Shown here: one piece after another, positions 1 to 64,000 of the stretch
Numbering within the stretch: position 1 is the stretch's first letter
Layout of the letters: each line of letters begins with the position of its first letter
Assembly (NCBI GenBank): GCA_023667845.1
Contig: JAMPIU010000144.1
Span: 1-64,000, forward strand
DNA from: Dehalobacter sp.
Lineage (GTDB): Bacteria > Bacillota > Desulfitobacteriia > Desulfitobacteriales > Syntrophobotulaceae
Length of the DNA stretch: 64,000 nucleotides
Reading direction: 5' to 3'
Notes under the pieces: model-generated
Seen by the model: the letters and a program-made list of their open reading frames with translations, nothing else
Told to the model about the DNA's origin: nothing
The model's database searches: none
Position numbers and translations under genes: made by a program

Positions 1-88
<88 letters not shown>

Positions 89-92
89 AACG

Positions 93-121
93 AGAGACTA
101 CATCGAATGATGTAGTCTCTT
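93..121 (+). terminator. Terminator of the rRNA operon
   Basis: A perfect 12-bp stem, AGAGACTACATC (93-104) pairing with 109-120, closes a GAAT loop and ends in TCTCTT. It sits a few bases after the 5S end. An almost identical hairpin follows the second 5S-like unit (2764-2791). Confidence 0.8.
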
Positions 122-130
122 AACATTAAT

Positions 131-158
131 GGAGTACGCGTGTTCCAGTAGGAAGGTT
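131..158 (+). pseudogene. Left half of a degenerate 5S-like unit split by the IS66 element
   Basis: The segment GGAGTACGCGTGTTCC (131-146) and the bases up to 158 align with the start of a third unit at 2801 onward (GGAGTGAGGGTGTTCG). Removing the insertion sequence joins this half to 2703-2759, which carries the 3' part of 5S rRNA. The unit is too diverged to be a working 5S rRNA. Confidence 0.5.
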
Positions 159-185
159 GTAAGCGTCAAACAATAAAGTGTATAG
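159..185 (+). repeat. Left terminal inverted repeat of the IS66 element
   Basis: GTAAGCGTCAAACAATAAAG and the following GTGTATAG align with the reverse complement of 2676-2702 at most positions (shared GTAA, CGTC, AA, GTGTAT). The start at 159 is set by the first base of GTAAGCG. Confidence 0.75.
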
Positions 186-191
186 AAAAAA

Positions 192-222
192 AGCAAAACC
201 CAGTGTAAACTGAGGTTTTGCT
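192..222 (-). terminator. Terminator after tnpC
   Basis: AGCAAAACC (192-200) pairs with GGTTTTGCT (214-222). Read on the minus strand the hairpin is followed by a run of seven T. It lies directly after the tnpC stop codon. Confidence 0.8.
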
Positions 223-1758
223 CTATTTACAGATTTCCTGAACTTCCGGACTCCACGGCAGATAATCCTCAAGGATTTCAGGATACTGACCGAACTGTTC
301 ACCCGGTAGCCGGTTAAGAATATAGTAAAGATATTTGTAAGGACTTAGGCCATTGGCTTCAGCGCTTTCAATCATACTGTAAACGGCTGCGCTTGCCGCG
401 GCTCCTCTGGGACTTCCGCTGAACAGCCAGTTTTTGCGTCCAATAGTGAAGGGCCGAATACAGTTTTCTGCCAGGTTATTGGAAATACAGCAGTTACCGT
501 CTTCCAGATAATTCATCAGTTCTTGCTTTTGGTTTAAAGCATAATTTAAGGCCTTACTCAGTTTGGATTTGGGAAGAACTTTGTTTTCGACAGAATCAAT
601 CCATGCCCAAAAAGCATCCAATACTGGTTTTTCCTGTTTCAGACGTTCGAATTTGCGTTTTTCACTTGTCAGATTTTCAAGAGTACTTTCAATTTCAAAA
701 AGTTTGTTGCAATAAGTAATCCCCTGACCAGATAGCGTATCATCGGGACCACGGATGTCTTTAGGCAAAGCATCGACAAAATTTCTGCGAAGATGTGACC
801 AGCAAAGACAGCGTATGATGTTCTCGACCTTTTTGTAACCGGCGTAAGCATCCGAGTGAAGGTATCCCTTAAATCCCTCCAGAAATTTTTGTGGGTAAAT
901 TCCATTTCTTCCGGGCTCATACTCAAAGATCCGGATAGGATGCTCAGTATGCTTTCCGGTAGTGTATACCCACATGTAAGAATCACTTGTATTCTTGCGA
1001 CCTTCCTCATTCATCACCTGAACAGGAGTCTCATCAGCATGAATATATTTTTCTTTAAGGAGCTCTTGATGCATAACTTTTAGGATGGGGGTCAGCCAAT
1101 CGCGGGACGCAGCTATGATCCAGTTAGCCATGGTAGCGCGGCTTAAAGACAAACCGAGCGTCTTCCACTCTTTTTCCTGACGGTAAAGGGGAAGCGCGTT
1201 TACAAACTTCTGGTGCATGACCCAAGCCACTGTGGAAGGAGTCGCTAAGGAGTGCTGAATAACCGAATCAGGTATCGGGGATTTCTCCATGTAAGGCAGA
1301 CCATTTTTGCGGCAGCTGCGGCATTCGAAGGTCTCACGGTAAAGGTCAATTACCCTAAGCTTAGCCGGAATATATTCAACTTCTGTACGCACAAATTTTT
1401 CACCGACGGATTTAAGCGGGGTATTGCACGTTTCGCAAAAACGTTCATCTTCAACAAGGGTACAGAGCTTTTTTTCATGCGGCAGATTTTCTAAAAGTTC
1501 TTCCCGCCGGCCATTTACTTTCTTTCTCCGGTAACCCTCGACCTTTTTCAAGTCAGGTTCCTTGGACTTCGGATCGGTCTCGGTTTCCGCTTCATTAAAA
1601 AGAGACATCTGTCCTAAGGATAGAACGGATGTCTTCTCTGTGCTTCGGCCATAGAGTTTACGCGTTAGATGGTGTACGGTTTCCAGAAGGAGTCTATTTT
1701 CCTTCTCCAGTTCGGATATGCGATTTTCCAGCGTTTTGATCTGTTCAGCCGTACTCAT
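223..1758 (-). CDS. tnpC: IS66 family transposase (TnpC)
   Basis: Transposase of about 511 residues, full length for IS66 TnpC. The N-terminal ~45 residues form a leucine-zipper-like coiled coil (LENRISELEKENRLLLETV). Next comes a zinc-finger-like stretch with CETC (~110) and CRSC (~147). The DDE catalytic residues are visible: D in HADETP (~242), D in HSDAYAGY (~303) and E in NLAENCIRP (~431). The C-terminal RKNWLFSGSPRGA block is typical of the family. The ATG at 1758 is preferred to the TTG three bases upstream, but the weak AAGGA site does not decide between them. The gene is intact, so the element could still be active. Confidence 0.92.
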   Translation of the reverse strand: MSTAEQIKTLENRISELEKENRLLLETVHHLTRKLYGRSTEKTSVLSLGQMSLFNEAETETDPKSKEPDLKKVEGYRRKKVNGRREELLENLPHEKKLCTLVEDERFCETCNTPLKSVGEKFVRTEVEYIPAKLRVIDLYRETFECRSCRKNGLPYMEKSPIPDSVIQHSLATPSTVAWVMHQKFVNALPLYRQEKEWKTLGLSLSRATMANWIIAASRDWLTPILKVMHQELLKEKYIHADETPVQVMNEEGRKNTSDSYMWVYTTGKHTEHPIRIFEYEPGRNGIYPQKFLEGFKGYLHSDAYAGYKKVENIIRCLCWSHLRRNFVDALPKDIRGPDDTLSGQGITYCNKLFEIESTLENLTSEKRKFERLKQEKPVLDAFWAWIDSVENKVLPKSKLSKALNYALNQKQELMNYLEDGNCCISNNLAENCIRPFTIGRKNWLFSGSPRGAAASAAVYSMIESAEANGLSPYKYLYYILNRLPGEQFGQYPEILEDYLPWSPEVQEICK

Positions 1759-1860
1759 CAAATTACGATATCCTTTGCGTTTTTCGCTGCTTATATTTTA
1801 CCATAAAAATACCAAACAATCCAGCATTTATGCGGACTTTCGGCACTTTTCCCAAAGTTT

Positions 1861-2223
1861 TTACAGGGAAAAACACTTCTCTTTACCCAGTTTTTTTACG
1901 GCTTTTGGTTGATCAATGGACAGTCCTTCCATAAGCCAGCGAAACTCCTGGGAAGTGACGTTGCGGACTGCTTCGGAATTCTTCGGCCACCTGAATTTAC
2001 CGGCTTCCAGCCGCTTATATAATAATACGAAGCCATCGCCTTCCCAGTAGAGTGCTTTCAGTCGATCATGCCGGTGGCCGCAGAAGAGAAACAGACTGTT
2101 CTGGAATGGGTTTAGCTGAAAGTTCTGCTGGACTAAAGCGGCCAGCCCGTTAATGGATTTGCGCATGTCGGTATACCCGCAGGCGATATAGATTTTCTCT
2201 GCTTTGGAGATATCACCGAACAT
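1861..2223 (-). CDS. tnpB: IS66 family accessory protein TnpB (Orf2)
   Basis: 120 residues with the hallmark TnpB motifs: a CGYTDMRKSINGLAALV segment near residue 15, LFLFCGHRHDRLKALYWEGDG in the middle, and GFVLLYKRLEAGKFRWP. TnpB is required together with TnpA and TnpC for transposition of IS66 elements, but its biochemical role is not settled. It overlaps the end of tnpA by 11 bp, suggesting translational coupling. Length is normal for the family (~115-120 aa). Confidence 0.93.
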   Translation of the reverse strand: MFGDISKAEKIYIACGYTDMRKSINGLAALVQQNFQLNPFQNSLFLFCGHRHDRLKALYWEGDGFVLLYKRLEAGKFRWPKNSEAVRNVTSQEFRWLMEGLSIDQPKAVKKLGKEKCFSL

Positions 2224-2581
2224 TTTGGAGCGCCCTCAAGGTATTTTCTATTAAGGCAGGTGCTGCGCTGTTGTGGATTTCCAAGCTTACGGCACCCAAG
2301 CTCACAACAATATCTGCTGATGAGTCCTGACGTTTATGGTCAGCGTCGGCTACAGGAAACGCAATATTTACCGGCACGATTGGATTCTTTTCGGCATTCA
2401 GCGCGGGAAGGGCTTCGCAGGCTGCTTCACGGACACGTTTCAGCCAGTAGAAGTAAGTCGTCTCGCTTAAACCGTGCTCCGCACACCAGTCGGCAATTTT
2501 CTGCCCGCTGCTGCGGCATTCACGGATGCGCTGGGCCCACTGATTCAATCGATATTGTCGAGTGGCTTCTCTGCTATCCAT
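2213..2581 (-). CDS. tnpA: IS66 family accessory protein TnpA (Orf1)
   Basis: 122 residues with an N-terminal helix-turn-helix of the kind found in IS66 TnpA (QKIADWCAEHGLSETTYFYW, residues ~28-47), so it probably binds the element ends. The ATG at 2581 is chosen because AGGAGGAG lies six bases upstream; a GTG one codon earlier is less well placed. An 11-bp AT-rich hairpin (2597-2630) lies just upstream in the leader and could insulate the IS from outside transcription. Confidence 0.9.
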   Translation of the reverse strand: MDSREATRQYRLNQWAQRIRECRSSGQKIADWCAEHGLSETTYFYWLKRVREAACEALPALNAEKNPIVPVNIAFPVADADHKRQDSSADIVVSLGAVSLEIHNSAAPALIENTLRALQNVR

Positions 2582-2596
2582 CACTAACTCCTCCTT

Positions 2597-2630
2597 TTGG
2601 AGTTTTTAAAGTAAACTTGAAAAACTCCAA
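2597..2630 (-). promoter_or_regulatory. Hairpin in the leader of the IS66 transcription unit
   Basis: TTGGAGTTTTT (2597-2607) is perfectly complementary to AAAAACTCCAA (2620-2630) with a 12-base loop. It lies immediately before the ribosome binding site of tnpA. It may block translation of read-through transcripts or act as a terminator; only the structure is seen. Confidence 0.45.
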
Positions 2631-2675
2631 TAACTCTAGTTTAGAGGATATTATCTCACTGCTTTAGTGATGTTT

Positions 2676-2702
2676 CCATACACCGACTTATTAGACGGTT
2701 AC
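2676..2702 (-). repeat. Right terminal inverted repeat of the IS66 element
   Basis: Read on the minus strand it begins GTAACCGTCTAATAAG and continues to GTGTATGG, matching the left end with several mismatches. The outer boundary at 2702 is set by the terminal GTAAC. Confidence 0.75.
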
Positions 2703-2759
2703 GGTTGAGTATCCTCCTGGGCTGAAAATACTGTAAGGGAAGATAAGACGTTGCCAGGT
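2703..2759 (+). pseudogene. Right half of a degenerate 5S-like unit
   Basis: From 2713 the sequence CCTCCTGGGCTGAAAATACT and on to GTTGCCAGG matches the 3' half of the 5S gene at 42-87 with a few changes. The 5' half of a 5S gene is absent; the piece to the left of the IS (131-158) is its likely partner. Not expected to make functional 5S rRNA. Confidence 0.7.
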
Positions 2760-2763
2760 AATT

Positions 2764-2795
2764 AGAGACTACATCCAGTGATGTAGTCTCTTTAC
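2764..2795 (+). terminator. Terminator copy after the second 5S-like unit
   Basis: AGAGACTACATC (2764-2775) pairs with 2780-2791 around a CAGT loop and is followed by TTTAC. The stem is identical to that at 93-120, showing that gene end and terminator were duplicated together. Confidence 0.75.
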
Positions 2796-2796
2796 A

Positions 2797-2880
2797 TTAA
2801 TGGAGTGAGGGTGTTCGCCTAGAAAGTTTGAGGAACCTCCTGGAGCGACGATACGGAAAATAGGTCTAGGCAGATACAAA
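2797..2880 (+). pseudogene. Third, strongly diverged 5S-like unit
   Basis: ATTAATGGAGTGAGGGTGTTCG, then TTTGAG and CCTCCTGGAG (2836-2845) line up with the second unit (ATTAATGGAGTACGCGTGTTCC ... GTTGAG ... CCTCCTGGGC). The remainder, ending TAGGTCTAGGCAGAT, is only loosely 5S-like. Probably a decayed tandem copy. Confidence 0.4.
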
Positions 2881-2915
2881 TCTGACCGATTGGCGGACAA
2901 TAGGGGTATTATTAA

Positions 2916-3248
2916 TTAAGAACGGATAGTGACTGAGGTGCCAGTGGGGATAATTCTAGCGAGCTCTAAGACATCTTTATTAAGCATGCGGATACAGCCT
3001 TTAGAAACTTGTCGGCCAATTGACTGAGGATTATTTGTACCATGGATTCCATATCCAGGGATGCTGAGTCCAAGCCACATCACACCAAATACGCCTCCGG
3101 GATTTGGTACTTTACTAATGATTTCATAAGATCCGATTGGAGTAGGTGTCGCTGTTTTCCCGATACCAACCGGATAGGTCCTGATGATTTGACTGTTTTC
3201 GGACACATAAAGCTGACGTTTATTTAAAGAAAGCACAATCGAATACAT
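2916..3248 (-). CDS. L,D-transpeptidase, YkuD type
   Basis: 110 residues consisting of little more than a YkuD catalytic domain. The active-site motif is present near the C-terminus: HGTNNPQSIG followed by SKGCIRM, with catalytic Cys in KGCIRM and His in IHGTN. Such enzymes form 3-3 cross-links in peptidoglycan or act in spore cell walls. The N-terminal SLNKRQLYVSENSQIIRTYPVGIGK is the usual first strand pair of the fold. There is no signal peptide or LysM domain, unlike many exported members. The ATG at 3248 has AGGGG six bases upstream and is preferred to the GTG at 3257. Confidence 0.87.
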   Translation of the reverse strand: MYSIVLSLNKRQLYVSENSQIIRTYPVGIGKTATPTPIGSYEIISKVPNPGGVFGVMWLGLSIPGYGIHGTNNPQSIGRQVSKGCIRMLNKDVLELARIIPTGTSVTIRS

Positions 3249-3407
3249 GTTAATCACCCCTGTTTATACTATTTGCCAGGTCTTTGTTTGGTTAAAAATT
3301 TAATAAAATATATGGACTAATTTCAAAAAAAGTAGTATGGAATATAATGGGAATATAAAATCTAAATCTACTTTGTTTAAAAAATTTATACGAGGAGGTA
3401 ACAAAAA

Positions 3408-3575
3408 ATGCACCTTTTTGGAAAAGGCTTTTATTCGTATGCATGTACGTGTTATTATCCAGTAATTTGCTTTCCGACTATGCCCTGCTGTAATGTTCCT
3501 TATCAGCAAAAGACAGTACAATACCAACAAACAGAGCAATATCAACAGACGCGATTTACTGGTGGCAAAGGTTAA
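3408..3575 (+). CDS. Small Cys- and Gln-rich protein, possibly a spore coat component
   Basis: A 55-codon frame that starts MHLFGKGFYSYACTCYYPV. It holds five cysteines in its first half (two of them adjacent, in MPCCNVPY) and a Gln/Tyr/Thr-rich tail (VQYQQTEQYQQTRF). A very good ribosome binding site, GAGGAGGT, ends eight bases before the ATG, and a clear terminator follows the stop, so the gene is probably real. Composition resembles small spore coat proteins of Firmicutes, but I do not recognise a family; the coat assignment is a guess from composition only. Confidence 0.62.
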   Translation: MHLFGKGFYSYACTCYYPVICFPTMPCCNVPYQQKTVQYQQTEQYQQTRFTGGKG

Positions 3576-3588
3576 TTAAGAAATGAGG

Positions 3589-3616
3589 ACAGAGCATCAA
3601 TGGGTGCTCTGTTTCT
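3589..3616 (+). terminator. Terminator after the small Cys/Gln-rich gene
   Basis: ACAGAGCA (3589-3596) pairs with TGCTCTGT (3605-3612) and runs into TTTCTT. It starts 14 bases after the stop codon. Confidence 0.8.
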
Positions 3617-3677
3617 TATGTATAGAGGGGGTTTATCTGCACAATTGGATGGAGAAAAATGAAGATTATCTATCCAC

Positions 3678-3706
3678 TTGACAAATCATCCCGGATACAT
3701 TACTAT
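3678..3706 (+). promoter_or_regulatory. SigmaA-type promoter of the serine operon
   Basis: TTGACA (3678-3683), a 17-base spacer, then TACTAT (3701-3706). It lies about 25 bases before the T-box leader starts, as expected for serC-serA transcription. Confidence 0.72.
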
Positions 3707-3730
3707 ATTGAAAATAACCTATATGCTCAA

Positions 3731-4053
3731 ACACGATGAGAGGAAAGTCTGATTTAAATGTTGTTCAGAGAGCTGATGGCCGGTGCAAGTCAGCCAACAT
3801 GTAATGAGATTCCATCCTGGAGTGGCCGATGATGAATTGTGCGGGTTCCGCCCGATATCGCGGACATAAGTTGGCCGATTTGGCAACATGGGTGGCAACG
3901 CGGGAATACCTCTCGTCCCTGATTTTGGGATTAGAGGTTTTATTTATGTATTTCTGCAGATGAAAGACGTTGTCACTTTATGAAGAAATGGCTAAAACTT
4001 GGGTGGCACCGCGGAATATCCGCCCCAACACTGGGGTGGATTTTGCTTTTTTT
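3731..4053 (+). promoter_or_regulatory. Serine T-box leader with two antiterminator/terminator modules
   Basis: Stem I has the GATGAGAGGAAAGT start and the CAGAGAGCTGATGG distal motif. A TCC triplet at 3811-3813, in the position of the specifier and followed by A, would read tRNA-Ser. The first T-box sequence (TGGGTGGCAACGCG, 3889-3902) is followed by a terminator (ACCTCT 3908-3913 with AGAGGT 3933-3938, then T-rich). A second T-box sequence (TTGGGTGGCACCGCGG, 3999-4014) has its own terminator (4018-4041 plus T run) but no second stem I. Uncharged tRNA-Ser should switch on serC-serA. The doubled decision module is unusual. Confidence 0.88.
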
Positions 4054-4110
4054 CATAGCGCTATACAAAAGTGAAAGAATACTAATATGATAATGGAGGA
4101 GGAATTTACA

Positions 4111-5193
4111 ATGACAAGAGTATTTAATTTTTCTGCAGGACCGGCAGTATTGCCTGAAGAAGTTCTCAAAGAAGCTGCTGAGGAAATGCTGGATTATGAT
4201 GTCACGGGGATGTCCGTGATGGAAATGAGCCATCGCTCCAAAGCTTTTGAAAAAATTATTGGTGATGCGGAGCAGGATCTTAGAGATTTGCTAAATATCC
4301 CAGATAATTATAAGGTACTATTCCTGCAAGGCGGTGCATCACAACAGTTTGCCATGGTCCCAATGAATTTAATGAAGAACAGGGTTGCCGATTACCTTAA
4401 CACCGGACAGTGGGCTAAAAAAGCAATTCAGGAAGGAAAGATCTACGGTAAAATTAATGTCCTTGCTTCCTCAGAAGACAAAACATATACGTATATTCCT
4501 GATCTGAAAGATCTGAAGATCTCCGAGGACGCCGACTATGTATACATTTGCCATAATAACACCATCTACGGAACAAGGTTTGCAGAACTGCCCAAAACCG
4601 GTGACAAAATTTTGGTTGCGGACATGTCTTCGGATTTTTTGTCTGAACCTGTAGATGTAAGCAAATATGGTTTGATCTTTGCCGGGGCTCAAAAAAATGT
4701 CGGCCCGGCCGGTGTTGTCGTCGTCATTATCCGGGAAGACTTGATTACTGATGATGTGCTGCCGGGAACGCCTACCATGTTGAAATACAAAACACAGGCA
4801 GACAACAAGTCGCTCTATAACACACCGCCGGCCTATGGCATTTATATTTGCAGCAAAGTATTTAAATGGCTGAAAAAACTTGGCGGACTCGAAGTCATGA
4901 AAAGAATCAATGAGGAAAAAGCCGCAATCTTATATGACTATCTTGATTCCAGCAGAATGTTTAAAGGAACAGTGGTTAAGAAAGACCGTTCACTGATGAA
5001 TGTGCCGTTTGTAACCGGATCAGAAGAACTGGACAAGAAATTTACCAAAGAAGCCAAAGAGGCCGGCTTGGTGAATTTAGAAGGTCATCGCTCAGTCGGA
5101 GGAATGAGAGCGAGCATTTACAATGCGATGCCCATGGAAGGCGTGAAGGCGTTAGTCGCATTCATGAAGAAATTTGAAGAAGAAAACATCTGA
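4111..5193 (+). CDS. serC: Phosphoserine aminotransferase
   Basis: 360 residues, the usual SerC length. This PLP enzyme converts 3-phosphohydroxypyruvate and glutamate to phosphoserine. The N-terminal FNFSAGPAVLPEEVLKEA is the family signature, QGGASQQFAMVP binds the cofactor phosphate, and the PLP lysine is in FAGAQKNVGPAG. The C-terminal GHRSVGGMRASIYNA block is also diagnostic. The ATG at 4111 is used because GGAGGAGG lies eight bases upstream; the longer frame from 4087 would put the ribosome site inside the gene. It is first in the T-box-controlled operon with serA. Confidence 0.97.
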   Translation: MTRVFNFSAGPAVLPEEVLKEAAEEMLDYDVTGMSVMEMSHRSKAFEKIIGDAEQDLRDLLNIPDNYKVLFLQGGASQQFAMVPMNLMKNRVADYLNTGQWAKKAIQEGKIYGKINVLASSEDKTYTYIPDLKDLKISEDADYVYICHNNTIYGTRFAELPKTGDKILVADMSSDFLSEPVDVSKYGLIFAGAQKNVGPAGVVVVIIREDLITDDVLPGTPTMLKYKTQADNKSLYNTPPAYGIYICSKVFKWLKKLGGLEVMKRINEEKAAILYDYLDSSRMFKGTVVKKDRSLMNVPFVTGSEELDKKFTKEAKEAGLVNLEGHRSVGGMRASIYNAMPMEGVKALVAFMKKFEEENI

Positions 5194-5238
5194 GAAAGAA
5201 AATCATCTTTATACAATCAGGAGTAAAGGAGTGTCTGT

Positions 5239-6402
5239 ATGTTTAAAATCAATTGTTTAAATCCGATTGCTAGGATTGGGCTGGACAATTTCTCGGACGA
5301 ATATGCTATTACGGATAACTATGAAGAGGCGGATGCCATTCTGGTCAGAAGTGCCAGTGTTCATGAACTGAACCTGCCGGATTCTCTGCAGGCAATTGCC
5401 CGGGCCGGAGCAGGAGTGAACAATATACCGCTTGATAAATGCGCTGAAAAAGGGATTGTTGTTTTTAATACACCGGGGGCTAATGCCAATGGTGTTAAGG
5501 AATTGGTACTTGCCGGACTGTTTCTGGCATCCCGTGACATTATCGACGGCGTAAACTGGGTAAATACTGTTAAAGATGATCCGGTTATTGCTAAACTTGT
5601 TGAGAAAAATAAGGCCAAGTATGCAGGTATTGAAATCAGCGGCAAGAAACTTGGTGTAATCGGGCTTGGAGCGATTGGGGTTCTCGTAGCGAATGCGGCG
5701 ATGAAACTTGGCATGGAAGTATATGGGTATGATCCGTTCATTTCTGTCCGCTCAGCCTGGCATTTGTCTAAATATATCAAGCCCAGCAAATCCTTGGCGG
5801 AGATTTATAAAGAATGTGATTTCATCAGCATCCATGTACCTTTGTCCGATGCAACTCAAGGGATGCTGAATGAAGAAGCCTTCAAGATGATGAAGAACGG
5901 CGTCCGCATTCTAAATTTCTCGCGCGATTCTTTAGTCAATGAAGAAGATATGATTGCAGCACTAAAAGTTGGCAAGGTATTCAAATATGTTACCGACTTT
6001 CCTACTCCTAAAATGGCGCCCCTAAATGAAGTCATTGCTATTCCGCACCTGGGAGCTTCCACCTGTGAATCAGAGGATAATTGTGCGGTGATGGCTGTCA
6101 GCCAGCTCATGGATTATCTTGAAAACGGCACGATCAGAAACTCCGTGAACTATCCCGACTGTGACAACGGTTATCCGGATAATGCCGGCCGTCTCGCGAT
6201 TCATCACAAAAATATCCCGAATATGATTGGTCAGTTCACTTCGGCCCTGGCTCAGGAGAATATTAATATCTCTGATATGATTAATAAAAGCAAAGGCCAG
6301 TATGCCTATACCTTGGTTGATATTGAGGCACCATCCACACCGGAAATAAAGCAGAAAATTGAAGCGATTGAAGGAGTCTACAGAGTCAAAATCGTAAAAT
6401 AA
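5239..6402 (+). CDS. serA: D-3-phosphoglycerate dehydrogenase, short ACT-domain form
   Basis: 387 residues. It oxidises 3-phosphoglycerate to 3-phosphohydroxypyruvate with NAD, the first step of serine synthesis. The NAD-binding fold carries GLGAIGVLVANAAMKLGMEV (~residue 141 on) and the catalytic His is in IAIPHLGAST (~272). A C-terminal ACT domain (about 315-387, NMIGQFTSALAQENINISD) probably gives feedback control by serine. It lacks the extra ASB domain of the ~525-residue Bacillus type. Starts 46 bp after serC with AGGAGTAAAGGAG before the ATG. Confidence 0.95.
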   Translation: MFKINCLNPIARIGLDNFSDEYAITDNYEEADAILVRSASVHELNLPDSLQAIARAGAGVNNIPLDKCAEKGIVVFNTPGANANGVKELVLAGLFLASRDIIDGVNWVNTVKDDPVIAKLVEKNKAKYAGIEISGKKLGVIGLGAIGVLVANAAMKLGMEVYGYDPFISVRSAWHLSKYIKPSKSLAEIYKECDFISIHVPLSDATQGMLNEEAFKMMKNGVRILNFSRDSLVNEEDMIAALKVGKVFKYVTDFPTPKMAPLNEVIAIPHLGASTCESEDNCAVMAVSQLMDYLENGTIRNSVNYPDCDNGYPDNAGRLAIHHKNIPNMIGQFTSALAQENINISDMINKSKGQYAYTLVDIEAPSTPEIKQKIEAIEGVYRVKIVK

Positions 6403-6447
6403 TGAAAGTTGATATTGTTGATATTGTTGGTATTGGGAGGGTTGGAT

Positions 6448-7686
6448 TTGGCTACGATCAGACCGTTTAAAGCGCTGCGGCCGAGGGAAGAACTTGCTGC
6501 GAAAGTCGCGGCACTTCCTTATGATGTCTATAACCGCGAAGAAGCATTAGCTGAAGTAAGAAAAGAACCGTTGTCGTTTTTGCAGATTGACCGGGCAGAG
6601 ACCCAGTTCGCTCCTGAGGTCAGTCCTTATGATACCCGGGTCTATGAGAGAGCGAGAGACAGTCTGCAGGAAATGATCCAAAACGGCGTTTTTGTCAGGG
6701 AGGATAGACCCTGCTATTATGTGTATGAACTGGTGATGGATGGCCGTTCCCAGACGGGCCTGGTCGGTTGTGCCGCGATTGATGATTACCTGAACAATGT
6801 TATCAAAAAACATGAAAAAACCAGAGAAGATAAGGAAATTGACAGAATCAATCATGTCGACATTTGCAAGGCCCAGACCGGCCCGATCTTTTTGGCTTAT
6901 CGGTCTCAACAGGGAATTAATGAGGTTGTCAGCCGAATTAAACAAGAAAGCCCCCTCTATGATTTCACTGCTCCGGACGGAATCAGACATACCGTTTGGA
7001 AAATAGACGGGGATCATGATTTGGCTGCGATCTATTCCGGATTTCAAAATACCCGGAGCATCTATATTGCGGATGGACACCACAGAGCGGCTTCGGCGGT
7101 AAAAGTAGGCTTGCGCAGAAGAGACGCCCATCCCGGTTTTAACGGAGAGGAAGAATTCAACTATTTTCTTTCTGTCCTTTTCCCGCACGATCAACTGATG
7201 ATCCTGGATTACAATAGAGTGGTCAAAGATCTTAATGGTTATCAGAAAGATGCCCTGCTGAATGAAATAGAAAAAGCATTTATTGTAACCAAAATGGGGG
7301 CTGAACCCTATAAACCTCAGAAAAAAGCGGTCTTTGGCATGTATTTGGAAGAATCATGGTATAAACTGGAGGCTAGGGATGAGATTCTTTGCGATGATCC
7401 TGTGGAAGGCTTGGATGTTTCACTGCTGCAAAATTATCTCTTAACACCGATCCTGGATATCAAAGATGTCAGAACGGATAAACGAATCGATTTTGTCGGT
7501 GGTATACGTGGCCTGAAGGAACTGGAAAAGCGGGTGGCCAGTGATATGAAACTTGCTTTTTCGATGTATCCGACATCGATTGATGAACTTTTTGCCGTAT
7601 CTGATGCAGATAAGCTTATGCCACCCAAATCTACCTGGTTTGAACCCAAACTGAGAAGCGGACTGCTTATTCACGAACTGGAATAG
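6448..7686 (+). CDS. DUF1015 family protein of the serine operon
   Basis: 412 residues. The N-terminus ATIRPFKALRPREELA and the internal IADGHHRAASAV motif identify the DUF1015 family, widespread in anaerobes and often next to serA/serC. Its biochemical role is not known to me; the DGHHR motif looks like a nucleotide or metal site, and linkage suggests a role in serine or phosphohydroxypyruvate metabolism. Start: a TTG at 6448 with GGGAGG six bases upstream. The sequence between serA and this start contains a repeated GTTGATATT run. Last gene of the operon before a long palindrome. Confidence 0.85.
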   Translation: MATIRPFKALRPREELAAKVAALPYDVYNREEALAEVRKEPLSFLQIDRAETQFAPEVSPYDTRVYERARDSLQEMIQNGVFVREDRPCYYVYELVMDGRSQTGLVGCAAIDDYLNNVIKKHEKTREDKEIDRINHVDICKAQTGPIFLAYRSQQGINEVVSRIKQESPLYDFTAPDGIRHTVWKIDGDHDLAAIYSGFQNTRSIYIADGHHRAASAVKVGLRRRDAHPGFNGEEEFNYFLSVLFPHDQLMILDYNRVVKDLNGYQKDALLNEIEKAFIVTKMGAEPYKPQKKAVFGMYLEESWYKLEARDEILCDDPVEGLDVSLLQNYLLTPILDIKDVRTDKRIDFVGGIRGLKELEKRVASDMKLAFSMYPTSIDELFAVSDADKLMPPKSTWFEPKLRSGLLIHELE

Positions 7687-7697
7687 GGCTGACTTGC

Positions 7698-7723
7698 AAC
7701 CCGGTATAGTACTATACCGGGTT
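7698..7723. terminator. Perfect 26-bp palindrome after the serine operon
   Basis: AACCCGGTATAGT followed by its exact reverse complement. It starts 12 bases after the DUF1015 stop codon. It can form a strong hairpin, but there is no T tract, so it may be a processing or weak termination site rather than a classical terminator. Confidence 0.55.
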
Positions 7724-7786
7724 AACATCTGGTTTGCCGTGAAAAATATTTTTGAGCCATACACATAGGATGATAGTGTTTGTTTC

Positions 7787-7930
7787 ATGATAAAGTCAGA
7801 TGATATTTTAATAGTTAATGAGGCACTGGAAAATATTATTTATATGTTGACGAATTATCCCAAGAAAATCCGTCTAAATAATAGGGCGGTTGTTTATTCT
7901 ATGAGTGAAAGCATGAGTGATCGGAGGTAA
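7787..7930 (+). CDS. Possible small protein ahead of the M20 peptidase
   Basis: A 47-codon frame starting MIKSDDILIVNEALENIIYM. It looks like a soluble helical peptide, and its stop codon falls inside the GGAGGT ribosome site of the next gene, hinting at translational coupling. The only ribosome site is a distant AGGA (7767-7770). No family recognised; it could be a remnant. Confidence 0.33.
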   Translation: MIKSDDILIVNEALENIIYMLTNYPKKIRLNNRAVVYSMSESMSDRR

Positions 7931-7932
7931 CT

Positions 7933-9039
7933 ATGTCAATCAATGTTACGGATGAATTTCTTAAGCTTGTTTCCATTGACAGTCCGTCCAAAAAAGAAGG
8001 GAAACTCGCAGGCTATCTGAAACGAAGGCTGAAGGAGCTCGGTGCTGATGTCTATGAGGACCATTCCGCCGTCAGGACCGGTAGTGATACAGGCAACCTG
8101 ATTGCAGTACTGCCGGGCAACTGTGAGGGTGCACCGGTGATCATGCTTGCAGCTCATATGGATACGGTAGCATCGATCGAAGGAATGACACCCCGGATTG
8201 AGGAAGGGGTCATTCGCAGCGATGGACAGACCATCCTAGGGGCGGATGATAAAGCTGGAATAGCCGTGATACTCGCAGTACTGAGCAGGCTTCAAGAAGA
8301 CAAGCATATCCTGCATAGCCCGGTTGAAGTTGTTCTGACCGTGCAGGAAGAAATTGGTCTCTATGGCATAAAAAATCTTGATTATGCCCTTAAAGCTGAC
8401 TTCGGCTATGTTTTAGATGGTGACGGCCCTGTGGGTACCGTAGTTCACGCAGCACCTTCTCATATCACGCTTGATCTGGTTGTTCAGGGTAAAGCTGCAC
8501 ATGCGGGCTTGGCACCGGAAACGGGCGTGAATGCAATTGTTGTTGTGTCCAAAGCCATTGCGGACTTGAAATCAGGAAGGATAGACCAGGAAACAACGAG
8601 TAATTTCGGGATCATTACCGGCGGAACAGCGCGTAATGTGGTTGCTGAAAAGGTACAAATTACGGCAGAGGTACGAAGTCACCATCAAGCCAAACTTGAA
8701 ATTGAAGCTGATAAAATTCTTGAGAAATTTGAAACTGTTGCAGCTAAGAACCAGGCAAATTTCAGCTATACAAAGGAACTTGCCTATGAAGCGTTCTGCA
8801 TAGATCCGGCACATCCTGCTGTTCAGAATTTACTGAAGGCAGGGAAGAAGCTCGGCATTCACACGGAGTTAACTTCAACTGGCGGAGGACTTGATGCCAA
8901 TATCTTAAATTCCCGCGGCATACCATGTCTGGCACTGGGCCTCGGTAATCATAAACCGCATACCCGCGAAGAATATGTCGAAATTGACCAGATGGAAAAA
9001 TCCGTCGAATTCGTACTTGAGGCTTTGTCTTTTTCATAG
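7933..9039 (+). CDS. M20 family peptidase, PepT-like tripeptide aminopeptidase
   Basis: 368 residues, a zinc-dependent exopeptidase of the M20/M28 type. Metal ligands and catalytic residues are visible: His and Asp in LAAHMDTV (~75), Asp in LGADDKAG (~98), the Glu pair in VQEEIGLYG (~138), Asp in YVLDGDGP (~161), and the C-terminal His in NHKPHTREEY (~340). GTVVHAAPSHITLDLVVQGK opens the dimerisation domain and KAAHAGLAPE its His. Closest in layout to PepT-like proteins of Firmicutes. The gene has GGAGGT five bases before the ATG and is followed 21 bp later by a small membrane protein gene. Confidence 0.9.
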   Translation: MSINVTDEFLKLVSIDSPSKKEGKLAGYLKRRLKELGADVYEDHSAVRTGSDTGNLIAVLPGNCEGAPVIMLAAHMDTVASIEGMTPRIEEGVIRSDGQTILGADDKAGIAVILAVLSRLQEDKHILHSPVEVVLTVQEEIGLYGIKNLDYALKADFGYVLDGDGPVGTVVHAAPSHITLDLVVQGKAAHAGLAPETGVNAIVVVSKAIADLKSGRIDQETTSNFGIITGGTARNVVAEKVQITAEVRSHHQAKLEIEADKILEKFETVAAKNQANFSYTKELAYEAFCIDPAHPAVQNLLKAGKKLGIHTELTSTGGGLDANILNSRGIPCLALGLGNHKPHTREEYVEIDQMEKSVEFVLEALSFS

Positions 9040-9060
9040 GATATACTGAGGTGACGACAA

Positions 9061-9381
9061 ATGTGGGAGCGTATTCGTCGTGAACTTTTAGTAGAATACT
9101 ATTGGTGGAAAAGGCAGAAATTAAATAAAAGACATTCGGATAGTCCAATCGGTCTTCTGGGAATACTGTTAATAACCGTCGGAATTATCCTGATGGTGAT
9201 CATAGGGCAGGGTATTGGAGCGCTGTTCCGTAATATGATACCTTTCGTAAGCGGGACACAGGTTGCCGGTACCTACTGGTCTTCCGTCTTTTTGGCGTTA
9301 AAGATCAGCCTGCTGTTAATCGTGATGATGATTGGTTTTGCCTCCATCATCATCTATAAATTATTCAGACGTAAAAAATAA
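9061..9381 (+). CDS. Small two-span membrane protein, function unknown
   Basis: 106 residues. A basic N-terminus (RRELLVEYYWWKRQKLNKRH) precedes a membrane segment at about residues 31-53 (LLGILLITVGIILMVIIG), a short loop with FVSGTQVAGTYW, and a second segment at about 77-101 (ISLLLIVMMIGFASIIIYKL), ending RRKK. The family is not recognised. It follows the peptidase gene by 21 bp with TGAGGTGA as ribosome site and is probably co-transcribed. Confidence 0.75.
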   Translation: MWERIRRELLVEYYWWKRQKLNKRHSDSPIGLLGILLITVGIILMVIIGQGIGALFRNMIPFVSGTQVAGTYWSSVFLALKISLLLIVMMIGFASIIIYKLFRRKK

Positions 9382-9548
9382 ATGGTTCTATCGATGACTG
9401 ACTTTCAAAAAAATGTTTAAATATAAACATTTGTGTATCTTCGCTGCCTTAAAAGAATAATAAAATATATTCTTAAGATATTGTACAAGTCTTATTGCAG
9501 GCAGCAGTAATATCTGCTAAAATTGATAAATTGAGGGGGGTAAGATTT

Positions 9549-10820
9549 TTGGATAGCTTTTCCAGTATCATGCAAGAAATTTTTAACATTATTATGATTT
9601 CTCTACAAGTCATCATTATTTTTGTGACTTTGTATTATTTTATTTTATCAATTCTAGGGATGCACCGGAAATCTGAAAATGACGAATTCGAGCCCAAGAA
9701 TAGATTTGCGATTGTCGTTGCAGCTCATAATGAGGAAAGGGTAATCGCGCCGCTGATTAACAACCTTAAAAATCTGGATTATCCGAGAGAACTTTTTGAT
9801 GTCTTTGTTGTTGCCGATAATTGCACGGATAACACTGCTTACCTGGCAAAAAAGGCTGGAGCCAATGTGTACAAGCGTTTTGATGAGATAAAACGCGGGA
9901 AAGGCTATGCCTTGGAATACTTATTTGCGAAGATTTTTGCTTTAGACCATACGTATGATGCTTTTGTTTTGTTTGATGCCGATAATCTCGTCAAGGATAA
10001 TTTCCTCAGAGAGATGAATAAAAAGCTCTGTCAGGGAGATCAAATCATTCAAGGCTATGTGGATTCCAAGAACCCTTATGATACCTGGGTCACCACTTCG
10101 TTTTCAATTGCATTTTGGATGATGAACAGGCTGGTACAGCTGGCCAGGTTTAATTTCGGAGTTTCCAATACCCTGGCTGGTACGGGGATGTGTATTTCCT
10201 ACGATGTACTTAAGAAATTTGGCTGGGGAGCTCACTCTTTGGTTGAAGATCTCGAGTTTACGATGAAAGCCTTGGTATATGGGATAAAAACCAGCTGGGC
10301 GCATGACGCGGTCGTTTATGACGAGAAGCCGCTTAGTTTTGTACAGTCCTGTCATCAGAGGAAACGCTGGGCTCAGGGGCAGGTTGACGTTGCCTGCAGA
10401 TATTTGCCTATTCTTCTTGTAAAAGGATTCCGCGAGAAAAAGTGGCTGTATTTTGATGCAGCGATGCATCTCTTTCAGCCGTTCTTCTTGATTATTTCGG
10501 CTTCGTTTATTGTGATGCAGGTGTTATTCTTTCTGCGCCCTTATTATGTCAACTTGTTTATTGACTATATTCCTGCAGGTGTCTGGCAGGTTCTTTCCGG
10601 AAGTGTTATTGTTTTTGCCATATTGTCCCTGTACTTGGACAAAAAGCCTACCAAGGCCTATTTTGGCTTGATTCTGTATCCGATCTTTATGTACAGCTGG
10701 ATACCGATCATTATTGCCGGGTTCATTCACCGCAACAAGAAAGAGTGGTCGCATACAATGCATACCCGCTCAATCAATTATGAGGAAATTCGTGCGGAAG
10801 AAAAAGTATCGACCAGCTGA
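9549..10820 (+). CDS. Family 2 glycosyltransferase, membrane-bound
   Basis: About 423 residues. An N-terminal membrane segment (IIMISLQVIIIFVTLYYFIL) is followed by a GT-A fold: VVAAHNEERVI, VVADNCTDNT, the DxD motif in LFDADN (~residue 140), the LVEDLEFT acid pair and the QRKRWAQGQ motif (QxxRW) of processive GT2 enzymes. Three or four C-terminal membrane spans follow. It resembles cellulose/hyaluronan-synthase-like polysaccharide synthases; the sugar is unknown. A TTG start at 9549 is proposed because GAGGGGGG lies eight bases upstream; the frame is open to 9495. A strong terminator follows. Confidence 0.87.
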   Translation: MDSFSSIMQEIFNIIMISLQVIIIFVTLYYFILSILGMHRKSENDEFEPKNRFAIVVAAHNEERVIAPLINNLKNLDYPRELFDVFVVADNCTDNTAYLAKKAGANVYKRFDEIKRGKGYALEYLFAKIFALDHTYDAFVLFDADNLVKDNFLREMNKKLCQGDQIIQGYVDSKNPYDTWVTTSFSIAFWMMNRLVQLARFNFGVSNTLAGTGMCISYDVLKKFGWGAHSLVEDLEFTMKALVYGIKTSWAHDAVVYDEKPLSFVQSCHQRKRWAQGQVDVACRYLPILLVKGFREKKWLYFDAAMHLFQPFFLIISASFIVMQVLFFLRPYYVNLFIDYIPAGVWQVLSGSVIVFAILSLYLDKKPTKAYFGLILYPIFMYSWIPIIIAGFIHRNKKEWSHTMHTRSINYEEIRAEEKVSTS

Positions 10821-10838
10821 CAGTCTCAAGGTAAACGA

Positions 10839-10864
10839 AGACCCGGTTTTACCCGGGTCTTTTC
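10839..10864 (+). terminator. Terminator after the GT2 gene
   Basis: AGACCCGG (10839-10846) pairs with CCGGGTCT (10853-10860) around a short loop, followed by TTTTC. Confidence 0.85.
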
Positions 10865-10921
10865 GCTTGCTGTGAAATAACAATCCATCAGAAGATGTCT
10901 TGTTTTTACGCAAAAAATCCT

Positions 10922-10950
10922 TTGACACACCATCGATATTTGTGTATACT
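10922..10950 (+). promoter_or_regulatory. SigmaA-type promoter of the tRNA cluster
   Basis: TTGACA (10922-10927), exactly 17 bases, TATACT (10945-10950). The first tRNA starts 22 bases after the -10 box. Confidence 0.85.
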
Positions 10951-10971
10951 ATAATTCGTCACAGCAAGCCT

Positions 10972-11047
<76 letters not shown>

Positions 11048-11197
11048 AACTCGAAGTTCGAAGTTTGACGCGCGAAGTTCGAAAAAGCATATTAAGATAT
11101 TGCTTGAAGAGCGGAAGGTACGAACTGAACATCGGGAAACTTACTGTAGAGGAATACGAAGGTTCGAATATCGAACGTCGTGCCTGAATACCGAATT
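11048..11197 (+). repeat. TTCGAA-rich spacer 1 in the tRNA cluster
   Basis: The spacer between tRNA-Val and tRNA-Asp carries several GAAGTTCGAA-like units at its start and ends with GGTTCGAATATCGAACGTCG, TGCCTGAATACCGA. The same pair of end motifs recurs in the next spacer. No coding frame is convincing. Confidence 0.6.
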
Positions 11198-11274
11198 GGC
11201 CCCGTAGCTTAGTGGTTTAAAGCGCCTGCCTGTCACGCAGGAGATCGTCGGTTCAAATCCGATCGGGGTCGCCA
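11198..11274 (+). tRNA. tRNA-Asp (anticodon GTC)
   Basis: 77 nt with CCA. Acceptor GGCCCCG pairs with CGGGGTC; anticodon stem CCTGC/GCAGG with loop CTGTCAC; T loop TTCAAAT. Confidence 0.95.
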
Positions 11275-11441
11275 TACGCGATATTCGAAGTTCGTGGTTC
11301 GAAGTTCGAAAGGTGGAAGTTAAATTCCATAGCGAATAGTCACCACGGTACTTGGAATTATAGATCAACTATTGCGGATTAGATACCGCAGAGGCATACA
11401 CAAGTTCGAACATCGAACATCGTGCCTCGAACATCGATTAT
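11275..11441 (+). repeat. TTCGAA-rich spacer 2 in the tRNA cluster
   Basis: Starts with ATTCGAAGTTCG and GGTTCGAAGTTCGAA and ends with AGTTCGAACATCGAACATCG, TGCCTCGAACATCGA, closely matching the end of spacer 1. The middle part differs between the two spacers. Confidence 0.6.
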
Positions 11442-11517
<76 letters not shown>

Positions 11518-11524
11518 TGATCAT

Positions 11525-11599
11525 GCGGGTGTAACTCAGTGGTAGAGTGTCACCTTGCCAAGGTGAAAGTCGCGAGTTCGAATCTCGTCACCCGCTCCA
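11525..11599 (+). tRNA. tRNA-Gly (anticodon GCC)
   Basis: 75 nt with CCA. Acceptor GCGGGTG pairs with CACCCGC; anticodon loop TTGCCAA between CACCT and AGGTG; T loop TTCGAAT. Confidence 0.95.
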
Positions 11600-11608
11600 A
11601 AAACTTAT

Positions 11609-11683
<75 letters not shown>

Positions 11684-11686
11684 AAC

Positions 11687-11775
11687 GCCGAAGTGGCGGA
11701 ACTGGCAGACGCACGGGACTTAAAATCCCGCGAGGTTTACCCCTCGTACCGGTTCGATTCCGGTCTTCGGCACCA
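11687..11775 (+). tRNA. tRNA-Leu (anticodon TAA)
   Basis: 89 nt with CCA and the long variable arm of class II tRNAs (CGAGGTTTACCCCTCG). Anticodon loop CTTAAAA between GGGA and TCCC; acceptor GCCGAAG pairs with CTTCGGC. Confidence 0.95.
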
Positions 11776-11780
11776 ATTTT

Positions 11781-11857
11781 GGGTTTGTAGCTCAGCTGGT
11801 TAGAGTACTGCGTTGACATCGCAGGGGTCGGAGGTTCGAGTCCTCTCAAACCCACCA
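11781..11857 (+). tRNA. tRNA-Val (anticodon GAC)
   Basis: 77 nt with CCA. Acceptor GGGTTTG pairs with CAAACCC; anticodon stem CTGCG/CGCAG with loop TTGACAT gives GAC; T loop TTCGAGT. Second valine tRNA of the cluster and its last gene. Confidence 0.94.
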
Positions 11858-12044
11858 TTTTACTAAATGGTGAAAACAAAATGAAACGCTAGAAGCGTTG
11901 ATACAAAAGGATTTGCTGTTTTCGAAAAGATATGGGGGTTGGACAACTTGTCCATAATTAAGGATAAATACTCGTAAATATCTCTAAGAATCCGTAAGTA
12001 TTGGGTCAAAATTCGGTCAACAAAATAATGAATTAGAACAATAG

Positions 12045-12073
12045 AAAAGACCTGTAAAAAAAGGTCTTTTTTT
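12045..12073 (+). terminator. Terminator-like hairpin, decayed unit 1
   Basis: AAAAGACCT (12045-12053) pairs with AGGTCTTTT (12062-12070) and is followed by T. Preceded by AAAATAATGAATTAGAACAA. Confidence 0.7.
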
Positions 12074-12414
12074 ATAATAAAAATGACTAGAAATTGAATA
12101 AAGCCAAGTGAAATAGAATAGCAATTAGTAATAATAAATCTCGCTTTTAAAGCGTCTTTAAGCCGTTAAACCGTTCGAATTTAGGTTTGGGTAGTGGCAC
12201 ACCTATCCAGCTAATTTTAACTGATTCTAGGCTCATTTAAACGGATAACATTTTAAAGCATAGACCTTCAAATACTTGCGTACCAACGGTTTGATGATAT
12301 TTTGTGTTAATAGTTATATCGCAGTAAATACCGCAAATTACTATAAGTATCTGTAAGTTCCTAGTCAAAAACCTAGTCAGGAGCCTAGGCAAAAATAATG
12401 AATTTGAACAAACT

Positions 12415-12440
12415 AAGAGACCTGTTTCGAGGTCTCTTTT
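12415..12440 (+). terminator. Terminator-like hairpin, decayed unit 2
   Basis: AAGAGACCT (12415-12423) pairs with AGGTCTCTT (12430-12438), then TT. Preceded by AAAATAATGAATTTGAACAA, nearly the same as before the first hairpin. Confidence 0.7.
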
Positions 12441-12569
12441 GCTATATAATTTTGAAATTATCCGCCAATTTAGGCGGTTATATTATTTCTCCATATAATT
12501 CTTCAATCTAAACATTCAAACAGCTTAAAGGTTATTTAAAACACTGTATGTCCATGTTAAGTATGCTAT

Positions 12570-12691
12570 CTTCGCTAAAGAGGTATCGGCAATACTAATC
12601 CTATTAAATTTGCTAGGTGTATTAGTGAGTTGGAAAAGATTTATGGGATTAAAGTTGCTAATCCTCAATTAGTGCTAAATGTGAATCTATG
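12570..12691 (+). pseudogene. Unidentified coding remnant
   Basis: One frame reads ...FARCISELEKIYGIKVANP... to a stop at 12691, with YAIFAK in another frame just upstream, as after a frameshift. No start codon or ribosome site fits. The peptide looks like real protein sequence, but I cannot name the family. Confidence 0.35.
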
Positions 12692-12818
12692 ATAAATAAA
12701 TTTCAAGTGTATGGAATGATACAATTTTTAAGAACGATTATTTCTGGCCAACAATAAACATATCAACTCTTGATAGTGTGCTGGGAGACATAGGACTCCA
12801 ATTAATTCAATGATTAAT

Positions 12819-14942
12819 TTACTTTGTTATACTTATTTGGTATTCACTTAGTTTCCGGTAAAGAGTAGTTCTGGATATTCCTAGGATTTCAGAAACTTTT
12901 TTTGTATCATTATTTAAGCATCGCATTGTGGTTTCAATAGCTTGTTTTTCTATTTGGCTAATCGATAATAGTTGATTAGATTTCTGATATATATCACTAT
13001 TTGGATTAACTAAGGTATTTGCGAAAAATGGAATTTTCTTTTGGTTGGCTTCTTGGCTTAAATATGAATCGGGTCTGTGCCGTATTCTTTCAGGAAAATC
13101 CGATAACTGTATGCAGTCTTTTTGCGATGCACTGATTGCATAAAACAGGCAATTTTCCAATTCTCTGATATTGCCGGGCCATGAATAATTACGTAATAAC
13201 TCCCATGCCTCCTCTGTAATCTTAGGTATAATACTATTTTCTTTATTAGAAAAAATATTTAAAAAATATCTTGTCAGTATTTCAATATCTCCATCTCGTT
13301 CTCTTAAAGGAGGTAAAGATATCGGCAATACACACAATCTAAAATAAAGATCTTCACGAAATTTTTTTTCTTTTACCAGTTTTTCCAGGTCTTGATTGGT
13401 CGCAGCAATAACTCTGAAATCTACTGGTATATTGCGATTTCCTCCTATACGCATAACCTTTTTATCCTCCAGTACTCTTAGGAGTGTCGGTTGGAAATCA
13501 AGAGGCATATCGCCAATTTCGTCTAAAAATAATGTTCCGCCATTAGCTAATTCAATCTTTCCTTTTTGACCATCTTTAAGTGCACCGGTAAAAGAGCCTT
13601 TTTCATAGCCGAAAAGCTCACTTTCTATAAGGTTTCTTGGGAGTGAAGCACAATTTAAAGCTATAAAAGGATCGGTGGGGCGGGATTCGTTATGTATTGC
13701 CTGAGCGAATAATTCTTTACCTGTTCCGCTTTCCCCTAGAATCAGAATGTTAGCAGGAGTTTTTGCGAAGACCTGAGCTTGGCTAATAATTTGTTTTAAT
13801 TTTGTACTGGTACTAATAATGTTTTGAAAAGTAAATTTTGCATCAGACTGAGAGTGTGACTTAATTACCGCTTTATTATTTGGAAGCGGATCTAGGATAA
13901 CAGTAATCCCTTCAAGGCACCCATTCTCGGGATTAATGATTGGATTCATTGAGCACGTATACTTATTTTTTGTTTCGATATGGATACTTGTCACAAAATT
14001 GGCTGCTTTTTGAGGATACTTTATTACACTTTGGATAATTGATTGATTGTCAATAATTGTATTAAGATTGCGGCCAATAATAAGATCCACATTATCATCA
14101 TTTAAGTTAATCATTCGTCTTGCTGAATCATTTGCTAGAATAATAGTTCCTTGATCGTCTGTCAATAAACATCCCTCAGAAACAAAACTAAGAGTAGTAT
14201 GTAAGAAACGGTTCTTTAAAGCGAGTCTACGATTGATGCGTGACAACTCTAACTGGCCTTGTATAGCGCGTGCCGTTAAGCAGGAGATGTTAAAAAATGT
14301 AGGGGCTAAAATTTTATCGTGACTGCTCTTAACAACAGTCGTTATTCCAAATAATCCGACTAAATATCCATCGTAAAATATTGGTGCTGCTGCTGAAGCA
14401 ATAAGATTCTTTAAACCATAGAAATAGTGTTCGGGGCCATTGATTTGCACGGGAGCTTGAAGGGCAAGACAAGTCCCTACAGCGTGAGTACCAATCACAT
14501 TTTCGGAAAAACAGAACCCAGGCCCGATGTTAATTTTATTGGTCTCAAGTTCAAGTTGGGCATCTTTGTGTGTATATAGTAAAATGCAGTTTTCATCGGC
14601 CAAGCTGGTAATACAAGAAGGGGTGATCGAATGTAACATTTTTTCTGTTTCATGGATAATTGGAAGTGCTGTGTCGAGAAGCAGTTTTTTGGTCTTTTTT
14701 ATCATTTCGAATTTTGCACTATCAAGCAGATTGGCAGAATGAAACGTATATGGGTTAACATTCATATCCCTTGATCGTAGCCATGATTCGGCAATTTCTT
14801 TTCTTATAACAGACATCTGCCTTGGATCTGCATTTTGCTCAATGCATCTTTTCCAACAATCCAATATGTCTTGCCAATTATGATCCTGATCATATAGATT
14901 TTTAGTGTTTTTTATGGTTTTCTTGCCGTTCGACATATTCAT
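12819..14942 (-). CDS. AcoR-like sigma-54-dependent transcriptional activator
   Basis: 707 residues. The N-terminus has the RKEIAESWLRSRDMNVNP motif typical of AcoR/DhaR-type regulators, followed by a GAF domain (~85-225) and a PAS-like domain (~230-340). The central AAA+ domain (~375-600) has a Walker A GESGTGKELFAQ, the sigma-54 contact loop GSFTGA, Walker B GGTLFLDEIGDM and the R-finger region. A Fis-type HTH ends the protein (KKVSEILGISRTTLYRKLSEY). It should activate sigma-54 promoters on binding a small effector. AAGGAG lies 11 bases before the ATG at 14942. No -24/-12 promoter was found nearby, so its target is unknown. It may relate to the decayed activator fragment at 31.1 kb. Confidence 0.9.
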   Translation of the reverse strand: MNMSNGKKTIKNTKNLYDQDHNWQDILDCWKRCIEQNADPRQMSVIRKEIAESWLRSRDMNVNPYTFHSANLLDSAKFEMIKKTKKLLLDTALPIIHETEKMLHSITPSCITSLADENCILLYTHKDAQLELETNKINIGPGFCFSENVIGTHAVGTCLALQAPVQINGPEHYFYGLKNLIASAAAPIFYDGYLVGLFGITTVVKSSHDKILAPTFFNISCLTARAIQGQLELSRINRRLALKNRFLHTTLSFVSEGCLLTDDQGTIILANDSARRMINLNDDNVDLIIGRNLNTIIDNQSIIQSVIKYPQKAANFVTSIHIETKNKYTCSMNPIINPENGCLEGITVILDPLPNNKAVIKSHSQSDAKFTFQNIISTSTKLKQIISQAQVFAKTPANILILGESGTGKELFAQAIHNESRPTDPFIALNCASLPRNLIESELFGYEKGSFTGALKDGQKGKIELANGGTLFLDEIGDMPLDFQPTLLRVLEDKKVMRIGGNRNIPVDFRVIAATNQDLEKLVKEKKFREDLYFRLCVLPISLPPLRERDGDIEILTRYFLNIFSNKENSIIPKITEEAWELLRNYSWPGNIRELENCLFYAISASQKDCIQLSDFPERIRHRPDSYLSQEANQKKIPFFANTLVNPNSDIYQKSNQLLSISQIEKQAIETTMRCLNNDTKKVSEILGISRTTLYRKLSEYQISITK

Positions 14943-15462
14943 TGGGCAATCAACTCCTTAGTCTACTTAAGAAAAAGTCAACCAGGTATGACGATAATCC
15001 TTTATAGTTCAGTTATTCTGATTAAGTATAAAGCTATACCTGCTTAAAGCAGGCAACTATAAGTTCACTTTGTAAAAACAATTATTTTAATGAAATCGTA
15101 AAGGCCTTAGTGATTTATCTATTACACATTGATAATGTGGATAAAGACACAAAGGTTTCTCAGAGATAACTGAAACCAACTCAATTATTAGCTCTATTCA
15201 AGATATTGCAACACAATCTAATTTGCTTGCTTAAATCGTAGCAATAGAGGCAGCCCTTGCAGGTGATAAGGGAAGAGGATTTTCCGTTAAGAACCTACGG
15301 CCACACAGGTTACTTTCAAGCATTGCCTTATCTTGCAGGAAGAAAAGAGGCAGACATAGTCTAACCAGAATACTGCAATGCAATGGGTTTAAGTAATTCT
15401 ATAATATGACTCCTTAAAGTTAGGAAAATACATCAAAGGACGGAATACTTTTAACAGCTATG
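14943..15462. other. 520-bp stretch between regulators, with a chemoreceptor remnant
   Basis: Contains an inverted repeat upstream of the sigma-54 gene (CCTGCTT 15039-15045 and AAGCAGG 15047-15053, inside a TATAGTT/AACTATA pair), the chemoreceptor remnant at 15070-15288, and a further broken frame at about 15290-15400 (GHTGYFQALPYLAGRKEAD) that I cannot assign. Confidence 0.6.
15070..15288 (+). pseudogene. Decayed methyl-accepting chemotaxis protein gene fragment
   Basis: Nucleotides and translation match the intact soluble chemoreceptor at 28.6-29.5 kb. SSIQDIATQSNLLA is read up to an in-frame stop (15231-15233), then [16 protein letters not shown] follows in the same frame. The upstream part GAAATCGTAAAGGCC ... 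GATAATGTGGATAAAGAC also aligns. The ends of the gene are missing. The signalling-hairpin core is recognisable, so the loss is fairly recent. Confidence 0.82.
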
Positions 15463-16143
15463 CTATATTTTTGTCTGATAGTCTTTTAGTTTTTGAATAT
15501 CTCTTATATAGTAGTACCCATTAGTAAAATCAATTAGCTTCATTTTTTTTAATTTTTGAATAACTCTTACGGTCGTGACTCGATTAATACCAAGCAGGTT
15601 GCTCACAAACTGTTGAGTAATATTAATATTCAATTTAATCTTTGCCTCTTCTTTTAAACCGTAATTTTCGGCCATTACTATAAGAAGATTGCAGATTCTC
15701 CATTCCGTATTATAAAAGAGTAGTTCATCTACCAGGTTCATCATGGAAACCATTTTTTTAGTCAGCGACCGTAGAATAGACAATGTTACATCCAAATCTG
15801 TTGCTAATAAATTCATGAGGTCACTATGCTTTATAGAGATTAAAGAAGAGTCCTTTGTTGTCTTAAAGTAATAAGTGAGAGGTATTTGAAAAAGGAAACA
15901 AGTTTCCCATAATATACTGCCTTCATCAAAAATTCCCACTATTCGTTCATTCCCTTTCGGGGAGTATTCGTAAGCGAATACGCTACCCTTATTGACATAA
16001 CATAATTCATTTGGAAGGTCACCGGGAGAGGCTATCATTGTATTCTTAGCAATAAGTGATTCTCTCCCTTTGTTAATTAATGCTTTGGAGATATTATCAC
16101 GTTTGCAAATAATTGAAAACTCTTCTCTGTTTAATCGCTCCAT
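15463..16143 (-). CDS. Crp/Fnr family regulator divergent from the rdh operon
   Basis: 226 residues. An N-terminal cyclic-nucleotide-binding-like beta barrel (~25-110, GSVFAYEYSPKGNERIVGIFDEG) is joined by a long helix to a winged HTH (~165-215) with the recognition stretch NITQQFVSNLLGINRVTTVR. In Desulfitobacterium, CprK-type members of this family bind halogenated aromatics and activate rdh genes; the position directly divergent from rdhA suggests a like role. Sequence similarity to CprK itself is limited to the fold. GGAGG lies ten bases before the ATG. A 5-6-5 palindrome in the shared intergenic region is the likely operator. Confidence 0.88.
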   Translation of the reverse strand: MERLNREEFSIICKRDNISKALINKGRESLIAKNTMIASPGDLPNELCYVNKGSVFAYEYSPKGNERIVGIFDEGSILWETCFLFQIPLTYYFKTTKDSSLISIKHSDLMNLLATDLDVTLSILRSLTKKMVSMMNLVDELLFYNTEWRICNLLIVMAENYGLKEEAKIKLNINITQQFVSNLLGINRVTTVRVIQKLKKMKLIDFTNGYYYIRDIQKLKDYQTKI

Positions 16144-16189
16144 AAATGACCAACCTCCACCATAGTAGAAATAGAGTCAATGTTTATTA

Positions 16190-16215
16190 TTATCTAATAT
16201 CCCATTATCTAATAT
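16190..16215. repeat. Short direct repeat in the crp-rdhA intergenic region
   Basis: TTATCTAATAT occurs at 16190-16200 and again at 16205-16215, 15 bases apart. It lies near the start of the Crp/Fnr gene and could be a regulator site or part of its promoter; function unknown. Confidence 0.45.
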
Positions 16216-16244
16216 TCATTATACACTTTCAATCCAGAAACAGA

Positions 16245-16288
16245 TGTAGCTTAAGCTACCTTAGTAGTGAAAACACCTATCCTATTAC
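16245..16288 (+). promoter_or_regulatory. Probable Crp/Fnr operator and -10 box of the rdh operon
   Basis: TGTAG-N6-CTACC at 16245-16260 contains the perfect 14-bp palindrome GTAGCTTAAGCTAC (16246-16259), the 5-6-5 architecture of Crp/Fnr sites. A -10-like TATTAC lies at 16283-16288. A start about seven bases downstream would place the operator centre near -42, the class II activator position. Differs from the TTAAT-N4-ATTAA dehalobox of CprK. Confidence 0.6.
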
Positions 16289-16338
16289 TTTGAACTATGC
16301 TAATTTTTAGACAAAGTTTAAAAGGAGGATATGCATGT

Positions 16339-17670
16339 ATGGACTTAAGTAATGAGAACACAAAGAACCTGGAAGAAAAAAAGAGTATCCCGAAGAAACT
16401 AAGCAGGAGGTTTTTTTTGAAAACCTCACTGGGAATGGGGGTTGGGGTAGCGGGTGCAGCCTTACTGGGGAATCAGTTGACGGGGGTTCCGGGAGTGGAC
16501 AGGATAGCTGAAGCGGCGGATATTGTACAGCATAATGATATGCCCGTTGAAATTTCAGCCGATTACAAGCGGTATGATCAGTGTAAAAATGTTATTATGC
16601 GCTCTTATGCGGGAGATCCGGTAACAGCCCCCTTGTTCGCCCGTTATTTCGGTCAACATACCGGGGAATTTCCTTCAAAAGAAGGACCGGGCAGGGGCAG
16701 GCTTGAGGACGCCTTGATGGCGGGCGCGGGATCTATTGAGGGTGATATTAATGGTTATCATTCTCCAGGGTTTGCTTCACAAGGACTATTATATAAATGG
16801 GACTATCCAGTAAATCCCGATGTATATAAATTTGACAGCCCTGAGCTTGCGAGCAAGGCTGTTAAAAAAGCGGCAGAATTTTGCGGAGCAAGCTTGGTCG
16901 GGATAGCCCCATATGACGAACGTTGGGTCTTTGAAACTGTTTTCGATATGAAAACAATGAAAGGTGTTCCGAACGTATTGCCTTTTAAGCCTACGAATGT
17001 GGTCGTTATGGCTCTGGAAATGAGCTATGAAGGATTTCAAGGGGCTCCGGATTTTCTCGAAATGGCGTCAACAGCCAATATTTATTCCAATATGAGTGTT
17101 ACGGCGCATAAAGTAAGTGCTTTCATTCGGCGGTTAGGTTATCACGCCATTGCTTGCGGCAATGATACGGCTTTGAGCGTTCCGCTGGCTGTCCAAGCCG
17201 GTTTGGGAGAATTGAGCAGAATTGGTATTCTTCTTACTCCTGAATTCGGGCCAAGAGTTAGGATATGCAAAGTGTTTACAGATTTGCCGTTAGCTATTGA
17301 CAAGCCGATTACTTTTGGAGCAATGGAATTTTGCAAAAACTGCAGAAAATGCGCGGATGCCTGTCCTTCAGGTGCGATATCCAAAGAGAAAGAACCCAGC
17401 TTTGATGTTTCAACCGTTTCGACAAATGGTGGTGTGAAGAAATGGGCTATGGACTGCGAGAAATGTTTATCCCAGTGGGCAGAAGTCGGTACTGACTGCG
17501 GTATTTGTATTAAAGTTTGTCCTTACAATAAAAGTGATGAATGGCATCATGATCTTGTCAGATTGGGGACAAGGACCCCTGCAAGGCCAGTCCTAAGATT
17601 CTTTGATGATTTGTTCGGTTATGGCAAGATTAGCGTTGAAGATGCAACAAAGGATTTCTGGAATAAATAG
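16339..17670 (+). CDS. rdhA: Reductive dehalogenase catalytic subunit
   Basis: 443 residues. A twin-arginine signal (SRRFFLKTSLGMGVGVAGAA, RR at 23-24) marks export across the membrane. The central domain carries the family blocks GASLVGIAPYDERWVF and GYHAIACGNDTALSVPLAVQ, then AGLGELSRIG and ICKVFTDLPLA of the corrinoid-binding core. Two Fe-S motifs end it: CKNCRKCADACPSG (~331-344) and CEKC-X10-CGICIKVCPY (~373-396). Such enzymes use cobamide and two Fe-S clusters to remove halogens from organohalides as a terminal respiratory step. The blocks are closer to PceA than to CprA by eye; the substrate cannot be told. AAAGGAGG lies ten bases before the ATG at 16339. The Tat signal and linked anchor exclude epoxyqueuosine reductase. 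Confidence 0.93.
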   Translation: MDLSNENTKNLEEKKSIPKKLSRRFFLKTSLGMGVGVAGAALLGNQLTGVPGVDRIAEAADIVQHNDMPVEISADYKRYDQCKNVIMRSYAGDPVTAPLFARYFGQHTGEFPSKEGPGRGRLEDALMAGAGSIEGDINGYHSPGFASQGLLYKWDYPVNPDVYKFDSPELASKAVKKAAEFCGASLVGIAPYDERWVFETVFDMKTMKGVPNVLPFKPTNVVVMALEMSYEGFQGAPDFLEMASTANIYSNMSVTAHKVSAFIRRLGYHAIACGNDTALSVPLAVQAGLGELSRIGILLTPEFGPRVRICKVFTDLPLAIDKPITFGAMEFCKNCRKCADACPSGAISKEKEPSFDVSTVSTNGGVKKWAMDCEKCLSQWAEVGTDCGICIKVCPYNKSDEWHHDLVRLGTRTPARPVLRFFDDLFGYGKISVEDATKDFWNK

Positions 17671-17697
17671 TAAGGTTGAATAAGGAGTGATATTAGT

Positions 17698-18009
17698 ATG
17701 ATTATTTTTTGGTTGATTCTGGGTGCACTTGTGGCATCGGCCTTTTGGTTTGTTTATTTAAAGTTCCAGGTAGCGGGAAAAATGTCCAAAACGAAGTGGG
17801 TATTGGCTCTAATATCTGTTTTATGGGGAGCTTTCACCATAGCATGGATTGTCAGCAGTTTGGCAGAGGCAGAAATTCAAGCTGCCGGTATGGGATTACT
17901 GATATTTGGAGGAATTTTCCTCTGTCTTATTCTTCTTACGGTTAAATGGAATGATTTAATATCCAAATTAACTTTTAAAAATAATGCGAAAGATAGTGCA
18001 ATTTCATAA
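17698..18009 (+). CDS. rdhB: Reductive dehalogenase membrane anchor
   Basis: 103 residues with three predicted membrane segments (~1-20, 34-54, 64-86). The EIQAAGMGLLIFGG block matches the conserved Q-A-I-G-M-G-F signature of PceB/CprB proteins. It is thought to hold the exported RdhA at the outer face of the cytoplasmic membrane. It starts 27 bp after rdhA with AAGGAGTG upstream, so the two are translated from one mRNA. Confidence 0.9.
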   Translation: MIIFWLILGALVASAFWFVYLKFQVAGKMSKTKWVLALISVLWGAFTIAWIVSSLAEAEIQAAGMGLLIFGGIFLCLILLTVKWNDLISKLTFKNNAKDSAIS

Positions 18010-18032
18010 GTAGAAATAAGGTATAAGCAATA

Positions 18033-19241
18033 ATGAAAGCATTTAGGAAATTTGTCACTTTAGCAGCAATACTTGTATTACTTGTAGCCTTGGGCTTCAG
18101 TTGGACTCAGACAGAAAAAGACTTGCAGCCATTTTTGATAAAAGCCCTTCCTGAAGCCCAAGTTTTTAAAAAAGTTAATTCTTCTCCGTCGATATATCAA
18201 GGAATAAAAAACCGTAACGGTAACGAAGAAAAAGTTGGCTACGTGGTAATAGACGAAGCTGTTGCTTACGGTGGACCCATTGTAATCGTAACCGGAATCG
18301 ATCTGCAGGGAAAAATCGTCGGGGTAATTATTGCAGATCATAAGGATACGCCTTCCTACATTCAAAAGATCACAGAGAAGAAATATCTTGAACAGTTTAT
18401 TGGTAAGATAATTGTCGCCCCTTTGTCTATTGATAAAGACATTGACCGTATTTCGGGTGCTACTTATTCCTCAAAGGGTATTGCCAAAGCTGTCTCCAAG
18501 GGAAGCCATGAAGTAGCCCGAAGGCAATTTGGACTGGTTGTTCAGGATGATGAGGAGGAACCGTTTAAATTTGGCGCAAAAGAAATAGCTGTTATTGTAT
18601 TGGTCGCATTAATGTTGATTGGAGTTGCACTCAAACGGAGAAGACTACGCTGGGTTACACTTATCAGCAGTTTAGTCTTGATTGGCTTTTGGTACAATAC
18701 ACCTGTTTCTCTTGCGAATATTGCAGGACTTTTAATGGGCCATTTTCCACCCTTCCATGAAAATCTGGTTTGGTATGTATTCTTGATTGGAATTCCGTTG
18801 ATCACTTTAACACTAGGAAAGAATGTATACTGTTTTTGGCTTTGTCCTTTTGGTGCCTTGCAGGAATTAACTGCAAAAATCGGCGGCGGCAAATTCAAAT
18901 GCTGCAATAAGTCAATCGAAACAAAAATAGCCAAATTACGGTATGTACTGGTATACATGGCCCTTATAGGGGCTTTTTTAACCAAAACGCCTAGTTTTGC
19001 AGGGTATGAACCTTTTTCCACCTTATTTGGCAGGCAGGGGTTCGGTATTCAGTGGCTTATTTTACCGGTAGTTTTTTTTGCCTCTTTTTTTATACAAAGA
19101 TTCTGGTGCAGGTTTTTTTGCCCAGGACTGTTAATCAACGAGATAATATTGCATCTCAGAAAATGGATAAAAAAGATGTCGGACAAAATTGTATTGTACC
19201 CTGCTAACCAAATAAAAATGCACATTAAACATCGAGGTTAA
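18033..19241 (+). CDS. rdhC: RdhC, FMN-binding NosR/NirI-type membrane protein
   Basis: 402 residues. An N-terminal membrane segment is followed by a peripheral FMN-binding domain (~45-165) with the flavinylation motif SGATYSSKG, covalent FMN being expected on the Thr near residue 143. Then come five or so membrane spans with two cysteine motifs, CFWLCPFGALQE and RFWCRFFCPG, of the NosR/NirI kind; they do not make full CX2CX2CX3CP ferredoxin motifs. PceC-like proteins are proposed to pass electrons from menaquinol to the dehalogenase or to help its maturation. No strong ribosome site is seen; an AAGGT lies about ten bases before the ATG. Confidence 0.9.
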   Translation: MKAFRKFVTLAAILVLLVALGFSWTQTEKDLQPFLIKALPEAQVFKKVNSSPSIYQGIKNRNGNEEKVGYVVIDEAVAYGGPIVIVTGIDLQGKIVGVIIADHKDTPSYIQKITEKKYLEQFIGKIIVAPLSIDKDIDRISGATYSSKGIAKAVSKGSHEVARRQFGLVVQDDEEEPFKFGAKEIAVIVLVALMLIGVALKRRRLRWVTLISSLVLIGFWYNTPVSLANIAGLLMGHFPPFHENLVWYVFLIGIPLITLTLGKNVYCFWLCPFGALQELTAKIGGGKFKCCNKSIETKIAKLRYVLVYMALIGAFLTKTPSFAGYEPFSTLFGRQGFGIQWLILPVVFFASFFIQRFWCRFFCPGLLINEIILHLRKWIKKMSDKIVLYPANQIKMHIKHRG

Positions 19242-19242
19242 A

Positions 19243-19344
19243 ATGAAAAGTAAAATATGCCTCAAAGATTTACTGTTTATCGTATTAATTTCTGCAGTTG
19301 TCATTATGATTCTAATCAGCCAAAAGAGTATCCCTTTATATTAA
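19243..19344 (+). CDS. 33-residue single-span membrane peptide after rdhC
   Basis: MKSKICLKDLLFIVLISAVV and further hydrophobic residues, ending SQKSIPLY. It has a basic N-terminus and one membrane segment. It begins one base after the rdhC stop codon; GAGGTTA upstream can serve as ribosome site. I know of no described family. It could be a small subunit of the rdh complex or a chance frame; its tight spacing and good membrane profile favour the first. Confidence 0.5.
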   Translation: MKSKICLKDLLFIVLISAVVIMILISQKSIPLY

Positions 19345-19392
19345 GATAATGAAAAAATAACGGGTAAATAAAATCAGAAAGGATTAGAAGTT

Positions 19393-20307
19393 ATGCTTAA
19401 ATCAAAAACATTGATTGATGTACACCATCATGCGTTTCTTCCCGAAATGGTTGCTGAAGCGAAGCGCAGCGGAATGCAAGTAGCGGAGTGGAATATTGAT
19501 TACGATCGTGAGGTTATGGAGCGCCTGGGAGTTACGGGGGCCTTGCTATCGCTCCCGGCGCCTTCTCCAGCTAAAATTGTTCGCCAGATCAATATTTTCA
19601 TGGGAGAAATATGCGCAAAGGATCCGAACCACTATGGTCTCCTGGCGAGCCTTCCCTGCCTGAGTGTCGATGACGCCTTAAATGAGATTGCTTATGCCTA
19701 TGATGACCTTAATGCTGATGGCTTTATCCTCTTAAGCAATTACAACGGCGTTTATCTCGGTGATGAGCGTATGGAGGAAATTTTAGCGGAACTAAACAGG
19801 CGGGCGGCAGTCGTCTTTGTTCATCCCGGCAAGCCTGCCGGCGACAATCTGCCTTTATTTGGGCGGGATATTGCAGTTTACGAATTTCCGTTTGATACAA
19901 CCCGATCAATAATGGATCTCGTTTACAAGGGAAAGATCGAAAAATACCCCAATATTCGCTGGATTATTGCCCATGCCGGAGGGACAATCCCATATCTTGC
20001 TCATCGTTTGAGTATTGCTAAAGAATGGAACGGTATCACCCAATCTCCCGCGGAGGTGCTGGCGCCTCTAAGCACGCTTTATTATGAGCTGGCGCTCTCA
20101 GCTTCTCCCTATTCAATCCCCGCCTTGAAAAAATTGGCTGGAGCATCCCATGTCCTTTTCGGGACGGATTTTCCTATGAGGCTTGAAAAAGGTATAGCCC
20201 AAAGCGTAACGGATATTGCTGATAACCTTGGCCTGGAAGAGGATGAACAACATATGATTGCAGCAGAAACCGCATTAAAGCTTTTTCCGCGTTTTGTAAA
20301 AAACTAA
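19393..20307 (+). CDS. Amidohydrolase-2 family protein, possible aromatic acid decarboxylase
   Basis: 304 residues with the TIM-barrel amidohydrolase-2 layout of ACMSD, gamma-resorcylate and 5-carboxyvanillate decarboxylases. Metal ligands are seen: HxH in DVHHHAFLP (9-11), His in FVHPGKPAG (~142), His in IIAHAGG (~195) and Asp in FGTDFPM (~257). These enzymes decarboxylate hydroxy-aromatic acids or hydrolyse amides and lactones. It lies between the rdh genes and the molybdenum hydroxylase genes, suggesting work on the same, perhaps haloaromatic, substrate. AAAGGATTAG precedes the ATG. Confidence 0.8.
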   Translation: MLKSKTLIDVHHHAFLPEMVAEAKRSGMQVAEWNIDYDREVMERLGVTGALLSLPAPSPAKIVRQINIFMGEICAKDPNHYGLLASLPCLSVDDALNEIAYAYDDLNADGFILLSNYNGVYLGDERMEEILAELNRRAAVVFVHPGKPAGDNLPLFGRDIAVYEFPFDTTRSIMDLVYKGKIEKYPNIRWIIAHAGGTIPYLAHRLSIAKEWNGITQSPAEVLAPLSTLYYELALSASPYSIPALKKLAGASHVLFGTDFPMRLEKGIAQSVTDIADNLGLEEDEQHMIAAETALKLFPRFVKN

Positions 20308-20400
20308 AGTGATTCATGGAAGTTGATCAATCGCTTGAACACATTTGGGATCAATATAACGAATATTACTGATCTACTATTTATAAGGAAGGAGAGGAAA

Positions 20401-20793
20401 ATGAAGATTGCAATAGCTGCCGATGGTTGTGATATGGAGAGTAAGGTTACGGCTAAATTTGCTGATGCCTGCTGGTTATTAATTGTAGAAATGGATCGGC
20501 AGCGTATTTGCGAAAAAGTTCGCAGGGGAAGTCAAGATACGGAAAATGAAGAGTTCGCAAAAATAATTGTTCAGAGAAATTGCGAGTCGGTGATTTGCGG
20601 TGAAATTGAGCGGATACCGTTTGAGATACTCGCCGCGGCAGGAGTAACGCGATCATTGGGTGCCGGGCTTACGATACCGGATGCTATTGAACATGAGAAT
20701 ATGTTAGAACTTATTACCGATCATATTGGCGGTACCGGTCACGATTCCCATTCGCATCATGCGGAAACCTGTTCCTGCGGGCATGACGAATGA
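20401..20793 (+). CDS. NifX/NifB-C-type cofactor-binding protein with His/Cys tail
   Basis: 130 residues. The dinitrogenase iron-molybdenum cofactor-binding fold (RNase H-like) is seen from MKIAIAADGCDMESKVTAKFADACWLLIVE to about residue 105. A 20-residue tail rich in His and Cys (GHDSHSHHAETCSCGHDE) follows and suggests metal handling. Similar proteins accompany molybdenum-enzyme and Fe-S operons outside nif. The ATG at 20401 is used because AAGGAAGGAGAGG lies just upstream. It directly precedes the molybdenum hydroxylase gene and may help insert or store Mo or Fe-S units; this is inference. Confidence 0.8.
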   Translation: MKIAIAADGCDMESKVTAKFADACWLLIVEMDRQRICEKVRRGSQDTENEEFAKIIVQRNCESVICGEIERIPFEILAAAGVTRSLGAGLTIPDAIEHENMLELITDHIGGTGHDSHSHHAETCSCGHDE

Positions 20794-20858
20794 CCCGCCA
20801 GTCCGAACATTTGCTGAAAAACATGTCAATTCGGAATTAAAAGATTGGAGTGAATCTA

Positions 20859-23693
20859 ATGGCCTTAAGTAAAAAGTTTCTAAATATCAACGGAGTCGAC
20901 CGGATGTTTATCTGTGATCCGGAAAAAGACACTTTAGCGACTGCCCTAAGGAGATTAGGGCTGACAGGTACAAAGGTCGGCTGCGGCGTGGGACAGTGCG
21001 GGTCTTGTTCAATCATCCTGGATGGGAAAGTTGTACGTTCCTGTGCCCGTAAGATAAAAAATATCCCGGAATACGCCAAAGTAGAAACGATTGAGGGGAT
21101 TGGCACAGCCACTAACCTTCACCCGCTGCAGCAAGCCTTCATCACTTATGGAGGTGTCCAGTGCGGATTTTGTTCCCCGGGGTTCATTATGTCGGCGTTG
21201 GGGTTATTGAGAGAAAATGTCAATCCTACAAGGGAAGAAGTTCGCGATTGGTTCCAAAAACACCGTAATTTGTGTCGTTGTACAGGATATAAGCCTATCG
21301 TCGACGCTGTTATGGCCGCAGCCAAAGTAATGCGCGGCGAAGCCTCCATGAAAGATATCACGTTTGACATGGAAAAAACGAAAAATGGAATTTATGGCAC
21401 GGCTTTGCCCAGACCTTCCGCCTTGGCCAAGGTAACAGGACTGTGCGATTACGGTGACGACATTAAATATAAAATGCCTGAAGGCACCTTGCATTTAGCT
21501 GTTGTCCAGCCAAAAGTATCTTCTCATGCCAAGATCTTAAGTATAGATACAGCTCCCGCCGAGGCGGTGCCGGGCGTCTATAAAGTCGTAACGGCCAAAG
21601 ATGTTCAAGGTACAAACCGCATGCTGGCTCCAATTTTTAATCCGCGCTCCTTATTGAAAGGAAATGAATTTCCAATTATTGCCGACCAAAAAATATGCCG
21701 CTATGGGGATGTCGTCGCGGTAGTTATTGCGGATAGCGAGGAAATTGCCCGTGAGGCGGCCAAGAAAGTCATCGTTGAAATTGAATCGTTGCCGGAATAT
21801 ATGAACCTGTTAGATGCAGTTGTTCCTGATGCCATACCAATTCACGGACAAACTCCTAACATGTTTATGGTGGGAGCCCATATTAAAGGAGAAGACGCAA
21901 GCGAGGTCATTGATAATTCCTTTTGTTCTGTAGAAGGCAGTTTTTATTCCCCCAGGGAAGCTCATCTCTCTATTGAAGGCAATACTATGCAGGGCTACTG
22001 GGATGAACAAGGCAACATGACGATTCACTGCAAAACAATGGCGATTGGTTGGGCCCGGCATGAATTACCCGCCGGAGTTGGCATTCCAATTGAAAAATTA
22101 AGATTGATTGAAAATCCGACCGGAGGCAGTTTCGGTTGGGCATGCAGCGGACTTAACTATGCATTGATGGCAGTATGTCTGATGGTTGTAAAGGATAGAC
22201 CGTTAACACTTACTATGTCCTATGAAGAACATCAGCATTTTAGCGGCAAGCGGGCGCCGGGATATACCAACGGCAGGCTAGCCTGTGATGAAGCAGGCAA
22301 ACTGACTGCGATGGAATATGATATCGCCCTTGACCGCGGCGCTTTCGCCGACGAGGTAACTGCCGAGCAGTACAAAGCAATGTCTTCAATGGGTATGCAA
22401 TACGTCATTCCAAATATAGCCGGGATAGGAAGATGTGCTGTAACCAATCATACTTTCGGCACAGCTTATCGGGGTTTTGGAGCTGTACAGGCATATACCG
22501 CTTCTGAAGCAATGATGGATATGTTGGCTGAAAAAATGAGGATGGATCCGTTTGAATTCAGATATATCAATCTTCCCCGCGAGGGACAGACCAACAATAC
22601 AGGCCATCCTTTTAGAGATTATGTAATGCCAAATATAATGGATAAACTTCGTCCCTATTACCAGAAGGCGCTTGCTGAAGCAAAAGCGGCAAGCACACCG
22701 GAAGTTAAACGCGGTGTCGGCGTCGTTACCTCCATGTTTGGCGTGGCTATGGCCAATATGGATATGGCCGAAATTCATTTGGAATTAAATCCTGACGACA
22801 CGGTAACACATTTTAATACTTGGGAGGACCAGGGACAAGGCGGCGATATCGGTACTTTGACGGTTACGCATGAGGCATTAAAACCATTGGGGCTTTCCGT
22901 AGACCAAATCAGACTGCACATGAACGATAGTCATCTTTGCCCTGATTCCGGCGTTGCCGCAGCCAGCCGTTCTCATTTTATGACAGGAAACGCTGTTATA
23001 GACGCCGCCGAAAAACTCATAAGAGCGATGCGCAAGGATGATGGGACTTTCCGAACCTATGACGAGATGGTGGCGGAAGGCATTCCGACAAAATATGCTG
23101 GCAAGTCCAGCACAAGTTTCGCCGGCCCCAGTGTTAACCCTAATACGCTGGACGGCAATCCGTTCGCATCGCTCATGTATGGCGCTTTCATAGCCGAAGT
23201 GGCTGTCGAAGTATCCACAGGCAAAGCAACATGTCTGGGAATGACCGGGGTAGCCGATGTTGGCAGGATAGGGAATATCCTGTCAGTCGAAGGGCAGGCC
23301 TACGGCGGGCTTTCTCACGGTATTTCATTTGCTCTGCAGACCCAATACGAAGACGTTAAAAAACATGCCACGATGGCAGGCGCAGGAATTCCTTATATTA
23401 AGGACATCCCCGATAATATAAACATTATGTTCATGGACGATAATCCGAGAGCATGCGGTCCTTTCGGCTCCACAGGAGCATCGGAAGTCTTCCAGTGCAG
23501 CCAGCATATGGCGGTGATAAACGCGATCAATAACGCTGTGGGCGTCAGGATTTATGAACTTCCTGCCTCCCCGGAAAAAGTCAAGGCTGCTTTGGAAGCA
23601 AAGGCCAAAGGACAAGAGTTGAAACCGAAAAAATATTTCCTCGGTTCTGATTTTTATGATCAATTGGATTATTTGAAGGCAAACCCATTTTAG
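20859..23693 (+). CDS. Molybdenum hydroxylase, one-chain aldehyde oxidoreductase type
   Basis: 944 residues, similar in size and order to the single-chain Desulfovibrio aldehyde oxidoreductase. Residues 1-80 hold a plant-type [2Fe-2S] site (CGVGQCGSCSIIL); ~80-160 a second [2Fe-2S] domain (GGVQCGFCSPGF and CRCTGY). From ~190 the molybdopterin domains follow, with FGWACSG, TAYRGFGAVQAY, WEDQGQGGDIGTL and, near the end, PFGSTGASEVF, where the Glu is in the place of the catalytic base. No FAD domain is present, so electrons should leave through another protein, probably the next gene product. Substrate unknown: aldehydes or N-heterocycles. The ATG at 20859 has GGAG nine bases upstream. Confidence 0.9.
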   Translation: MALSKKFLNINGVDRMFICDPEKDTLATALRRLGLTGTKVGCGVGQCGSCSIILDGKVVRSCARKIKNIPEYAKVETIEGIGTATNLHPLQQAFITYGGVQCGFCSPGFIMSALGLLRENVNPTREEVRDWFQKHRNLCRCTGYKPIVDAVMAAAKVMRGEASMKDITFDMEKTKNGIYGTALPRPSALAKVTGLCDYGDDIKYKMPEGTLHLAVVQPKVSSHAKILSIDTAPAEAVPGVYKVVTAKDVQGTNRMLAPIFNPRSLLKGNEFPIIADQKICRYGDVVAVVIADSEEIAREAAKKVIVEIESLPEYMNLLDAVVPDAIPIHGQTPNMFMVGAHIKGEDASEVIDNSFCSVEGSFYSPREAHLSIEGNTMQGYWDEQGNMTIHCKTMAIGWARHELPAGVGIPIEKLRLIENPTGGSFGWACSGLNYALMAVCLMVVKDRPLTLTMSYEEHQHFSGKRAPGYTNGRLACDEAGKLTAMEYDIALDRGAFADEVTAEQYKAMSSMGMQYVIPNIAGIGRCAVTNHTFGTAYRGFGAVQAYTASEAMMDMLAEKMRMDPFEFRYINLPREGQTNNTGHPFRDYVMPNIMDKLRPYYQKALAEAKAASTPEVKRGVGVVTSMFGVAMANMDMAEIHLELNPDDTVTHFNTWEDQGQGGDIGTLTVTHEALKPLGLSVDQIRLHMNDSHLCPDSGVAAASRSHFMTGNAVIDAAEKLIRAMRKDDGTFRTYDEMVAEGIPTKYAGKSSTSFAGPSVNPNTLDGNPFASLMYGAFIAEVAVEVSTGKATCLGMTGVADVGRIGNILSVEGQAYGGLSHGISFALQTQYEDVKKHATMAGAGIPYIKDIPDNINIMFMDDNPRACGPFGSTGASEVFQCSQHMAVINAINNAVGVRIYELPASPEKVKAALEAKAKGQELKPKKYFLGSDFYDQLDYLKANPF

Positions 23694-23707
23694 GAACTCT
23701 CGATCCA

Positions 23708-23748
23708 TTGTGGAATACAGGCTCATTGTATGCGCCTGTATTCCACAA
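23708..23748 (+). promoter_or_regulatory. 15-bp perfect hairpin between two cistrons
   Basis: TTGTGGAATACAGGC (23708-23722) is perfectly complementary to 23734-23748 with an 11-base loop. It lies 15 bp after the hydroxylase stop. There is no T tract, so it may protect the upstream mRNA end or set the ratio of the two proteins. Confidence 0.6.
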
Positions 23749-23776
23749 CAGTCGAAAAACTTAAGAGGTATGTTCT

Positions 23777-26029
23777 ATGGATATTGAAGCTTTTGAACAT
23801 TATACAGAGAAATGCTTTCAAGGAGAATGCCCGCCTTGTGTATGTGAATGTCCGCTCAAAGTGGATGTTGGCGCCGTTATCGACAGGGTGCAAAAGGAGA
23901 ATTTTACTGCCGCTTACCGTTTGTTCCGGAATCAAGCCTTGTTTCCGCGTATAGTGAGCATGATATGCCATCAGCCATGTAAGAACGTATGCATACGCAA
24001 TTCAGCCGACACGGCAGTCGATTTGCAGTATATCGAACAGGCTTGCGTGGAATTCACGAAGGACAGAGAACCAGTTGACTATAATGTTCCTGAAAAAAAT
24101 AAGAGCGTTGCCATCATCGGTGCGGGACTCAGCGGTTTGGCGTGTGCCCTCAAGCTGGCCAGCAAGCGTTATAATGTAACAGTTTACGAAAAAAAAGATG
24201 CTCCGGGCGGAGAACTGGCTGAACGGTTGCCTAAGAGTATCTACCTGCAGGAATTTGAACAAGAATTCAAGCATGTTGCCTATAATCTGGTATTGTCTAA
24301 AGAAATAAAGGATCTTGCCGAAATTCAGGCGGATGCCGTATATATTGCAACCGGCTCGGACGGAAGTACCTTCGGACTTCAAGAGGGATTGGATCTCAAC
24401 TCGTTAGGGACGAAAAAACAAGGCATTTTTATGGGCGGGAGTATAATGGGCGTCACGCTTGTTGAAGCGATAGAACACGGGATCCGGGCTTCCCAATCCA
24501 TAGAAAAGTATTTGAAAGTCGGCCTTATGAACGGTGTGGCTCAGAACGGGGAGAAAAAATCAATCAATCCCAATTTTAGCAAATTGACAGGAATGCCTGT
24601 AAACCCCCCGGAGAAGACGCATGGTGAAAAGTTTAAGGAACAAGCTGTTGCCGAAGCCAAACGATGTACCAAATGCGATTGCGCCTTGTGTAAAGACAGC
24701 TGCGAATTAATGCAGAGGTTTAAGAAAAATCCGAAACGCATCACGATTGATGTGGTTTCAACATTAAATCCAGGCGACAAAATGCCTGAAAAAGTGGCCA
24801 ACAGATTGGTTAATACCTGCAACCAATGTGGGCTGTGTGAAACTGTTTGTCCCGAGAATGTTGATGTGGCGGAATGTTTGCTTCAAGCCAGGCATTACCT
24901 TTTTGAAGACGGCGCCTTGCCTGCAGCCTACCATGATTTCTGGCTGCGGGATATGGAATTTGCCAATTCGGATCAAGCCTATGCCGTGGTTCTTCCTAAG
25001 GCGGAGGAAAACTGCAGGTATCTTTTCTTCCCTGGTTGTCAACTTGGAGCATCTAATCCTGGCAGTGTCATTGCAGGCTATAATTTTCTTAAAGAAATAT
25101 GCGCAGACACTTCACTGCTGGTCGGCTGCTGCGGTGTGCCCGCCGATTGGGCAGGGGATGGGGAACTGAGGAACAAAGTTCAGAATAACATCCTGCAGGA
25201 ATGGAAAAGTCAGGGAGAACCTACTTTTATCATGGCTTGCCCCACTTGCCTGAAAACATTTAAGCGTTACATACCACAAATCAAAATTATTTCTTTATAC
25301 GATGTAATGGTTCGACATGCCCGTCCCCAGTGGAAGGAACTGGGAGGAAACAAGGTTATAGCGGTGTATGATCCTTGCGCCAGCAGATATGACAGTCTTA
25401 TGCAGGAGAGTATCCGAAAGCTGCTTCATGATGCCGGTTATAAGATCGAAGAATTATCCTATCATGGGAAAGAAGCACGTTGCTGCAGCTTTGGAGGGCA
25501 TATTCAGATTGCAAATCCCGAACATGTCAGAAATATCGCCAATAATCGGATTCAGGATAATGATAATATTTATGCAACCTACTGCTCAAACTGCCGTGAC
25601 ACGTTTGCCGCAGCAGGTAAAGAATGCAGCCACATCTTGGATATATTCTTTGACACCGGTTCACCCGCGCGACCGGCACCGGATCTGTCTCAACGCAGAC
25701 GAAACAGGGCTAAACTGGTTAATACGCTGACAGGGAGAGAGATTATCGCGGAAACAGATATTATTGAGAAGGGTTTCTTCATTGAGATTCCATCTGAATT
25801 AAAAAATAAGATGAATAATGAATTAATTCTGGAAGAGGACGTTTACTCAGTAATTGAATATTGCGAAAGAACAGGGACTAAAGTGCAAAATGTAAAGACA
25901 GGGGAGTTTACGGGCCATTTATTCCAGGGCGTAATAACTTTTTGGGTAACTTATGAAAAAAATGAATCAGGATTTAAACTAAAGCAGGTCTACACGCATC
26001 GCATGAAAATCGAGGAGAGTAATAAATGA
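23777..26029 (+). CDS. FAD/dicluster/CCG fusion oxidoreductase
   Basis: 750 residues with at least three modules. Residues 1-100: Cys-rich GltD-type Fe-S domain (CPPCVCECPLKVDVGAV, MICHQPCKNVCIRN). ~110-250: Rossmann FAD/NAD fold (AIIGAGLSGLACALKLA, then VYEKKDAPGGEL). ~290-370: two [4Fe-4S] motifs (CTKCDCALCKDSCEL, CNQCGLCETVCP). ~415-620: HdrD/GlpC-like CCG domains (FFPGCQLG, LVGCCGVP, ACPTCLKTF, ARCCSFGGH, TYCSNCRDTF). A C-terminal domain of ~110 residues is not recognised. It probably takes electrons from the hydroxylase and passes them to NAD(P) or a thiol/quinone partner. I recall this type annotated as pyridine nucleotide-disulfide oxidoreductase/dicluster-binding protein. Overlaps the next gene by 4 bp. 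Confidence 0.87.
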   Translation: MDIEAFEHYTEKCFQGECPPCVCECPLKVDVGAVIDRVQKENFTAAYRLFRNQALFPRIVSMICHQPCKNVCIRNSADTAVDLQYIEQACVEFTKDREPVDYNVPEKNKSVAIIGAGLSGLACALKLASKRYNVTVYEKKDAPGGELAERLPKSIYLQEFEQEFKHVAYNLVLSKEIKDLAEIQADAVYIATGSDGSTFGLQEGLDLNSLGTKKQGIFMGGSIMGVTLVEAIEHGIRASQSIEKYLKVGLMNGVAQNGEKKSINPNFSKLTGMPVNPPEKTHGEKFKEQAVAEAKRCTKCDCALCKDSCELMQRFKKNPKRITIDVVSTLNPGDKMPEKVANRLVNTCNQCGLCETVCPENVDVAECLLQARHYLFEDGALPAAYHDFWLRDMEFANSDQAYAVVLPKAEENCRYLFFPGCQLGASNPGSVIAGYNFLKEICADTSLLVGCCGVPADWAGDGELRNKVQNNILQEWKSQGEPTFIMACPTCLKTFKRYIPQIKIISLYDVMVRHARPQWKELGGNKVIAVYDPCASRYDSLMQESIRKLLHDAGYKIEELSYHGKEARCCSFGGHIQIANPEHVRNIANNRIQDNDNIYATYCSNCRDTFAAAGKECSHILDIFFDTGSPARPAPDLSQRRRNRAKLVNTLTGREIIAETDIIEKGFFIEIPSELKNKMNNELILEEDVYSVIEYCERTGTKVQNVKTGEFTGHLFQGVITFWVTYEKNESGFKLKQVYTHRMKIEESNK

Positions 26030-26217
26030 AGGATGACGAATTAATCTGCGCAAAATGCAATGTAATGCTTGTACCGTTAAAAACCTCGTTCATCTACTTA
26101 AAGCACCAATTTCAAGTTGATTTGCCCCGATGCCCGATTTGCGGTCAACTGTATGTTTCCGAAGAGTTGGCCAAAGGCAAAATGGCGGAAGTTGAGATCC
26201 AACTGGAAGACAAATAA
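26026..26217 (+). CDS. Small zinc-ribbon-like redox protein (DVU_1557-like)
   Basis: 63 residues with two CxxC pairs, ICAKCNVML and RCPICGQLYV, and the tail SEELAKGKMAEVEIQLEDK. It resembles the short family I recall as DVU_1557 redox protein, found beside aldehyde oxidoreductase genes. It could bind Zn or a rubredoxin-like Fe. Its ATG overlaps the TGA of the fusion oxidoreductase (ATGA), indicating translational coupling and probable joint function. Confidence 0.75.
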   Translation: MKDDELICAKCNVMLVPLKTSFIYLKHQFQVDLPRCPICGQLYVSEELAKGKMAEVEIQLEDK

Positions 26218-26254
26218 CAATGATATCGTCGTCGGATAAAAGGGGGAGAAAGCC

Positions 26255-26716
26255 GTGGCAAATGTAGCAGAACGCATCGCTCAGCTTCGCGCCCAGGGGT
26301 TTCAGTGCAGTCAAATACTTTTGATTTTAGGACTTGAACATCAGGGCAAAAAAAATCCGGATTTAGTCAGAGCAATGGCAGGTCTGGCCAATGGTTTGGG
26401 TAATTGCGGAAAAGTCTGCGGCGTATTAACGGGATCAGCCTGTTTGCTGGGGTTATATGCCGGAAGAGGGGAACTCGAGGAGCAGAAAAATAGCGAACTA
26501 GAGGACATGATCTCAGATCTTGTTACTTGGTTTGAAGAGAAATATGGCAATGCTTATGGCGGGATTGATTGTGGGATTATCGTAAATGACGATCCCTGGA
26601 ACCGCATGCTGCGCTGTCCGAACATGGTTATCGAAACTTATATGAAAGTTCAGGAAATCCTTAAAGATAATGGTTTTATCGAAGAACAATATTCTCAAGA
26701 AAATGAGGGATATTAG
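26255..26716 (+). CDS. C-GCAxxG-C-C family protein (DVU_1555-like)
   Basis: 153 residues. Motif cysteines are seen at FQCSQILL, LGNCGKVCGVLTGSACLLGL, GGIDCGII and MLRCPNMV, the redox-active Cys pattern of the C_GCAxxG_C_C family (here with NCGKVCG in place of GCAxxG). Such proteins are thought to bind a metal or Fe-S unit and appear near redox enzymes. A GTG start at 26255 fits AGGGGGAG six bases upstream. Part of the hydroxylase cluster. Confidence 0.78.
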   Translation: MANVAERIAQLRAQGFQCSQILLILGLEHQGKKNPDLVRAMAGLANGLGNCGKVCGVLTGSACLLGLYAGRGELEEQKNSELEDMISDLVTWFEEKYGNAYGGIDCGIIVNDDPWNRMLRCPNMVIETYMKVQEILKDNGFIEEQYSQENEGY

Positions 26717-26766
26717 ATTTCAATCCATTTTAACTAATAATTTCATGAGTGATAAGGGGGACCACC

Positions 26767-27831
26767 ATGAACATCTATCAAAAATTATTAGATGAGTTGA
26801 ATGCAGGGGCAAAGGCTGTAATGGTTACAGAGCTGGAAAAGGTCCCGGCGGAATATTCTGGAAATAATCAAGGCTATTGCAAAAAAGAATATTTTACCGA
26901 AGATTGTTTGCAGCAAAGCGGTCTTTATCCTTCTATGCAGCAGTCTTTGTTAAACGGGGAGCTGCAAATCATTGAAAGTCCTGAAGGAAAAATTGCGATT
27001 ATTGAACCTTTTTTCCCGCAGCCGTGCTTGTATGTTTTCGGAGGGGGGCATATTGCGAAACCTTTGACAGAGATGGCTGCAAAGCTGGGATTTTCTGTGA
27101 CCGTGGTTGATGACCGTCTTTCTTTTGCCAATAAGGAACGATTTCCGGATGCAGCAAGGGTAATTTGTGAAAGTTTTGACAGGTGTTTTGAATTGCTTAG
27201 TTTTAATGCTTATACCTATGTGGTCATCGTTACCAGAGGTCACCGGCATGATGCGCAATGTTTAAAAGCCGTAGCGCAAAGAAAATGGGCCTATGCCGGA
27301 ATGATAGGTTCCCGGAGACGGGTAAAAAGCTTAAAAGAACAGCTGTTAAGTGAAGGCTGCCCACGGGAAGTATTGGAAAAAGTAAACGCTCCGATTGGAC
27401 TGGAAATTGGCGCAATAACGCCTCAAGAAATCGCCCTCTCTATTCTGGCGCAAGTTGTTAGTTACCGCAGACTGGAGAACCCGGGAATGGGAAGAGAATC
27501 AGCTAAAATCAGTTGGACAGAATTTGACCGTGATGTCCTTGAAGAAATAAGCCGGGGAAAAAATGAGAGAAGAGCGATTGTAACAGTAATCTCCGCTAAA
27601 GGTTCCGTACCAAGGAAAGCCGGGGCAAAGATGCTGGTCTGGCCTGATGGGAAAATCTTAGGAAGTATAGGCGGTGGATGCAGTGAAGGTGCAGTTATAC
27701 AAACTGCGATTGATATCGCGCTAAACGGGGGATATAAAATCCAGAATATTGATCTGACAGGAACAATAGCGGAAGATGAAGGAATGGTCTGCGGCGGCAA
27801 GATGCAGGTCTTAATTGAATCTTTGTCTTAA
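26767..27831 (+). CDS. xdhC: XdhC-family molybdenum hydroxylase maturation factor, permuted domains
   Basis: 354 residues. XdhC proteins carry and sulfurate the molybdenum cofactor before insertion into xanthine-dehydrogenase-type enzymes. Here the Rossmann half comes first (LYVFGGGHIAKPLTEMAAKL at ~85, VTVVDDRLSF, VVIVTRGHRHD, AGMIGSRRRV), and the CoxI/XdhC half last (AIVTVISAKGSVPRKAGAKM, LGSIGGGCSEGAVIQTA, GMVCGGKMQV), the reverse of E. coli-type XdhC. I recall such proteins as XdhC family aldehyde oxidoreductase maturation factors. The ATG at 26767 follows AAGGGGG. Clearly serves the hydroxylase upstream. Confidence 0.88.
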   Translation: MNIYQKLLDELNAGAKAVMVTELEKVPAEYSGNNQGYCKKEYFTEDCLQQSGLYPSMQQSLLNGELQIIESPEGKIAIIEPFFPQPCLYVFGGGHIAKPLTEMAAKLGFSVTVVDDRLSFANKERFPDAARVICESFDRCFELLSFNAYTYVVIVTRGHRHDAQCLKAVAQRKWAYAGMIGSRRRVKSLKEQLLSEGCPREVLEKVNAPIGLEIGAITPQEIALSILAQVVSYRRLENPGMGRESAKISWTEFDRDVLEEISRGKNERRAIVTVISAKGSVPRKAGAKMLVWPDGKILGSIGGGCSEGAVIQTAIDIALNGGYKIQNIDLTGTIAEDEGMVCGGKMQVLIESLS

Positions 27832-27847
27832 ATAAGGAGATGGAGAT

Positions 27848-28582
27848 ATGGACAAAGAGACAGGCCCTTTAAATAGTTACGAAAAGGAAACATTGAAGGA
27901 ACTTACAGGCGAAACCATGAGGCCGGGAGGGTTTGAAATAACCAAAGAAGCGGTTTCATTTTGCGGATTTCCAAGAGGGGCCAATATTTTGGATGTCGGT
28001 TGTGGTTCGGGAGCTACGGTCAGGTATTTGATTGAAAATTACGGGATGAATGTTCTGGGTATCGACTGTTCTCAAGTAATGATTGAAAAGGGTCAAAAGG
28101 CGTATCCGGGTTTACCTGTCCTGCAGGGAAGAGCTGAAGATCTGCCTGTCAGTGACGGCGAGATTGATGGGTTACTGATGGAGTGCAGTTTGTCTTTAAT
28201 GGAGGATATTGACCTTGTACTGTCGGAGTGTTATCGGGTTTTAAGCGATTCAGGCAGGCTGATCATCAGCGATCTCTATTTTAAAAATAAGCCGGTTTCC
28301 ACAGAAGGAATAGATTCGATTCATTCCTACTACACGGGTGCAAGTACTAAGGAGACCTTACTGGCAAAACTGGAAGCCCATAATTTTGAGGTTGAGTTAT
28401 GGCAGGATAAATCAGCCTGGCTTTATCAAATGGTTGTTGACAGTATTATTAAGTTTGGCTCGCTTGACAACTTGTGGTATTGTATCTTGCCAGTTGCTAA
28501 AGATCAAAATATTACAAGGGAACAAATTAAGCAATGGAAGCTTGGATATTTTTTATCTATTGCTAAAAAGGTAAACCGCTAA
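27848..28582 (+). CDS. trsM: Class I SAM-dependent methyltransferase (DVU_1556/TrsM-like)
   Basis: 244 residues. The SAM-binding motif ILDVGCGSGATVRYL (~50) and the LGIDCSQVMIEKG acidic loop are typical of class I methyltransferases. Cysteines in MECSLSLMED replace the usual residues of motif IV. Related genes I recall as TrsM/DVU_1556 sit with the radical SAM protein TrsS in the same kind of cluster. The acceptor is unknown; a cofactor or redox peptide would fit. GGAGATGGAGAT precedes the ATG. Confidence 0.75.
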   Translation: MDKETGPLNSYEKETLKELTGETMRPGGFEITKEAVSFCGFPRGANILDVGCGSGATVRYLIENYGMNVLGIDCSQVMIEKGQKAYPGLPVLQGRAEDLPVSDGEIDGLLMECSLSLMEDIDLVLSECYRVLSDSGRLIISDLYFKNKPVSTEGIDSIHSYYTGASTKETLLAKLEAHNFEVELWQDKSAWLYQMVVDSIIKFGSLDNLWYCILPVAKDQNITREQIKQWKLGYFLSIAKKVNR

Positions 28583-28638
28583 GGTCACTATAGGCCGCTT
28601 AACCACAAATTTTTTTTAAATTTGTAAGGAGCATTAAT

Positions 28639-29463
28639 ATGGAAAATATACTTGAGATGTATCTGAAAATTATTCCTTCTCTTCAAGAAATCATGGATGA
28701 AGATTTTAGTGTTGTTCTGGGGGATACGAAAGAAATTCTGAAATATGTGCCTAGTAAAAAATTTGATCTGAAGTTCTCCGAAGGAGCCAGTTATGCTGGT
28801 GATCAAAATCATCCGATCCATAAGGTTATTGCAGAAAACAAACAATTGGTTTTTTTCCCGGAAAGCTCCGGCTGTTTGTTTAAGGTAATCATTACTCCAA
28901 TACATGATGAAAACGGGAAGGTTATCGGCGCTATTAACATAGGAAGAGACTTAGAATCACAAAGTCAAATTGATCAGTCGGCAGAAAGTTTATATTCTGC
29001 AATTCAGGAAGTTAACGCAAGTATCCAGGAAATTGCGAAGGCTTTCAATGAATTATCTGAAACAATTGACAATGTTAATAAAGATACCAAGTCTTCTGAG
29101 ATTAAAATAACGAAAACGAACTCTCTTATCAGTTCTATACAGGATATTGCATCTCAGTCGAATCTACTGGCGATTAATGCCGCGATTGAGGCGGCACATG
29201 CAGGAGATAAAGGCAGAGGTTTTTCAGTCGTTGCCGAAGAAGTGAAGAAACTGTCTTTAATAAGTAGTAAATCTGCTAAAGAGGCTGTTGAGACTATCAA
29301 AGAGATAAAGCAATCCATTGAGAATATTGTAAGCAAAATAGATAACATTGCTGACATAGCAACTAGGCATGTTGCTTCAACTAGTGAGGTTAGTTCTACT
29401 CTTGGTGAGATTACTGCCGCATCGGAAAAACTTGTTAATCTTTCGAGACAGTCCATAAAATAG
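28639..29463 (+). CDS. Short soluble methyl-accepting chemotaxis protein
   Basis: 274 residues, no membrane segment. An N-terminal PAS-like input domain (~1-110, ending [20 protein letters not shown]) is joined to a short signalling hairpin with the highly conserved core [10 protein letters not shown]-type stretch ([20 protein letters not shown]). It should signal to CheA/CheW in response to a cytoplasmic cue. A poly-T hairpin (28605-28625) overlaps the start of its ribosome site AAGGAG. It interrupts the trsM-trsS pair. A decayed relative lies at 15.1 kb. Confidence 0.87.
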
Positions 29464-29536
29464 GTGTGCTCTAAAAACAGGGCCTCGAGTCTCCCAAAGA
29501 TTCAATTACCACCGGGAACATAATGGAGGTATCTTA

Positions 29537-30922
29537 ATGAATCAACCAGAAAACGTACTCCAAGTGACTGAAAGTGTTTGTCCGGTATGTTTGGAAAAAA
29601 TACCTGCAAGGTATATTCTAGACGGCGGGGGAATTTATCTGAAAAAGACCTGTCGTCTTCATGGGGATTTTTCAACGGCTGTTTGGCGCGGCAGCGGTGA
29701 GCTGAGTTATAGCGCCTGGACTAAAGAGAGAGCCTGTGCTCATCCCCAGGTGTGCCTGACGGAAGTAAATCAGGGTTGTCCTTACGATTGCGGTCTGTGT
29801 GCGCAGCATCAACAGCAAACCTGTTGCGTTTTGCTGGAAGTGACCGAGAGGTGCAATTTGAATTGTAATTTCTGTTTCGCCGGCAGTGGGGTGTCTTGTA
29901 CGGATCCATCCTTTGAGACGATCAAAGCGTGGCTGGAAAGGCTTGTCGTTCTGGGCAAACCGTTTATACACCTTTCGGGGGGGGAACCGACGGTACGCAA
30001 AGATCTCCCGGAAATCATCAGCCTGGCCAGAGAGATGGGCTTTCCTTATATCCAGTTAAACACCAACGGACTTCGTTTAGGGCTGGAGCCGGAATACGTC
30101 AAAGAGCTTAAGGCAGCAGGCTTGTCAGCTGTTTTTATGCAATTTGACGGGACGAGGAATGAAATCTACCGACAGCTCAGAGGCCGCAATCTTATGGCGG
30201 TTAAAGCAAGCGCCATTGATAACTGCGGGAAAAATAATCTGGGTATTGTACTCGTACCTACGGTAGTGCCGGGGGTAAATGCAGACAATATCGGAGAGAT
30301 CGTTCAGTTTGCCTTAGCGAGAATCCCCGCAGTCAGAGGCATTCATTTTCAGCCGGTGAGCTATTTCGGAAGATACCCGGCAGCCCCGCTGGACGAACAG
30401 AGAATCACATTGCCTGAGGTTATAAGGAATATTGAGATACAGACAAATGGCCTCTTCAAAGCCGAAAACTTCAGACCATCGGGTTGTGACCACGCGCGCT
30501 GCGGCTTTCATGGAGATTTTGTCTTGTCTCCCGATGGCAGCATCCATCCTTTGAGCAAGAAAAGTGAGCCGGCATCCTGTTGCAGCAAACCGGGCCGGCA
30601 TTCAGCGGTGGAATTAAATAGAAATTTTGTGGCTCGACGGTGGACGAGAAATGAAAACGAAAACAGCTGCCGTCAAACAGCTACGAATCTCGGTATGGAA
30701 GATATGGATCATTTTCTTTCCAGGATTCGCACCCACGGGTTTACGATTACCGGAATGGCCTTTCAGGACTGCTGGACCTTGGACCTCGAACGACTGCAGG
30801 AATGCAGTCTGCATGTGTTCAGTCCGGATGGGAGGATTATTCCCTTCTGCGCATATAATCTAACAAATATTCAAGGAGAAGCGCTTTATCGCAAGCCGGG
30901 GCAGCTATCTCAAATACGTTAG
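29537..30922 (+). CDS. trsS: Radical SAM protein (TrsS-like)
   Basis: 461 residues. An N-terminal Cys-rich region (CPVCLEKIP; CPYDCGLCAQHQQQTCC) precedes the radical SAM motif ERCNLNCNFCFAG (CX3CX2C, ~112-120) and the SAM site LSGGEPTVRKDL. The C-terminal part has further cysteines (GCDHARCGFHGDF, ASCCSKPG, FQDCWTL, FCAYN). The arrangement matches the radical SAM (seleno)protein TrsS as I recall it; this copy shows no in-frame TGA, so Cys is used where relatives may have Sec. Role unknown: peptide or cofactor modification for the hydroxylase system. Confidence 0.8.
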   Translation: MNQPENVLQVTESVCPVCLEKIPARYILDGGGIYLKKTCRLHGDFSTAVWRGSGELSYSAWTKERACAHPQVCLTEVNQGCPYDCGLCAQHQQQTCCVLLEVTERCNLNCNFCFAGSGVSCTDPSFETIKAWLERLVVLGKPFIHLSGGEPTVRKDLPEIISLAREMGFPYIQLNTNGLRLGLEPEYVKELKAAGLSAVFMQFDGTRNEIYRQLRGRNLMAVKASAIDNCGKNNLGIVLVPTVVPGVNADNIGEIVQFALARIPAVRGIHFQPVSYFGRYPAAPLDEQRITLPEVIRNIEIQTNGLFKAENFRPSGCDHARCGFHGDFVLSPDGSIHPLSKKSEPASCCSKPGRHSAVELNRNFVARRWTRNENENSCRQTATNLGMEDMDHFLSRIRTHGFTITGMAFQDCWTLDLERLQECSLHVFSPDGRIIPFCAYNLTNIQGEALYRKPGQLSQIR

Positions 30923-31087
30923 TATGCAATGTTGAAGGAGACCTTCGGCGATTGTAATAAATATCCATCCGCTGTGTAAGACCAGGCGCTTCCTGCTCAG
31001 TACTCTAAATATCTTTTATGAAGGAATTCTTGAGAACTATTGGCTAGGGTCGAGCTCTAATAAACTAATTTCATATTTGTGAAAGAA

Positions 31088-31156
31088 TTCTTATTTATAT
31101 TAACCGATGATGAAGGATGTATTTTGGGTGTAACAGGAGACAAAATTATAAAGTAA
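31088..31156 (+). pseudogene. Remnant of an AcoR-like sigma-54 activator (GAF start)
   Basis: The frame FLFILTDDEGCILGVTGDKI ends in a stop at 31154-31156. The ...LTDDEGCIL...GD pattern is that of the GAF domain of AcoR-type regulators. No start or ribosome site exists, and upstream frames are broken (YEGILENYWL at about 31017 in another frame). The fragment sits in a 250-bp gap in the middle of the cluster. Confidence 0.6.
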
Positions 31157-31172
31157 ATTAGGGGGATAAAAC

Positions 31173-32195
31173 ATGAAGATGATACCTGTAGAAAACGCTG
31201 TTGGTATGGTACTCGTTCATGATATGACGGAAATCATTCCGGGCAAATATAAAGGCGCTGCGTTTAAAAAAGGGCATATCATAAAAAAAGAAGATATTCC
31301 CCATTTATTAGACATGGGAAAAGAACACATATTTGTTCTAGAGAATAGAGACGGCGAAATTCATGAAGATGAAGCCGCCGGCAGGATAGCAAGAGCAGCG
31401 GCGGGCCAGGGAATAGGGCTTACTGAACCAAACGAGGGGAAAGTAAACCTTTTGGCAAAATGTAAGGGACTTCTTAAAGTAAATGAAGGGGCATTATTCG
31501 AGATTAATTCTATGGAAGGAATTGTTCTTTCGACACTTCATTCTAACAGGTTAGTTGATGTCAATACGGTTGTCGCCGGTGCAAAAATAATACCTTTAAC
31601 AATAGGAGAAAAAAAAATAATATCCATGGAAAAGATTTGTTCGGAGAATAATCCGGTTATTCAGGTAATGCCTTTACTTAAATTAAAAGCCGGTCTTGTG
31701 ACAACCGGGAACGAATTATATTATAAAAGAATTCCAGATAAATCCGGCCCGGTCTTCGTTGAGAAGTTTAGAGAATTGGGATCTGAAGTGATCAAACAGA
31801 TTTTTTCCAAAGATGATCCCAATATGATAGCAGAATCTATCAAGGCATTAATAAAAGCGGGAGCTGATATTGTTCTGGTTACAGGAGGGATGTCAGTTGA
31901 CCCTGATGATGTGACCCCAACCGGAGTCAAAAAGGCCGGAGCGCAAATATTGTCATATGGCGCCCCCACGATGCCGGGAGCTATGTTCCTGCTTTCATAT
32001 ATAAAGAATATTCCTGTATTAGGGCTACCGGCATGCGTGATGTATAACAAAAGAACAATTTTTGACCTTGTGATTCCGAGATTGGCGGCGGGAGAAAGAA
32101 TTGAAAGAAGAGATGTTATCAGGTTTGCTCACGGAGGATTATGTTTAGGCTGTAAAGATTGCAGATACCCGAATTGTGGATTTGGCAATGGGTAA
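31173..32195 (+). CDS. Molybdopterin-binding (MoeA/MogA-like) protein with Cys tail
   Basis: 340 residues. The C-terminal half is a MoCF-binding domain: LKAGLVTTGNELY, ADIVLVTGGMSVDPDDVTP and PTMPGAMFLL, the ions/ligand motifs of MogA/MoeA. The N-terminal half (PVENAVGMVLVHDMTEI) resembles MoeA domain order in part. The last 20 residues, CLGCKDCRYPNCGFGNG, carry four Cys that could hold a metal or Fe-S cluster. It probably delivers or modifies molybdenum cofactor for the hydroxylase upstream. Ribosome site TAGGGGG before the ATG. Confidence 0.83.
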   Translation: MKMIPVENAVGMVLVHDMTEIIPGKYKGAAFKKGHIIKKEDIPHLLDMGKEHIFVLENRDGEIHEDEAAGRIARAAAGQGIGLTEPNEGKVNLLAKCKGLLKVNEGALFEINSMEGIVLSTLHSNRLVDVNTVVAGAKIIPLTIGEKKIISMEKICSENNPVIQVMPLLKLKAGLVTTGNELYYKRIPDKSGPVFVEKFRELGSEVIKQIFSKDDPNMIAESIKALIKAGADIVLVTGGMSVDPDDVTPTGVKKAGAQILSYGAPTMPGAMFLLSYIKNIPVLGLPACVMYNKRTIFDLVIPRLAAGERIERRDVIRFAHGGLCLGCKDCRYPNCGFGNG

Positions 32196-32282
32196 AGGCA
32201 CAAGAAATACGGAGGGATCATGATTTTGAATTCGGAAGCAGGGATTAAACCTGGATACTGGTAAAATGATAAGGAGTTAATC

Positions 32283-33584
32283 ATGAGGGTGACACCGCTT
32301 GAAGACTGGATTGTTGGGAAATCCGACATTAAGGAAAGGAATTCGAAGATGCTGGAGGAGTACCAGCTGAACAAGGTAAGAGAGACCTTGTATTATGTTA
32401 AGAAAAATGGCCGGTTTTACGGCCAAAGACTAAGCAATATTACTGAAGATAAAATTAATACTCTTGATGATATTAAAAACATTCCCTTTACACATCCCTA
32501 TCACATAAGGCAAAATTCGTTGGACTTCTTGTGCCTACCTCAGAAAGAGATAGTAAGAATAGTTTCAATAAAGAGTTCAGGAACAAGCGGAGAAGAAAAA
32601 AGAATCTACTTTTCAGAACAGGATTTAAACCTTACCGTTGATTTTTTTAAAGTTGGAATGAGTTGTTTAATAGATCAAAACGACAGGGTTATGGTGCTTC
32701 TTCCAGGCAATACCTACGGCAGTATAGGGGACTTGCTGAAAAGAGCGCTGGAAATGTCCAAAGTGCCATGCTTTATCCACGGCGTTATGGTTGATCCCGA
32801 ACAAACGGCCAAAAAAATCATAGAAAATGATATCACTTGTCTTGTTGGAATTCCGATGCAGGTATCCCACTTAAGCAAGTTGAAAGGTGATGTATTTAAA
32901 AGCAGAATCAAGAAAGTCCTTTTAAGCACAGATTATGTTCCGGATGTTTTAATTCACGAATTGACACATCAATATGGGTGCAAGATCTTTACCCATTATG
33001 GAATGACAGAGATGGGTTATGGTGGAGGTGTGGAATGCGAAGCCCTGGATGGGTATCATATGAGGGAGGCAGATTTGTATTTTGAGATTGTAAACCCTGA
33101 TACAGGCGAAGCAGTCCAGGACGGACAATTAGGAGAAGTGGTGTTTACAACCCTTACGAGGAATGCAATGCCTTTAATAAGATACCGGACAGGTGATATG
33201 GCTTCCTTCTCTTCACCCCCCTGTGACTGCGGAACTTTTTTAAAAACAATGAAAAAAGTTTTGGGGAGAATGGATAATAAGGTCACCATCGGCGAGAATA
33301 AGTTTTTATTTTTGAGAGAATTGGATGAAACAATATTGAAATTTAAAGAAGTTTTGGATTATAAAGCCTGTATTACGGATGAAAACCTTCTCAAAATTGA
33401 AATAAGATCAGAAAGTAAATCGATCAAAAAGGATATCGAGCAGAGTATTCAAACCTTACTGGATGAAAAGCTTGGGTGCAAAATGAATTTTACTCTTATT
33501 GTCAGTCCTCACAGCATACCGGAAAAAATAATCAACAGTATGGTAAAAAGAAAGATTATCGATTATAGGGGAGCTGGAATATGA
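32283..33584 (+). CDS. AMP-forming CoA ligase, phenylacetate-CoA ligase type (DVU_1553-like)
   Basis: 433 residues. Adenylation motifs are visible: SSGTSGEEKRIYFSEQDL (P-loop, ~100), HYGMTEMGYGGG (motif A5, ~240), RYRTGDMASF (A7-A8, ~300) and KVLGRMDNKV. It is shorter and more diverged than PaaK proper. It should activate a carboxylic acid, perhaps the product of aldehyde oxidation, to its CoA thioester. I recall the family as DVU_1553 AMP-dependent CoA ligase in like clusters. Overlaps the next gene (ATGA, 33581-33584). Confidence 0.82.
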   Translation: MRVTPLEDWIVGKSDIKERNSKMLEEYQLNKVRETLYYVKKNGRFYGQRLSNITEDKINTLDDIKNIPFTHPYHIRQNSLDFLCLPQKEIVRIVSIKSSGTSGEEKRIYFSEQDLNLTVDFFKVGMSCLIDQNDRVMVLLPGNTYGSIGDLLKRALEMSKVPCFIHGVMVDPEQTAKKIIENDITCLVGIPMQVSHLSKLKGDVFKSRIKKVLLSTDYVPDVLIHELTHQYGCKIFTHYGMTEMGYGGGVECEALDGYHMREADLYFEIVNPDTGEAVQDGQLGEVVFTTLTRNAMPLIRYRTGDMASFSSPPCDCGTFLKTMKKVLGRMDNKVTIGENKFLFLRELDETILKFKEVLDYKACITDENLLKIEIRSESKSIKKDIEQSIQTLLDEKLGCKMNFTLIVSPHSIPEKIINSMVKRKIIDYRGAGI

Positions 33585-34687
33585 AAAATACCAGCATAGC
33601 AGCTATTATTGCTGCCGGCGGCTACTCCTCAAGAATGGGGAGTTTTAAGCCGTTTCTGAAATTTGGGAAAAAATCAGCAATCGAAATGCTTATTGATACA
33701 TATAAAGGCTGTGGCATAGATAATATCATCGTTGTAACCGGTTACAAAGGAAGTGAAGTCGCAGAAAAGCTGAGGGAGTCAGGTGCGACATGCCTGCAAA
33801 ACGAAAACTATTCGGAAGGAATGTTTACTTCGGTCATAAAGGGAGTTAAAGCTTTGGATACGCGTGTTTCAGCTTTTTTTATGCAGCCGGTGGATATTCC
33901 TCTTGTAAAGAAGCATACGATCGAGCTACTGAAAAAAAAGTATCTGGAAGGCGGTAAAGGTATCATCTACCCTGATTTTTGCGGCAGGGTGGGACATCCC
34001 CCGCTGATACACTGTAAGTACCGAGAGGTGATTTTAAGGAGTAACGGGGAAGGCGGGCTGAAGAAAATTTTAAAAGAATATTCTTCTGATTCAATTTATG
34101 TACACGTATTTGACAAGACAGTACTTATGGATATGGATACAAAAGAAGACTATGAAAAACTGCTTGGATATTTTAATGCCGGTGCACCCGATGGGGAAGA
34201 GTGTTCCAGCATTTTGGATATATATAAAGTACCGGAAAACATTATAAGACATTGCAGGAAAGTTTCAGAGGTGTCTGTTGAAATTTCTCGCAGTTTGAAT
34301 AACGCAGGATACGAGCTTAATGAATGTGCCTTGAAGGCCGCGGCGATGCTCCATGATATTGCCAAAAAGGAAGAAAACCATGCCCGGGTAGGAGGAAAGA
34401 TTTTGCAAGAGATTGGGTATGGGAAGGTAGGTTCTATCATAGGCAGTCATACCGATATTGAAGTAGATGGTCAAGGGAGAATCACAGAAAGTGAAATCCT
34501 ATATCTCGCCGATAAACTTGTTAGAGAAGATAAAGTAATATCTATTGAGGAAAGATTCAAGCAGTCCCTAAATAAATATCAAGATAACCCTGAAGTATTG
34601 AGAAAGATAGAAAATAGAAGGGATGCCGCTTATAAAATAATAAAAAAAATTGAGGCAGTGACAGGCAGAGGTTTTAACTATGGATAA
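33581..34687 (+). CDS. MobA/MocA-like nucleotidyltransferase fused to an HD domain (DVU_1551-like)
   Basis: 368 residues. The N-terminal ~190 residues form a nucleotidyltransferase: AAIIAAGGYSSRMGSFKPFL, FFMQPVDIPLV and GRVGHPPLI, as in MobA/MocA enzymes that attach CMP or GMP to molybdopterin. From ~215 an HD domain follows (HCRKVSEVSVEIS, AAAMLHDIAKKE, IGSHTDIEV) with phosphohydrolase residues. The product is likely molybdopterin cytosine dinucleotide, the cofactor of bacterial hydroxylases; the HD domain might recycle it. Overlaps both neighbours by a few bases. Confidence 0.85.
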   Translation: MKNTSIAAIIAAGGYSSRMGSFKPFLKFGKKSAIEMLIDTYKGCGIDNIIVVTGYKGSEVAEKLRESGATCLQNENYSEGMFTSVIKGVKALDTRVSAFFMQPVDIPLVKKHTIELLKKKYLEGGKGIIYPDFCGRVGHPPLIHCKYREVILRSNGEGGLKKILKEYSSDSIYVHVFDKTVLMDMDTKEDYEKLLGYFNAGAPDGEECSSILDIYKVPENIIRHCRKVSEVSVEISRSLNNAGYELNECALKAAAMLHDIAKKEENHARVGGKILQEIGYGKVGSIIGSHTDIEVDGQGRITESEILYLADKLVREDKVISIEERFKQSLNKYQDNPEVLRKIENRRDAAYKIIKKIEAVTGRGFNYG

Positions 34688-35282
34688 AAAAATATTCCTG
34701 GTTAGACATGGACAAATTGATTATGGCAGTGAAAAACGGTATATAGGGATAACTGATTTGCCCCTAAGTAATGCCGGCATTAGACAAGCTACAAGGCTTC
34801 AGGAGTATTTCTCAAGGATAGAGATTGAAAAGGCTTATACCAGTCCGTTAAAAAGATGTCTGCAGACGGCGGAGATCCTTCTTGAGGGTAGTAATACTCA
34901 AAAAGTCATACTTGATGACTTGAAGGAAATCAATATGGGGGAATGGGAAAACCAGACAATCGATTATATAAAGGACCATTTTCGCGAATTGTACGAAAAA
35001 AGGGGAGTAAGTATTGATGAATTTATTCCACCGGGAGGAGAAAGCTTTGAACAGTTGCAAAAAAGGGTTATACCTGCCTTTGAATTCATCGCCCAAAATA
35101 ATACAGGGAATACCCTCATTATCAGCCATGCCGGAGTAAATAGGGTGATATTAAGTAAACTTTTCGATTTTCCTTTGAAGGAACTATTCAAAATAAGTCA
35201 GCCTTATGGCTGCATAAATGAGCTTAGTTGGGATATAGCATCCCGCAGATGGCAGTGGGATCAAAAAAATACGAAGAGTTAA
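34680..35282 (+). CDS. Histidine phosphatase family protein
   Basis: 200 residues of the phosphoglycerate-mutase superfamily. The catalytic LVRHGQIDYG motif is at the N-terminus, SPLKRCLQTAEIL gives the second Arg, the acid is in INMGEWEN, and the second His is in LIISHAGVNRV. It resembles CobC alpha-ribazole phosphatase and broad phosphatases. The start overlaps the end of the nucleotidyltransferase-HD gene by 8 bp, so it is the last gene of the cluster. A role in cobamide or molybdopterin nucleotide handling is possible; CobC would be meaningful beside a cobamide-dependent dehalogenase. Confidence 0.83.
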   Translation: MDKKIFLVRHGQIDYGSEKRYIGITDLPLSNAGIRQATRLQEYFSRIEIEKAYTSPLKRCLQTAEILLEGSNTQKVILDDLKEINMGEWENQTIDYIKDHFRELYEKRGVSIDEFIPPGGESFEQLQKRVIPAFEFIAQNNTGNTLIISHAGVNRVILSKLFDFPLKELFKISQPYGCINELSWDIASRRWQWDQKNTKS

Positions 35283-35693
35283 TGAAATAAAAAGTACTTC
35301 TTTGAAACTTGTAATCCTCAATATTGGCGGATTTACAGGTTTTTTTATTATAAGAGTTGGATAACCATGATAAACCTTGTAAATACGTATAAATATCTTT
35401 AGGTATTGTTAAGTAGATTGACAAAGTGACAGACAATCAGGAGGACAATAGTAATGGCATATCTGTATTTTGAGGTAGTGGAATCATATTTTCTCGTAAA
35501 CAGTAGAAAATAGGATTGATTGGAGCATCTATAATTAAGAACAATAATATGATCAAAAAGAAATTCCAGTAATGCGGGACTTTTCAATATTGTATGTACA
35601 TCATTTATAAGATTCCAAAGTTGGGATAAAATATAAAATAAACAATACCAGTGAGAAAATTTACCTATAAAGTAATATTAAAGGAGACTGGCC
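35283..35693. other. 411-bp gap after the accessory operon
   Basis: Contains the operon terminator (35306-35346). The segment TTGTAAATACGTATAAATATC at about 35375 is weakly like the decayed units near 12.0 and 12.3 kb. A 19-codon frame (35454-35513, MAYLYFEVVESYFLVNSRK) follows a good AGGAGG but is too short to name. Nothing else recognised. Confidence 0.5.
35306..35346 (+). terminator. Terminator of the accessory operon
   Basis: AACTTGTAATCC (35306-35317) pairs with GGATTTACAGGTT (one bulge, one G-T pair) and is followed by a run of T. Confidence 0.75.
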
Positions 35694-37292
35694 ATGAAGA
35701 AGAAAATTGTTTTGCTTTCTTTAACAGTGCTTCTATTTGGGTTAGGCATTACAGCCATCGCCTATCATAATACGCCTATTAAAGATTACCTATTTGGTTG
35801 GACAACACGCTCACAAACCCAAACCAATGGCCAGGATCAAACACAAAACCACCGGAATGATACCACGGCACCTTATCAACAGCCAGGAGCGGACAATGAA
35901 CAAACTCCACCTACAGACAGTTTTGCTATCCGCGGAGTTATCGAAGGGTTCTACGGAACTCCCTGGACTATGGCGCAAAGAATAAACATGCTTACCTTTA
36001 TTGGCCAACACCATTTTAACACGTATGTCTATGCTCCCAAGGATGACCCTTACCAGCGGACCAATTGGGTAGACCTCTACCCAATTGGACAACTACAGCA
36101 GATGAAGAGTTTGGTGCAAAGCGCAAAAGCAAATGGAGTTAACTTTGTTTATTCCATTTCTCCTGGTATCCCATCACCGCTGCCCGGTGAAACATTGACT
36201 TCAGCAAAGGTTGCCAATTCCATTACCTTTACATCTAAAGCCGATGTACAACTGCTTGAAAGCAAAATTGATCAGTTGCGTTCGATTGGAGTTCACACCT
36301 TTATGCTTTCATTTGACGATGTTCAACACTACTTGAAGAGTTCTGACCAACAAGTGTATGGTTCTGATTATCCTAAGGCTCATATCGATTTAGCAAATAA
36401 ATTGCTTAAGGATGAGACTGTAAAAGATTCAAGTTTCAGGCTTTGGCTTGCTCCCACAGACTACTACGGTCTTAAGGACAGCGCCTATTGGGCTACAATA
36501 CGGTCACATCTGGATCCCTCTATACAGGTGATCTGGACAGGGTCTTGGGTTTTAAACAAATCCATTACAAGTAGTGAAGCTGACCAAGTACGGCGGCTTT
36601 TGGGTAGAAAACCTCTTATCTGGGACAATTATCCGGTCAACGACTATACCTATGTGGTAAAGAAAGCGCCACAACTATTTATGGGACCATTGATCAATCG
36701 TTCGGAGGATTTGTCGGCATACACGAGTGGCATGTTAGCAAATCCCATGCTTCAACCCGAAGCGTCAAAAATCGCACTTTATACTGTTTCTCAATATCTG
36801 TACAATCCCAGCGCATACCAGCCGCTTCAAGCCTGGGACGAAGCGCTCCAGAGCATGTCTGGCATAGGTGATGCATTGGCCTTCCGTAAATTCTGTCAAT
36901 ATTCAAGCCAAAGTACGCTTGATACGAGTGACAATACCGGGTTTTCCAAATTAGCCGGCGCTTTTTGGCAAGAATACCAATCAGGGCAGCATGGACCTAG
37001 TGAATCAGAACTTCGTAAAGAATTACAATTACTGAGTGCTTTGCCCGATAATCTTAAGAAGACAATAACCAACCAACAGCTTTTGGCAGAAATTAGCCCA
37101 TGGGCAGTAAAACTGGGTGAAGAAGGGCAAGCGGGACTACAGGCTTTAGTATATTTAGATTTATCGAGCAATGATCCGCAAAAGCTCACGGCTAAGCAGC
37201 AACTTCAAACAAGCTTGCAACAGTTACGAAACAACAACTTACAAATTGGTTCTGAAGTTCTATCATTTATTAATAAGGCTGGATCTAATTAG
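35694..37292 (+). CDS. GH84-type beta-N-acetylglucosaminidase, membrane-anchored or secreted
   Basis: 532 residues. An N-terminal signal/anchor (KKIVLLSLTVLLFGLGITAI) is followed by a Gln/Thr-rich linker (~40-80) and the GH84 catalytic domain: FAIRGVIEGFYGTPWT, YVYAPKDDPY and the twin catalytic Asp in MLSFDDVQH (~207-208). Such enzymes remove N-acetylglucosamine from glycoproteins or hyaluronate-like glycans. The C-terminal ~150 residues are helical without an obvious carbohydrate module. The AAAGGAGACT site lies just before the ATG. It ends at a terminator shared with the convergent gene. Confidence 0.9.
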   Translation: MKKKIVLLSLTVLLFGLGITAIAYHNTPIKDYLFGWTTRSQTQTNGQDQTQNHRNDTTAPYQQPGADNEQTPPTDSFAIRGVIEGFYGTPWTMAQRINMLTFIGQHHFNTYVYAPKDDPYQRTNWVDLYPIGQLQQMKSLVQSAKANGVNFVYSISPGIPSPLPGETLTSAKVANSITFTSKADVQLLESKIDQLRSIGVHTFMLSFDDVQHYLKSSDQQVYGSDYPKAHIDLANKLLKDETVKDSSFRLWLAPTDYYGLKDSAYWATIRSHLDPSIQVIWTGSWVLNKSITSSEADQVRRLLGRKPLIWDNYPVNDYTYVVKKAPQLFMGPLINRSEDLSAYTSGMLANPMLQPEASKIALYTVSQYLYNPSAYQPLQAWDEALQSMSGIGDALAFRKFCQYSSQSTLDTSDNTGFSKLAGAFWQEYQSGQHGPSESELRKELQLLSALPDNLKKTITNQQLLAEISPWAVKLGEEGQAGLQALVYLDLSSNDPQKLTAKQQLQTSLQQLRNNNLQIGSEVLSFINKAGSN

Positions 37293-37373
37293 GCGCTGCT
37301 GAATTACAGCTAAACCCGCATGAACTTTTTATCTTAAATGACAAATTACAGAATTTTTGCTTAACCTTGTCAT

Positions 37374-37415
37374 AAAGCCTTGTAAGCTGTCAGAATACGG
37401 ATTACAAGGCTTTTC
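37374..37415. terminator. Bidirectional terminator between convergent genes
   Basis: AAAGCCTTGTAA (37374-37385) pairs perfectly with TTACAAGGCTTT (37402-37413), with T on the plus side and A on the other. It lies 80 bp after the glycosidase stop. Confidence 0.85.
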
Positions 37416-37475
37416 TATTCGGATTTTTTCTGCCGGAGATGCCGGAGACTATTTTTAATATCACCCGGAATCACT

Positions 37476-39389
37476 TTATCTGCCTGAAACTGAAATAGCG
37501 GTATTAAGGTTGGAATACCCGGTGTTATGATCGATCATAATTAGGTCAGACCGATGGTCACCATTAATATCCGCAGCAAGAGCATCTTCGTTCCTGGGTC
37601 CCCATGGGCCAAACGGTCTGTCAGCGACGAATTTACTACCGTCGGAGATATAGCTTTGCCAAAAACCGTCAGAGCCGTGTACCAGTAAATCGTCCTTGCC
37701 GTCACCGTTAATATCTGCTGCAAATAGCTGAGAATCCGGTTTGAAGTAAAATGGATTGTTCCAGGTTTCAGCGGCAAGAGAGAATCTGCTTGCTTTTCGT
37801 CCGGCCAGCATCTTCGACTGCTTGGTATCATGATCCATTACAAAAAGTTCGCTGTTTCCATCGCCATTAAAATCTCCTGCTGCAAGTTTCAGGTTCTTAG
37901 CTTTAAGCAGGTTAAAGCCTTGCCAGGTAATATCTGTAAAAAAGCCGCCTTGATTAATTGCCGAACCAATTCTGCCATGTTCTTTGTCATAGAGAAATAG
38001 GTCTGTGAGACCATCATGATTAAGGTCACCGGCCAGAGGACGGACTGTCTGCAATTGATTTAAAGCCTGCCACTTCAAATGATAAGGAACAAATTTATTC
38101 CCGTTGTTTACTGCTAAAATTAAATTACCGGAGGCAGCATTAAACAACAAGAGATCCTCTCTGTCCTTGTTCTTAAAATACCCGGCTAGTGGAATAGTTC
38201 CTTTTTCCAGTGTTAAGTCCTTTAGCCAGACACCTAAGTCTTGAAATGCGTTTGTGTCTCTGGGGGCATACCAGGAAGCCGTATATTGGGACATGCGCCA
38301 TTGATTTGTCCGCTTGTTCCATATCAGCAGAGTTTTCCCCGAAGCATGCGGTACGAACTGACCCACAAAGATTTCATCTCTCGGATCGAACTGAATATTC
38401 TCAGCCCTTTGGGCAGGCACAAAACCTACTAATGAGTAGATCGAGACAAAAGCGTAGTCTCTCTTTTTTAGTTCCTTTACAAGCTGGTGCAATAGAGAAT
38501 TCTTATCATAAATATACTGAACTTCTCCGTTTTTTTGTTGGACTTTTTTTATAAACTGAAACTCATAGGTAGGATGGATGTATAAGGATGCCAGTGTCCC
38601 GCTTTTTGCCGGATCATCTAAGACAGCCAGCATAGCGGCAAGCCGCTCCGGGGAATTTAAATGCCCTAAAGGAGCAGGTACAACATCAAGGCCGCAATAA
38701 TATTCTCTATGCTGATTTACGACGTTATTGCTTTTCCAGGCCTCAGGATAGTAATAATTGTTTTCATAGATCAAACCGATCTGTTCTTGAAAAGCGAGCA
38801 GTTGCTGGGGCGAAGCGCTGTAATGCGGGGTCTCCCAGTAAGCCGGATAAATCCCTGCTTGATCAAACAGCGCGATCGCTTTTTCAGCCCGCTCTTTGGC
38901 ATACGCGTATGTATTGGGTACGTCGGGATTTTTTGCCGAGCTGTAAAATTCATACCCTGACACGCTATTGCTGTTCCCGCTCTGATGGGTATAGCCGTGA
39001 ACCCCGATGATACCGCCTCTTTCTTCCAGGCTTTTAATGGTAGAGACGAATTTTTGGGCATATTCTGTATTATCGGTAATGGCAACATCATAGTTCCTGC
39101 CGGGCACAACCATCCTGGGAATTAAGGAGACTTCAAACGGTATCCCCTCTTGCTGAAGATAATCTGCTAATACAATCAGTTTATCAAGGTTTTCCTGGCT
39201 TGTATATTCTTCCCCGGGACCTACATCCTCTAATCGTAATAAGGCCGGATGTTTTCCTGAAAATTGATCTGCTGATGCTTCGTTTGGAACGACAGATAGG
39301 TTCATATATATTAGAATTGTTAAAAAAAGGACATATATTAATGCAATTACAAAAATTTTGTCTCTTAATATCAATTTTAGTTTAAACAT
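37476..39389 (-). CDS. DUF2334 deacetylase-like protein with FG-GAP repeats
   Basis: 637 residues. An N-terminal membrane segment (IFVIALIYVLFLTILIYMNL) anchors the protein. About 45-330: a DUF2334 polysaccharide-deacetylase-like barrel with LLRLEDVGPGEEY and GIIGVHGYTHQSGNS, the Asp and His pair of the NodB-like metal site. The C-terminal ~250 residues hold five VCBS/FG-GAP repeats with Ca-binding loops (GDLNHDGLTDLFLYD, GDFNGDGNSELFV, ADINGDGKDDLLV, ADINGDHRSDLIM). Likely a surface protein acting on cell-wall or exopolysaccharide. GAGG precedes the ATG. Confidence 0.85.
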   Translation of the reverse strand: MFKLKLILRDKIFVIALIYVLFLTILIYMNLSVVPNEASADQFSGKHPALLRLEDVGPGEEYTSQENLDKLIVLADYLQQEGIPFEVSLIPRMVVPGRNYDVAITDNTEYAQKFVSTIKSLEERGGIIGVHGYTHQSGNSNSVSGYEFYSSAKNPDVPNTYAYAKERAEKAIALFDQAGIYPAYWETPHYSASPQQLLAFQEQIGLIYENNYYYPEAWKSNNVVNQHREYYCGLDVVPAPLGHLNSPERLAAMLAVLDDPAKSGTLASLYIHPTYEFQFIKKVQQKNGEVQYIYDKNSLLHQLVKELKKRDYAFVSIYSLVGFVPAQRAENIQFDPRDEIFVGQFVPHASGKTLLIWNKRTNQWRMSQYTASWYAPRDTNAFQDLGVWLKDLTLEKGTIPLAGYFKNKDREDLLLFNAASGNLILAVNNGNKFVPYHLKWQALNQLQTVRPLAGDLNHDGLTDLFLYDKEHGRIGSAINQGGFFTDITWQGFNLLKAKNLKLAAGDFNGDGNSELFVMDHDTKQSKMLAGRKASRFSLAAETWNNPFYFKPDSQLFAADINGDGKDDLLVHGSDGFWQSYISDGSKFVADRPFGPWGPRNEDALAADINGDHRSDLIMIDHNTGYSNLNTAISVSGR

Positions 39390-39516
39390 AAATAATTTTC
39401 CTCATAATATTTGAAATTTGTAGAATTGATAGGATAATCATAATCGATCTGAACATATTGTCAATATATATTATTATGTATCCTGTAAATTATACGTAAT
39501 ACAATTTGCATTCTTA

Positions 39517-39545
39517 TTGACTTTACCTAACGGTTTTTTTATAGT
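39517..39545 (+). promoter_or_regulatory. SigmaA-type promoter of the nif operon
   Basis: TTGACT (39517-39522), 17 bases, TATAGT (39540-39545). It leaves a leader of about 205 nt before nifI1. No sigma-54 or NifA site was found. Confidence 0.75.
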
Positions 39546-39570
39546 AATGGCATGGTTATTAAAGAACTAT

Positions 39571-39724
39571 AAGCAACGGCGCTTTCCCTCTTAATAATAA
39601 AAGGGGGAAAGTATTTTTTTGCCTTTTAGAGTACAGCTAGGGTTTTTAAATTATTATTCATGTTGGTTAAAGCAAAGGCGCTTTTGGACGGGGACTTACC
39701 CGGAGCAGAAGCGCCTTTTGTTTT
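39571..39724 (+). promoter_or_regulatory. nif leader with two terminator hairpins sharing a repeat
   Basis: Hairpin 1: CTTTCCCTCTT (39582-39592) with AAGGGGGAAAG (39601-39611), then TATTTTTTT. Hairpin 2: AAAGGCGCTT (39674-39683) with AAGCGCCTTT (39709-39718), inner CGGG/CCCG, then TTGTTTT. The 5' side of each has AAGCAA[C/A]GGCGCTTT (39571-39585 and 39670-39684). The distal arm AAGCGCC could pair with either copy, so the two hairpins could be remodelled. Looks like transcription attenuation of nif genes; the signal is unknown. Confidence 0.6.
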
Positions 39725-39758
39725 ATAAAAAAACATTCATAGAAGGAGGGGGTTCCAA

Positions 39759-40076
39759 ATGAAAATGGTCAGAGCGATTGTCAGACCAGAGAAAAGTGAA
39801 AGCATTGCTGAAAAATTAGCGGGAATTGGGATTGTATCCATGACAAAAATGCATGTATTTGGCCGTGGAAAAACCAAAGGTTTGCAGGTAGGAGATATTA
39901 TCTACGATGAGTTTCCCAAAGTAATGCTGATGATTGTTGTATCCGACGAGGAGTTGGAGAAAACAATTGAAGTGATCCTGGAAAATGGCAAAACAGGTAA
40001 CATTGGTGACGGGAAAATATTTATATCCGCTGTTGAAACGGCATACACAGTACGTACCGGCGAAGAGGCACTGTAA
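39759..40076 (+). CDS. nifI1: PII-like nitrogenase regulator NifI1
   Basis: 105 residues. The GlnB fold is clear (KMVRAIVRPEKSESIAEKLA; C-terminal GKTGNIGDGKIFISAVETAY). The T-loop region HVFGRGKTKGLQVGDIIY lacks the Tyr uridylylation motif of GlnB and matches the NifI1 type found between or before nifH in archaea and clostridia. With NifI2 it switches off nitrogenase activity in response to 2-oxoglutarate and ammonium. AGAAGGAGGGGG precedes the ATG. It is the first gene of the operon. Confidence 0.93.
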   Translation: MKMVRAIVRPEKSESIAEKLAGIGIVSMTKMHVFGRGKTKGLQVGDIIYDEFPKVMLMIVVSDEELEKTIEVILENGKTGNIGDGKIFISAVETAYTVRTGEEAL

Positions 40077-40090
40077 AGGAGTGATAGCAG

Positions 40091-41441
<1,351 letters not shown>

Positions 41442-41573
41442 GGCCGTAGCCGGAGTTGGAGAAGCATCTGATTTGAACGACAGAATGATGAGAATAAGGA
41501 TGAAATCATCAGGAAGATGAAGGCAGATGAATAAACGTTATCAATTAATTAAGATAAAGCGGAGGTGATCGCG

Positions 41574-43007
41574 GTGGGAGAAAGACCAAACGCTGCTATG
41601 CTCGAAGAAGTTTTAGCGGTATATCCTGAAAAGGCGCAAAAGCTTAGAGCCAAACACATTGCTATCAAAGAAGAAGGATGTTCCTGCGCTATCAAGTCCA
41701 ATGTCAAATGCATTCCGGGGCTGATGACAGCCCGCGGCTGTGCTTATGCCGGGGCTAAAGGCGTTGTATGGGGACCGATCAGAGACATGATTCATATTTC
41801 CCACGGCCCGATCGGCTGCGGTTATTATTCCTGGGGGATGCGGCGCAACCTGACGCAAGGGGTTGTCGGGGTGGAAACTTTTTCGCCGATGATGTTTTCC
41901 TCGGACTTTTCTGAAAGCAACATCGTTTATGGCGGGGACAAAAAGTTGGCCCAAGTCATGAAAGAGGCCAAAGAATTATTTCCGACAGTTCAGGGTATTT
42001 CCATCTGTTCTGAATGTCCTGTCGGTCTCATCGGCGACGATATTGAAAGCGTTGCCAAGAAATCAGCCAAAGAGTTGGATCTGCCGATTGTTCCGGTCCG
42101 CTGCGAGGGTTTCCGCGGCATCAGTCAGTCTCTGGGCCACCATATTGCCAACGATGCCGTCAGGGATTACTTGCTCGGCAAGCGGGAACGTCCCGAGGAA
42201 GTCGGCCCTTATGATGTTTCCCTAATCGGCGACTATAATATTGGCGGTGATGCCTGGGCATCCAAGAAAATTCTCGAGGAAATGGGGCTTACCGTTAAGA
42301 ATGTCTGGACGGGCGACGGTACGACGGAAGGCATGATGGCTGCGCATCAAGTAAAGTTGAATCTTATACACTGTTACCGCAGTATGAACTATATCTGCCG
42401 CCATATGGAAGAAACGTATGGGATACCCTGGATAGAATTCAATTTCTTCGGACCGACCAAAATTGCCGAATCCATCCGGGAAATTGCGGCGATGTTTGAT
42501 GAGACAATCCAGAAAAAAGGAGAAGAGGTCATCGCCAAGTATCAGCCGATGATGCAGAAGGTCATTGATACGTACCGGCCGCGCCTGGAAGGCAAAAAGG
42601 TTATGTTGTATGTCGGAGGGCTGCGCCCCCGCCACACCATCGGCGCCTACGAAGACCTGGGAATGGAAGTCGTCGGCACAGGCTATGAATTTGCCCATAA
42701 GGACGACTATGACCGCACTTTCCCGGAGATGACCAATGAAACCGTGATCTACGATGATGCGACAGAACATGAACTGGATGAGTTCGTCAGGAGAATACGA
42801 CCGGATCTGGTTGGTTCCGGTATTAAAGAAAAATATGTTTTTGAAAAAATGGGTGTACCGTTCCGTCAAATGCATTCCTGGGACTATTCAGGACCTTACC
42901 ATGGTTATGATGGATTCCCGATCTTTGCACGTGATATGGATATGGCTGTGAACAGTCCGACCCGGTCCTTAACCAAAGCACCGTGGAACAAAGCGAAGGA
43001 GGTGTAA
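41574..43007 (+). CDS. nifD: Nitrogenase molybdenum-iron protein alpha chain
   Basis: 477 residues. P-cluster and cofactor residues are recognisable: [51 protein letters not shown], the FeMo-co Cys in [11 protein letters not shown] (~265) and the cofactor His in [15 protein letters not shown] (~430). These mark the Mo type rather than Vnf or Anf. A GTG start at 41574 is eight bases after GGAGG. It partners NifK in the tetramer. Confidence 0.96.
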
Positions 43008-43010
43008 AAA

Positions 43011-44495
43011 ATGAGCAAAGCTGAATCATGCCCAACAAGTAACTGTGCAACCACTTGCACGACATCATGTGCCCCCGCGGGAGATACTCAGGCCGTATTA
43101 GATTGGATGGCAACTGAAGAATACAAGGAAAAGAACTTTGCCAGGGAGGCTTTGGTCATTAACCCGGCGCGGACCTGCCAGCCATACGGCGCGATGCTCT
43201 GCGCGTTAGGAATTGAGGGGTGTCTGCCTTTTTTACACGGGTCGCAGGGATGCGCGGCATACTTCCGCTCTGCCTTGACGCGTCATGTCAGAGAACCGAT
43301 TGCGATGGTCTCGGATTCAATGACGGAAGATGCCGCGGTATTCGGGGGTCAGGCAAACCTAATTGAAGGACTCAAAAATGCCTACGCCACTTATAAACCC
43401 TCCATCATTGGCATGTTTTCAAGTTGTATGGCGGAGGTTATCGGGGATGATATGAAATCCTTTATCATCAATGCCAGAACGCAGGGAGCGGTCCCGGAAG
43501 ATTTTCCGATCGCTTATGCCAATACGCCCAGCTTTGTCGGTTCCCATATCACCGGATATGACAATATGCTGAAAGGTTTGCTCAATTCCCTGGCGGATAC
43601 CCGCAATGGTAAATGGACCAATGGACGGCTCTACGTGGTCCCCGGTTTTGACCTTTACGCCGGGAATTTAAGAGAATACAAGCGGATGATTAAAGCCATG
43701 GGAATCTATATGACCATGCTGCCGGATCCGACTGAAACATTGGATTCACCCAATACCGGAGAATACAATATGTACCAGCCCGGCACGACCATGGCAGAAC
43801 TTGCTGATGCGCTGAATGCCTCAGGTTTCTTATTCCTGCAAAAATATTCAACGACAGGGACGCAAAAGTTTGTGAAAAACGTCCAGAAGATTGCGACGGA
43901 GACCGTTACCATGCCGATTGGTGTACAGAACACCGATGCTTTCCTGATGACGCTGCAGCAGATGACCGGGAAAGCCATTCCGGCTGAACTGGAGGCGGAA
44001 CGGGGACGGGCGGTTGACGCGGCCGTCGATGCGCATCAGTATATTCACGGCAAAAGATTTGCACTTTATGGGGACCCGGATCTGTTGCTTGGACTTGTCG
44101 GCTTCTTGATGGAAATTGGCGGAATGCCGGTTCATATTGTTTGCAGCAACGGCAATGACGCGTTTACCAAAGAAATGGAGGCCCTGCTGGCAACCAGCCA
44201 GTACGGCGCGGAAGGGAAAGTATACAGCGGCAAAGACCTTTGGCATATGCGTTCCTTATTGCTGACCGATCCGGTCGATATGCTGATCGGGGATACGCAT
44301 GGCAAACAAATCGCCAAAGATGCCAAGGTGCCGTTGGCCCGTATCGGCTACTTCATGACGGACCGCGTTCACCTGCACCGCCAGCCGATCGTTGGCTACC
44401 AGGGAGCCATTAATCTGATTACCATGCTCGCTAACATATTTATTGATGAATATGACCGCAATTGTCCAAGTGAGCGCTTTGAAATGCTGAGATAA
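43011..44495 (+). CDS. nifK: Nitrogenase molybdenum-iron protein beta chain, Cys-rich N-terminus
   Basis: 494 residues. P-cluster motifs: RTCQPYGAMLCALGIEGCLPFLHGSQGCAAYFRS and MFSSCMAEVIGDDM. The first 25 residues carry an unusual CX4CX3CX3C pattern (SCPTSNCATTCTTSCAP) not expected in standard NifK. Starts 4 bp after nifD with GGAGGTG upstream. Confidence 0.96.
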   Translation: MSKAESCPTSNCATTCTTSCAPAGDTQAVLDWMATEEYKEKNFAREALVINPARTCQPYGAMLCALGIEGCLPFLHGSQGCAAYFRSALTRHVREPIAMVSDSMTEDAAVFGGQANLIEGLKNAYATYKPSIIGMFSSCMAEVIGDDMKSFIINARTQGAVPEDFPIAYANTPSFVGSHITGYDNMLKGLLNSLADTRNGKWTNGRLYVVPGFDLYAGNLREYKRMIKAMGIYMTMLPDPTETLDSPNTGEYNMYQPGTTMAELADALNASGFLFLQKYSTTGTQKFVKNVQKIATETVTMPIGVQNTDAFLMTLQQMTGKAIPAELEAERGRAVDAAVDAHQYIHGKRFALYGDPDLLLGLVGFLMEIGGMPVHIVCSNGNDAFTKEMEALLATSQYGAEGKVYSGKDLWHMRSLLLTDPVDMLIGDTHGKQIAKDAKVPLARIGYFMTDRVHLHRQPIVGYQGAINLITMLANIFIDEYDRNCPSERFEMLR

Positions 44496-44581
44496 GGCCA
44501 GATAATTTAATGAGGGTTAGGGGTAGGGCACAACGCATTGGGGAAATGCCCTTTACCCCTCAATTGGAAGGAGGCGGGGAA

Positions 44582-44986
44582 ATGTTTGTTGCTTTTGCGA
44601 CGACGGGAGAAGAGAAAATTAATGCCCATTTTGGGATGGCAACAGATTTTGCTGTTTATGATATAGGCTCGGAAAGCTGTGAATTCAGTAAAATGCTCCA
44701 TCTCCCGGAACAAGCGCAGGAAGATGATAAAGTTGAAATCCGGGCACAACTGCTGAAAGAATGTATCGTTGTCTATTGCACGCATATTGGAGGTCCGGCA
44801 GCAGCCCGTCTGGTTCAAAGCGGTATTCAGCCGCTGAAAGCACCGGAGGGAACACCGATTGCCCAGGAGCTGCAGCGTTTGCAGACAATGCTGAAAGAAA
44901 CCCCTCCGCCCTGGCTGCGCAAACGTCTGATGGAAGAAATGAATCATAAGGAGGAATCATGCCAATGCCCTTTTACCAGGGATTAA
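44582..44986 (+). CDS. nifX: NifX/NifB-C-type FeMo-cofactor binding protein
   Basis: 134 residues with the dinitrogenase iron-molybdenum-cofactor fold: MFVAFATTGEEKINAHFGMA, FAVYDIGSESCEFSKM and VVYCTHIGGPAAARLVQSGI. NifX-type proteins carry NifB-co or cofactor precursors. The ATG at 44582 follows GGAAGGAGGCGGGG. The start frame is open to 44510 but without a better ribosome site. Overlaps the following ferredoxin gene by 28 bp. Confidence 0.88.
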   Translation: MFVAFATTGEEKINAHFGMATDFAVYDIGSESCEFSKMLHLPEQAQEDDKVEIRAQLLKECIVVYCTHIGGPAAARLVQSGIQPLKAPEGTPIAQELQRLQTMLKETPPPWLRKRLMEEMNHKEESCQCPFTRD

Positions 44987-45231
44987 ACTATGGCGGTTCG
45001 GAATGGACGCCTCAATTTATTAAGGAAATCGATCAGGAGTTGTGTATCGGCTGTGGGCGTTGTGTCAAAGTATGTTCCCAGGCAGCATTGGGTTTTGGTA
45101 ACCTGAATGATGATGAGGATGCTGACAGAATGCAGTCCAAAATTGATCAGAAAGAAAACTGTATCGGCTGTATGGCCTGCGGCAAGACCTGCGTCAAAAG
45201 AGCGATCAGCTTTGAGGCAAAAGCGATTTAG
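44959..45231 (+). CDS. Nitrogenase-associated 2[4Fe-4S] ferredoxin (FdxB/ferredoxin III type)
   Basis: 90 residues. Two cluster motifs: CIGCGRCVKVCSQAAL and CIGCMACGKTCVKRAI, each with a residue other than Pro after the last Cys, separated by a 25-residue acidic insert, as in the FdxB/ferredoxin III proteins of nif clusters. Starts with PMPFYQGLNYGGSEWTPQ. It may donate electrons during cofactor synthesis or to NifH. AAGGAGGAAT lies upstream within nifX. Confidence 0.87.
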   Translation: MPMPFYQGLNYGGSEWTPQFIKEIDQELCIGCGRCVKVCSQAALGFGNLNDDEDADRMQSKIDQKENCIGCMACGKTCVKRAISFEAKAI

Positions 45232-45296
45232 TTCTGTAAATTGAATATAACAAAAATATAAAAGTCATAAAAAATAAAAAAGCTGAGGCGAAAGAG

Positions 45297-46676
45297 ATGG
45301 AGAGCAGGTCAAATCTGGCGATTGAAGAGAGAAAAGACTCTATTCAAACAAAGGGAGAACAAACACAACCATTTAAATGCAATACTGACAGTGTGGCAGG
45401 TTGTGTCAGCCAACGGGCATGTGTCTATTGCGGGGCCAGGGTTGTCCTTAATCCCATCACAGATGCAATTCACCTGGTGCATGGACCCATTGGTTGTGCA
45501 AGCTATACGTGGGATATCCGGGGTAGTTTAACAAGCGGAGCGGATCTATTCCGCTTCAGCTTCTCCACGGATCTGCAGGAAATGGATATCATCTTCGGCG
45601 GGGAAAAAAAATTAACCCGGGCAATTGATGATCTTGTGGCAAAGTATCATCCTCCATTAATGTTTGTTTATTCCACCTGTATTGTCGGCGTGATCGGGGA
45701 TGATTTGGAGGCTGTCTGTAAAGCTGCATCCAAGCGGCATCGGATCCAAGTGATCCCAGTTCAGTCCAGCGGCTTCATCGGCAGCAAATCGGCCGGCTAC
45801 AAAGCCGCGTGTGATGCTTTAATGAGGCTGATGGAACCGCCGCCAGGAGAAGAACTCGAGAAAGACAAAACCATTAACTATCTTGGGGAATTCAATCTGG
45901 CAGGGGAACTTTGGATCATTCAGAATTACCTGAAACGGATTGGCATTGAGCTCAATGTGGCGCTTACAGGTGATTCGAGTTACGATACTTTGAAATTGGC
46001 GACCAAGGCGTGTCTGAATATCGTTCAATGCGCCGGTTCGATGATATATACGGCCAATCAGATGAAAGAACGCTTTCATATTCCCTACATGAATATCTCT
46101 TTTATCGGCATCGAAGACACCTCCGAATCACTGCGCCGGATTGCCCGGACCTATCAGGATACCGAGATGATGCGCAGAACTGAGGAATTGATTCAAACGG
46201 AAACAGAGGCAATTGCTCCGAAAATCGCCTATTACCGCAGCAAGCTGCAAGGGAAAAAAGCGGCAATTTATGTCGGCGGCGGATTTAAGGCGATCTCCCT
46301 GATTAAGCAGTTCCGTGAACTTGGAATTGAGGTCGTGATGGTAGGTACGCAGACAGGGCGGGAGGAAGAGTATGAGACCATCAATGATCTCGTCAAGGAA
46401 GGGACCGTCATCATGGATGATACCAATCCTTCTGAACTTGAAAAATTCATCATCGAAAAAGAAGCGGACCTACTGGTAGGCGGTGTCAAAGAACGTCCCC
46501 TGGCCTATAAAATGGGGATTGCGTTTATCGATCACAATCATGACCGCAAACATCCTTTGAGCGGTTATGCCGGGGCTGCTAATTTTGCCGAGGAAGTTTA
46601 CGCGACTGTATGCTCACCCGTCTGGGCATATCGGGAACGTTGTTTGTCCACGGGTGCAAAGGAGGAGAGGACATGA
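45297..46676 (+). CDS. nifE: FeMo-cofactor scaffold protein NifE
   Basis: 459 residues. NifD-like fold with RACVYCGARVVLNPI, HGPIGCASYTWDIRG and YSTCIVGVIGDDLEAVC. The cofactor Cys lies in NIVQCAGSMIYTAN. With NifN it forms the scaffold on which FeMo-co is finished. Preceded by 65 bp of AT-rich spacer; the site GAGGCGAAAGAG is modest. Overlaps nifN by ATGA. Confidence 0.95.
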   Translation: MESRSNLAIEERKDSIQTKGEQTQPFKCNTDSVAGCVSQRACVYCGARVVLNPITDAIHLVHGPIGCASYTWDIRGSLTSGADLFRFSFSTDLQEMDIIFGGEKKLTRAIDDLVAKYHPPLMFVYSTCIVGVIGDDLEAVCKAASKRHRIQVIPVQSSGFIGSKSAGYKAACDALMRLMEPPPGEELEKDKTINYLGEFNLAGELWIIQNYLKRIGIELNVALTGDSSYDTLKLATKACLNIVQCAGSMIYTANQMKERFHIPYMNISFIGIEDTSESLRRIARTYQDTEMMRRTEELIQTETEAIAPKIAYYRSKLQGKKAAIYVGGGFKAISLIKQFRELGIEVVMVGTQTGREEEYETINDLVKEGTVIMDDTNPSELEKFIIEKEADLLVGGVKERPLAYKMGIAFIDHNHDRKHPLSGYAGAANFAEEVYATVCSPVWAYRERCLSTGAKEERT

Positions 46677-48070
46677 AAAATCAGAAGGAAAGTTACCGCA
46701 ATGTCAGTGAGAACCCCTGCAATATGTGTATGCCTTTAGGCGGTATTATAGCTTTCAGGGGGATTGAGGGATCCATGACCCTTCTCCACGGTTCCCAGGG
46801 GTGTGCAACGTATATGCGCCGGACAATCTCAGAGCATTATGAAGAACCGATTGATGTCGCCTCTTCTTCCCTGAATGAAAAGGGGACTGTTTTCGGAGGC
46901 GAAGAAAACCTGAAGAAAGGTCTGGACAATGTCCGCTTGCTCTATGAACCTAAGATGATCGGTGTTCTAACCACCTGTCTGGCTGAAACCATCGGTGAAG
47001 ATATCGGACGGATTACAAGCCGGTATTTAGAAGAAAGACAATTGACGGATGGTCTGCCGATCGTGAATGTTCCAACACCGGGATATGGCGGTTCCCATTC
47101 GGAGGGATATTGGCGTACTGTTTTTACGATTATTTCTTCTCTGGCTGAAGACAGGATGTCCCACGCCAAAATTAATGTAATTGTCCCGCATATCAGTACT
47201 GCCGATCTGCGCGAGATCAAACGAATGCTTCGACTGATGAATATTGATTTTATTTTACTGCCGGACTATGCGGATACGTTGGATGCACCTTATTCCAAAC
47301 CTTACAAAAAAATACCTGACGGGGGAACGCGCCTGGAAGATATCCGGAAAATGCCGGGAGCAAAAGCTACCCTGGAAATCGGGCTGACGGTGGAGGATTC
47401 TCAATCGGCAGGAAAATATCTGGAGAATGAGTTTGGGGTACCTCTTTTCAGGGTTCCGCTGCCCGTAGGGATTGAAAGCACCGACCGATTCTTTAATACG
47501 CTGAAGCTTATCAGCGGGAAAGAAATCCCGGACGAGATATCCAGAGAAAGAGGCAGACTGCTCGACGGCATGTTTGATTCCCATAAGTATAACTTTGAAG
47601 GCAGGGCTGCTATTTTCGGTGAACCGGAACAAGTTTATGCCGTAACGAGGCTTTGTCTGGAGAATGGAATTCATCCGCTCGTTATAGCTACGGGCAGCCG
47701 GAGTAAAAAACTTGAACAGCTGCTGCATGCTGAATTTGCCAAAATTGACGGGAGTCCGGATAATCATCATGAAAAATACGAATTGATGAGTGATACCGAC
47801 TTTGCCCATATTCTTGAAAAAAGCCGGGAAGTGAAGGTTAATCTTGCTGTTGGGCATTCCGAAGGCAAGATCTTGACAGAAAGGGCGGATATCCCGCTGG
47901 TCAGATACGGTTTTCCGGTCATTGACAGGGTTGGCGGCCAGAGAATTTTATCGGCAGGCTATCAGGGAAGCCTATGCTTTCTGGACCGGCTTACCAATAC
48001 ACTTTTAGAAAATAAGTATCGAAATTACCGTAGCGAGATGTACCAAAAATATTATCAGATATATAAATGA
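46673..48070 (+). CDS. nifN: FeMo-cofactor scaffold protein NifN
   Basis: 465 residues, NifK-like. NPCNMCMPLGGIIAFRGIEG, LLHGSQGCATYMRRTI and LTTCLAETIGEDIGR mark NifN. The ATG at 46673 overlaps the nifE stop (ATGA) and has GGAGGAGAGG upstream; the longer frame from 46610 is only overlap. Coupled translation with nifE suits the NifEN tetramer. Confidence 0.94.
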   Translation: MKNQKESYRNVSENPCNMCMPLGGIIAFRGIEGSMTLLHGSQGCATYMRRTISEHYEEPIDVASSSLNEKGTVFGGEENLKKGLDNVRLLYEPKMIGVLTTCLAETIGEDIGRITSRYLEERQLTDGLPIVNVPTPGYGGSHSEGYWRTVFTIISSLAEDRMSHAKINVIVPHISTADLREIKRMLRLMNIDFILLPDYADTLDAPYSKPYKKIPDGGTRLEDIRKMPGAKATLEIGLTVEDSQSAGKYLENEFGVPLFRVPLPVGIESTDRFFNTLKLISGKEIPDEISRERGRLLDGMFDSHKYNFEGRAAIFGEPEQVYAVTRLCLENGIHPLVIATGSRSKKLEQLLHAEFAKIDGSPDNHHEKYELMSDTDFAHILEKSREVKVNLAVGHSEGKILTERADIPLVRYGFPVIDRVGGQRILSAGYQGSLCFLDRLTNTLLENKYRNYRSEMYQKYYQIYK

Positions 48071-48086
48071 AGGTCAGGTGAATAAT

Positions 48087-49025
48087 ATGCGTAACTTTTA
48101 TGATAAAACAACTACACATCCGTGTTACTCCTCAAAGGCACAGCATAAATATGCTCGGATTCACTTGCCTGTTGCACCCGCTTGCAATATCAGCTGCAAT
48201 TACTGCAGCCGTGAATATGACTGTGTCAATGAAAGCCGGCCGGGAGTAACCAGTGAGCTGCTTGCACCGGAAGATGCGCTGGACAGATATCAGATTGCCC
48301 GAAAAAAATTAAACAATTTGACGGTTGTCGGCATTGCCGGGCCGGGAGATGCTTTGGCGAACTGGGAAAACACCAGAAGGACACTGGAACTTATTTATGG
48401 GTATGAACAAGATGAAATAAGCGCTGTGGACAAAAATTCTAATAGCAATCCGGCACTGATGAGCAATGCGTTGAATTTTTGTTTGTCTACAAACGGCCTG
48501 CTTCTACCCGAACTTGCTAAAGAAATCGTGGCTTTAAATGTCCGGCATGTCACGGTTACTGTAAACAGTCTGGATCCGGTTATCGGAGCCCTAATTTATC
48601 ACAGCGTAAACTACCGCGGGAAAACATATTACGGAACTGAAGGTGCTGAGCTTCTTATCCGGAATCAGCTGGAAGGAATTAAACAGCTTGTGGAATACGG
48701 CGTCCTGGTCAAAATAAATATTGTGATGATCGAAGGAATTAATGACGATCATGTCCCTGAGGTTGTCAAGAAAATGAAAGAACTAGGAGTCTTCACCACC
48801 AACATTATGCCCTTTATTCCGGTTAAAGGAAGTCCGTTTGAAAACCGGACGGCAACGGATACGAAAAGCATCCTGAAAATGAGATTGCAATGCGGAAAGT
48901 TTATGCGGCAGATGTCTCATTGTAAACAATGCAGAGCCGATGCAGTCGGTATGCTTGGTAAGGACTGTTCCGGCGAATTGTTCAGAAGAAAGAATAAGTG
49001 CAGGATTCAGACTGAAGCCGGTTAA
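48087..49025 (+). CDS. nifB: FeMo-cofactor synthesis radical SAM protein NifB, short form
   Basis: 312 residues. The radical SAM motif is in ACNISCNYCSREYDC (~32-39), followed by VVGIAGPGDALAN, FCLSTNGLLLP and VNIVMIEGIND-type strands. Further Cys at the C-terminus (CKQCRADAVGMLGKDC) supply the extra clusters. The NifX-like C-terminal domain of longer NifB proteins is absent; the separate nifX gene may replace it. Start ATG 48087 after CAGGTG; the frame is also open from a GTG at 48078. Confidence 0.94.
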   Translation: MRNFYDKTTTHPCYSSKAQHKYARIHLPVAPACNISCNYCSREYDCVNESRPGVTSELLAPEDALDRYQIARKKLNNLTVVGIAGPGDALANWENTRRTLELIYGYEQDEISAVDKNSNSNPALMSNALNFCLSTNGLLLPELAKEIVALNVRHVTVTVNSLDPVIGALIYHSVNYRGKTYYGTEGAELLIRNQLEGIKQLVEYGVLVKINIVMIEGINDDHVPEVVKKMKELGVFTTNIMPFIPVKGSPFENRTATDTKSILKMRLQCGKFMRQMSHCKQCRADAVGMLGKDCSGELFRRKNKCRIQTEAG

Positions 49026-49040
49026 AAAGGAGGGGGAGCT

Positions 49041-49682
49041 ATGGCCCATAAAATGACTGTTATGCTGGATAAAGAGGGTAAGACTGCCCTTCTGACGGAT
49101 TTATGCAGAGCTGTTACTTTCGTAAGAAATGCGGGCGTTTGGAGCGAAGAAGTCGCTAAGGAATTTACTTTAAGCGGAATAACCTCCATGGAAGAATTGC
49201 GAGATAAGATTGCGGATCTGACCGCATTTATGGCGGATAGCAAAATTCTTGCGGCGGAAAAAATGGAGGGGATTGTTTTAAATATTCTCAAACAGAAAAA
49301 AATCAAAATCTGGGAAGTTAAAGGGCGCCCGCCGGAGTTTCTCGATAAGATTCTGCAGAACGAGGAAGAAGAGCTTATACAGGAGAAGGGTTTGTTGTTA
49401 AAAACGGCGGCTGAAAATGAAGATAAACGTTTCATCCGGGAAATATCCTCAGGTCATTATGTTGTTTCACTTGAAGAGATTCAGGAGAATCATTTGCAGG
49501 TTACGACGAAGCAGGTTCTTTTGCCGTTTCTCCGGCAGAAAAAATTCCGGGTATTAGAGGTCATCTGCAATCATATTCCCCAGTGGCTTGAGCCTGAACT
49601 GATAGCCTGCAGATGCAGCCTGCAAATATGCAGGCAAGATGAGGGGCGCGTAGAGCTCATCGTTACACCTGCTTTGACCTGA
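49041..49682 (+). CDS. AnfO-like nitrogenase accessory protein
   Basis: 213 residues. The stretch MADSKILAAEKMEGIVLNIL, KIWEVKGRPPEFLDKIL fits the pattern of the Fe-only nitrogenase accessory protein AnfO family (residues ~65-110), where a 'cell-envelope or seal' role is only supposed. AnfO normally belongs to alternative nitrogenase loci, but no anfDGK is here. The N-terminal MTVMLDKEGKTALLTDLCRA and a C-terminal ~80 residues with CRCSLQIC are less clear. AAGGAGGGGG precedes the ATG. Tightly placed between nifB and nifV. Confidence 0.6.
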   Translation: MAHKMTVMLDKEGKTALLTDLCRAVTFVRNAGVWSEEVAKEFTLSGITSMEELRDKIADLTAFMADSKILAAEKMEGIVLNILKQKKIKIWEVKGRPPEFLDKILQNEEEELIQEKGLLLKTAAENEDKRFIREISSGHYVVSLEEIQENHLQVTTKQVLLPFLRQKKFRVLEVICNHIPQWLEPELIACRCSLQICRQDEGRVELIVTPALT

Positions 49683-49696
49683 AAGGAGAAAACAAG

Positions 49697-50845
49697 GTGA
49701 GGAAGATCGACTTATTCGATACAACTTTAAGAGACGGGGAACAATCACTGGAAGCGACGATGGACAGCTCTCAGAAATTAGAGATTGCCAGACAGCTGGT
49801 CAGGCTTGGCGTCGATGTCATCGAAGTAGGATTTCCGGCTTCTTCGCCGAATGACTTTCAATCTGTCCGAAGAATCAGTCAGGAAATCCGGGGAGCTATT
49901 GTCTGCGGCCTGGCAAGGTGCGTGCAAAGAGATATCGATCTTTGTGCTGACGCCATGTTGGGGAGCAAAAATACCCGAATTAACATCGGATTGGCCATAT
50001 CACCCATTCATATGGACAAAAAGCTTGGGTTAAGACCCGATCAGGTTGTGGAGAAAGCAGTCTGGGCAGTCAAATATGCGGGGAAAACGTTTCATGAGGT
50101 GCAATTTTTCCTGGAAGACGCTTTGCGCGGTCAATTTGATTTTCTGGTGTGGATCATGGAAAGTGTGATCAAAGCTGGAGCTACTGTTGTTACAATTTCG
50201 GATACCGTGGGAGTCGGCATGCCCTGGAAGTACGGAGAATTAATTAGAAAGCTTAAAGAAACTGTTCAGCATATCGAAAGAGTCAAGTTGAGTGTTCACT
50301 GTCATAATGATCTAGGCCTGGCGACAGCAAACGCTATAACAGCTTTACTGGCCGGGGCAGACCAGGTGGAAGGTACGATTAACGGTATTGGCGAAAGAGC
50401 AGGAAACGCTTCGCTGGAGGAAATTATTATGGCCTTGTATCTGGAACAAAACGATTCTGGGATAACGACGGGAGCTGAAATCAGACAGATCTACGAGACC
50501 AGTAAAACGGTATCCAGAATTACCGGAATTCCACTTCCCCGCTACAAGGCAGTTGTCGGAACGAATATGTTTTCTCATGCTTCAGGCATTCATCAGGACG
50601 GAATTATCAAAGAAAAGCTGACCTACGAACCATTTGATCCTCAAATTATTGGCGCGCCTGCAGGAAAGATCGTTCTTACAGCCAGGTCGGGCCGGAATGC
50701 CTTAAAACACAAATTAAAAGAGCTTGGCTACGAATACTGCCAAGCAGAGCTGGATCAAATTTATAGCATTTTTATCCGAATGGCGGATAAGAAAAAGAGA
50801 ACATTCAATGAGCATGATCTGATCCGTTTGGTTACATTATCATGA
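49697..50845 (+). CDS. nifV: Homocitrate synthase NifV
   Basis: 382 residues of the DRE-TIM family. FDTTLRDGEQSLEATMD binds metal and substrate, GFPASSPND and VSDTVGVG-type ISDTVGVGMP, HCHNDLGLATANAI and GIGERAGNASLEEIIM are the family signatures. It condenses acetyl-CoA and 2-oxoglutarate to homocitrate, the organic ligand of FeMo-co. Starts with GTG, AAAGGAG nine bases upstream. Last gene of the nif operon. Confidence 0.93.
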   Translation: MRKIDLFDTTLRDGEQSLEATMDSSQKLEIARQLVRLGVDVIEVGFPASSPNDFQSVRRISQEIRGAIVCGLARCVQRDIDLCADAMLGSKNTRINIGLAISPIHMDKKLGLRPDQVVEKAVWAVKYAGKTFHEVQFFLEDALRGQFDFLVWIMESVIKAGATVVTISDTVGVGMPWKYGELIRKLKETVQHIERVKLSVHCHNDLGLATANAITALLAGADQVEGTINGIGERAGNASLEEIIMALYLEQNDSGITTGAEIRQIYETSKTVSRITGIPLPRYKAVVGTNMFSHASGIHQDGIIKEKLTYEPFDPQIIGAPAGKIVLTARSGRNALKHKLKELGYEYCQAELDQIYSIFIRMADKKKRTFNEHDLIRLVTLS

Positions 50846-50882
50846 CAAGTAGAAAAGACGATACTGTGACGAATAATGAATT

Positions 50883-51338
50883 TTAATGCTTTCTGCGCAG
50901 ACATATCAATTGGGTGTGGTCCCAACCGATTTTTTTATAGAAGTTCAAAGCTGGTGTATTGGTTTTGTCAGCCAGTAACTGCAAACGAGTGGCACCCTTT
51001 TCGACTGCCCAATCTTCAATTGAAGAAAGCAGTTGTTTCCCAATCCCATTCCCCTGGTATTCCCGGTTGACAATTAAATCTTCAATTACGGCAACTTGTC
51101 CGCCCTCGGCAGTTGATATCAGCAGTTGGCATGTAACCATGCCAACGATTTTTTTGCCCAGTTCGGCAACCATAACACAGCGGTTCATGCTGTCATTCAG
51201 CATCATTTTTAAGCCGCTTTGTTGTCTTTCATCATTCGGTTCAAAATCTTGTTCTATAGAGAACAGGACGGTCAATAAGTCACTAAGATCAGGGATATCC
51301 TTATATTCCGCTTTTCTGATTGTGTAGTTATGTATCAT
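50883..51338 (-). CDS. GNAT family N-acetyltransferase
   Basis: 151 residues, single GNAT domain. The acetyl-CoA motif A is IEDLIVNREYQGNGIGKQLL (~85-105), with NTPALNFYKKIGW as motif B. The substrate cannot be told. Convergent with nifV, 37 bp apart. Starts at ATG 51338 after AAGGAAGTTTACTTT, a modest ribosome site. Confidence 0.9.
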   Translation of the reverse strand: MIHNYTIRKAEYKDIPDLSDLLTVLFSIEQDFEPNDERQQSGLKMMLNDSMNRCVMVAELGKKIVGMVTCQLLISTAEGGQVAVIEDLIVNREYQGNGIGKQLLSSIEDWAVEKGATRLQLLADKTNTPALNFYKKIGWDHTQLICLRRKH

Positions 51339-51527
51339 AAAGTAAACTTCCTTAAGAGGTAGTGATATTTATTTCATTATAACATATATTTTACATCCGC
51401 CAGAACAATTACGTCCTGGGATCGGCAGCTTTCTCCGACTTCACACCGGTCACTGTAATGATGGAGAATGCCGGGCGAAGCACGATGCGAAGCGCAGACT
51501 TTTTGTTCCAAGGATGCAGCGATTTTA

Positions 51528-51556
51528 TTGACAATGTCCTGATTGTCTACTATAGT
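51528..51556 (+). promoter_or_regulatory. SigmaA-type promoter of the decarboxylase-speE operon
   Basis: TTGACA (51528-51533), 17 bases, TATAGT (51551-51556). It lies 55 bp before the decarboxylase start codon. Confidence 0.82.
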
Positions 51557-51610
51557 AACGTTGAACTATTTTATCCAGAAATCAGACCATAGCAGAGGGT
51601 GGAGATTTTT

Positions 51611-53062
51611 ATGCAGTTAGCTTCTCAGGACAGAGCGCCTATTTATGAAGCCCTTCAGAAATATAAAGCGATGCGGATCGTGCCATTTGATGTACCGGGA
51701 CATAAGCAAGGGAGAGGTAATCCGGAGCTAAGGGAGTTTCTCGGGGAAAAATGTCTTTCCGTTGATGTTAATGCCATGAAACCCCTGGATAATCTAGGAC
51801 ATCCTGTTTCGGTCATTAAAGAAGCGGAGGAGCTTGCTGCGGATGCTTTTGGCGCCTGCCATGCGTTTTTCATGGTTAATGGAACAACTTCGGCAGTCCA
51901 GGCGATGATCATGAGTGTCTGCAAAAGAGGCGATAAGATCATTATGCCGCGCAATGTCCATAAAAGTGCCATTAATGCGCTGATTATCAGCGGGGCGGTC
52001 CCGGTATACGTAAATCCCGGAGTCAATAACACGCTCGGCATACCTCTGGGGATGTCCATCAGTGATGTACAAAAAGCGATGGAGCAGCACCCGGATGCCA
52101 AGGCGATTTTCGTTAATAACCCAACCTATTATGGCATATGCTCAGACCTGAAGACCATCACCGAGCTTGCCCATCAAAATGGCATGTTTGTACTGGCTGA
52201 TGAAGCACACGGGACCCATTTTTACTTTGGGGAAAACCTGCCGTTGAATGCGATGGCGGCCGGAGCGGATATGGCGGCGGTCAGTATGCATAAAACCGGC
52301 GGAAGCTTAAGTCAAAGTTCTTTCTTGCTGATCGGCAGCCGTTTGAATATTGGACATGTCCGGCAGATTATCAACCTGACTCAGACGACCAGCGCTTCTT
52401 ACCTGCTTTTATCTTCTTTGGATATCTCCAGGCGTAATCTGGCGCTTGACGGGAAAAATATCTTTGCCAAGGTCGTTTCCTTAGCGGACTATGGACGGGA
52501 TGAAATCAATAAAATTAGCGGATATTATGCTTTCTCGAAAGAATTAATCAATGGTGATTCGGTTTTTGATTTTGATACGACGAAGCTTGTTGTACATACC
52601 CGCGATATCGGGTTAGCCGGAGTTGAGGTTTATGATATACTCCGCGATCATTATGATATTCAGATCGAATTTGGTGACATCGGAAATATTTTAGCGATTA
52701 TCTCTGTCGGTGACAGAGCGCTGGCTCTGGAACGCTTGGTTTCATCTTTGTCGGAGATTAAGAGGCTTTATATGCGGGATAAAACAGGTATGTTTGATCA
52801 CGAGTACATTACGCCTGATGTTGCGATGGCTCCGCAGCAGGCTTTTTATTCCAACCAGCATTCTCTTCCTATCCGCCAAAGTGCAGGTCAAATCAGCGGT
52901 GAGTTTGTGATGGCCTATCCGCCGGGGATTCCGATTCTCGCACCGGGAGAACGGATTACTGAGGAAATTATTGATTACATTGTCTATGCCAAGAGCAAAG
53001 GAAGTTTTCTCACCGGGACGGAAGATATGTTTATTGAAAATATCAGGGTTGTGGGGGAATAA
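51611..53062 (+). CDS. Orn/Lys/Arg decarboxylase, short Bacillus SpeA type
   Basis: 483 residues, fold-type I PLP decarboxylase. FDVPGHKQGRGNPEL near the N-terminus, FMVNGTTSAVQAMIM, LADEAHGTH and the PLP lysine in VSMHKTGGSLSQSS (~225) define the family. The short size and the speE partner point to arginine decarboxylase (SpeA-type) feeding polyamine synthesis; lysine or ornithine cannot be excluded. ATG 51611 follows GGGTGGAG; the GTG at 51599 overlaps that site. Confidence 0.9.
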   Translation: MQLASQDRAPIYEALQKYKAMRIVPFDVPGHKQGRGNPELREFLGEKCLSVDVNAMKPLDNLGHPVSVIKEAEELAADAFGACHAFFMVNGTTSAVQAMIMSVCKRGDKIIMPRNVHKSAINALIISGAVPVYVNPGVNNTLGIPLGMSISDVQKAMEQHPDAKAIFVNNPTYYGICSDLKTITELAHQNGMFVLADEAHGTHFYFGENLPLNAMAAGADMAAVSMHKTGGSLSQSSFLLIGSRLNIGHVRQIINLTQTTSASYLLLSSLDISRRNLALDGKNIFAKVVSLADYGRDEINKISGYYAFSKELINGDSVFDFDTTKLVVHTRDIGLAGVEVYDILRDHYDIQIEFGDIGNILAIISVGDRALALERLVSSLSEIKRLYMRDKTGMFDHEYITPDVAMAPQQAFYSNQHSLPIRQSAGQISGEFVMAYPPGIPILAPGERITEEIIDYIVYAKSKGSFLTGTEDMFIENIRVVGE

Positions 53063-53065
53063 AGT

Positions 53066-53920
53066 ATGGAACTATGGTATACGGAACAGCATACCCAAAA
53101 TGTTCGCTTTACCATCAAAGTCGACGAGCAGCTCTACACTGGACAGAGTGAATACCAACGAATTGACGTCTTTAAGTCCAAGGAGTTCGGAACGTTCTTA
53201 ACTTTGGACGGACTGATGATGGTGACAGAAAAGGATGAGTTTATTTATCATGATATGATTGTGCATGTCCCTATGGCAACGAATCCCGGGATTAAGAACG
53301 TCATGGTTATTGGTGCCGGAGACGGCGGTACCGTTAGGGAGCTCGCCCGTTATAAAACCATTGAGAACATCGATATGGTGGAAATCGATAAAATGGTGGT
53401 CGATGTTTGCCGGAAATATTTGCCTCAGACAGCTTGCAAGCTTGACGATCCGCGGGTGCATCTTCATTATGAAGACGGCCTGAGATTTGTACGCTCCAGG
53501 GAAAATACCTATGACCTTATCATTGTTGATTCCACCGACCCATTCGGTCCGGGGGAAGGGCTCTTTACCAGAGAGTTCTATGGCAACTGCTTTAAAGCTT
53601 TGAAAGAAGAAGGCATCCTGGTCAATCAGCATGAAAGTCCTTATTATAATGCGTATGCGCAAGCCATGCAAAGGGCCCATAAACGCATCCGGGAATATTT
53701 CCCGATTTGTAAGGTCTACCAGGCCCATATTCCGACCTATCCTTCAGGTCACTGGTTATTCGGTTTTGCTTCAAAAAAGTATGACCCGGTAATGGATGTC
53801 AAAGAAGAGGTCTGGAATCAGCTTGGGTTAAAAACCCGGTATTATAATACGGATATACACAAAGGAAGCTTTGCCCTTCCGACGTATGTGAAGAACCTCT
53901 TGACAGATACCGTGGAGTAA
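53066..53920 (+). CDS. speE: Spermidine synthase
   Basis: 284 residues. Aminopropyltransferase motifs: FGTFLTLDGLMMVTEKDEF, VMVIGAGDGGTVRELARY (decarboxylated SAM site), VEIDKMVVDVCRKYLP and DLIIVDSTDPFGPGEGLFT. It transfers aminopropyl groups to putrescine. Begins 3 bp after the decarboxylase stop with GGGGGAATAA upstream. Size normal for bacteria (~275-290 aa). Confidence 0.95.
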   Translation: MELWYTEQHTQNVRFTIKVDEQLYTGQSEYQRIDVFKSKEFGTFLTLDGLMMVTEKDEFIYHDMIVHVPMATNPGIKNVMVIGAGDGGTVRELARYKTIENIDMVEIDKMVVDVCRKYLPQTACKLDDPRVHLHYEDGLRFVRSRENTYDLIIVDSTDPFGPGEGLFTREFYGNCFKALKEEGILVNQHESPYYNAYAQAMQRAHKRIREYFPICKVYQAHIPTYPSGHWLFGFASKKYDPVMDVKEEVWNQLGLKTRYYNTDIHKGSFALPTYVKNLLTDTVE

Positions 53921-53975
53921 AAGCAGAGTGATATCAGCACGTGCACACTTTTCAGTAATGACATATTGCATAAAT

Positions 53976-54015
53976 AATCGCCCTGGAGCTCAAGAGACTT
54001 CAGGGCGATTTAATT
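53976..54015 (+). terminator. Terminator of the decarboxylase-speE operon
   Basis: AATCGCCCTG (53976-53985) pairs perfectly with CAGGGCGATT (54001-54010), then TAATT. Confidence 0.78.
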
Positions 54016-54074
54016 CTGACACTGCGTTTGGGTAATTCTGTGGACTAAAGACTAACTAAAATATATTTGGGCCT

Positions 54075-54179
54075 GTCTGCGTGCCACAATATCCGCGTGC
54101 CATGGATGGCACAATCCGAACAAAAGAGCCGCGCTTCGCCATCCAGGCTCCGCTCGTCGCGGAACTGTGGCACGCAGAC
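54075..54179. repeat. GC-rich inverted-repeat element, copy A
   Basis: Bounded by a perfect 13-bp inverted repeat GTCTGCGTGCCAC / GTGGCACGCAGAC. The inside has CCATGGATGGC and CCGCGCTTCGCC, words shared in part with copies B and C. Shorter than the other two. Confidence 0.75.
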
Positions 54180-54313
54180 TGATCAGAGGGTTATTCAAGC
54201 AGGTCTGCATGTCAGAATACAGCTCGTTATGTAGCTATTTTAAGAACGTCTTACTAGTACATCGATTCCAAAATAACGTTACTTCAAAAAAGTTTTCACT
54301 AACTCCAGATTAG

Positions 54314-54471
54314 GTCTCCGTAATGGATGGCCAGCGTCAAGCGGAGCATGGATTGCGTAGCGCGGCTGTTTGACGGCCACGGATGGCCTAATGTCGCGAT
54401 GCCATGGATGGCAAGGAGCGACTCGCCAAGGAGGGCGCAACCTGCCGAAAGCGGCCATCCATTACGGAGAC
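54314..54471. repeat. GC-rich inverted-repeat element, copy B
   Basis: Bounded by a perfect 19-bp inverted repeat GTCTCCGTAATGGATGGCC. The interior (AGCGGAGCATGGATTGCG, GCGGCTGTTTGACGGCCACG, GTCGCGATGCCATGGATGGC) is about 90% identical to copy C at 57.1 kb, while the outer repeats differ. Confidence 0.82.
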
Positions 54472-54579
54472 TGACCTGAGCAAGATAATGTAATATCGGC
54501 TGGAAAAGTAAGGTACAAGAACCATCCTTTGAAAATTTTCTGGTTTTAATTAACGGGAATTTGCGTTATGATGTAAATG

Positions 54580-54680
54580 CAAATAGTATAAAGGTCCTAA
54601 GAGAAAAGACCAAAGTCCCGGATAAATAGCCTATTAGTCCTATTAGCCCGAATGGTTTGCAGGATCGAGCCAAATCAGTT
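54580..54680 (+). other. Possibly structured leader of the diguanylate cyclase gene
   Basis: TGCAAA (near 54580) and TTTGCA (54656-54661) could close a domain holding a GGTC/GACC hairpin and a GGA-AATA/TATT-TCC hairpin. It does not fit the c-di-GMP-I or other riboswitch consensus I know. Confidence 0.25.
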
Positions 54681-54836
54681 ATTAAATTTTTCGTATTTTT
54701 AACACAATCACGACAAATTTTACCTAAAATATTCCAGAAACGATCAAAAAAAAAATAAAGGATATTAAATTATTTTCAAGAATTAATCAATCAAAAATAT
54801 TTCCACAAAAAATAAAAAATGGGATAAAAAGGAATC

Positions 54837-55982
54837 ATGGACAAGATCAATTGGTATAAGGATAATTGGAGACAAAAACTTTTTCTGTTTAATGCCTGTA
54901 TAATCGGAGCTTTTGTTATTGTCTATTTGTTTATTGGGGATAATGATAAGCTTTTCTTTTGGCTGCCAATCATTATTATTTTGTTTATATTCTCCTTTAC
55001 TTTAAATGTGGGGATGCATAAGGAGATTCATAAAAAACGAATGGTTGAAAATGCCCTGAAGCAAAGTGAAGCGTTGTACCGTGGGGTAATAAATAATGCA
55101 GCCGCAGGAATTGCCTTGCTGAACCAGGATGGGCATTATCATTACGTAAATGCGACCCTGTGCCGGATGACTGGTTTCTCACAGGAAGAGTTAATAAGGT
55201 TAACCTTTTTTGATTCGATTGTGCCTGAGGACCGGCAGGAGAGCATCATACATTGCCGGGAAGTATGGGAAGGCAAATACGCGTGGAAGAAATGTGAGAA
55301 ACAATTCCAATGCAAAGACGGACAGTCTTTATGGGCCGAAATCAATTTATCCACAGTTCGTGACAGCGGGGACAATGTCGTTCATCTAATCATGATTGTT
55401 CTGGACATAACTGTCAGGAAAAAGTTGGAAAAGGAATTGCTGCACCAGGCAACCACAGACTATCTGACAGGCATTGATAACAGGCTTGCCTTTATGCAAA
55501 AAGCGCAGGAGGAATTTTCGCGCTCGGAGAGATATAAGCGGAGTTTTACGATGCTTTTGATTGACATTGATAAATTTAAAAGTGTGAACGATCAGTATGG
55601 ACATCTGGTCGGTGATCGGGTGCTAAAAGAGGTCGTCAAGGCTTTTAAGCTGGTTTTGCGTGAGATGGATATCCTGGCGCGGATCGGGGGAGAGGAATTC
55701 GCGGTAATTCCAGTAGAATCTGACCTTATGATGGCCCAAACTGTAGCCGAGAGAATCCAGCAGAAAGTCCTTGATGTCGTCATAGAAATGGAAAATAACG
55801 AAAAGATCCAGGTTTCTGTCAGCATCGGAATTGCTGAAAAGAAAGAACTGGACCTGAGTGTTGATGATATCTTTAAAAGAGCGGATGATGCACTTTACGA
55901 GGCTAAAAATACAGGCCGAAACAGGATTGTCGTAGGAAGCGAATTAGTTGAAGATATGGGAGTCTGTTATGGTAATTCATGA
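54837..55982 (+). CDS. Membrane-bound PAS-GGDEF diguanylate cyclase
   Basis: 381 residues. Two N-terminal membrane spans (~14-55), a PAS domain (~75-195, GVINNAAAGIALLNQDGHYH), then a GGDEF domain (~200-370) with catalytic RIGGEEFAVI. An RxxD inhibitory site (REMD) stands five residues before GGEEF, so product inhibition by c-di-GMP is expected. It should make c-di-GMP in response to a signal sensed by PAS. AAAAGGAATC precedes the ATG. Its end overlaps the cyclase-family gene by 14 bp. Confidence 0.92.
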   Translation: MDKINWYKDNWRQKLFLFNACIIGAFVIVYLFIGDNDKLFFWLPIIIILFIFSFTLNVGMHKEIHKKRMVENALKQSEALYRGVINNAAAGIALLNQDGHYHYVNATLCRMTGFSQEELIRLTFFDSIVPEDRQESIIHCREVWEGKYAWKKCEKQFQCKDGQSLWAEINLSTVRDSGDNVVHLIMIVLDITVRKKLEKELLHQATTDYLTGIDNRLAFMQKAQEEFSRSERYKRSFTMLLIDIDKFKSVNDQYGHLVGDRVLKEVVKAFKLVLREMDILARIGGEEFAVIPVESDLMMAQTVAERIQQKVLDVVIEMENNEKIQVSVSIGIAEKKELDLSVDDIFKRADDALYEAKNTGRNRIVVGSELVEDMGVCYGNS

Positions 55983-56601
55983 TATAACGATCCCGCTTTT
56001 TCCGGGAATGGTTTCTTATCCCGGGGATCCGCCGTTTCAATCAGAACCGGTGTATTCCCTAGACAAGGATGGATATCGTCTTTCGATGCTTTCGATGGGC
56101 TCCCATTGTGGAACCCATCTTGATGCACCGTCTCATTGCCTGACAGGAGGAGAATCTGTTGACAGGATTCCTCTGGAGTTGCTTATCGGAGCTGCCAGGG
56201 TAATTGAAGTGGCGGTTGCGGGGAGTATCCTGTCTGACCATCTGATCCCCAAAGGAATCCGTGAAGGGGACAGGATCTTGTTCAAAACCCGGAACTCAGA
56301 CCTTTTAAAGGACAATGCGTTTCAGCCGGAGTATACATATCTTTCTTCCGAAGCCGCTGAATACCTTGCAGCAAAAAAGGTACAATTGGTTGGGATCGAT
56401 TACTTGTCCATTGATGATTCTACGAGCAGCGCTTATTCAAGTCATACCATTCTGCTTTCCGGAAACAGTGCAGTATTAGAAGGACTAGACTTATCGGAAG
56501 TTAGTGAGGGAGATTACTTTCTTGTTGCACTGCCTCTAAAAATAAGAGACTGCGACGGCAGTCCCGTAAGAGCGGTTTTAATTGAAGGAATGAATCCATA
56601 A
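55969..56601 (+). CDS. Cyclase/kynurenine formamidase family hydrolase
   Basis: 210 residues. The metal motif SHCGTHLDAPSH (HxGTHxD, ~45-56) is that of KynB-type arylformamidases and related cyclases; PLFPGMVSYPGDPP is the usual N-terminal block. Metal-dependent amide hydrolase, substrate unknown; no kynurenine genes are nearby. ATG 55969 with GGGAG upstream, overlapping the diguanylate cyclase. Confidence 0.85.
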   Translation: MVIHDITIPLFPGMVSYPGDPPFQSEPVYSLDKDGYRLSMLSMGSHCGTHLDAPSHCLTGGESVDRIPLELLIGAARVIEVAVAGSILSDHLIPKGIREGDRILFKTRNSDLLKDNAFQPEYTYLSSEAAEYLAAKKVQLVGIDYLSIDDSTSSAYSSHTILLSGNSAVLEGLDLSEVSEGDYFLVALPLKIRDCDGSPVRAVLIEGMNP

Positions 56602-56609
56602 ACAATCAA

Positions 56610-56939
56610 TCAGGGAGAAAGATGTTCGAGCCCCTGGGTCAGTATCCGATAAACATGATCGTCACTCAAAGAATAAACACTTGTCTTACCGGCCCGGCGT
56701 ACCTTGACTAATTTATATTGCCGGAGAATTCTTAATTGGTGGGAGACGGCCGATTGGCTCATACTTAAAATTTCTGCCAGTTCATTCACATACAGCTCAT
56801 TATCTAGTAGTGCAAAAAGGATACGTATTCTGGAGAAATCCGCAAATACCTTATAAAAGTCTGCCAGTTCCAGGGATAGTTCTATACCTGGAATATGTTT
56901 TTGGGGCTGTTCCGGGGCAGGGGCGTGAAATACAGACAT
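56610..56939 (-). CDS. ArsR/SmtB family repressor
   Basis: 109 residues. Winged HTH with NELAEILSMSQSAVSHQLRILRQ (~52-74). The alpha3 ELCVCDL metal site is replaced by ELYVNELA, but the C-terminal helix has DDHVYRILTQGLEH, the alpha5 Asp/His pattern of Zn/Co sensors such as CzrA. It probably represses its own gene through the palindrome upstream. AGGAGG lies nine bases before the ATG. No metal-efflux gene is adjacent. Confidence 0.88.
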   Translation of the reverse strand: MSVFHAPAPEQPQKHIPGIELSLELADFYKVFADFSRIRILFALLDNELYVNELAEILSMSQSAVSHQLRILRQYKLVKVRRAGKTSVYSLSDDHVYRILTQGLEHLSP

Positions 56940-56975
56940 TTTAACGGCCTCCTAAAGCAAAATATAATCAAAACT

Positions 56976-57003
56976 GTACATATGCGCATATATGCATATG
57001 TAC
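56976..57003. promoter_or_regulatory. Probable ArsR/SmtB operator
   Basis: GTACATATGC (56976-56985), eight bases, GCATATGTAC (56994-57003): a perfect 10-8-10 inverted repeat. ATATG half-sites are typical of ArsR/SmtB operators. It lies 37 bp upstream of the repressor start. Confidence 0.78.
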
Positions 57004-57120
57004 GTATTTATAATACTAAGTATTGTTGGGGGCTGTCAATACATTCAGGCTGGATACTTACAGTTCCTTGCCTAGTATACCGTTCTCTAAATAACTAGAC
57101 ATTAAAACCTTCATAGCAGG

Positions 57121-57275
57121 GTATGTGTGCCACAGTTCCAGCGTAAGCGGAGCATGGATGCGGAGCGCGGCTGTTTGACGGCCACGGAGGGCTTAATGTC
57201 GCGATGCCATGGATGGCAAAGAGCGACTCGCCATGGAGGGCGCTATCTGCCGAGAGCGGAATGTGGCGCGCAGAC
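57121..57275. repeat. GC-rich inverted-repeat element, copy C
   Basis: The ends GTGTGCCACA and TGTGGCGCGCAGAC are imperfect inverted repeats related to those of copy A, while the interior (GCGGAGCATGGATGCGGAGC, CGGCTGTTTGACGGCCACGG, TCGCGATGCCATGGATGGCA) matches copy B. It has A-type ends on a B-type core. Confidence 0.78.
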
Positions 57276-57337
57276 CAGACCCAAATGAATATATTTGTCA
57301 AATTATTAAAAGATCAATGTACTAGACCCCAAAAAAA

Positions 57338-58423
57338 TCATTTGAATCTTCCTGGTTTGAATAAACTGTTGAAGCTATCCCTGAACTGCGTAAACAACAG
57401 CCCTCCGAGGAAAATCAGCCCAGCAAATCCGATCAAAGGATATATGGCAGAGACTGCCGCGGAAAAACCGTACCGGGCAGCGATAATTGCACCGATGGAA
57501 GCAAGGCTCGCGCCAAGAATCCTTTGCTTGTTGTCGTAGGCGATCCTGGCTGTAAAGCCGTAGAGAATGCTTACGGCAGTGGTATAGATCTCCAAAAGCA
57601 AAATGAGCCCGTAAGCATAGCCTACCAGGGGATTCAGTCTGGTAGCGAGAAATACCATGGGAACCTGAAAAGGAAGAATTTCCGGAGACCCGCAGATGAT
57701 TGCCAGATTAATTGCCAGAATCCCAGCACCCAACCCTAGACCACCCAGCAGGCCACCCCAAACAAGACTCTTTTTACTCCGGCCTTCCACACCTAAGGGA
57801 GACAGGATAGCCACAGACAGTACAATATTGTAAGAAACATAGAGTATGGCTGCCGTGGGCCAATGGGATGCTGTCGGAGATTCTAACGATCCAAGCAGTG
57901 CAATTTTGGATGGTGTGATTGGATCGAGGACAATCGAGATTATGGCAACACTGAAGACGGCAAGGAGCAGAAAAGGTACGACAAAACCAATGGCGCGTAT
58001 GACGTTTCTGACCCCGGAAATGACGGTGAGAAACGCAAGCAGAATAACGGTAATACTGCCCAGAAGCGGGGAAAAACCAAGCTGCTCTTCAACGACAGCG
58101 CCGGATCCTGCCGCCATGACGATCAGGACACCCAAGAAGCTCAAGGTAATAAACCAATCCATCAAAATGCCAAGAGGCTTCCCAAATGTGAATCTGACCA
58201 GTTCCAGGTGCGAATCGGCATTTTGTTCTCTGGATATCCGCATGATGAGAATCCCGAAATAACAAAACAAGACAGTGCACACGGCGATACCGGCAAAACC
58301 TTTCGTTCCAAATACAGTAAAAAATTGGAGAACCTCCTGTCCGGTCGCAAACCCTGCTCCGACAATTGTTCCGATGAAGGCGGCTGCAATTGAAACTGTG
58401 GAAAACTGTTTTGTATTTTTCAT
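57338..58423 (-). CDS. YkvI-type membrane transporter
   Basis: 361 residues, about ten membrane spans. The first segment has GTIVGAGFATGQEVLQFFTVFG, the conserved opening of the YkvI family (APC superfamily). Substrate unknown. GGTGAAG lies just before the ATG. It is alone between repeat copy C and the divergent gene at 58.6 kb. Confidence 0.82.
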   Translation of the reverse strand: MKNTKQFSTVSIAAAFIGTIVGAGFATGQEVLQFFTVFGTKGFAGIAVCTVLFCYFGILIMRISREQNADSHLELVRFTFGKPLGILMDWFITLSFLGVLIVMAAGSGAVVEEQLGFSPLLGSITVILLAFLTVISGVRNVIRAIGFVVPFLLLAVFSVAIISIVLDPITPSKIALLGSLESPTASHWPTAAILYVSYNIVLSVAILSPLGVEGRSKKSLVWGGLLGGLGLGAGILAINLAIICGSPEILPFQVPMVFLATRLNPLVGYAYGLILLLEIYTTAVSILYGFTARIAYDNKQRILGASLASIGAIIAARYGFSAAVSAIYPLIGFAGLIFLGGLLFTQFRDSFNSLFKPGRFK

Positions 58424-58590
58424 ACTTCACCTGCTTTCCCTCTGAACCTAGGGTTCTAGGAACAATATCCTTAAAGATTATTATGTCAAATATCTCTGGA
58501 AATGAACTTCAACGCATGCAGAATAGGTAATAATGGTGTAGAATAATATAGGCACAAAGGAATTAATTTGAATGCTTATGGGGGGTAAAA

Positions 58591-59235
58591 ATGTCACCGG
58601 AAAAGAAAAAAATATATGCTGTCATCATCATTGCTGTTTTTTGCCTGATTATTGTCACGGGGATAGGAAATTTCCGAGCCAAACAGCTCGCACTAGATTT
58701 GGCAGGCCAACGGGTCAGCAACACGCTTACTCTGGCCGTGGCTGATTTTGATAACGAAAAACTTCATGAGCTTATTCAAACGCAGAATCAGCAGAATGCT
58801 TATTACGGAGAACTTCGGGCGAAGCTGATGCAGTTAAAGACAGAGCACCAGCTCGAAAATATTTACATGTTGTACAAGGATGAGCAGAATAAGGCCTGGT
58901 TTTACGTTGTCGATGCGAGGGCCGAGGATGACCCGGCACATTTATCTTTGGGACAATTGGAGAACAACGCCTCGTCGGCAGTAGAGAACACGCTGAAGGG
59001 CAAAGTTGTCCAGGGAGAATATCACACGACTTCACTGGGGACATTCGTATCGAGTTACCAGGAAGTGAAGGATGCCGGCGGAAAGACGTATGCTGTTCTG
59101 GCAGGGGATATCGATGTTAAGAATGTGACAGAATTCCTGTACTTAACCAGATATGTACAATTCGGGATCATGGCGGTTAGTTTGCTGCTGATTGGCCTTA
59201 TCGTTTATTTAAGCGGCAGAAATAATATTAATTAG
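58591..59235 (+). CDS. Membrane protein with an extracytoplasmic sensor-like domain
   Basis: 214 residues. One membrane span at ~8-25 and one at ~190-208 flank a domain of ~160 residues (LTLAVADFDNEKLHELIQTQ ... LENIYMLYKDEQNKAWFYVVD ... GTFVSSYQEVKDAGGKTYAVL), a layout like the ligand domain of chemoreceptors or sensor kinases (Cache-like), but with no cytoplasmic output domain. The family is not certain. AATGGGGGG-type site precedes the ATG. Confidence 0.7.
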   Translation: MSPEKKKIYAVIIIAVFCLIIVTGIGNFRAKQLALDLAGQRVSNTLTLAVADFDNEKLHELIQTQNQQNAYYGELRAKLMQLKTEHQLENIYMLYKDEQNKAWFYVVDARAEDDPAHLSLGQLENNASSAVENTLKGKVVQGEYHTTSLGTFVSSYQEVKDAGGKTYAVLAGDIDVKNVTEFLYLTRYVQFGIMAVSLLLIGLIVYLSGRNNIN

Positions 59236-59356
59236 ACAAGAAACAATGTAATCCTAACCAATATAAGATTATATAAGAATAGATAAGAATAAGAAAATTC
59301 CTTACCGGAAATATTAGGAAGGATGATGCATATATTTCCAGGGGGGGATTTTTCTT

Positions 59357-60190
59357 TTGAATGATTATTATTTGGAAGTTGGAACTTCTGATTATAAAGA
59401 AGAGCTTTCTCAAGCAGTGCACGATTTGTACCATAAAGACGGGCTGCCGATTGAAATATCTGAAGTCTGCCGTGAGCCAAACTATCTGGTCAGCTTCATT
59501 TATGCTAATTTGAAAGGAAAAAATGTCCGGAATGAGCTTACCGTCAAAATCGTTCAGTACTATATTGCCCATGCGCTGGGAAGCGTTGTTCTTCAGGGAT
59601 GGGAAGAACGTTATATCAGAAAAAAATTAAAAAATGACTACAACATGTTCGGGAGCGAAATGGACGAGGCTTATCCAAAGGTTGCCGGATATCTGAATGA
59701 CCAGGCAGAGACTGGTTTTCTTCGGCTTAGAAACAGAATCCTGGTAAAGTCCATTCTGGAATTTTTGAATGACCATCAAAGAATTGATCTGGAAGGATTT
59801 ATGAATTTCAGATCGGGTCAATATAAGAGAGAATTAAAGAAACAGATTGCGCGTGCTGTGAATGTTTATGCCCTTCAGCAGGAGCATGAAAGCTTTGTAC
59901 GACTCCTGAAAAGATTTTTTGAATCCCAGCGGGATAACAAAAATACGATGCATATGGTCATCAATCACAAAGATGAAGTGTCATTTTACGATGACAAGCA
60001 TTCCGTTCTGATAAATTCCGGTGCTGAAAGCGAAGATCACCCCATCAGTGTTTTGCTGAAACGTTCTCCGAATCACCTGATCGTTCATGTTGCAGCAGAA
60101 AAACAGTCTGGAATCGCCCAGATTGTTCAGGAAGTTTTTGGTGATAAGATGACCTATTGCAGGGGATGCAGCCTATGTAAAGAGAACTGA
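59357..60190 (+). CDS. ytxC: Sporulation protein YtxC family
   Basis: 277 residues. It matches the YtxC layout (sporulation-associated, unknown function): YIAHALGSVVLQGWEERYI..., FLNDHQRIDLEGFMNFRSGQYKREL, and a C-terminal CRGCSLC cysteine pair. It is placed directly before thrS, as in Bacillus. Uses a TTG start with a G-rich site upstream. It supports an endospore-forming host. Confidence 0.8.
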   Translation: MNDYYLEVGTSDYKEELSQAVHDLYHKDGLPIEISEVCREPNYLVSFIYANLKGKNVRNELTVKIVQYYIAHALGSVVLQGWEERYIRKKLKNDYNMFGSEMDEAYPKVAGYLNDQAETGFLRLRNRILVKSILEFLNDHQRIDLEGFMNFRSGQYKRELKKQIARAVNVYALQQEHESFVRLLKRFFESQRDNKNTMHMVINHKDEVSFYDDKHSVLINSGAESEDHPISVLLKRSPNHLIVHVAAEKQSGIAQIVQEVFGDKMTYCRGCSLCKEN

Positions 60191-60217
60191 TTGACAACAT
60201 ACTTTAAGTGGTATAAT
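60191..60217 (+). promoter_or_regulatory. Probable promoter of the thrS T-box leader
   Basis: TTGACA (60191-60196), 15 bases, TATAAT (60212-60217). The spacer is short, but both boxes are perfect. Starts immediately after the ytxC stop codon. Confidence 0.65.
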
Positions 60218-60239
60218 CTAAGACTATAGAAAGAAATAA

Positions 60240-60500
60240 TGAAGGCACGATGAAGAGGACAATATCCTAATCGTTCGCATTTAGAGAGAAATGCCTGGGC
60301 TGTGAGCATTTTTGCGATGTTTGGGAAAAGACCGCCTCCGAGTTCCTCGCCGAACATGATTTGCGTAGGCTGGACGTTTATCCGCGTTAAGGATTCCAAG
60401 GAAAATCAGCTGCCAGTATAGTAGGCGGTCGTATTTTTGAATTTGGGTGGAACCACGGGTTTCTATCGCTCTCGTCCCATAGGAAGGACGGGAGCTTTTT
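60240..60500 (+). promoter_or_regulatory. Threonine T-box leader
   Basis: Stem I starts GATGAAGAGGAC; an AGAGAGAAATGCC-type distal motif follows. The ACC triplet at 60331-60333, followed by G, would be the Thr specifier. The T-box sequence TGGGTGGAACCACGG (60444-60458) precedes the terminator GCTCTCGTCC (60468-60477) / GGACGGGAGC (60486-60495) with T run. Controls thrS by uncharged tRNA-Thr. Confidence 0.93.
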
Positions 60501-60569
60501 AGTGTTGATGCCAAAGAATTTAAAGAATGATGAATAAATGATGAATAATGAATAAGAACAGGGAGTGAT

Positions 60570-62501
60570 ATGATCATGCTAAATGTAACCTTAAAGGATG
60601 GTTCGGTTCGTCAAGTGGAACAGGGTTCAACGGTTCTGGAATTGGCTGCTTCTATTTCTCAGGGTCTGGCCAGGGTTGCTGTTGCAGGCAAGGTGGACGG
60701 GGAGGTCAAAGACCTCTCGTTTCCGATAGAAGAGCATGCTAACGTAGAAATACTTACGCTTGATAATGAAGAGGGGCTGGAAGTAATGCGCCATTCAGCT
60801 TCCCACCTTTTGGCTCAGGCTGTGAAGAATCTTTTCCCGGGAACCATTCTGGGTATCGGTCCCGCGATTGCCAATGGTTTTTACTATGACTTTGACTCTG
60901 AATACACTTTCACACCTGAGGATTTAGGCAAGATCGAAGAGGAGATGCGCAAACTGGCCAAGAACGATTATCAGTTTGAACGCCGTGAGGTTACCCGTGA
61001 AGAAGCGATTGACTATTTCCAAAATAAAGGGGAAAAATACAAAGTAGAATTGATTAATGATCTCCCCAAAGATGCCAGAATATCCATGTACACGCAGGGG
61101 GATTTTACAGACCTCTGTGCCGGACCGCATGTTCCCGGAACAAAGGTATTGAAGGCCTTCAAATTGCAGAGCCTCGCTGGTGCATACTGGCGCGGCAGCG
61201 AGAAGAACAAAATGCTTCAGAGAATTTACGGTTTAGCTTTTGCCAAGACCTCTGATCTTGAGGATTATTTATTTAAGCTGGAAGAAGCCAAAAGGCGTGA
61301 CCACCGGAAGCTTGGGATGGAGCTTGACCTTTTCAGTCTGCACGATGAAGGTCCTGGCTTTCCGTTCTTTCATCCGAAGGGTATGGTCTTAAGGAATACG
61401 CTGGAAGATTTCTGGCGCAGAGAGCACCAGAAAAGAGGCTATGTCGAGATCAGAACGCCTATCATTTTGAATACAGCTCTCTGGCAGCAGTCCGGGCACT
61501 GGGATCATTATAAGGAGAACATGTATTTCACCAAAATAGACAATGAGGACTATGCCGTTAAACCGATGAACTGTCCCGGCGGTATGATTATGTACAAGAC
61601 GAAACTGCGCAGCTATCGGGACCTGCCGATCCGCTGCGGAGAGCTAGGTCTGGTGCACAGGCATGAACTATCGGGTGCTCTGCATGGTTTGTTGAGAGTA
61701 AGAAACTTTACACAGGATGATGCCCATATTTTTATGCTGCCGTCCCAGATCAAAGATGAGATCATTGGGGTCATTAATTTAGTTGATTATTTTTATAAAA
61801 TATTTGGCTTTGCGTACCATGTTGAGCTTTCCACCCGGCCGGAGGATTCCATGGGCTCGGATCAGGATTGGGAAATGGCGACGAATGCCCTAAGAGATGC
61901 TTTAGAGGCCAAAGGGATGGATTACAAAATTAATCCTGGTGATGGAGCCTTCTACGGACCGAAAATTGATTTTCACCTGAAGGATTGTCTCGACAGAACC
62001 TGGCAGTGCGGAACCATCCAGTTGGATTTCCAGATGCCGGAGCGGTTCGACCTGACCTACATTGGGGAAGACGGGGATAAGCACCGTCCTGTTATGATCC
62101 ACAGGGTTGTTTACGGAAGTATCGAGCGTTTTATTGCACTTCTGACCGAGCAGTACGCCGGCGCTTTCCCTGTTTGGCTTTCGCCTGAGCAGGTGCGCAT
62201 TCTGCCGATCAGTGACAAGCACAGCGCCTATGCTGAAAAAGTCAAGGGGCTGCTTATGGATCGGGATATCCGCACCGCGCTTGATGAACGCCGGGAGAAA
62301 ATCAACTATAAGATCAGGGAAGTACAGACAGATAAAATACCTTTTGCTTTGGTCGTCGGAGATAAGGAAGCCGAAGAGGGTACGGTATCCGTCCGTCGTT
62401 ATGGAGAGCAGAAGACCAGCGTCATGGAATTGGAAGATTTTATTTCCTTGATTCAGGACGAAATAAGTACCAAAAAAATTTCGGCAGGCAATCAGGCTTG
62501 A
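60570..62501 (+). CDS. thrS: Threonyl-tRNA synthetase
   Basis: 643 residues, full length. TGS domain at the N-terminus (NVTLKDGSVRQVEQGST), second additional domain with HSASHLLAQAV and CAGPHVPGT editing motifs, class II catalytic core with KPMNCPGGM (Zn Cys), LRVRNFTQDDAHIF and HRVVYGSIERF, and an anticodon-binding domain from ~535 (VRILPISDKHSAYAEKV). Two in-frame ATGs (60570, 60576) follow GGGAG; the first is used. Confidence 0.97.
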   Translation: MIMLNVTLKDGSVRQVEQGSTVLELAASISQGLARVAVAGKVDGEVKDLSFPIEEHANVEILTLDNEEGLEVMRHSASHLLAQAVKNLFPGTILGIGPAIANGFYYDFDSEYTFTPEDLGKIEEEMRKLAKNDYQFERREVTREEAIDYFQNKGEKYKVELINDLPKDARISMYTQGDFTDLCAGPHVPGTKVLKAFKLQSLAGAYWRGSEKNKMLQRIYGLAFAKTSDLEDYLFKLEEAKRRDHRKLGMELDLFSLHDEGPGFPFFHPKGMVLRNTLEDFWRREHQKRGYVEIRTPIILNTALWQQSGHWDHYKENMYFTKIDNEDYAVKPMNCPGGMIMYKTKLRSYRDLPIRCGELGLVHRHELSGALHGLLRVRNFTQDDAHIFMLPSQIKDEIIGVINLVDYFYKIFGFAYHVELSTRPEDSMGSDQDWEMATNALRDALEAKGMDYKINPGDGAFYGPKIDFHLKDCLDRTWQCGTIQLDFQMPERFDLTYIGEDGDKHRPVMIHRVVYGSIERFIALLTEQYAGAFPVWLSPEQVRILPISDKHSAYAEKVKGLLMDRDIRTALDERREKINYKIREVQTDKIPFALVVGDKEAEEGTVSVRRYGEQKTSVMELEDFISLIQDEISTKKISAGNQA

Positions 62502-62554
62502 ACACTGGATTGACCAGCGGAAAACAATACAAATTCCGGAGAGTGGTGGGTAAC

Positions 62555-63502
62555 TTGACTGAGAAAAAGAATTGGAATGAGTTGAAGTCAGGAGAGTCTT
62601 TGGTTGCATTTTTCTTGATTCGCAGGGTTGAAACGAAGACTACGGCTGGCGGAAACCGGTATCTTGATATCGTCTTAGGTGACGCCGGCGGGGAAATAAC
62701 CGCAAGGATGTGGGACTGCAAGCAGGAAGATGAAACACTGTATCAAAGCAACATGCTTGTAAAGATCAAAGGCAGTATGGCGGAATGGCAAGGCAAGAAA
62801 CAAGTTAAGATCGATAAAATCCGTGCAGTTGTTGAGGACGATCAAGTTGACATTAATGCGTTTATACCTGTGGCGCCGTATAGTCCAGAAGCAATGTACG
62901 CTGAGCTTCTGCAATACCTCGCCGGGATGGAGAATGTCAAAATAAGAGAAACCGTTCAGCTTCTTCTGACGGAAGCCGGAGAGAAACTGCTGATTCATCC
63001 GGCTGCTGTGCAGAATCATCATGCCTTAAGGTCGGGACTGCTGTATCATACGCTGACAATGCTTAAAGCTGGAGAAAAACTAGCGGATGTCTATACTTTC
63101 CTGGATAAAGATCTTCTTTATGCCGGGATCATGCTGCACGATGTTGCCAAGCTTGATGAAATTGATGCCAACGCCCTCGGGATTGCTACGGAGTATACTG
63201 TTGAGGGGCAGCTGTTAGGCCATATTGTTCAAGGAATCAAGAAAATTGAAAAGGCTGCAGACAAAGTGGGTCTCGATGAGGAGACCAGTCTCCTTCTTCA
63301 GCATATGCTGCTTTCGCACCATTATGAGCCGGAATTTGGCAGTCCCAAGAGACCGATGTTTCCGGAGGCAGAAATCCTTCATTATCTGGATATCATTGAC
63401 GCCAGGATGTTTGATATGGAGAAAGCCCTGAATGAAACCGAGCCGGGATATTTTACGGATAGGCTCTGGACGCTCAATAACAGAAGGTTATACAAGAGGT
63501 GA
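62555..63502 (+). CDS. yhaM: YhaM-like 3'-5' exoribonuclease (OB fold plus HD domain)
   Basis: 315 residues, as in Bacillus YhaM (314). An N-terminal OB fold (~10-100, FFLIRRVETKTTAGGNRYLD, LGDAGGEITARMWDC) is followed by an HD domain with HHALRSGLLYHTLTML and AGIMLHDVAKLDEI and later HHYEPEFGSPKRPMFPEAE. TTG at 62555 after GGTGGG is preferred by length; an earlier TTG at 62498 would overlap thrS. Confidence 0.86.
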   Translation: MTEKKNWNELKSGESLVAFFLIRRVETKTTAGGNRYLDIVLGDAGGEITARMWDCKQEDETLYQSNMLVKIKGSMAEWQGKKQVKIDKIRAVVEDDQVDINAFIPVAPYSPEAMYAELLQYLAGMENVKIRETVQLLLTEAGEKLLIHPAAVQNHHALRSGLLYHTLTMLKAGEKLADVYTFLDKDLLYAGIMLHDVAKLDEIDANALGIATEYTVEGQLLGHIVQGIKKIEKAADKVGLDEETSLLLQHMLLSHHYEPEFGSPKRPMFPEAEILHYLDIIDARMFDMEKALNETEPGYFTDRLWTLNNRRLYKR

Positions 63503-63506
63503 AAAA

Positions 63507-64000
63507 ATGTCAAAAAGAAATGCAGTGAAAATATGGGGAAAGATGCTTTGTTTGCTTGTTATAGCCTTTTTGTTGCTGACTGGCTGCGGGATTCTGGGAG
63601 GCGGCGGTCAGGACGTACCTTCGGATGACTCGGGAAACTACGCGATCAAGGTCGGACTGATTACCGGCCAGGACGGAATCGAGGATATTTATTCTGAAAA
63701 AGCCTGGGAAGGACTGCAAAAGGCACAACAGGAACTAAACGCCGGGGTCGGCTATGTTAAGGTCAAGAATGATAAAGACTATCCGTCGGGGCTTGCCGAG
63801 CTTAAATCCCAGGACTGTCAGGTCATATTTACCATAGGTTCCGCTGCCGTTCCGGCAACCCTGGAAGCGGCAGAAAAAAACCCTAAAATCACCTATGTCT
63901 GTCTGGACAGCACGATCGAGGGGACCATACCTGACAATGTTCTGGCCGTGTCCTATAGAGTAGAGGAAGCTGCTTTTCTGGCAGGGTATCTGGCGGCAAA
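63507..64000 (+). CDS. BMP family ABC-transporter lipoprotein, 5' part
   Basis: Open to the window end (164 codons seen). A signal peptide with lipobox LLLTGCG (Cys ~27) leads into a periplasmic-binding fold: KVGLITGQDGIEDIYSEKAW, VIFTIGSAAVPATLEAAE and VCLDSTIEGTIPDNVLAVSY, then EEAAFLAGYLAA, all of the Med/PnrA (BMP) family that binds nucleosides. AGAGGTGA precedes the ATG. Truncated by the window edge. Confidence 0.85.
   Translation, partial: MSKRNAVKIWGKMLCLLVIAFLLLTGCGILGGGGQDVPSDDSGNYAIKVGLITGQDGIEDIYSEKAWEGLQKAQQELNAGVGYVKVKNDKDYPSGLAELKSQDCQVIFTIGSAAVPATLEAAEKNPKITYVCLDSTIEGTIPDNVLAVSYRVEEAAFLAGYLAA

Follow-up and report, generated by a model that had tools for sequence, protein, structure and literature searches.

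Serial single-hexaloop hairpins as predicted ANTAR-type attenuators before the nif genes of a Dehalobacter

How anaerobic Bacillota switch nif where no sigma-54 promoter precedes the operon is poorly understood. We analyzed one such operon in a Dehalobacter sp. genome, within a stretch of 64,000 nucleotides (hereafter the window). A sequence-only reading of this locus had proposed an RNA switch for nitrogen control in which the last arm of the leader chooses between two copies of a repeated motif, had hinted at ANTAR proteins, and had left the ligand or protein unnamed. Here we describe the RNA folds that compete in the nif leader and a candidate factor that could decide between them.

Promoter, terminators and competing folds in the nif leader

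The two serial intrinsic terminators that had been proposed between a sigmaA-type promoter and nifI1 were borne out by the scan, the fold energies and the coordinates (Table 1). We found no good sigma-54 site near nifI1, and sigma-54 matches across the window were at chance level. The genome nevertheless encodes RpoN. The whole leader folds much more stably than dinucleotide shuffles (z = -5.3), and the leader had no match to any riboswitch or other family in Rfam at or above the gathering score.

Table 1. Features of the nif leader and operon, in window positions
Feature	Coordinates	Strand	Basis or remark
SigmaA-type promoter, TTGACT-17-TATAGT	39517..39545	+	Consensus scan; expected RNA start ~39552
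Hexaloop hairpin 1, AAGC-[AACGGC]-GCTT, A1/G4 loop, predicted P2-type ANTAR recognition hairpin	39571..39584	+	Kept in relatives
Repeat copy 1, AAGCAACGGCGCTTT	39571-39585
Intrinsic terminator 1	39581..39620	+	Stem 39581-39612, T-run 39614-39620
Hexaloop hairpin 2, AAAGC-[AAAGGC]-GCTTT	39669..39684	+
Repeat copy 2, AAGCAAAGGCGCTTT	39670-39684
Intrinsic terminator 2	~39676..39724	+	Stem 39676-39716, then TTTTGTTTT
Last arm, AAGCGCC	39709-39715
nifI1 (PII family), first gene after the leader	39759..40076	+	ORF; Pfam P-II 84 bits
nifI2 (PII family)	40091..40477	+	Name recognised from ORF translation
nifH, D, K, E, N, B and nifV-like genes	Downstream of nifI2, to ~50845		Recognised from ORF translations

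The repeat AAGCAAMGGCGCTTT occurs twice in the leader, as claimed, and has no third exact 15-mer copy in the window. It does not, however, simply precede the terminators, since the 3' half of the motif is itself the terminator 5' arm. At the RNA level, our preferred reading of the repeat is a mini-hairpin, AAGC-[AAMGGC]-GCTT, with A1 and G4 in its hexaloop. Terminator 1 uses the 3' strand of this hairpin in copy 1 as its 5' arm, and the 5' arm of terminator 2 includes the 3' half of the loop together with the 3' strand of hairpin 2. Because these strands are shared, hairpins 1 and 2 (-2.0 and -2.9 kcal/mol alone) and terminators 1 and 2 (-16.8 and -26.5 kcal/mol) are mutually exclusive. The terminator folds are far stronger, and the hairpins would therefore be favored only with a bound protein. 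The mutually exclusive pair predicted from these folds is a local one at each copy, hexaloop hairpin versus terminator. We are confident, short of certainty, that the nif leader comprises two serial transcription attenuators of the single-hexaloop ANTAR type. An RNA attenuator for nitrogen control, as first suggested, is supported as a reading of the locus.

The element in relatives

The same element precedes nifI1 elsewhere in the family. One copy is present in the leader L012, two in our genome, in L011 and in G003 (L101 and L111), and four in L013 (L018 duplicates this record), the second of which has an additional G in its stem. Across all these copies A1 and G4 are kept, and variation is seen at loop positions 3, 5 and 6. 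The best reading of the sequences is that single-hexaloop attenuators are arranged serially, one to four per leader. Conservation of AAGCAAMGGCGCTTT in relatives, which we checked, argues that it is not a chance repeat. Across the class, the motif followed by a T-run was found in 39 of 83 genomes, and a reversed control pattern gave few matches. Genes downstream of the motif encode type III glutamine synthetase (GSIII; Pfam GSIII_N), AmtB, NifI1, and amino-acid permease-like and chemoreceptor-like proteins, all names other than GSIII being taken from sequence recognition.

For GSIII, leaders were collected starting from the gene rather than from the motif (n = 49 in the class). A hairpin and terminator lie upstream in 47 of these, 45 identified by pattern and stem rule and two, with weaker hairpins, read by eye (L298 and L304; GAGT-TAAGAC-GCTC and GAGT-AAAGGC-GCTC). 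The remaining two, L246 (from G014) and L306, have no clear hairpin. When leaders were chosen by terminator overlap with no filter on the loop, A1 was present in 22, A2 in 24 and G4 in 24 of the 24 selected, although this filter was too strict, keeping 24 of 48 and missing leaders whose terminator reaches further upstream. The stem covaries: among 31 distinct GSIII hairpins, 92.9% of stem cells are paired, a percentage favored by the prior selection of hairpins with 4 bp or more of stem, and 24 are doubly changed versus 7.0 in shuffles. One stem pair uses all of GC, AU and CG, and stem variants include TAAGC/GCTTA, GGAGC/GCTCT, ACAGC/GCTGT, CGGC/GCCG and ATGC/GCAT.

Within our own genome, a relaxed pattern gave six matches versus four for its reversed form, and this pattern search revealed no obvious matching stems besides those of nif and GSIII. 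A match at C53 lies inside a coding sequence and was rejected as a target. We note several further leaders encountered in these searches. Single-hexaloop terminators also stand upstream of a UroD/methyltransferase-like gene (L113) and a chemoreceptor-like gene (L107/L136). Six GSIII loci (L087, L093, L094, L099, L110 and L246) share an upstream block, ACTTGTTATTT-N8-TGTGTTAA-TTTTT, which persists in the ANTAR-less G014 (L246) and is probably a promoter or operator. The amtB leaders L139, L140, L144, L147, L151, L155 and L156 carry a conserved palindrome-like GGTGTGCACAGCC / GGTTGTGCACAACC, often ACCCATGGGT, directly after the -10 box, possibly an operator acting at the DNA level. The pattern also caught a different repeated leader, AAGCAANGGNGCTTAC-GGCAANGAAGCCGCC, elsewhere in the phylum (L199, L200 and L201).

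The element as we read it has one hexaloop per terminator, and the main alternative, which we consider unlikely, is a canonical dual-hairpin substrate whose upstream P1 hairpin is degenerate or has another loop. The window offers one such candidate before copy 1, AUGGUU-AUUAAAG-AACUAU (39552-39570), which is part of the minimum-energy fold of the leader, and elsewhere in the phylum there is a canonical dual element (L213), with a 7-bp P1, an A1/G4 loop and a 4-nt linker. The L213 element served as the positive control of our P1 scan, which recovered its P1. However, the candidate has a 7-nt loop that lacks G at position 4, and an equivalent was neither present before copy 2 nor seen in relatives. 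ANNGNN hairpins of at least 3 bp and at most 35 nt upstream occur in 5 of 47 leaders versus 4.8 expected by chance, and requiring a stem of 4 bp or more likewise gave a chance-level result. Where a GSIII leader has a good promoter, the predicted -10 box mostly ends 4-24 nt before the stem, and in many the distance is just 4-16 nt, so that many have no room for a P1. The two window copies were also considered as a P1/P2 pair and rejected, as they lie ~85 nt apart with a terminator between them. Two features of the dual-hairpin family (Ramesh et al. 2012) are present, namely the A1/G4 hexaloop and its overlap with the 5' base of the terminator; P1 is absent, and strict membership therefore fails. 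The minimal single-hexaloop target, one hairpin with an A1/G4 hexaloop (Walshe et al. 2022, PMC8934654), is matched by the sequence.

Single-copy leaders also bear on the switch first proposed, in which either copy can serve as the partner of AAGCGCC in alternative long-range folds, perhaps under a small ligand. Both pairings with GGCGCTT are indeed possible (-13.7 kcal/mol for copy 1 and -18.8 kcal/mol for copy 2). Yet copy 1, ~85 nt upstream, is used by its own strong local terminator before the last arm exists, and the pairing with copy 2 is local and stronger. Leaders with one copy (GSIII, and nifI1 in L012) keep the architecture with no second copy to choose, and no Rfam family matches the leader. 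We give very little credence to a choice between copies and retain the local competition of hexaloop hairpin and terminator.

It counts against our reading that, in neighboring families, nifI1 leaders carry another conserved element, GGGCNCC-[hairpin CCAAATC/GATTTGG]-GGAGCG, followed by a strong terminator, AGAGAGCCC...GGGCTCTCT (alignment A4: L267-L271, L273, L275, L277-L283, L285 and L287-L291). Its two helices show compensatory changes, and a search of Rfam returned no match for it even at E 0.5. It is possibly an undescribed nif attenuator.

A candidate ANTAR reader and a proposed mechanism

The genome encodes exactly one ANTAR protein (G000:C18, 188 aa), outside the window and unlinked to nif, which is the obvious candidate for the protein that had been left unnamed; the earlier hint toward this family is in that respect supported. 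It consists of a pseudo-receiver, a coiled coil and an ANTAR domain (PF03861; 47.8 bits, above the curated cut-off of 27.3). The structural model has a mean pLDDT of 92.8, and its best solved match is RNA-bound EutV (6ww6; TM 0.84). The EutV residues Tyr164, which stacks on G4, and Met172, which plugs the loop (PMC8934654), are kept, as are Arg142, Lys143, Glu160, Arg168 and Arg175. Against this reader, the RNA-contacting Lys147 and Lys149 of EutV are replaced by Gln and Ile. In the receiver, D54 is replaced by Gly, and both the acidic pair and the otherwise conserved Lys are lost, so that the protein lacks the signature of a phosphorylation-activated, EutV-type receiver. With these residues gone, switching by phosphorylation at the usual site is unlikely. 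Most receivers of ANTAR proteins in the class (L164-L191 and L217-L236) similarly have no phospho-accepting Asp, and this holds in several subfamilies.

The motif and the ANTAR gene tend to occur together. We found the motif in 38 of 70 ANTAR-bearing genomes versus 1 of 13 ANTAR-less ones (Fisher p = 0.002, which is optimistic because the genomes are related). In G014, which is 90% complete and in which no ANTAR gene was detected, the GSIII promoter region is retained and both hairpin and terminator are gone. Against this association, two incomplete genomes (G016 and G051) contain copies of the motif with an ANTAR gene undetected. In G002 and G013, an ANTAR gene lies immediately downstream of a glutamine synthetase gene, on a contig that also holds GSIII.

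The hexaloops could instead be read by an RNA-binding protein of another kind, a reading suggested by the loss of the two RNA-contacting lysines in this ANTAR subfamily. We regard such a reader as very improbable, because the A1/G4 signature is the one defined by mutational work on ANTAR targets (PMC3369931), and because of the co-occurrence of motif and ANTAR genes and the disappearance of the element in G014. That the terminators, strong and intrinsic as both are, merely insulate nif without regulation is hardly credible, since they separate a promoter from the first gene of its own operon, and the hairpin that excludes them is conserved and covarying.

We propose that RNA polymerase starting at the sigmaA-type promoter would by default stop at terminator 1, and any polymerase that passes it would stop at terminator 2. 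Under nitrogen limitation (the presumed direction and signal), the ANTAR protein may bind each A1/G4 hexaloop as it emerges, and the bound AAGC/GCTT hairpin would withhold the terminator 5' arms and permit readthrough into nifI1-nifI2-nifHDK. With two attenuators in series, leakage into this expensive operon could be reduced multiplicatively, and the single attenuator of GSIII would give looser gating. On balance, though by a narrow preference, we extend this proposal to the class: its anaerobic Bacillota may regulate nif and ammonium assimilation through an ANTAR protein that acts as antiterminator on single hexaloops lacking a P1 and whose pseudo-receiver is not open to phosphorylation at the usual Asp, with the number of attenuators (one for GSIII, up to four for nif) setting stringency.

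Comparison with known ANTAR systems

In EutV, NasR and AmiR systems, an A1/G4 hexaloop hairpin overlaps the 5' base of the terminator, and in eut, changes to A1, G4 or the closing pairs lower induction (PMC3369931). Both hexaloops are needed for EutV in vivo, with a linker of 5-12 nt (PMC3369931), which weighs against our reading, and an extra 20 nt abolishes antitermination in vitro (PMC8934654). In the crystal structure of EutV with RNA, the dimer contacts one loop at a time, and the minimal target was redefined as a single hexaloop (PMC8934654). The leaders described here resemble those of EutV/EutW (Enterococcus faecalis eut) in four respects: the short-stem A1/G4 hexaloop, its 3' side serving as the 5' base of the terminator, the presence of an ANTAR protein, and the occurrence of at least two attenuated leaders in a genome. 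They differ in having one hexaloop per terminator rather than P1 and P2, in serial arrays of up to four, in a receiver without the phosphorylated Asp, and in their targets, which are nitrogen-assimilation genes.

AmiR of Pseudomonas aeruginosa is held by the sensor AmiC. It likewise combines a pseudo-receiver lacking the usual Asp with an ANTAR domain, which rules out activation through phosphorylation of that residue, and its structure (1qo0) is a fold match. NitR of Clostridium saccharobutylicum is described as an ANTAR regulator inducing GS/GOGAT genes on nitrogen limitation (PMC6316151). By that description, the likeness lies in the pairing of ANTAR with ammonium assimilation and in the ANTAR gene following glutamine synthetase in two relatives, whereas in our own genome the ANTAR gene is not adjacent to glnA.

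That ANTAR proteins control genes for nitrogenase and glutamine synthetase was predicted in 2012, and the kind is already known in that sense. Ramesh et al. (2012, PMC3369931) predicted nitrogen-gene regulons for Pelobacter carbinolicus nitrogenase and for Desulfotomaculum acetoxidans, with the same gene themes of nitrogenase, PII, ammonium transporters and glutamine synthetase. Their search used a dual-hairpin model and was not aimed at single-hexaloop leaders. In the open-access literature, we found no single-hexaloop regulon, no serial arrays before nif, and no pseudo-receiver ANTAR subfamily as their reader. For nif control of this kind, our analysis puts forward one specific switch together with its candidate regulator and a regulon. 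Single-hexaloop terminators that occur naturally in many genomes, a few bases after a promoter, also provide material on the question of one versus two hexaloops.
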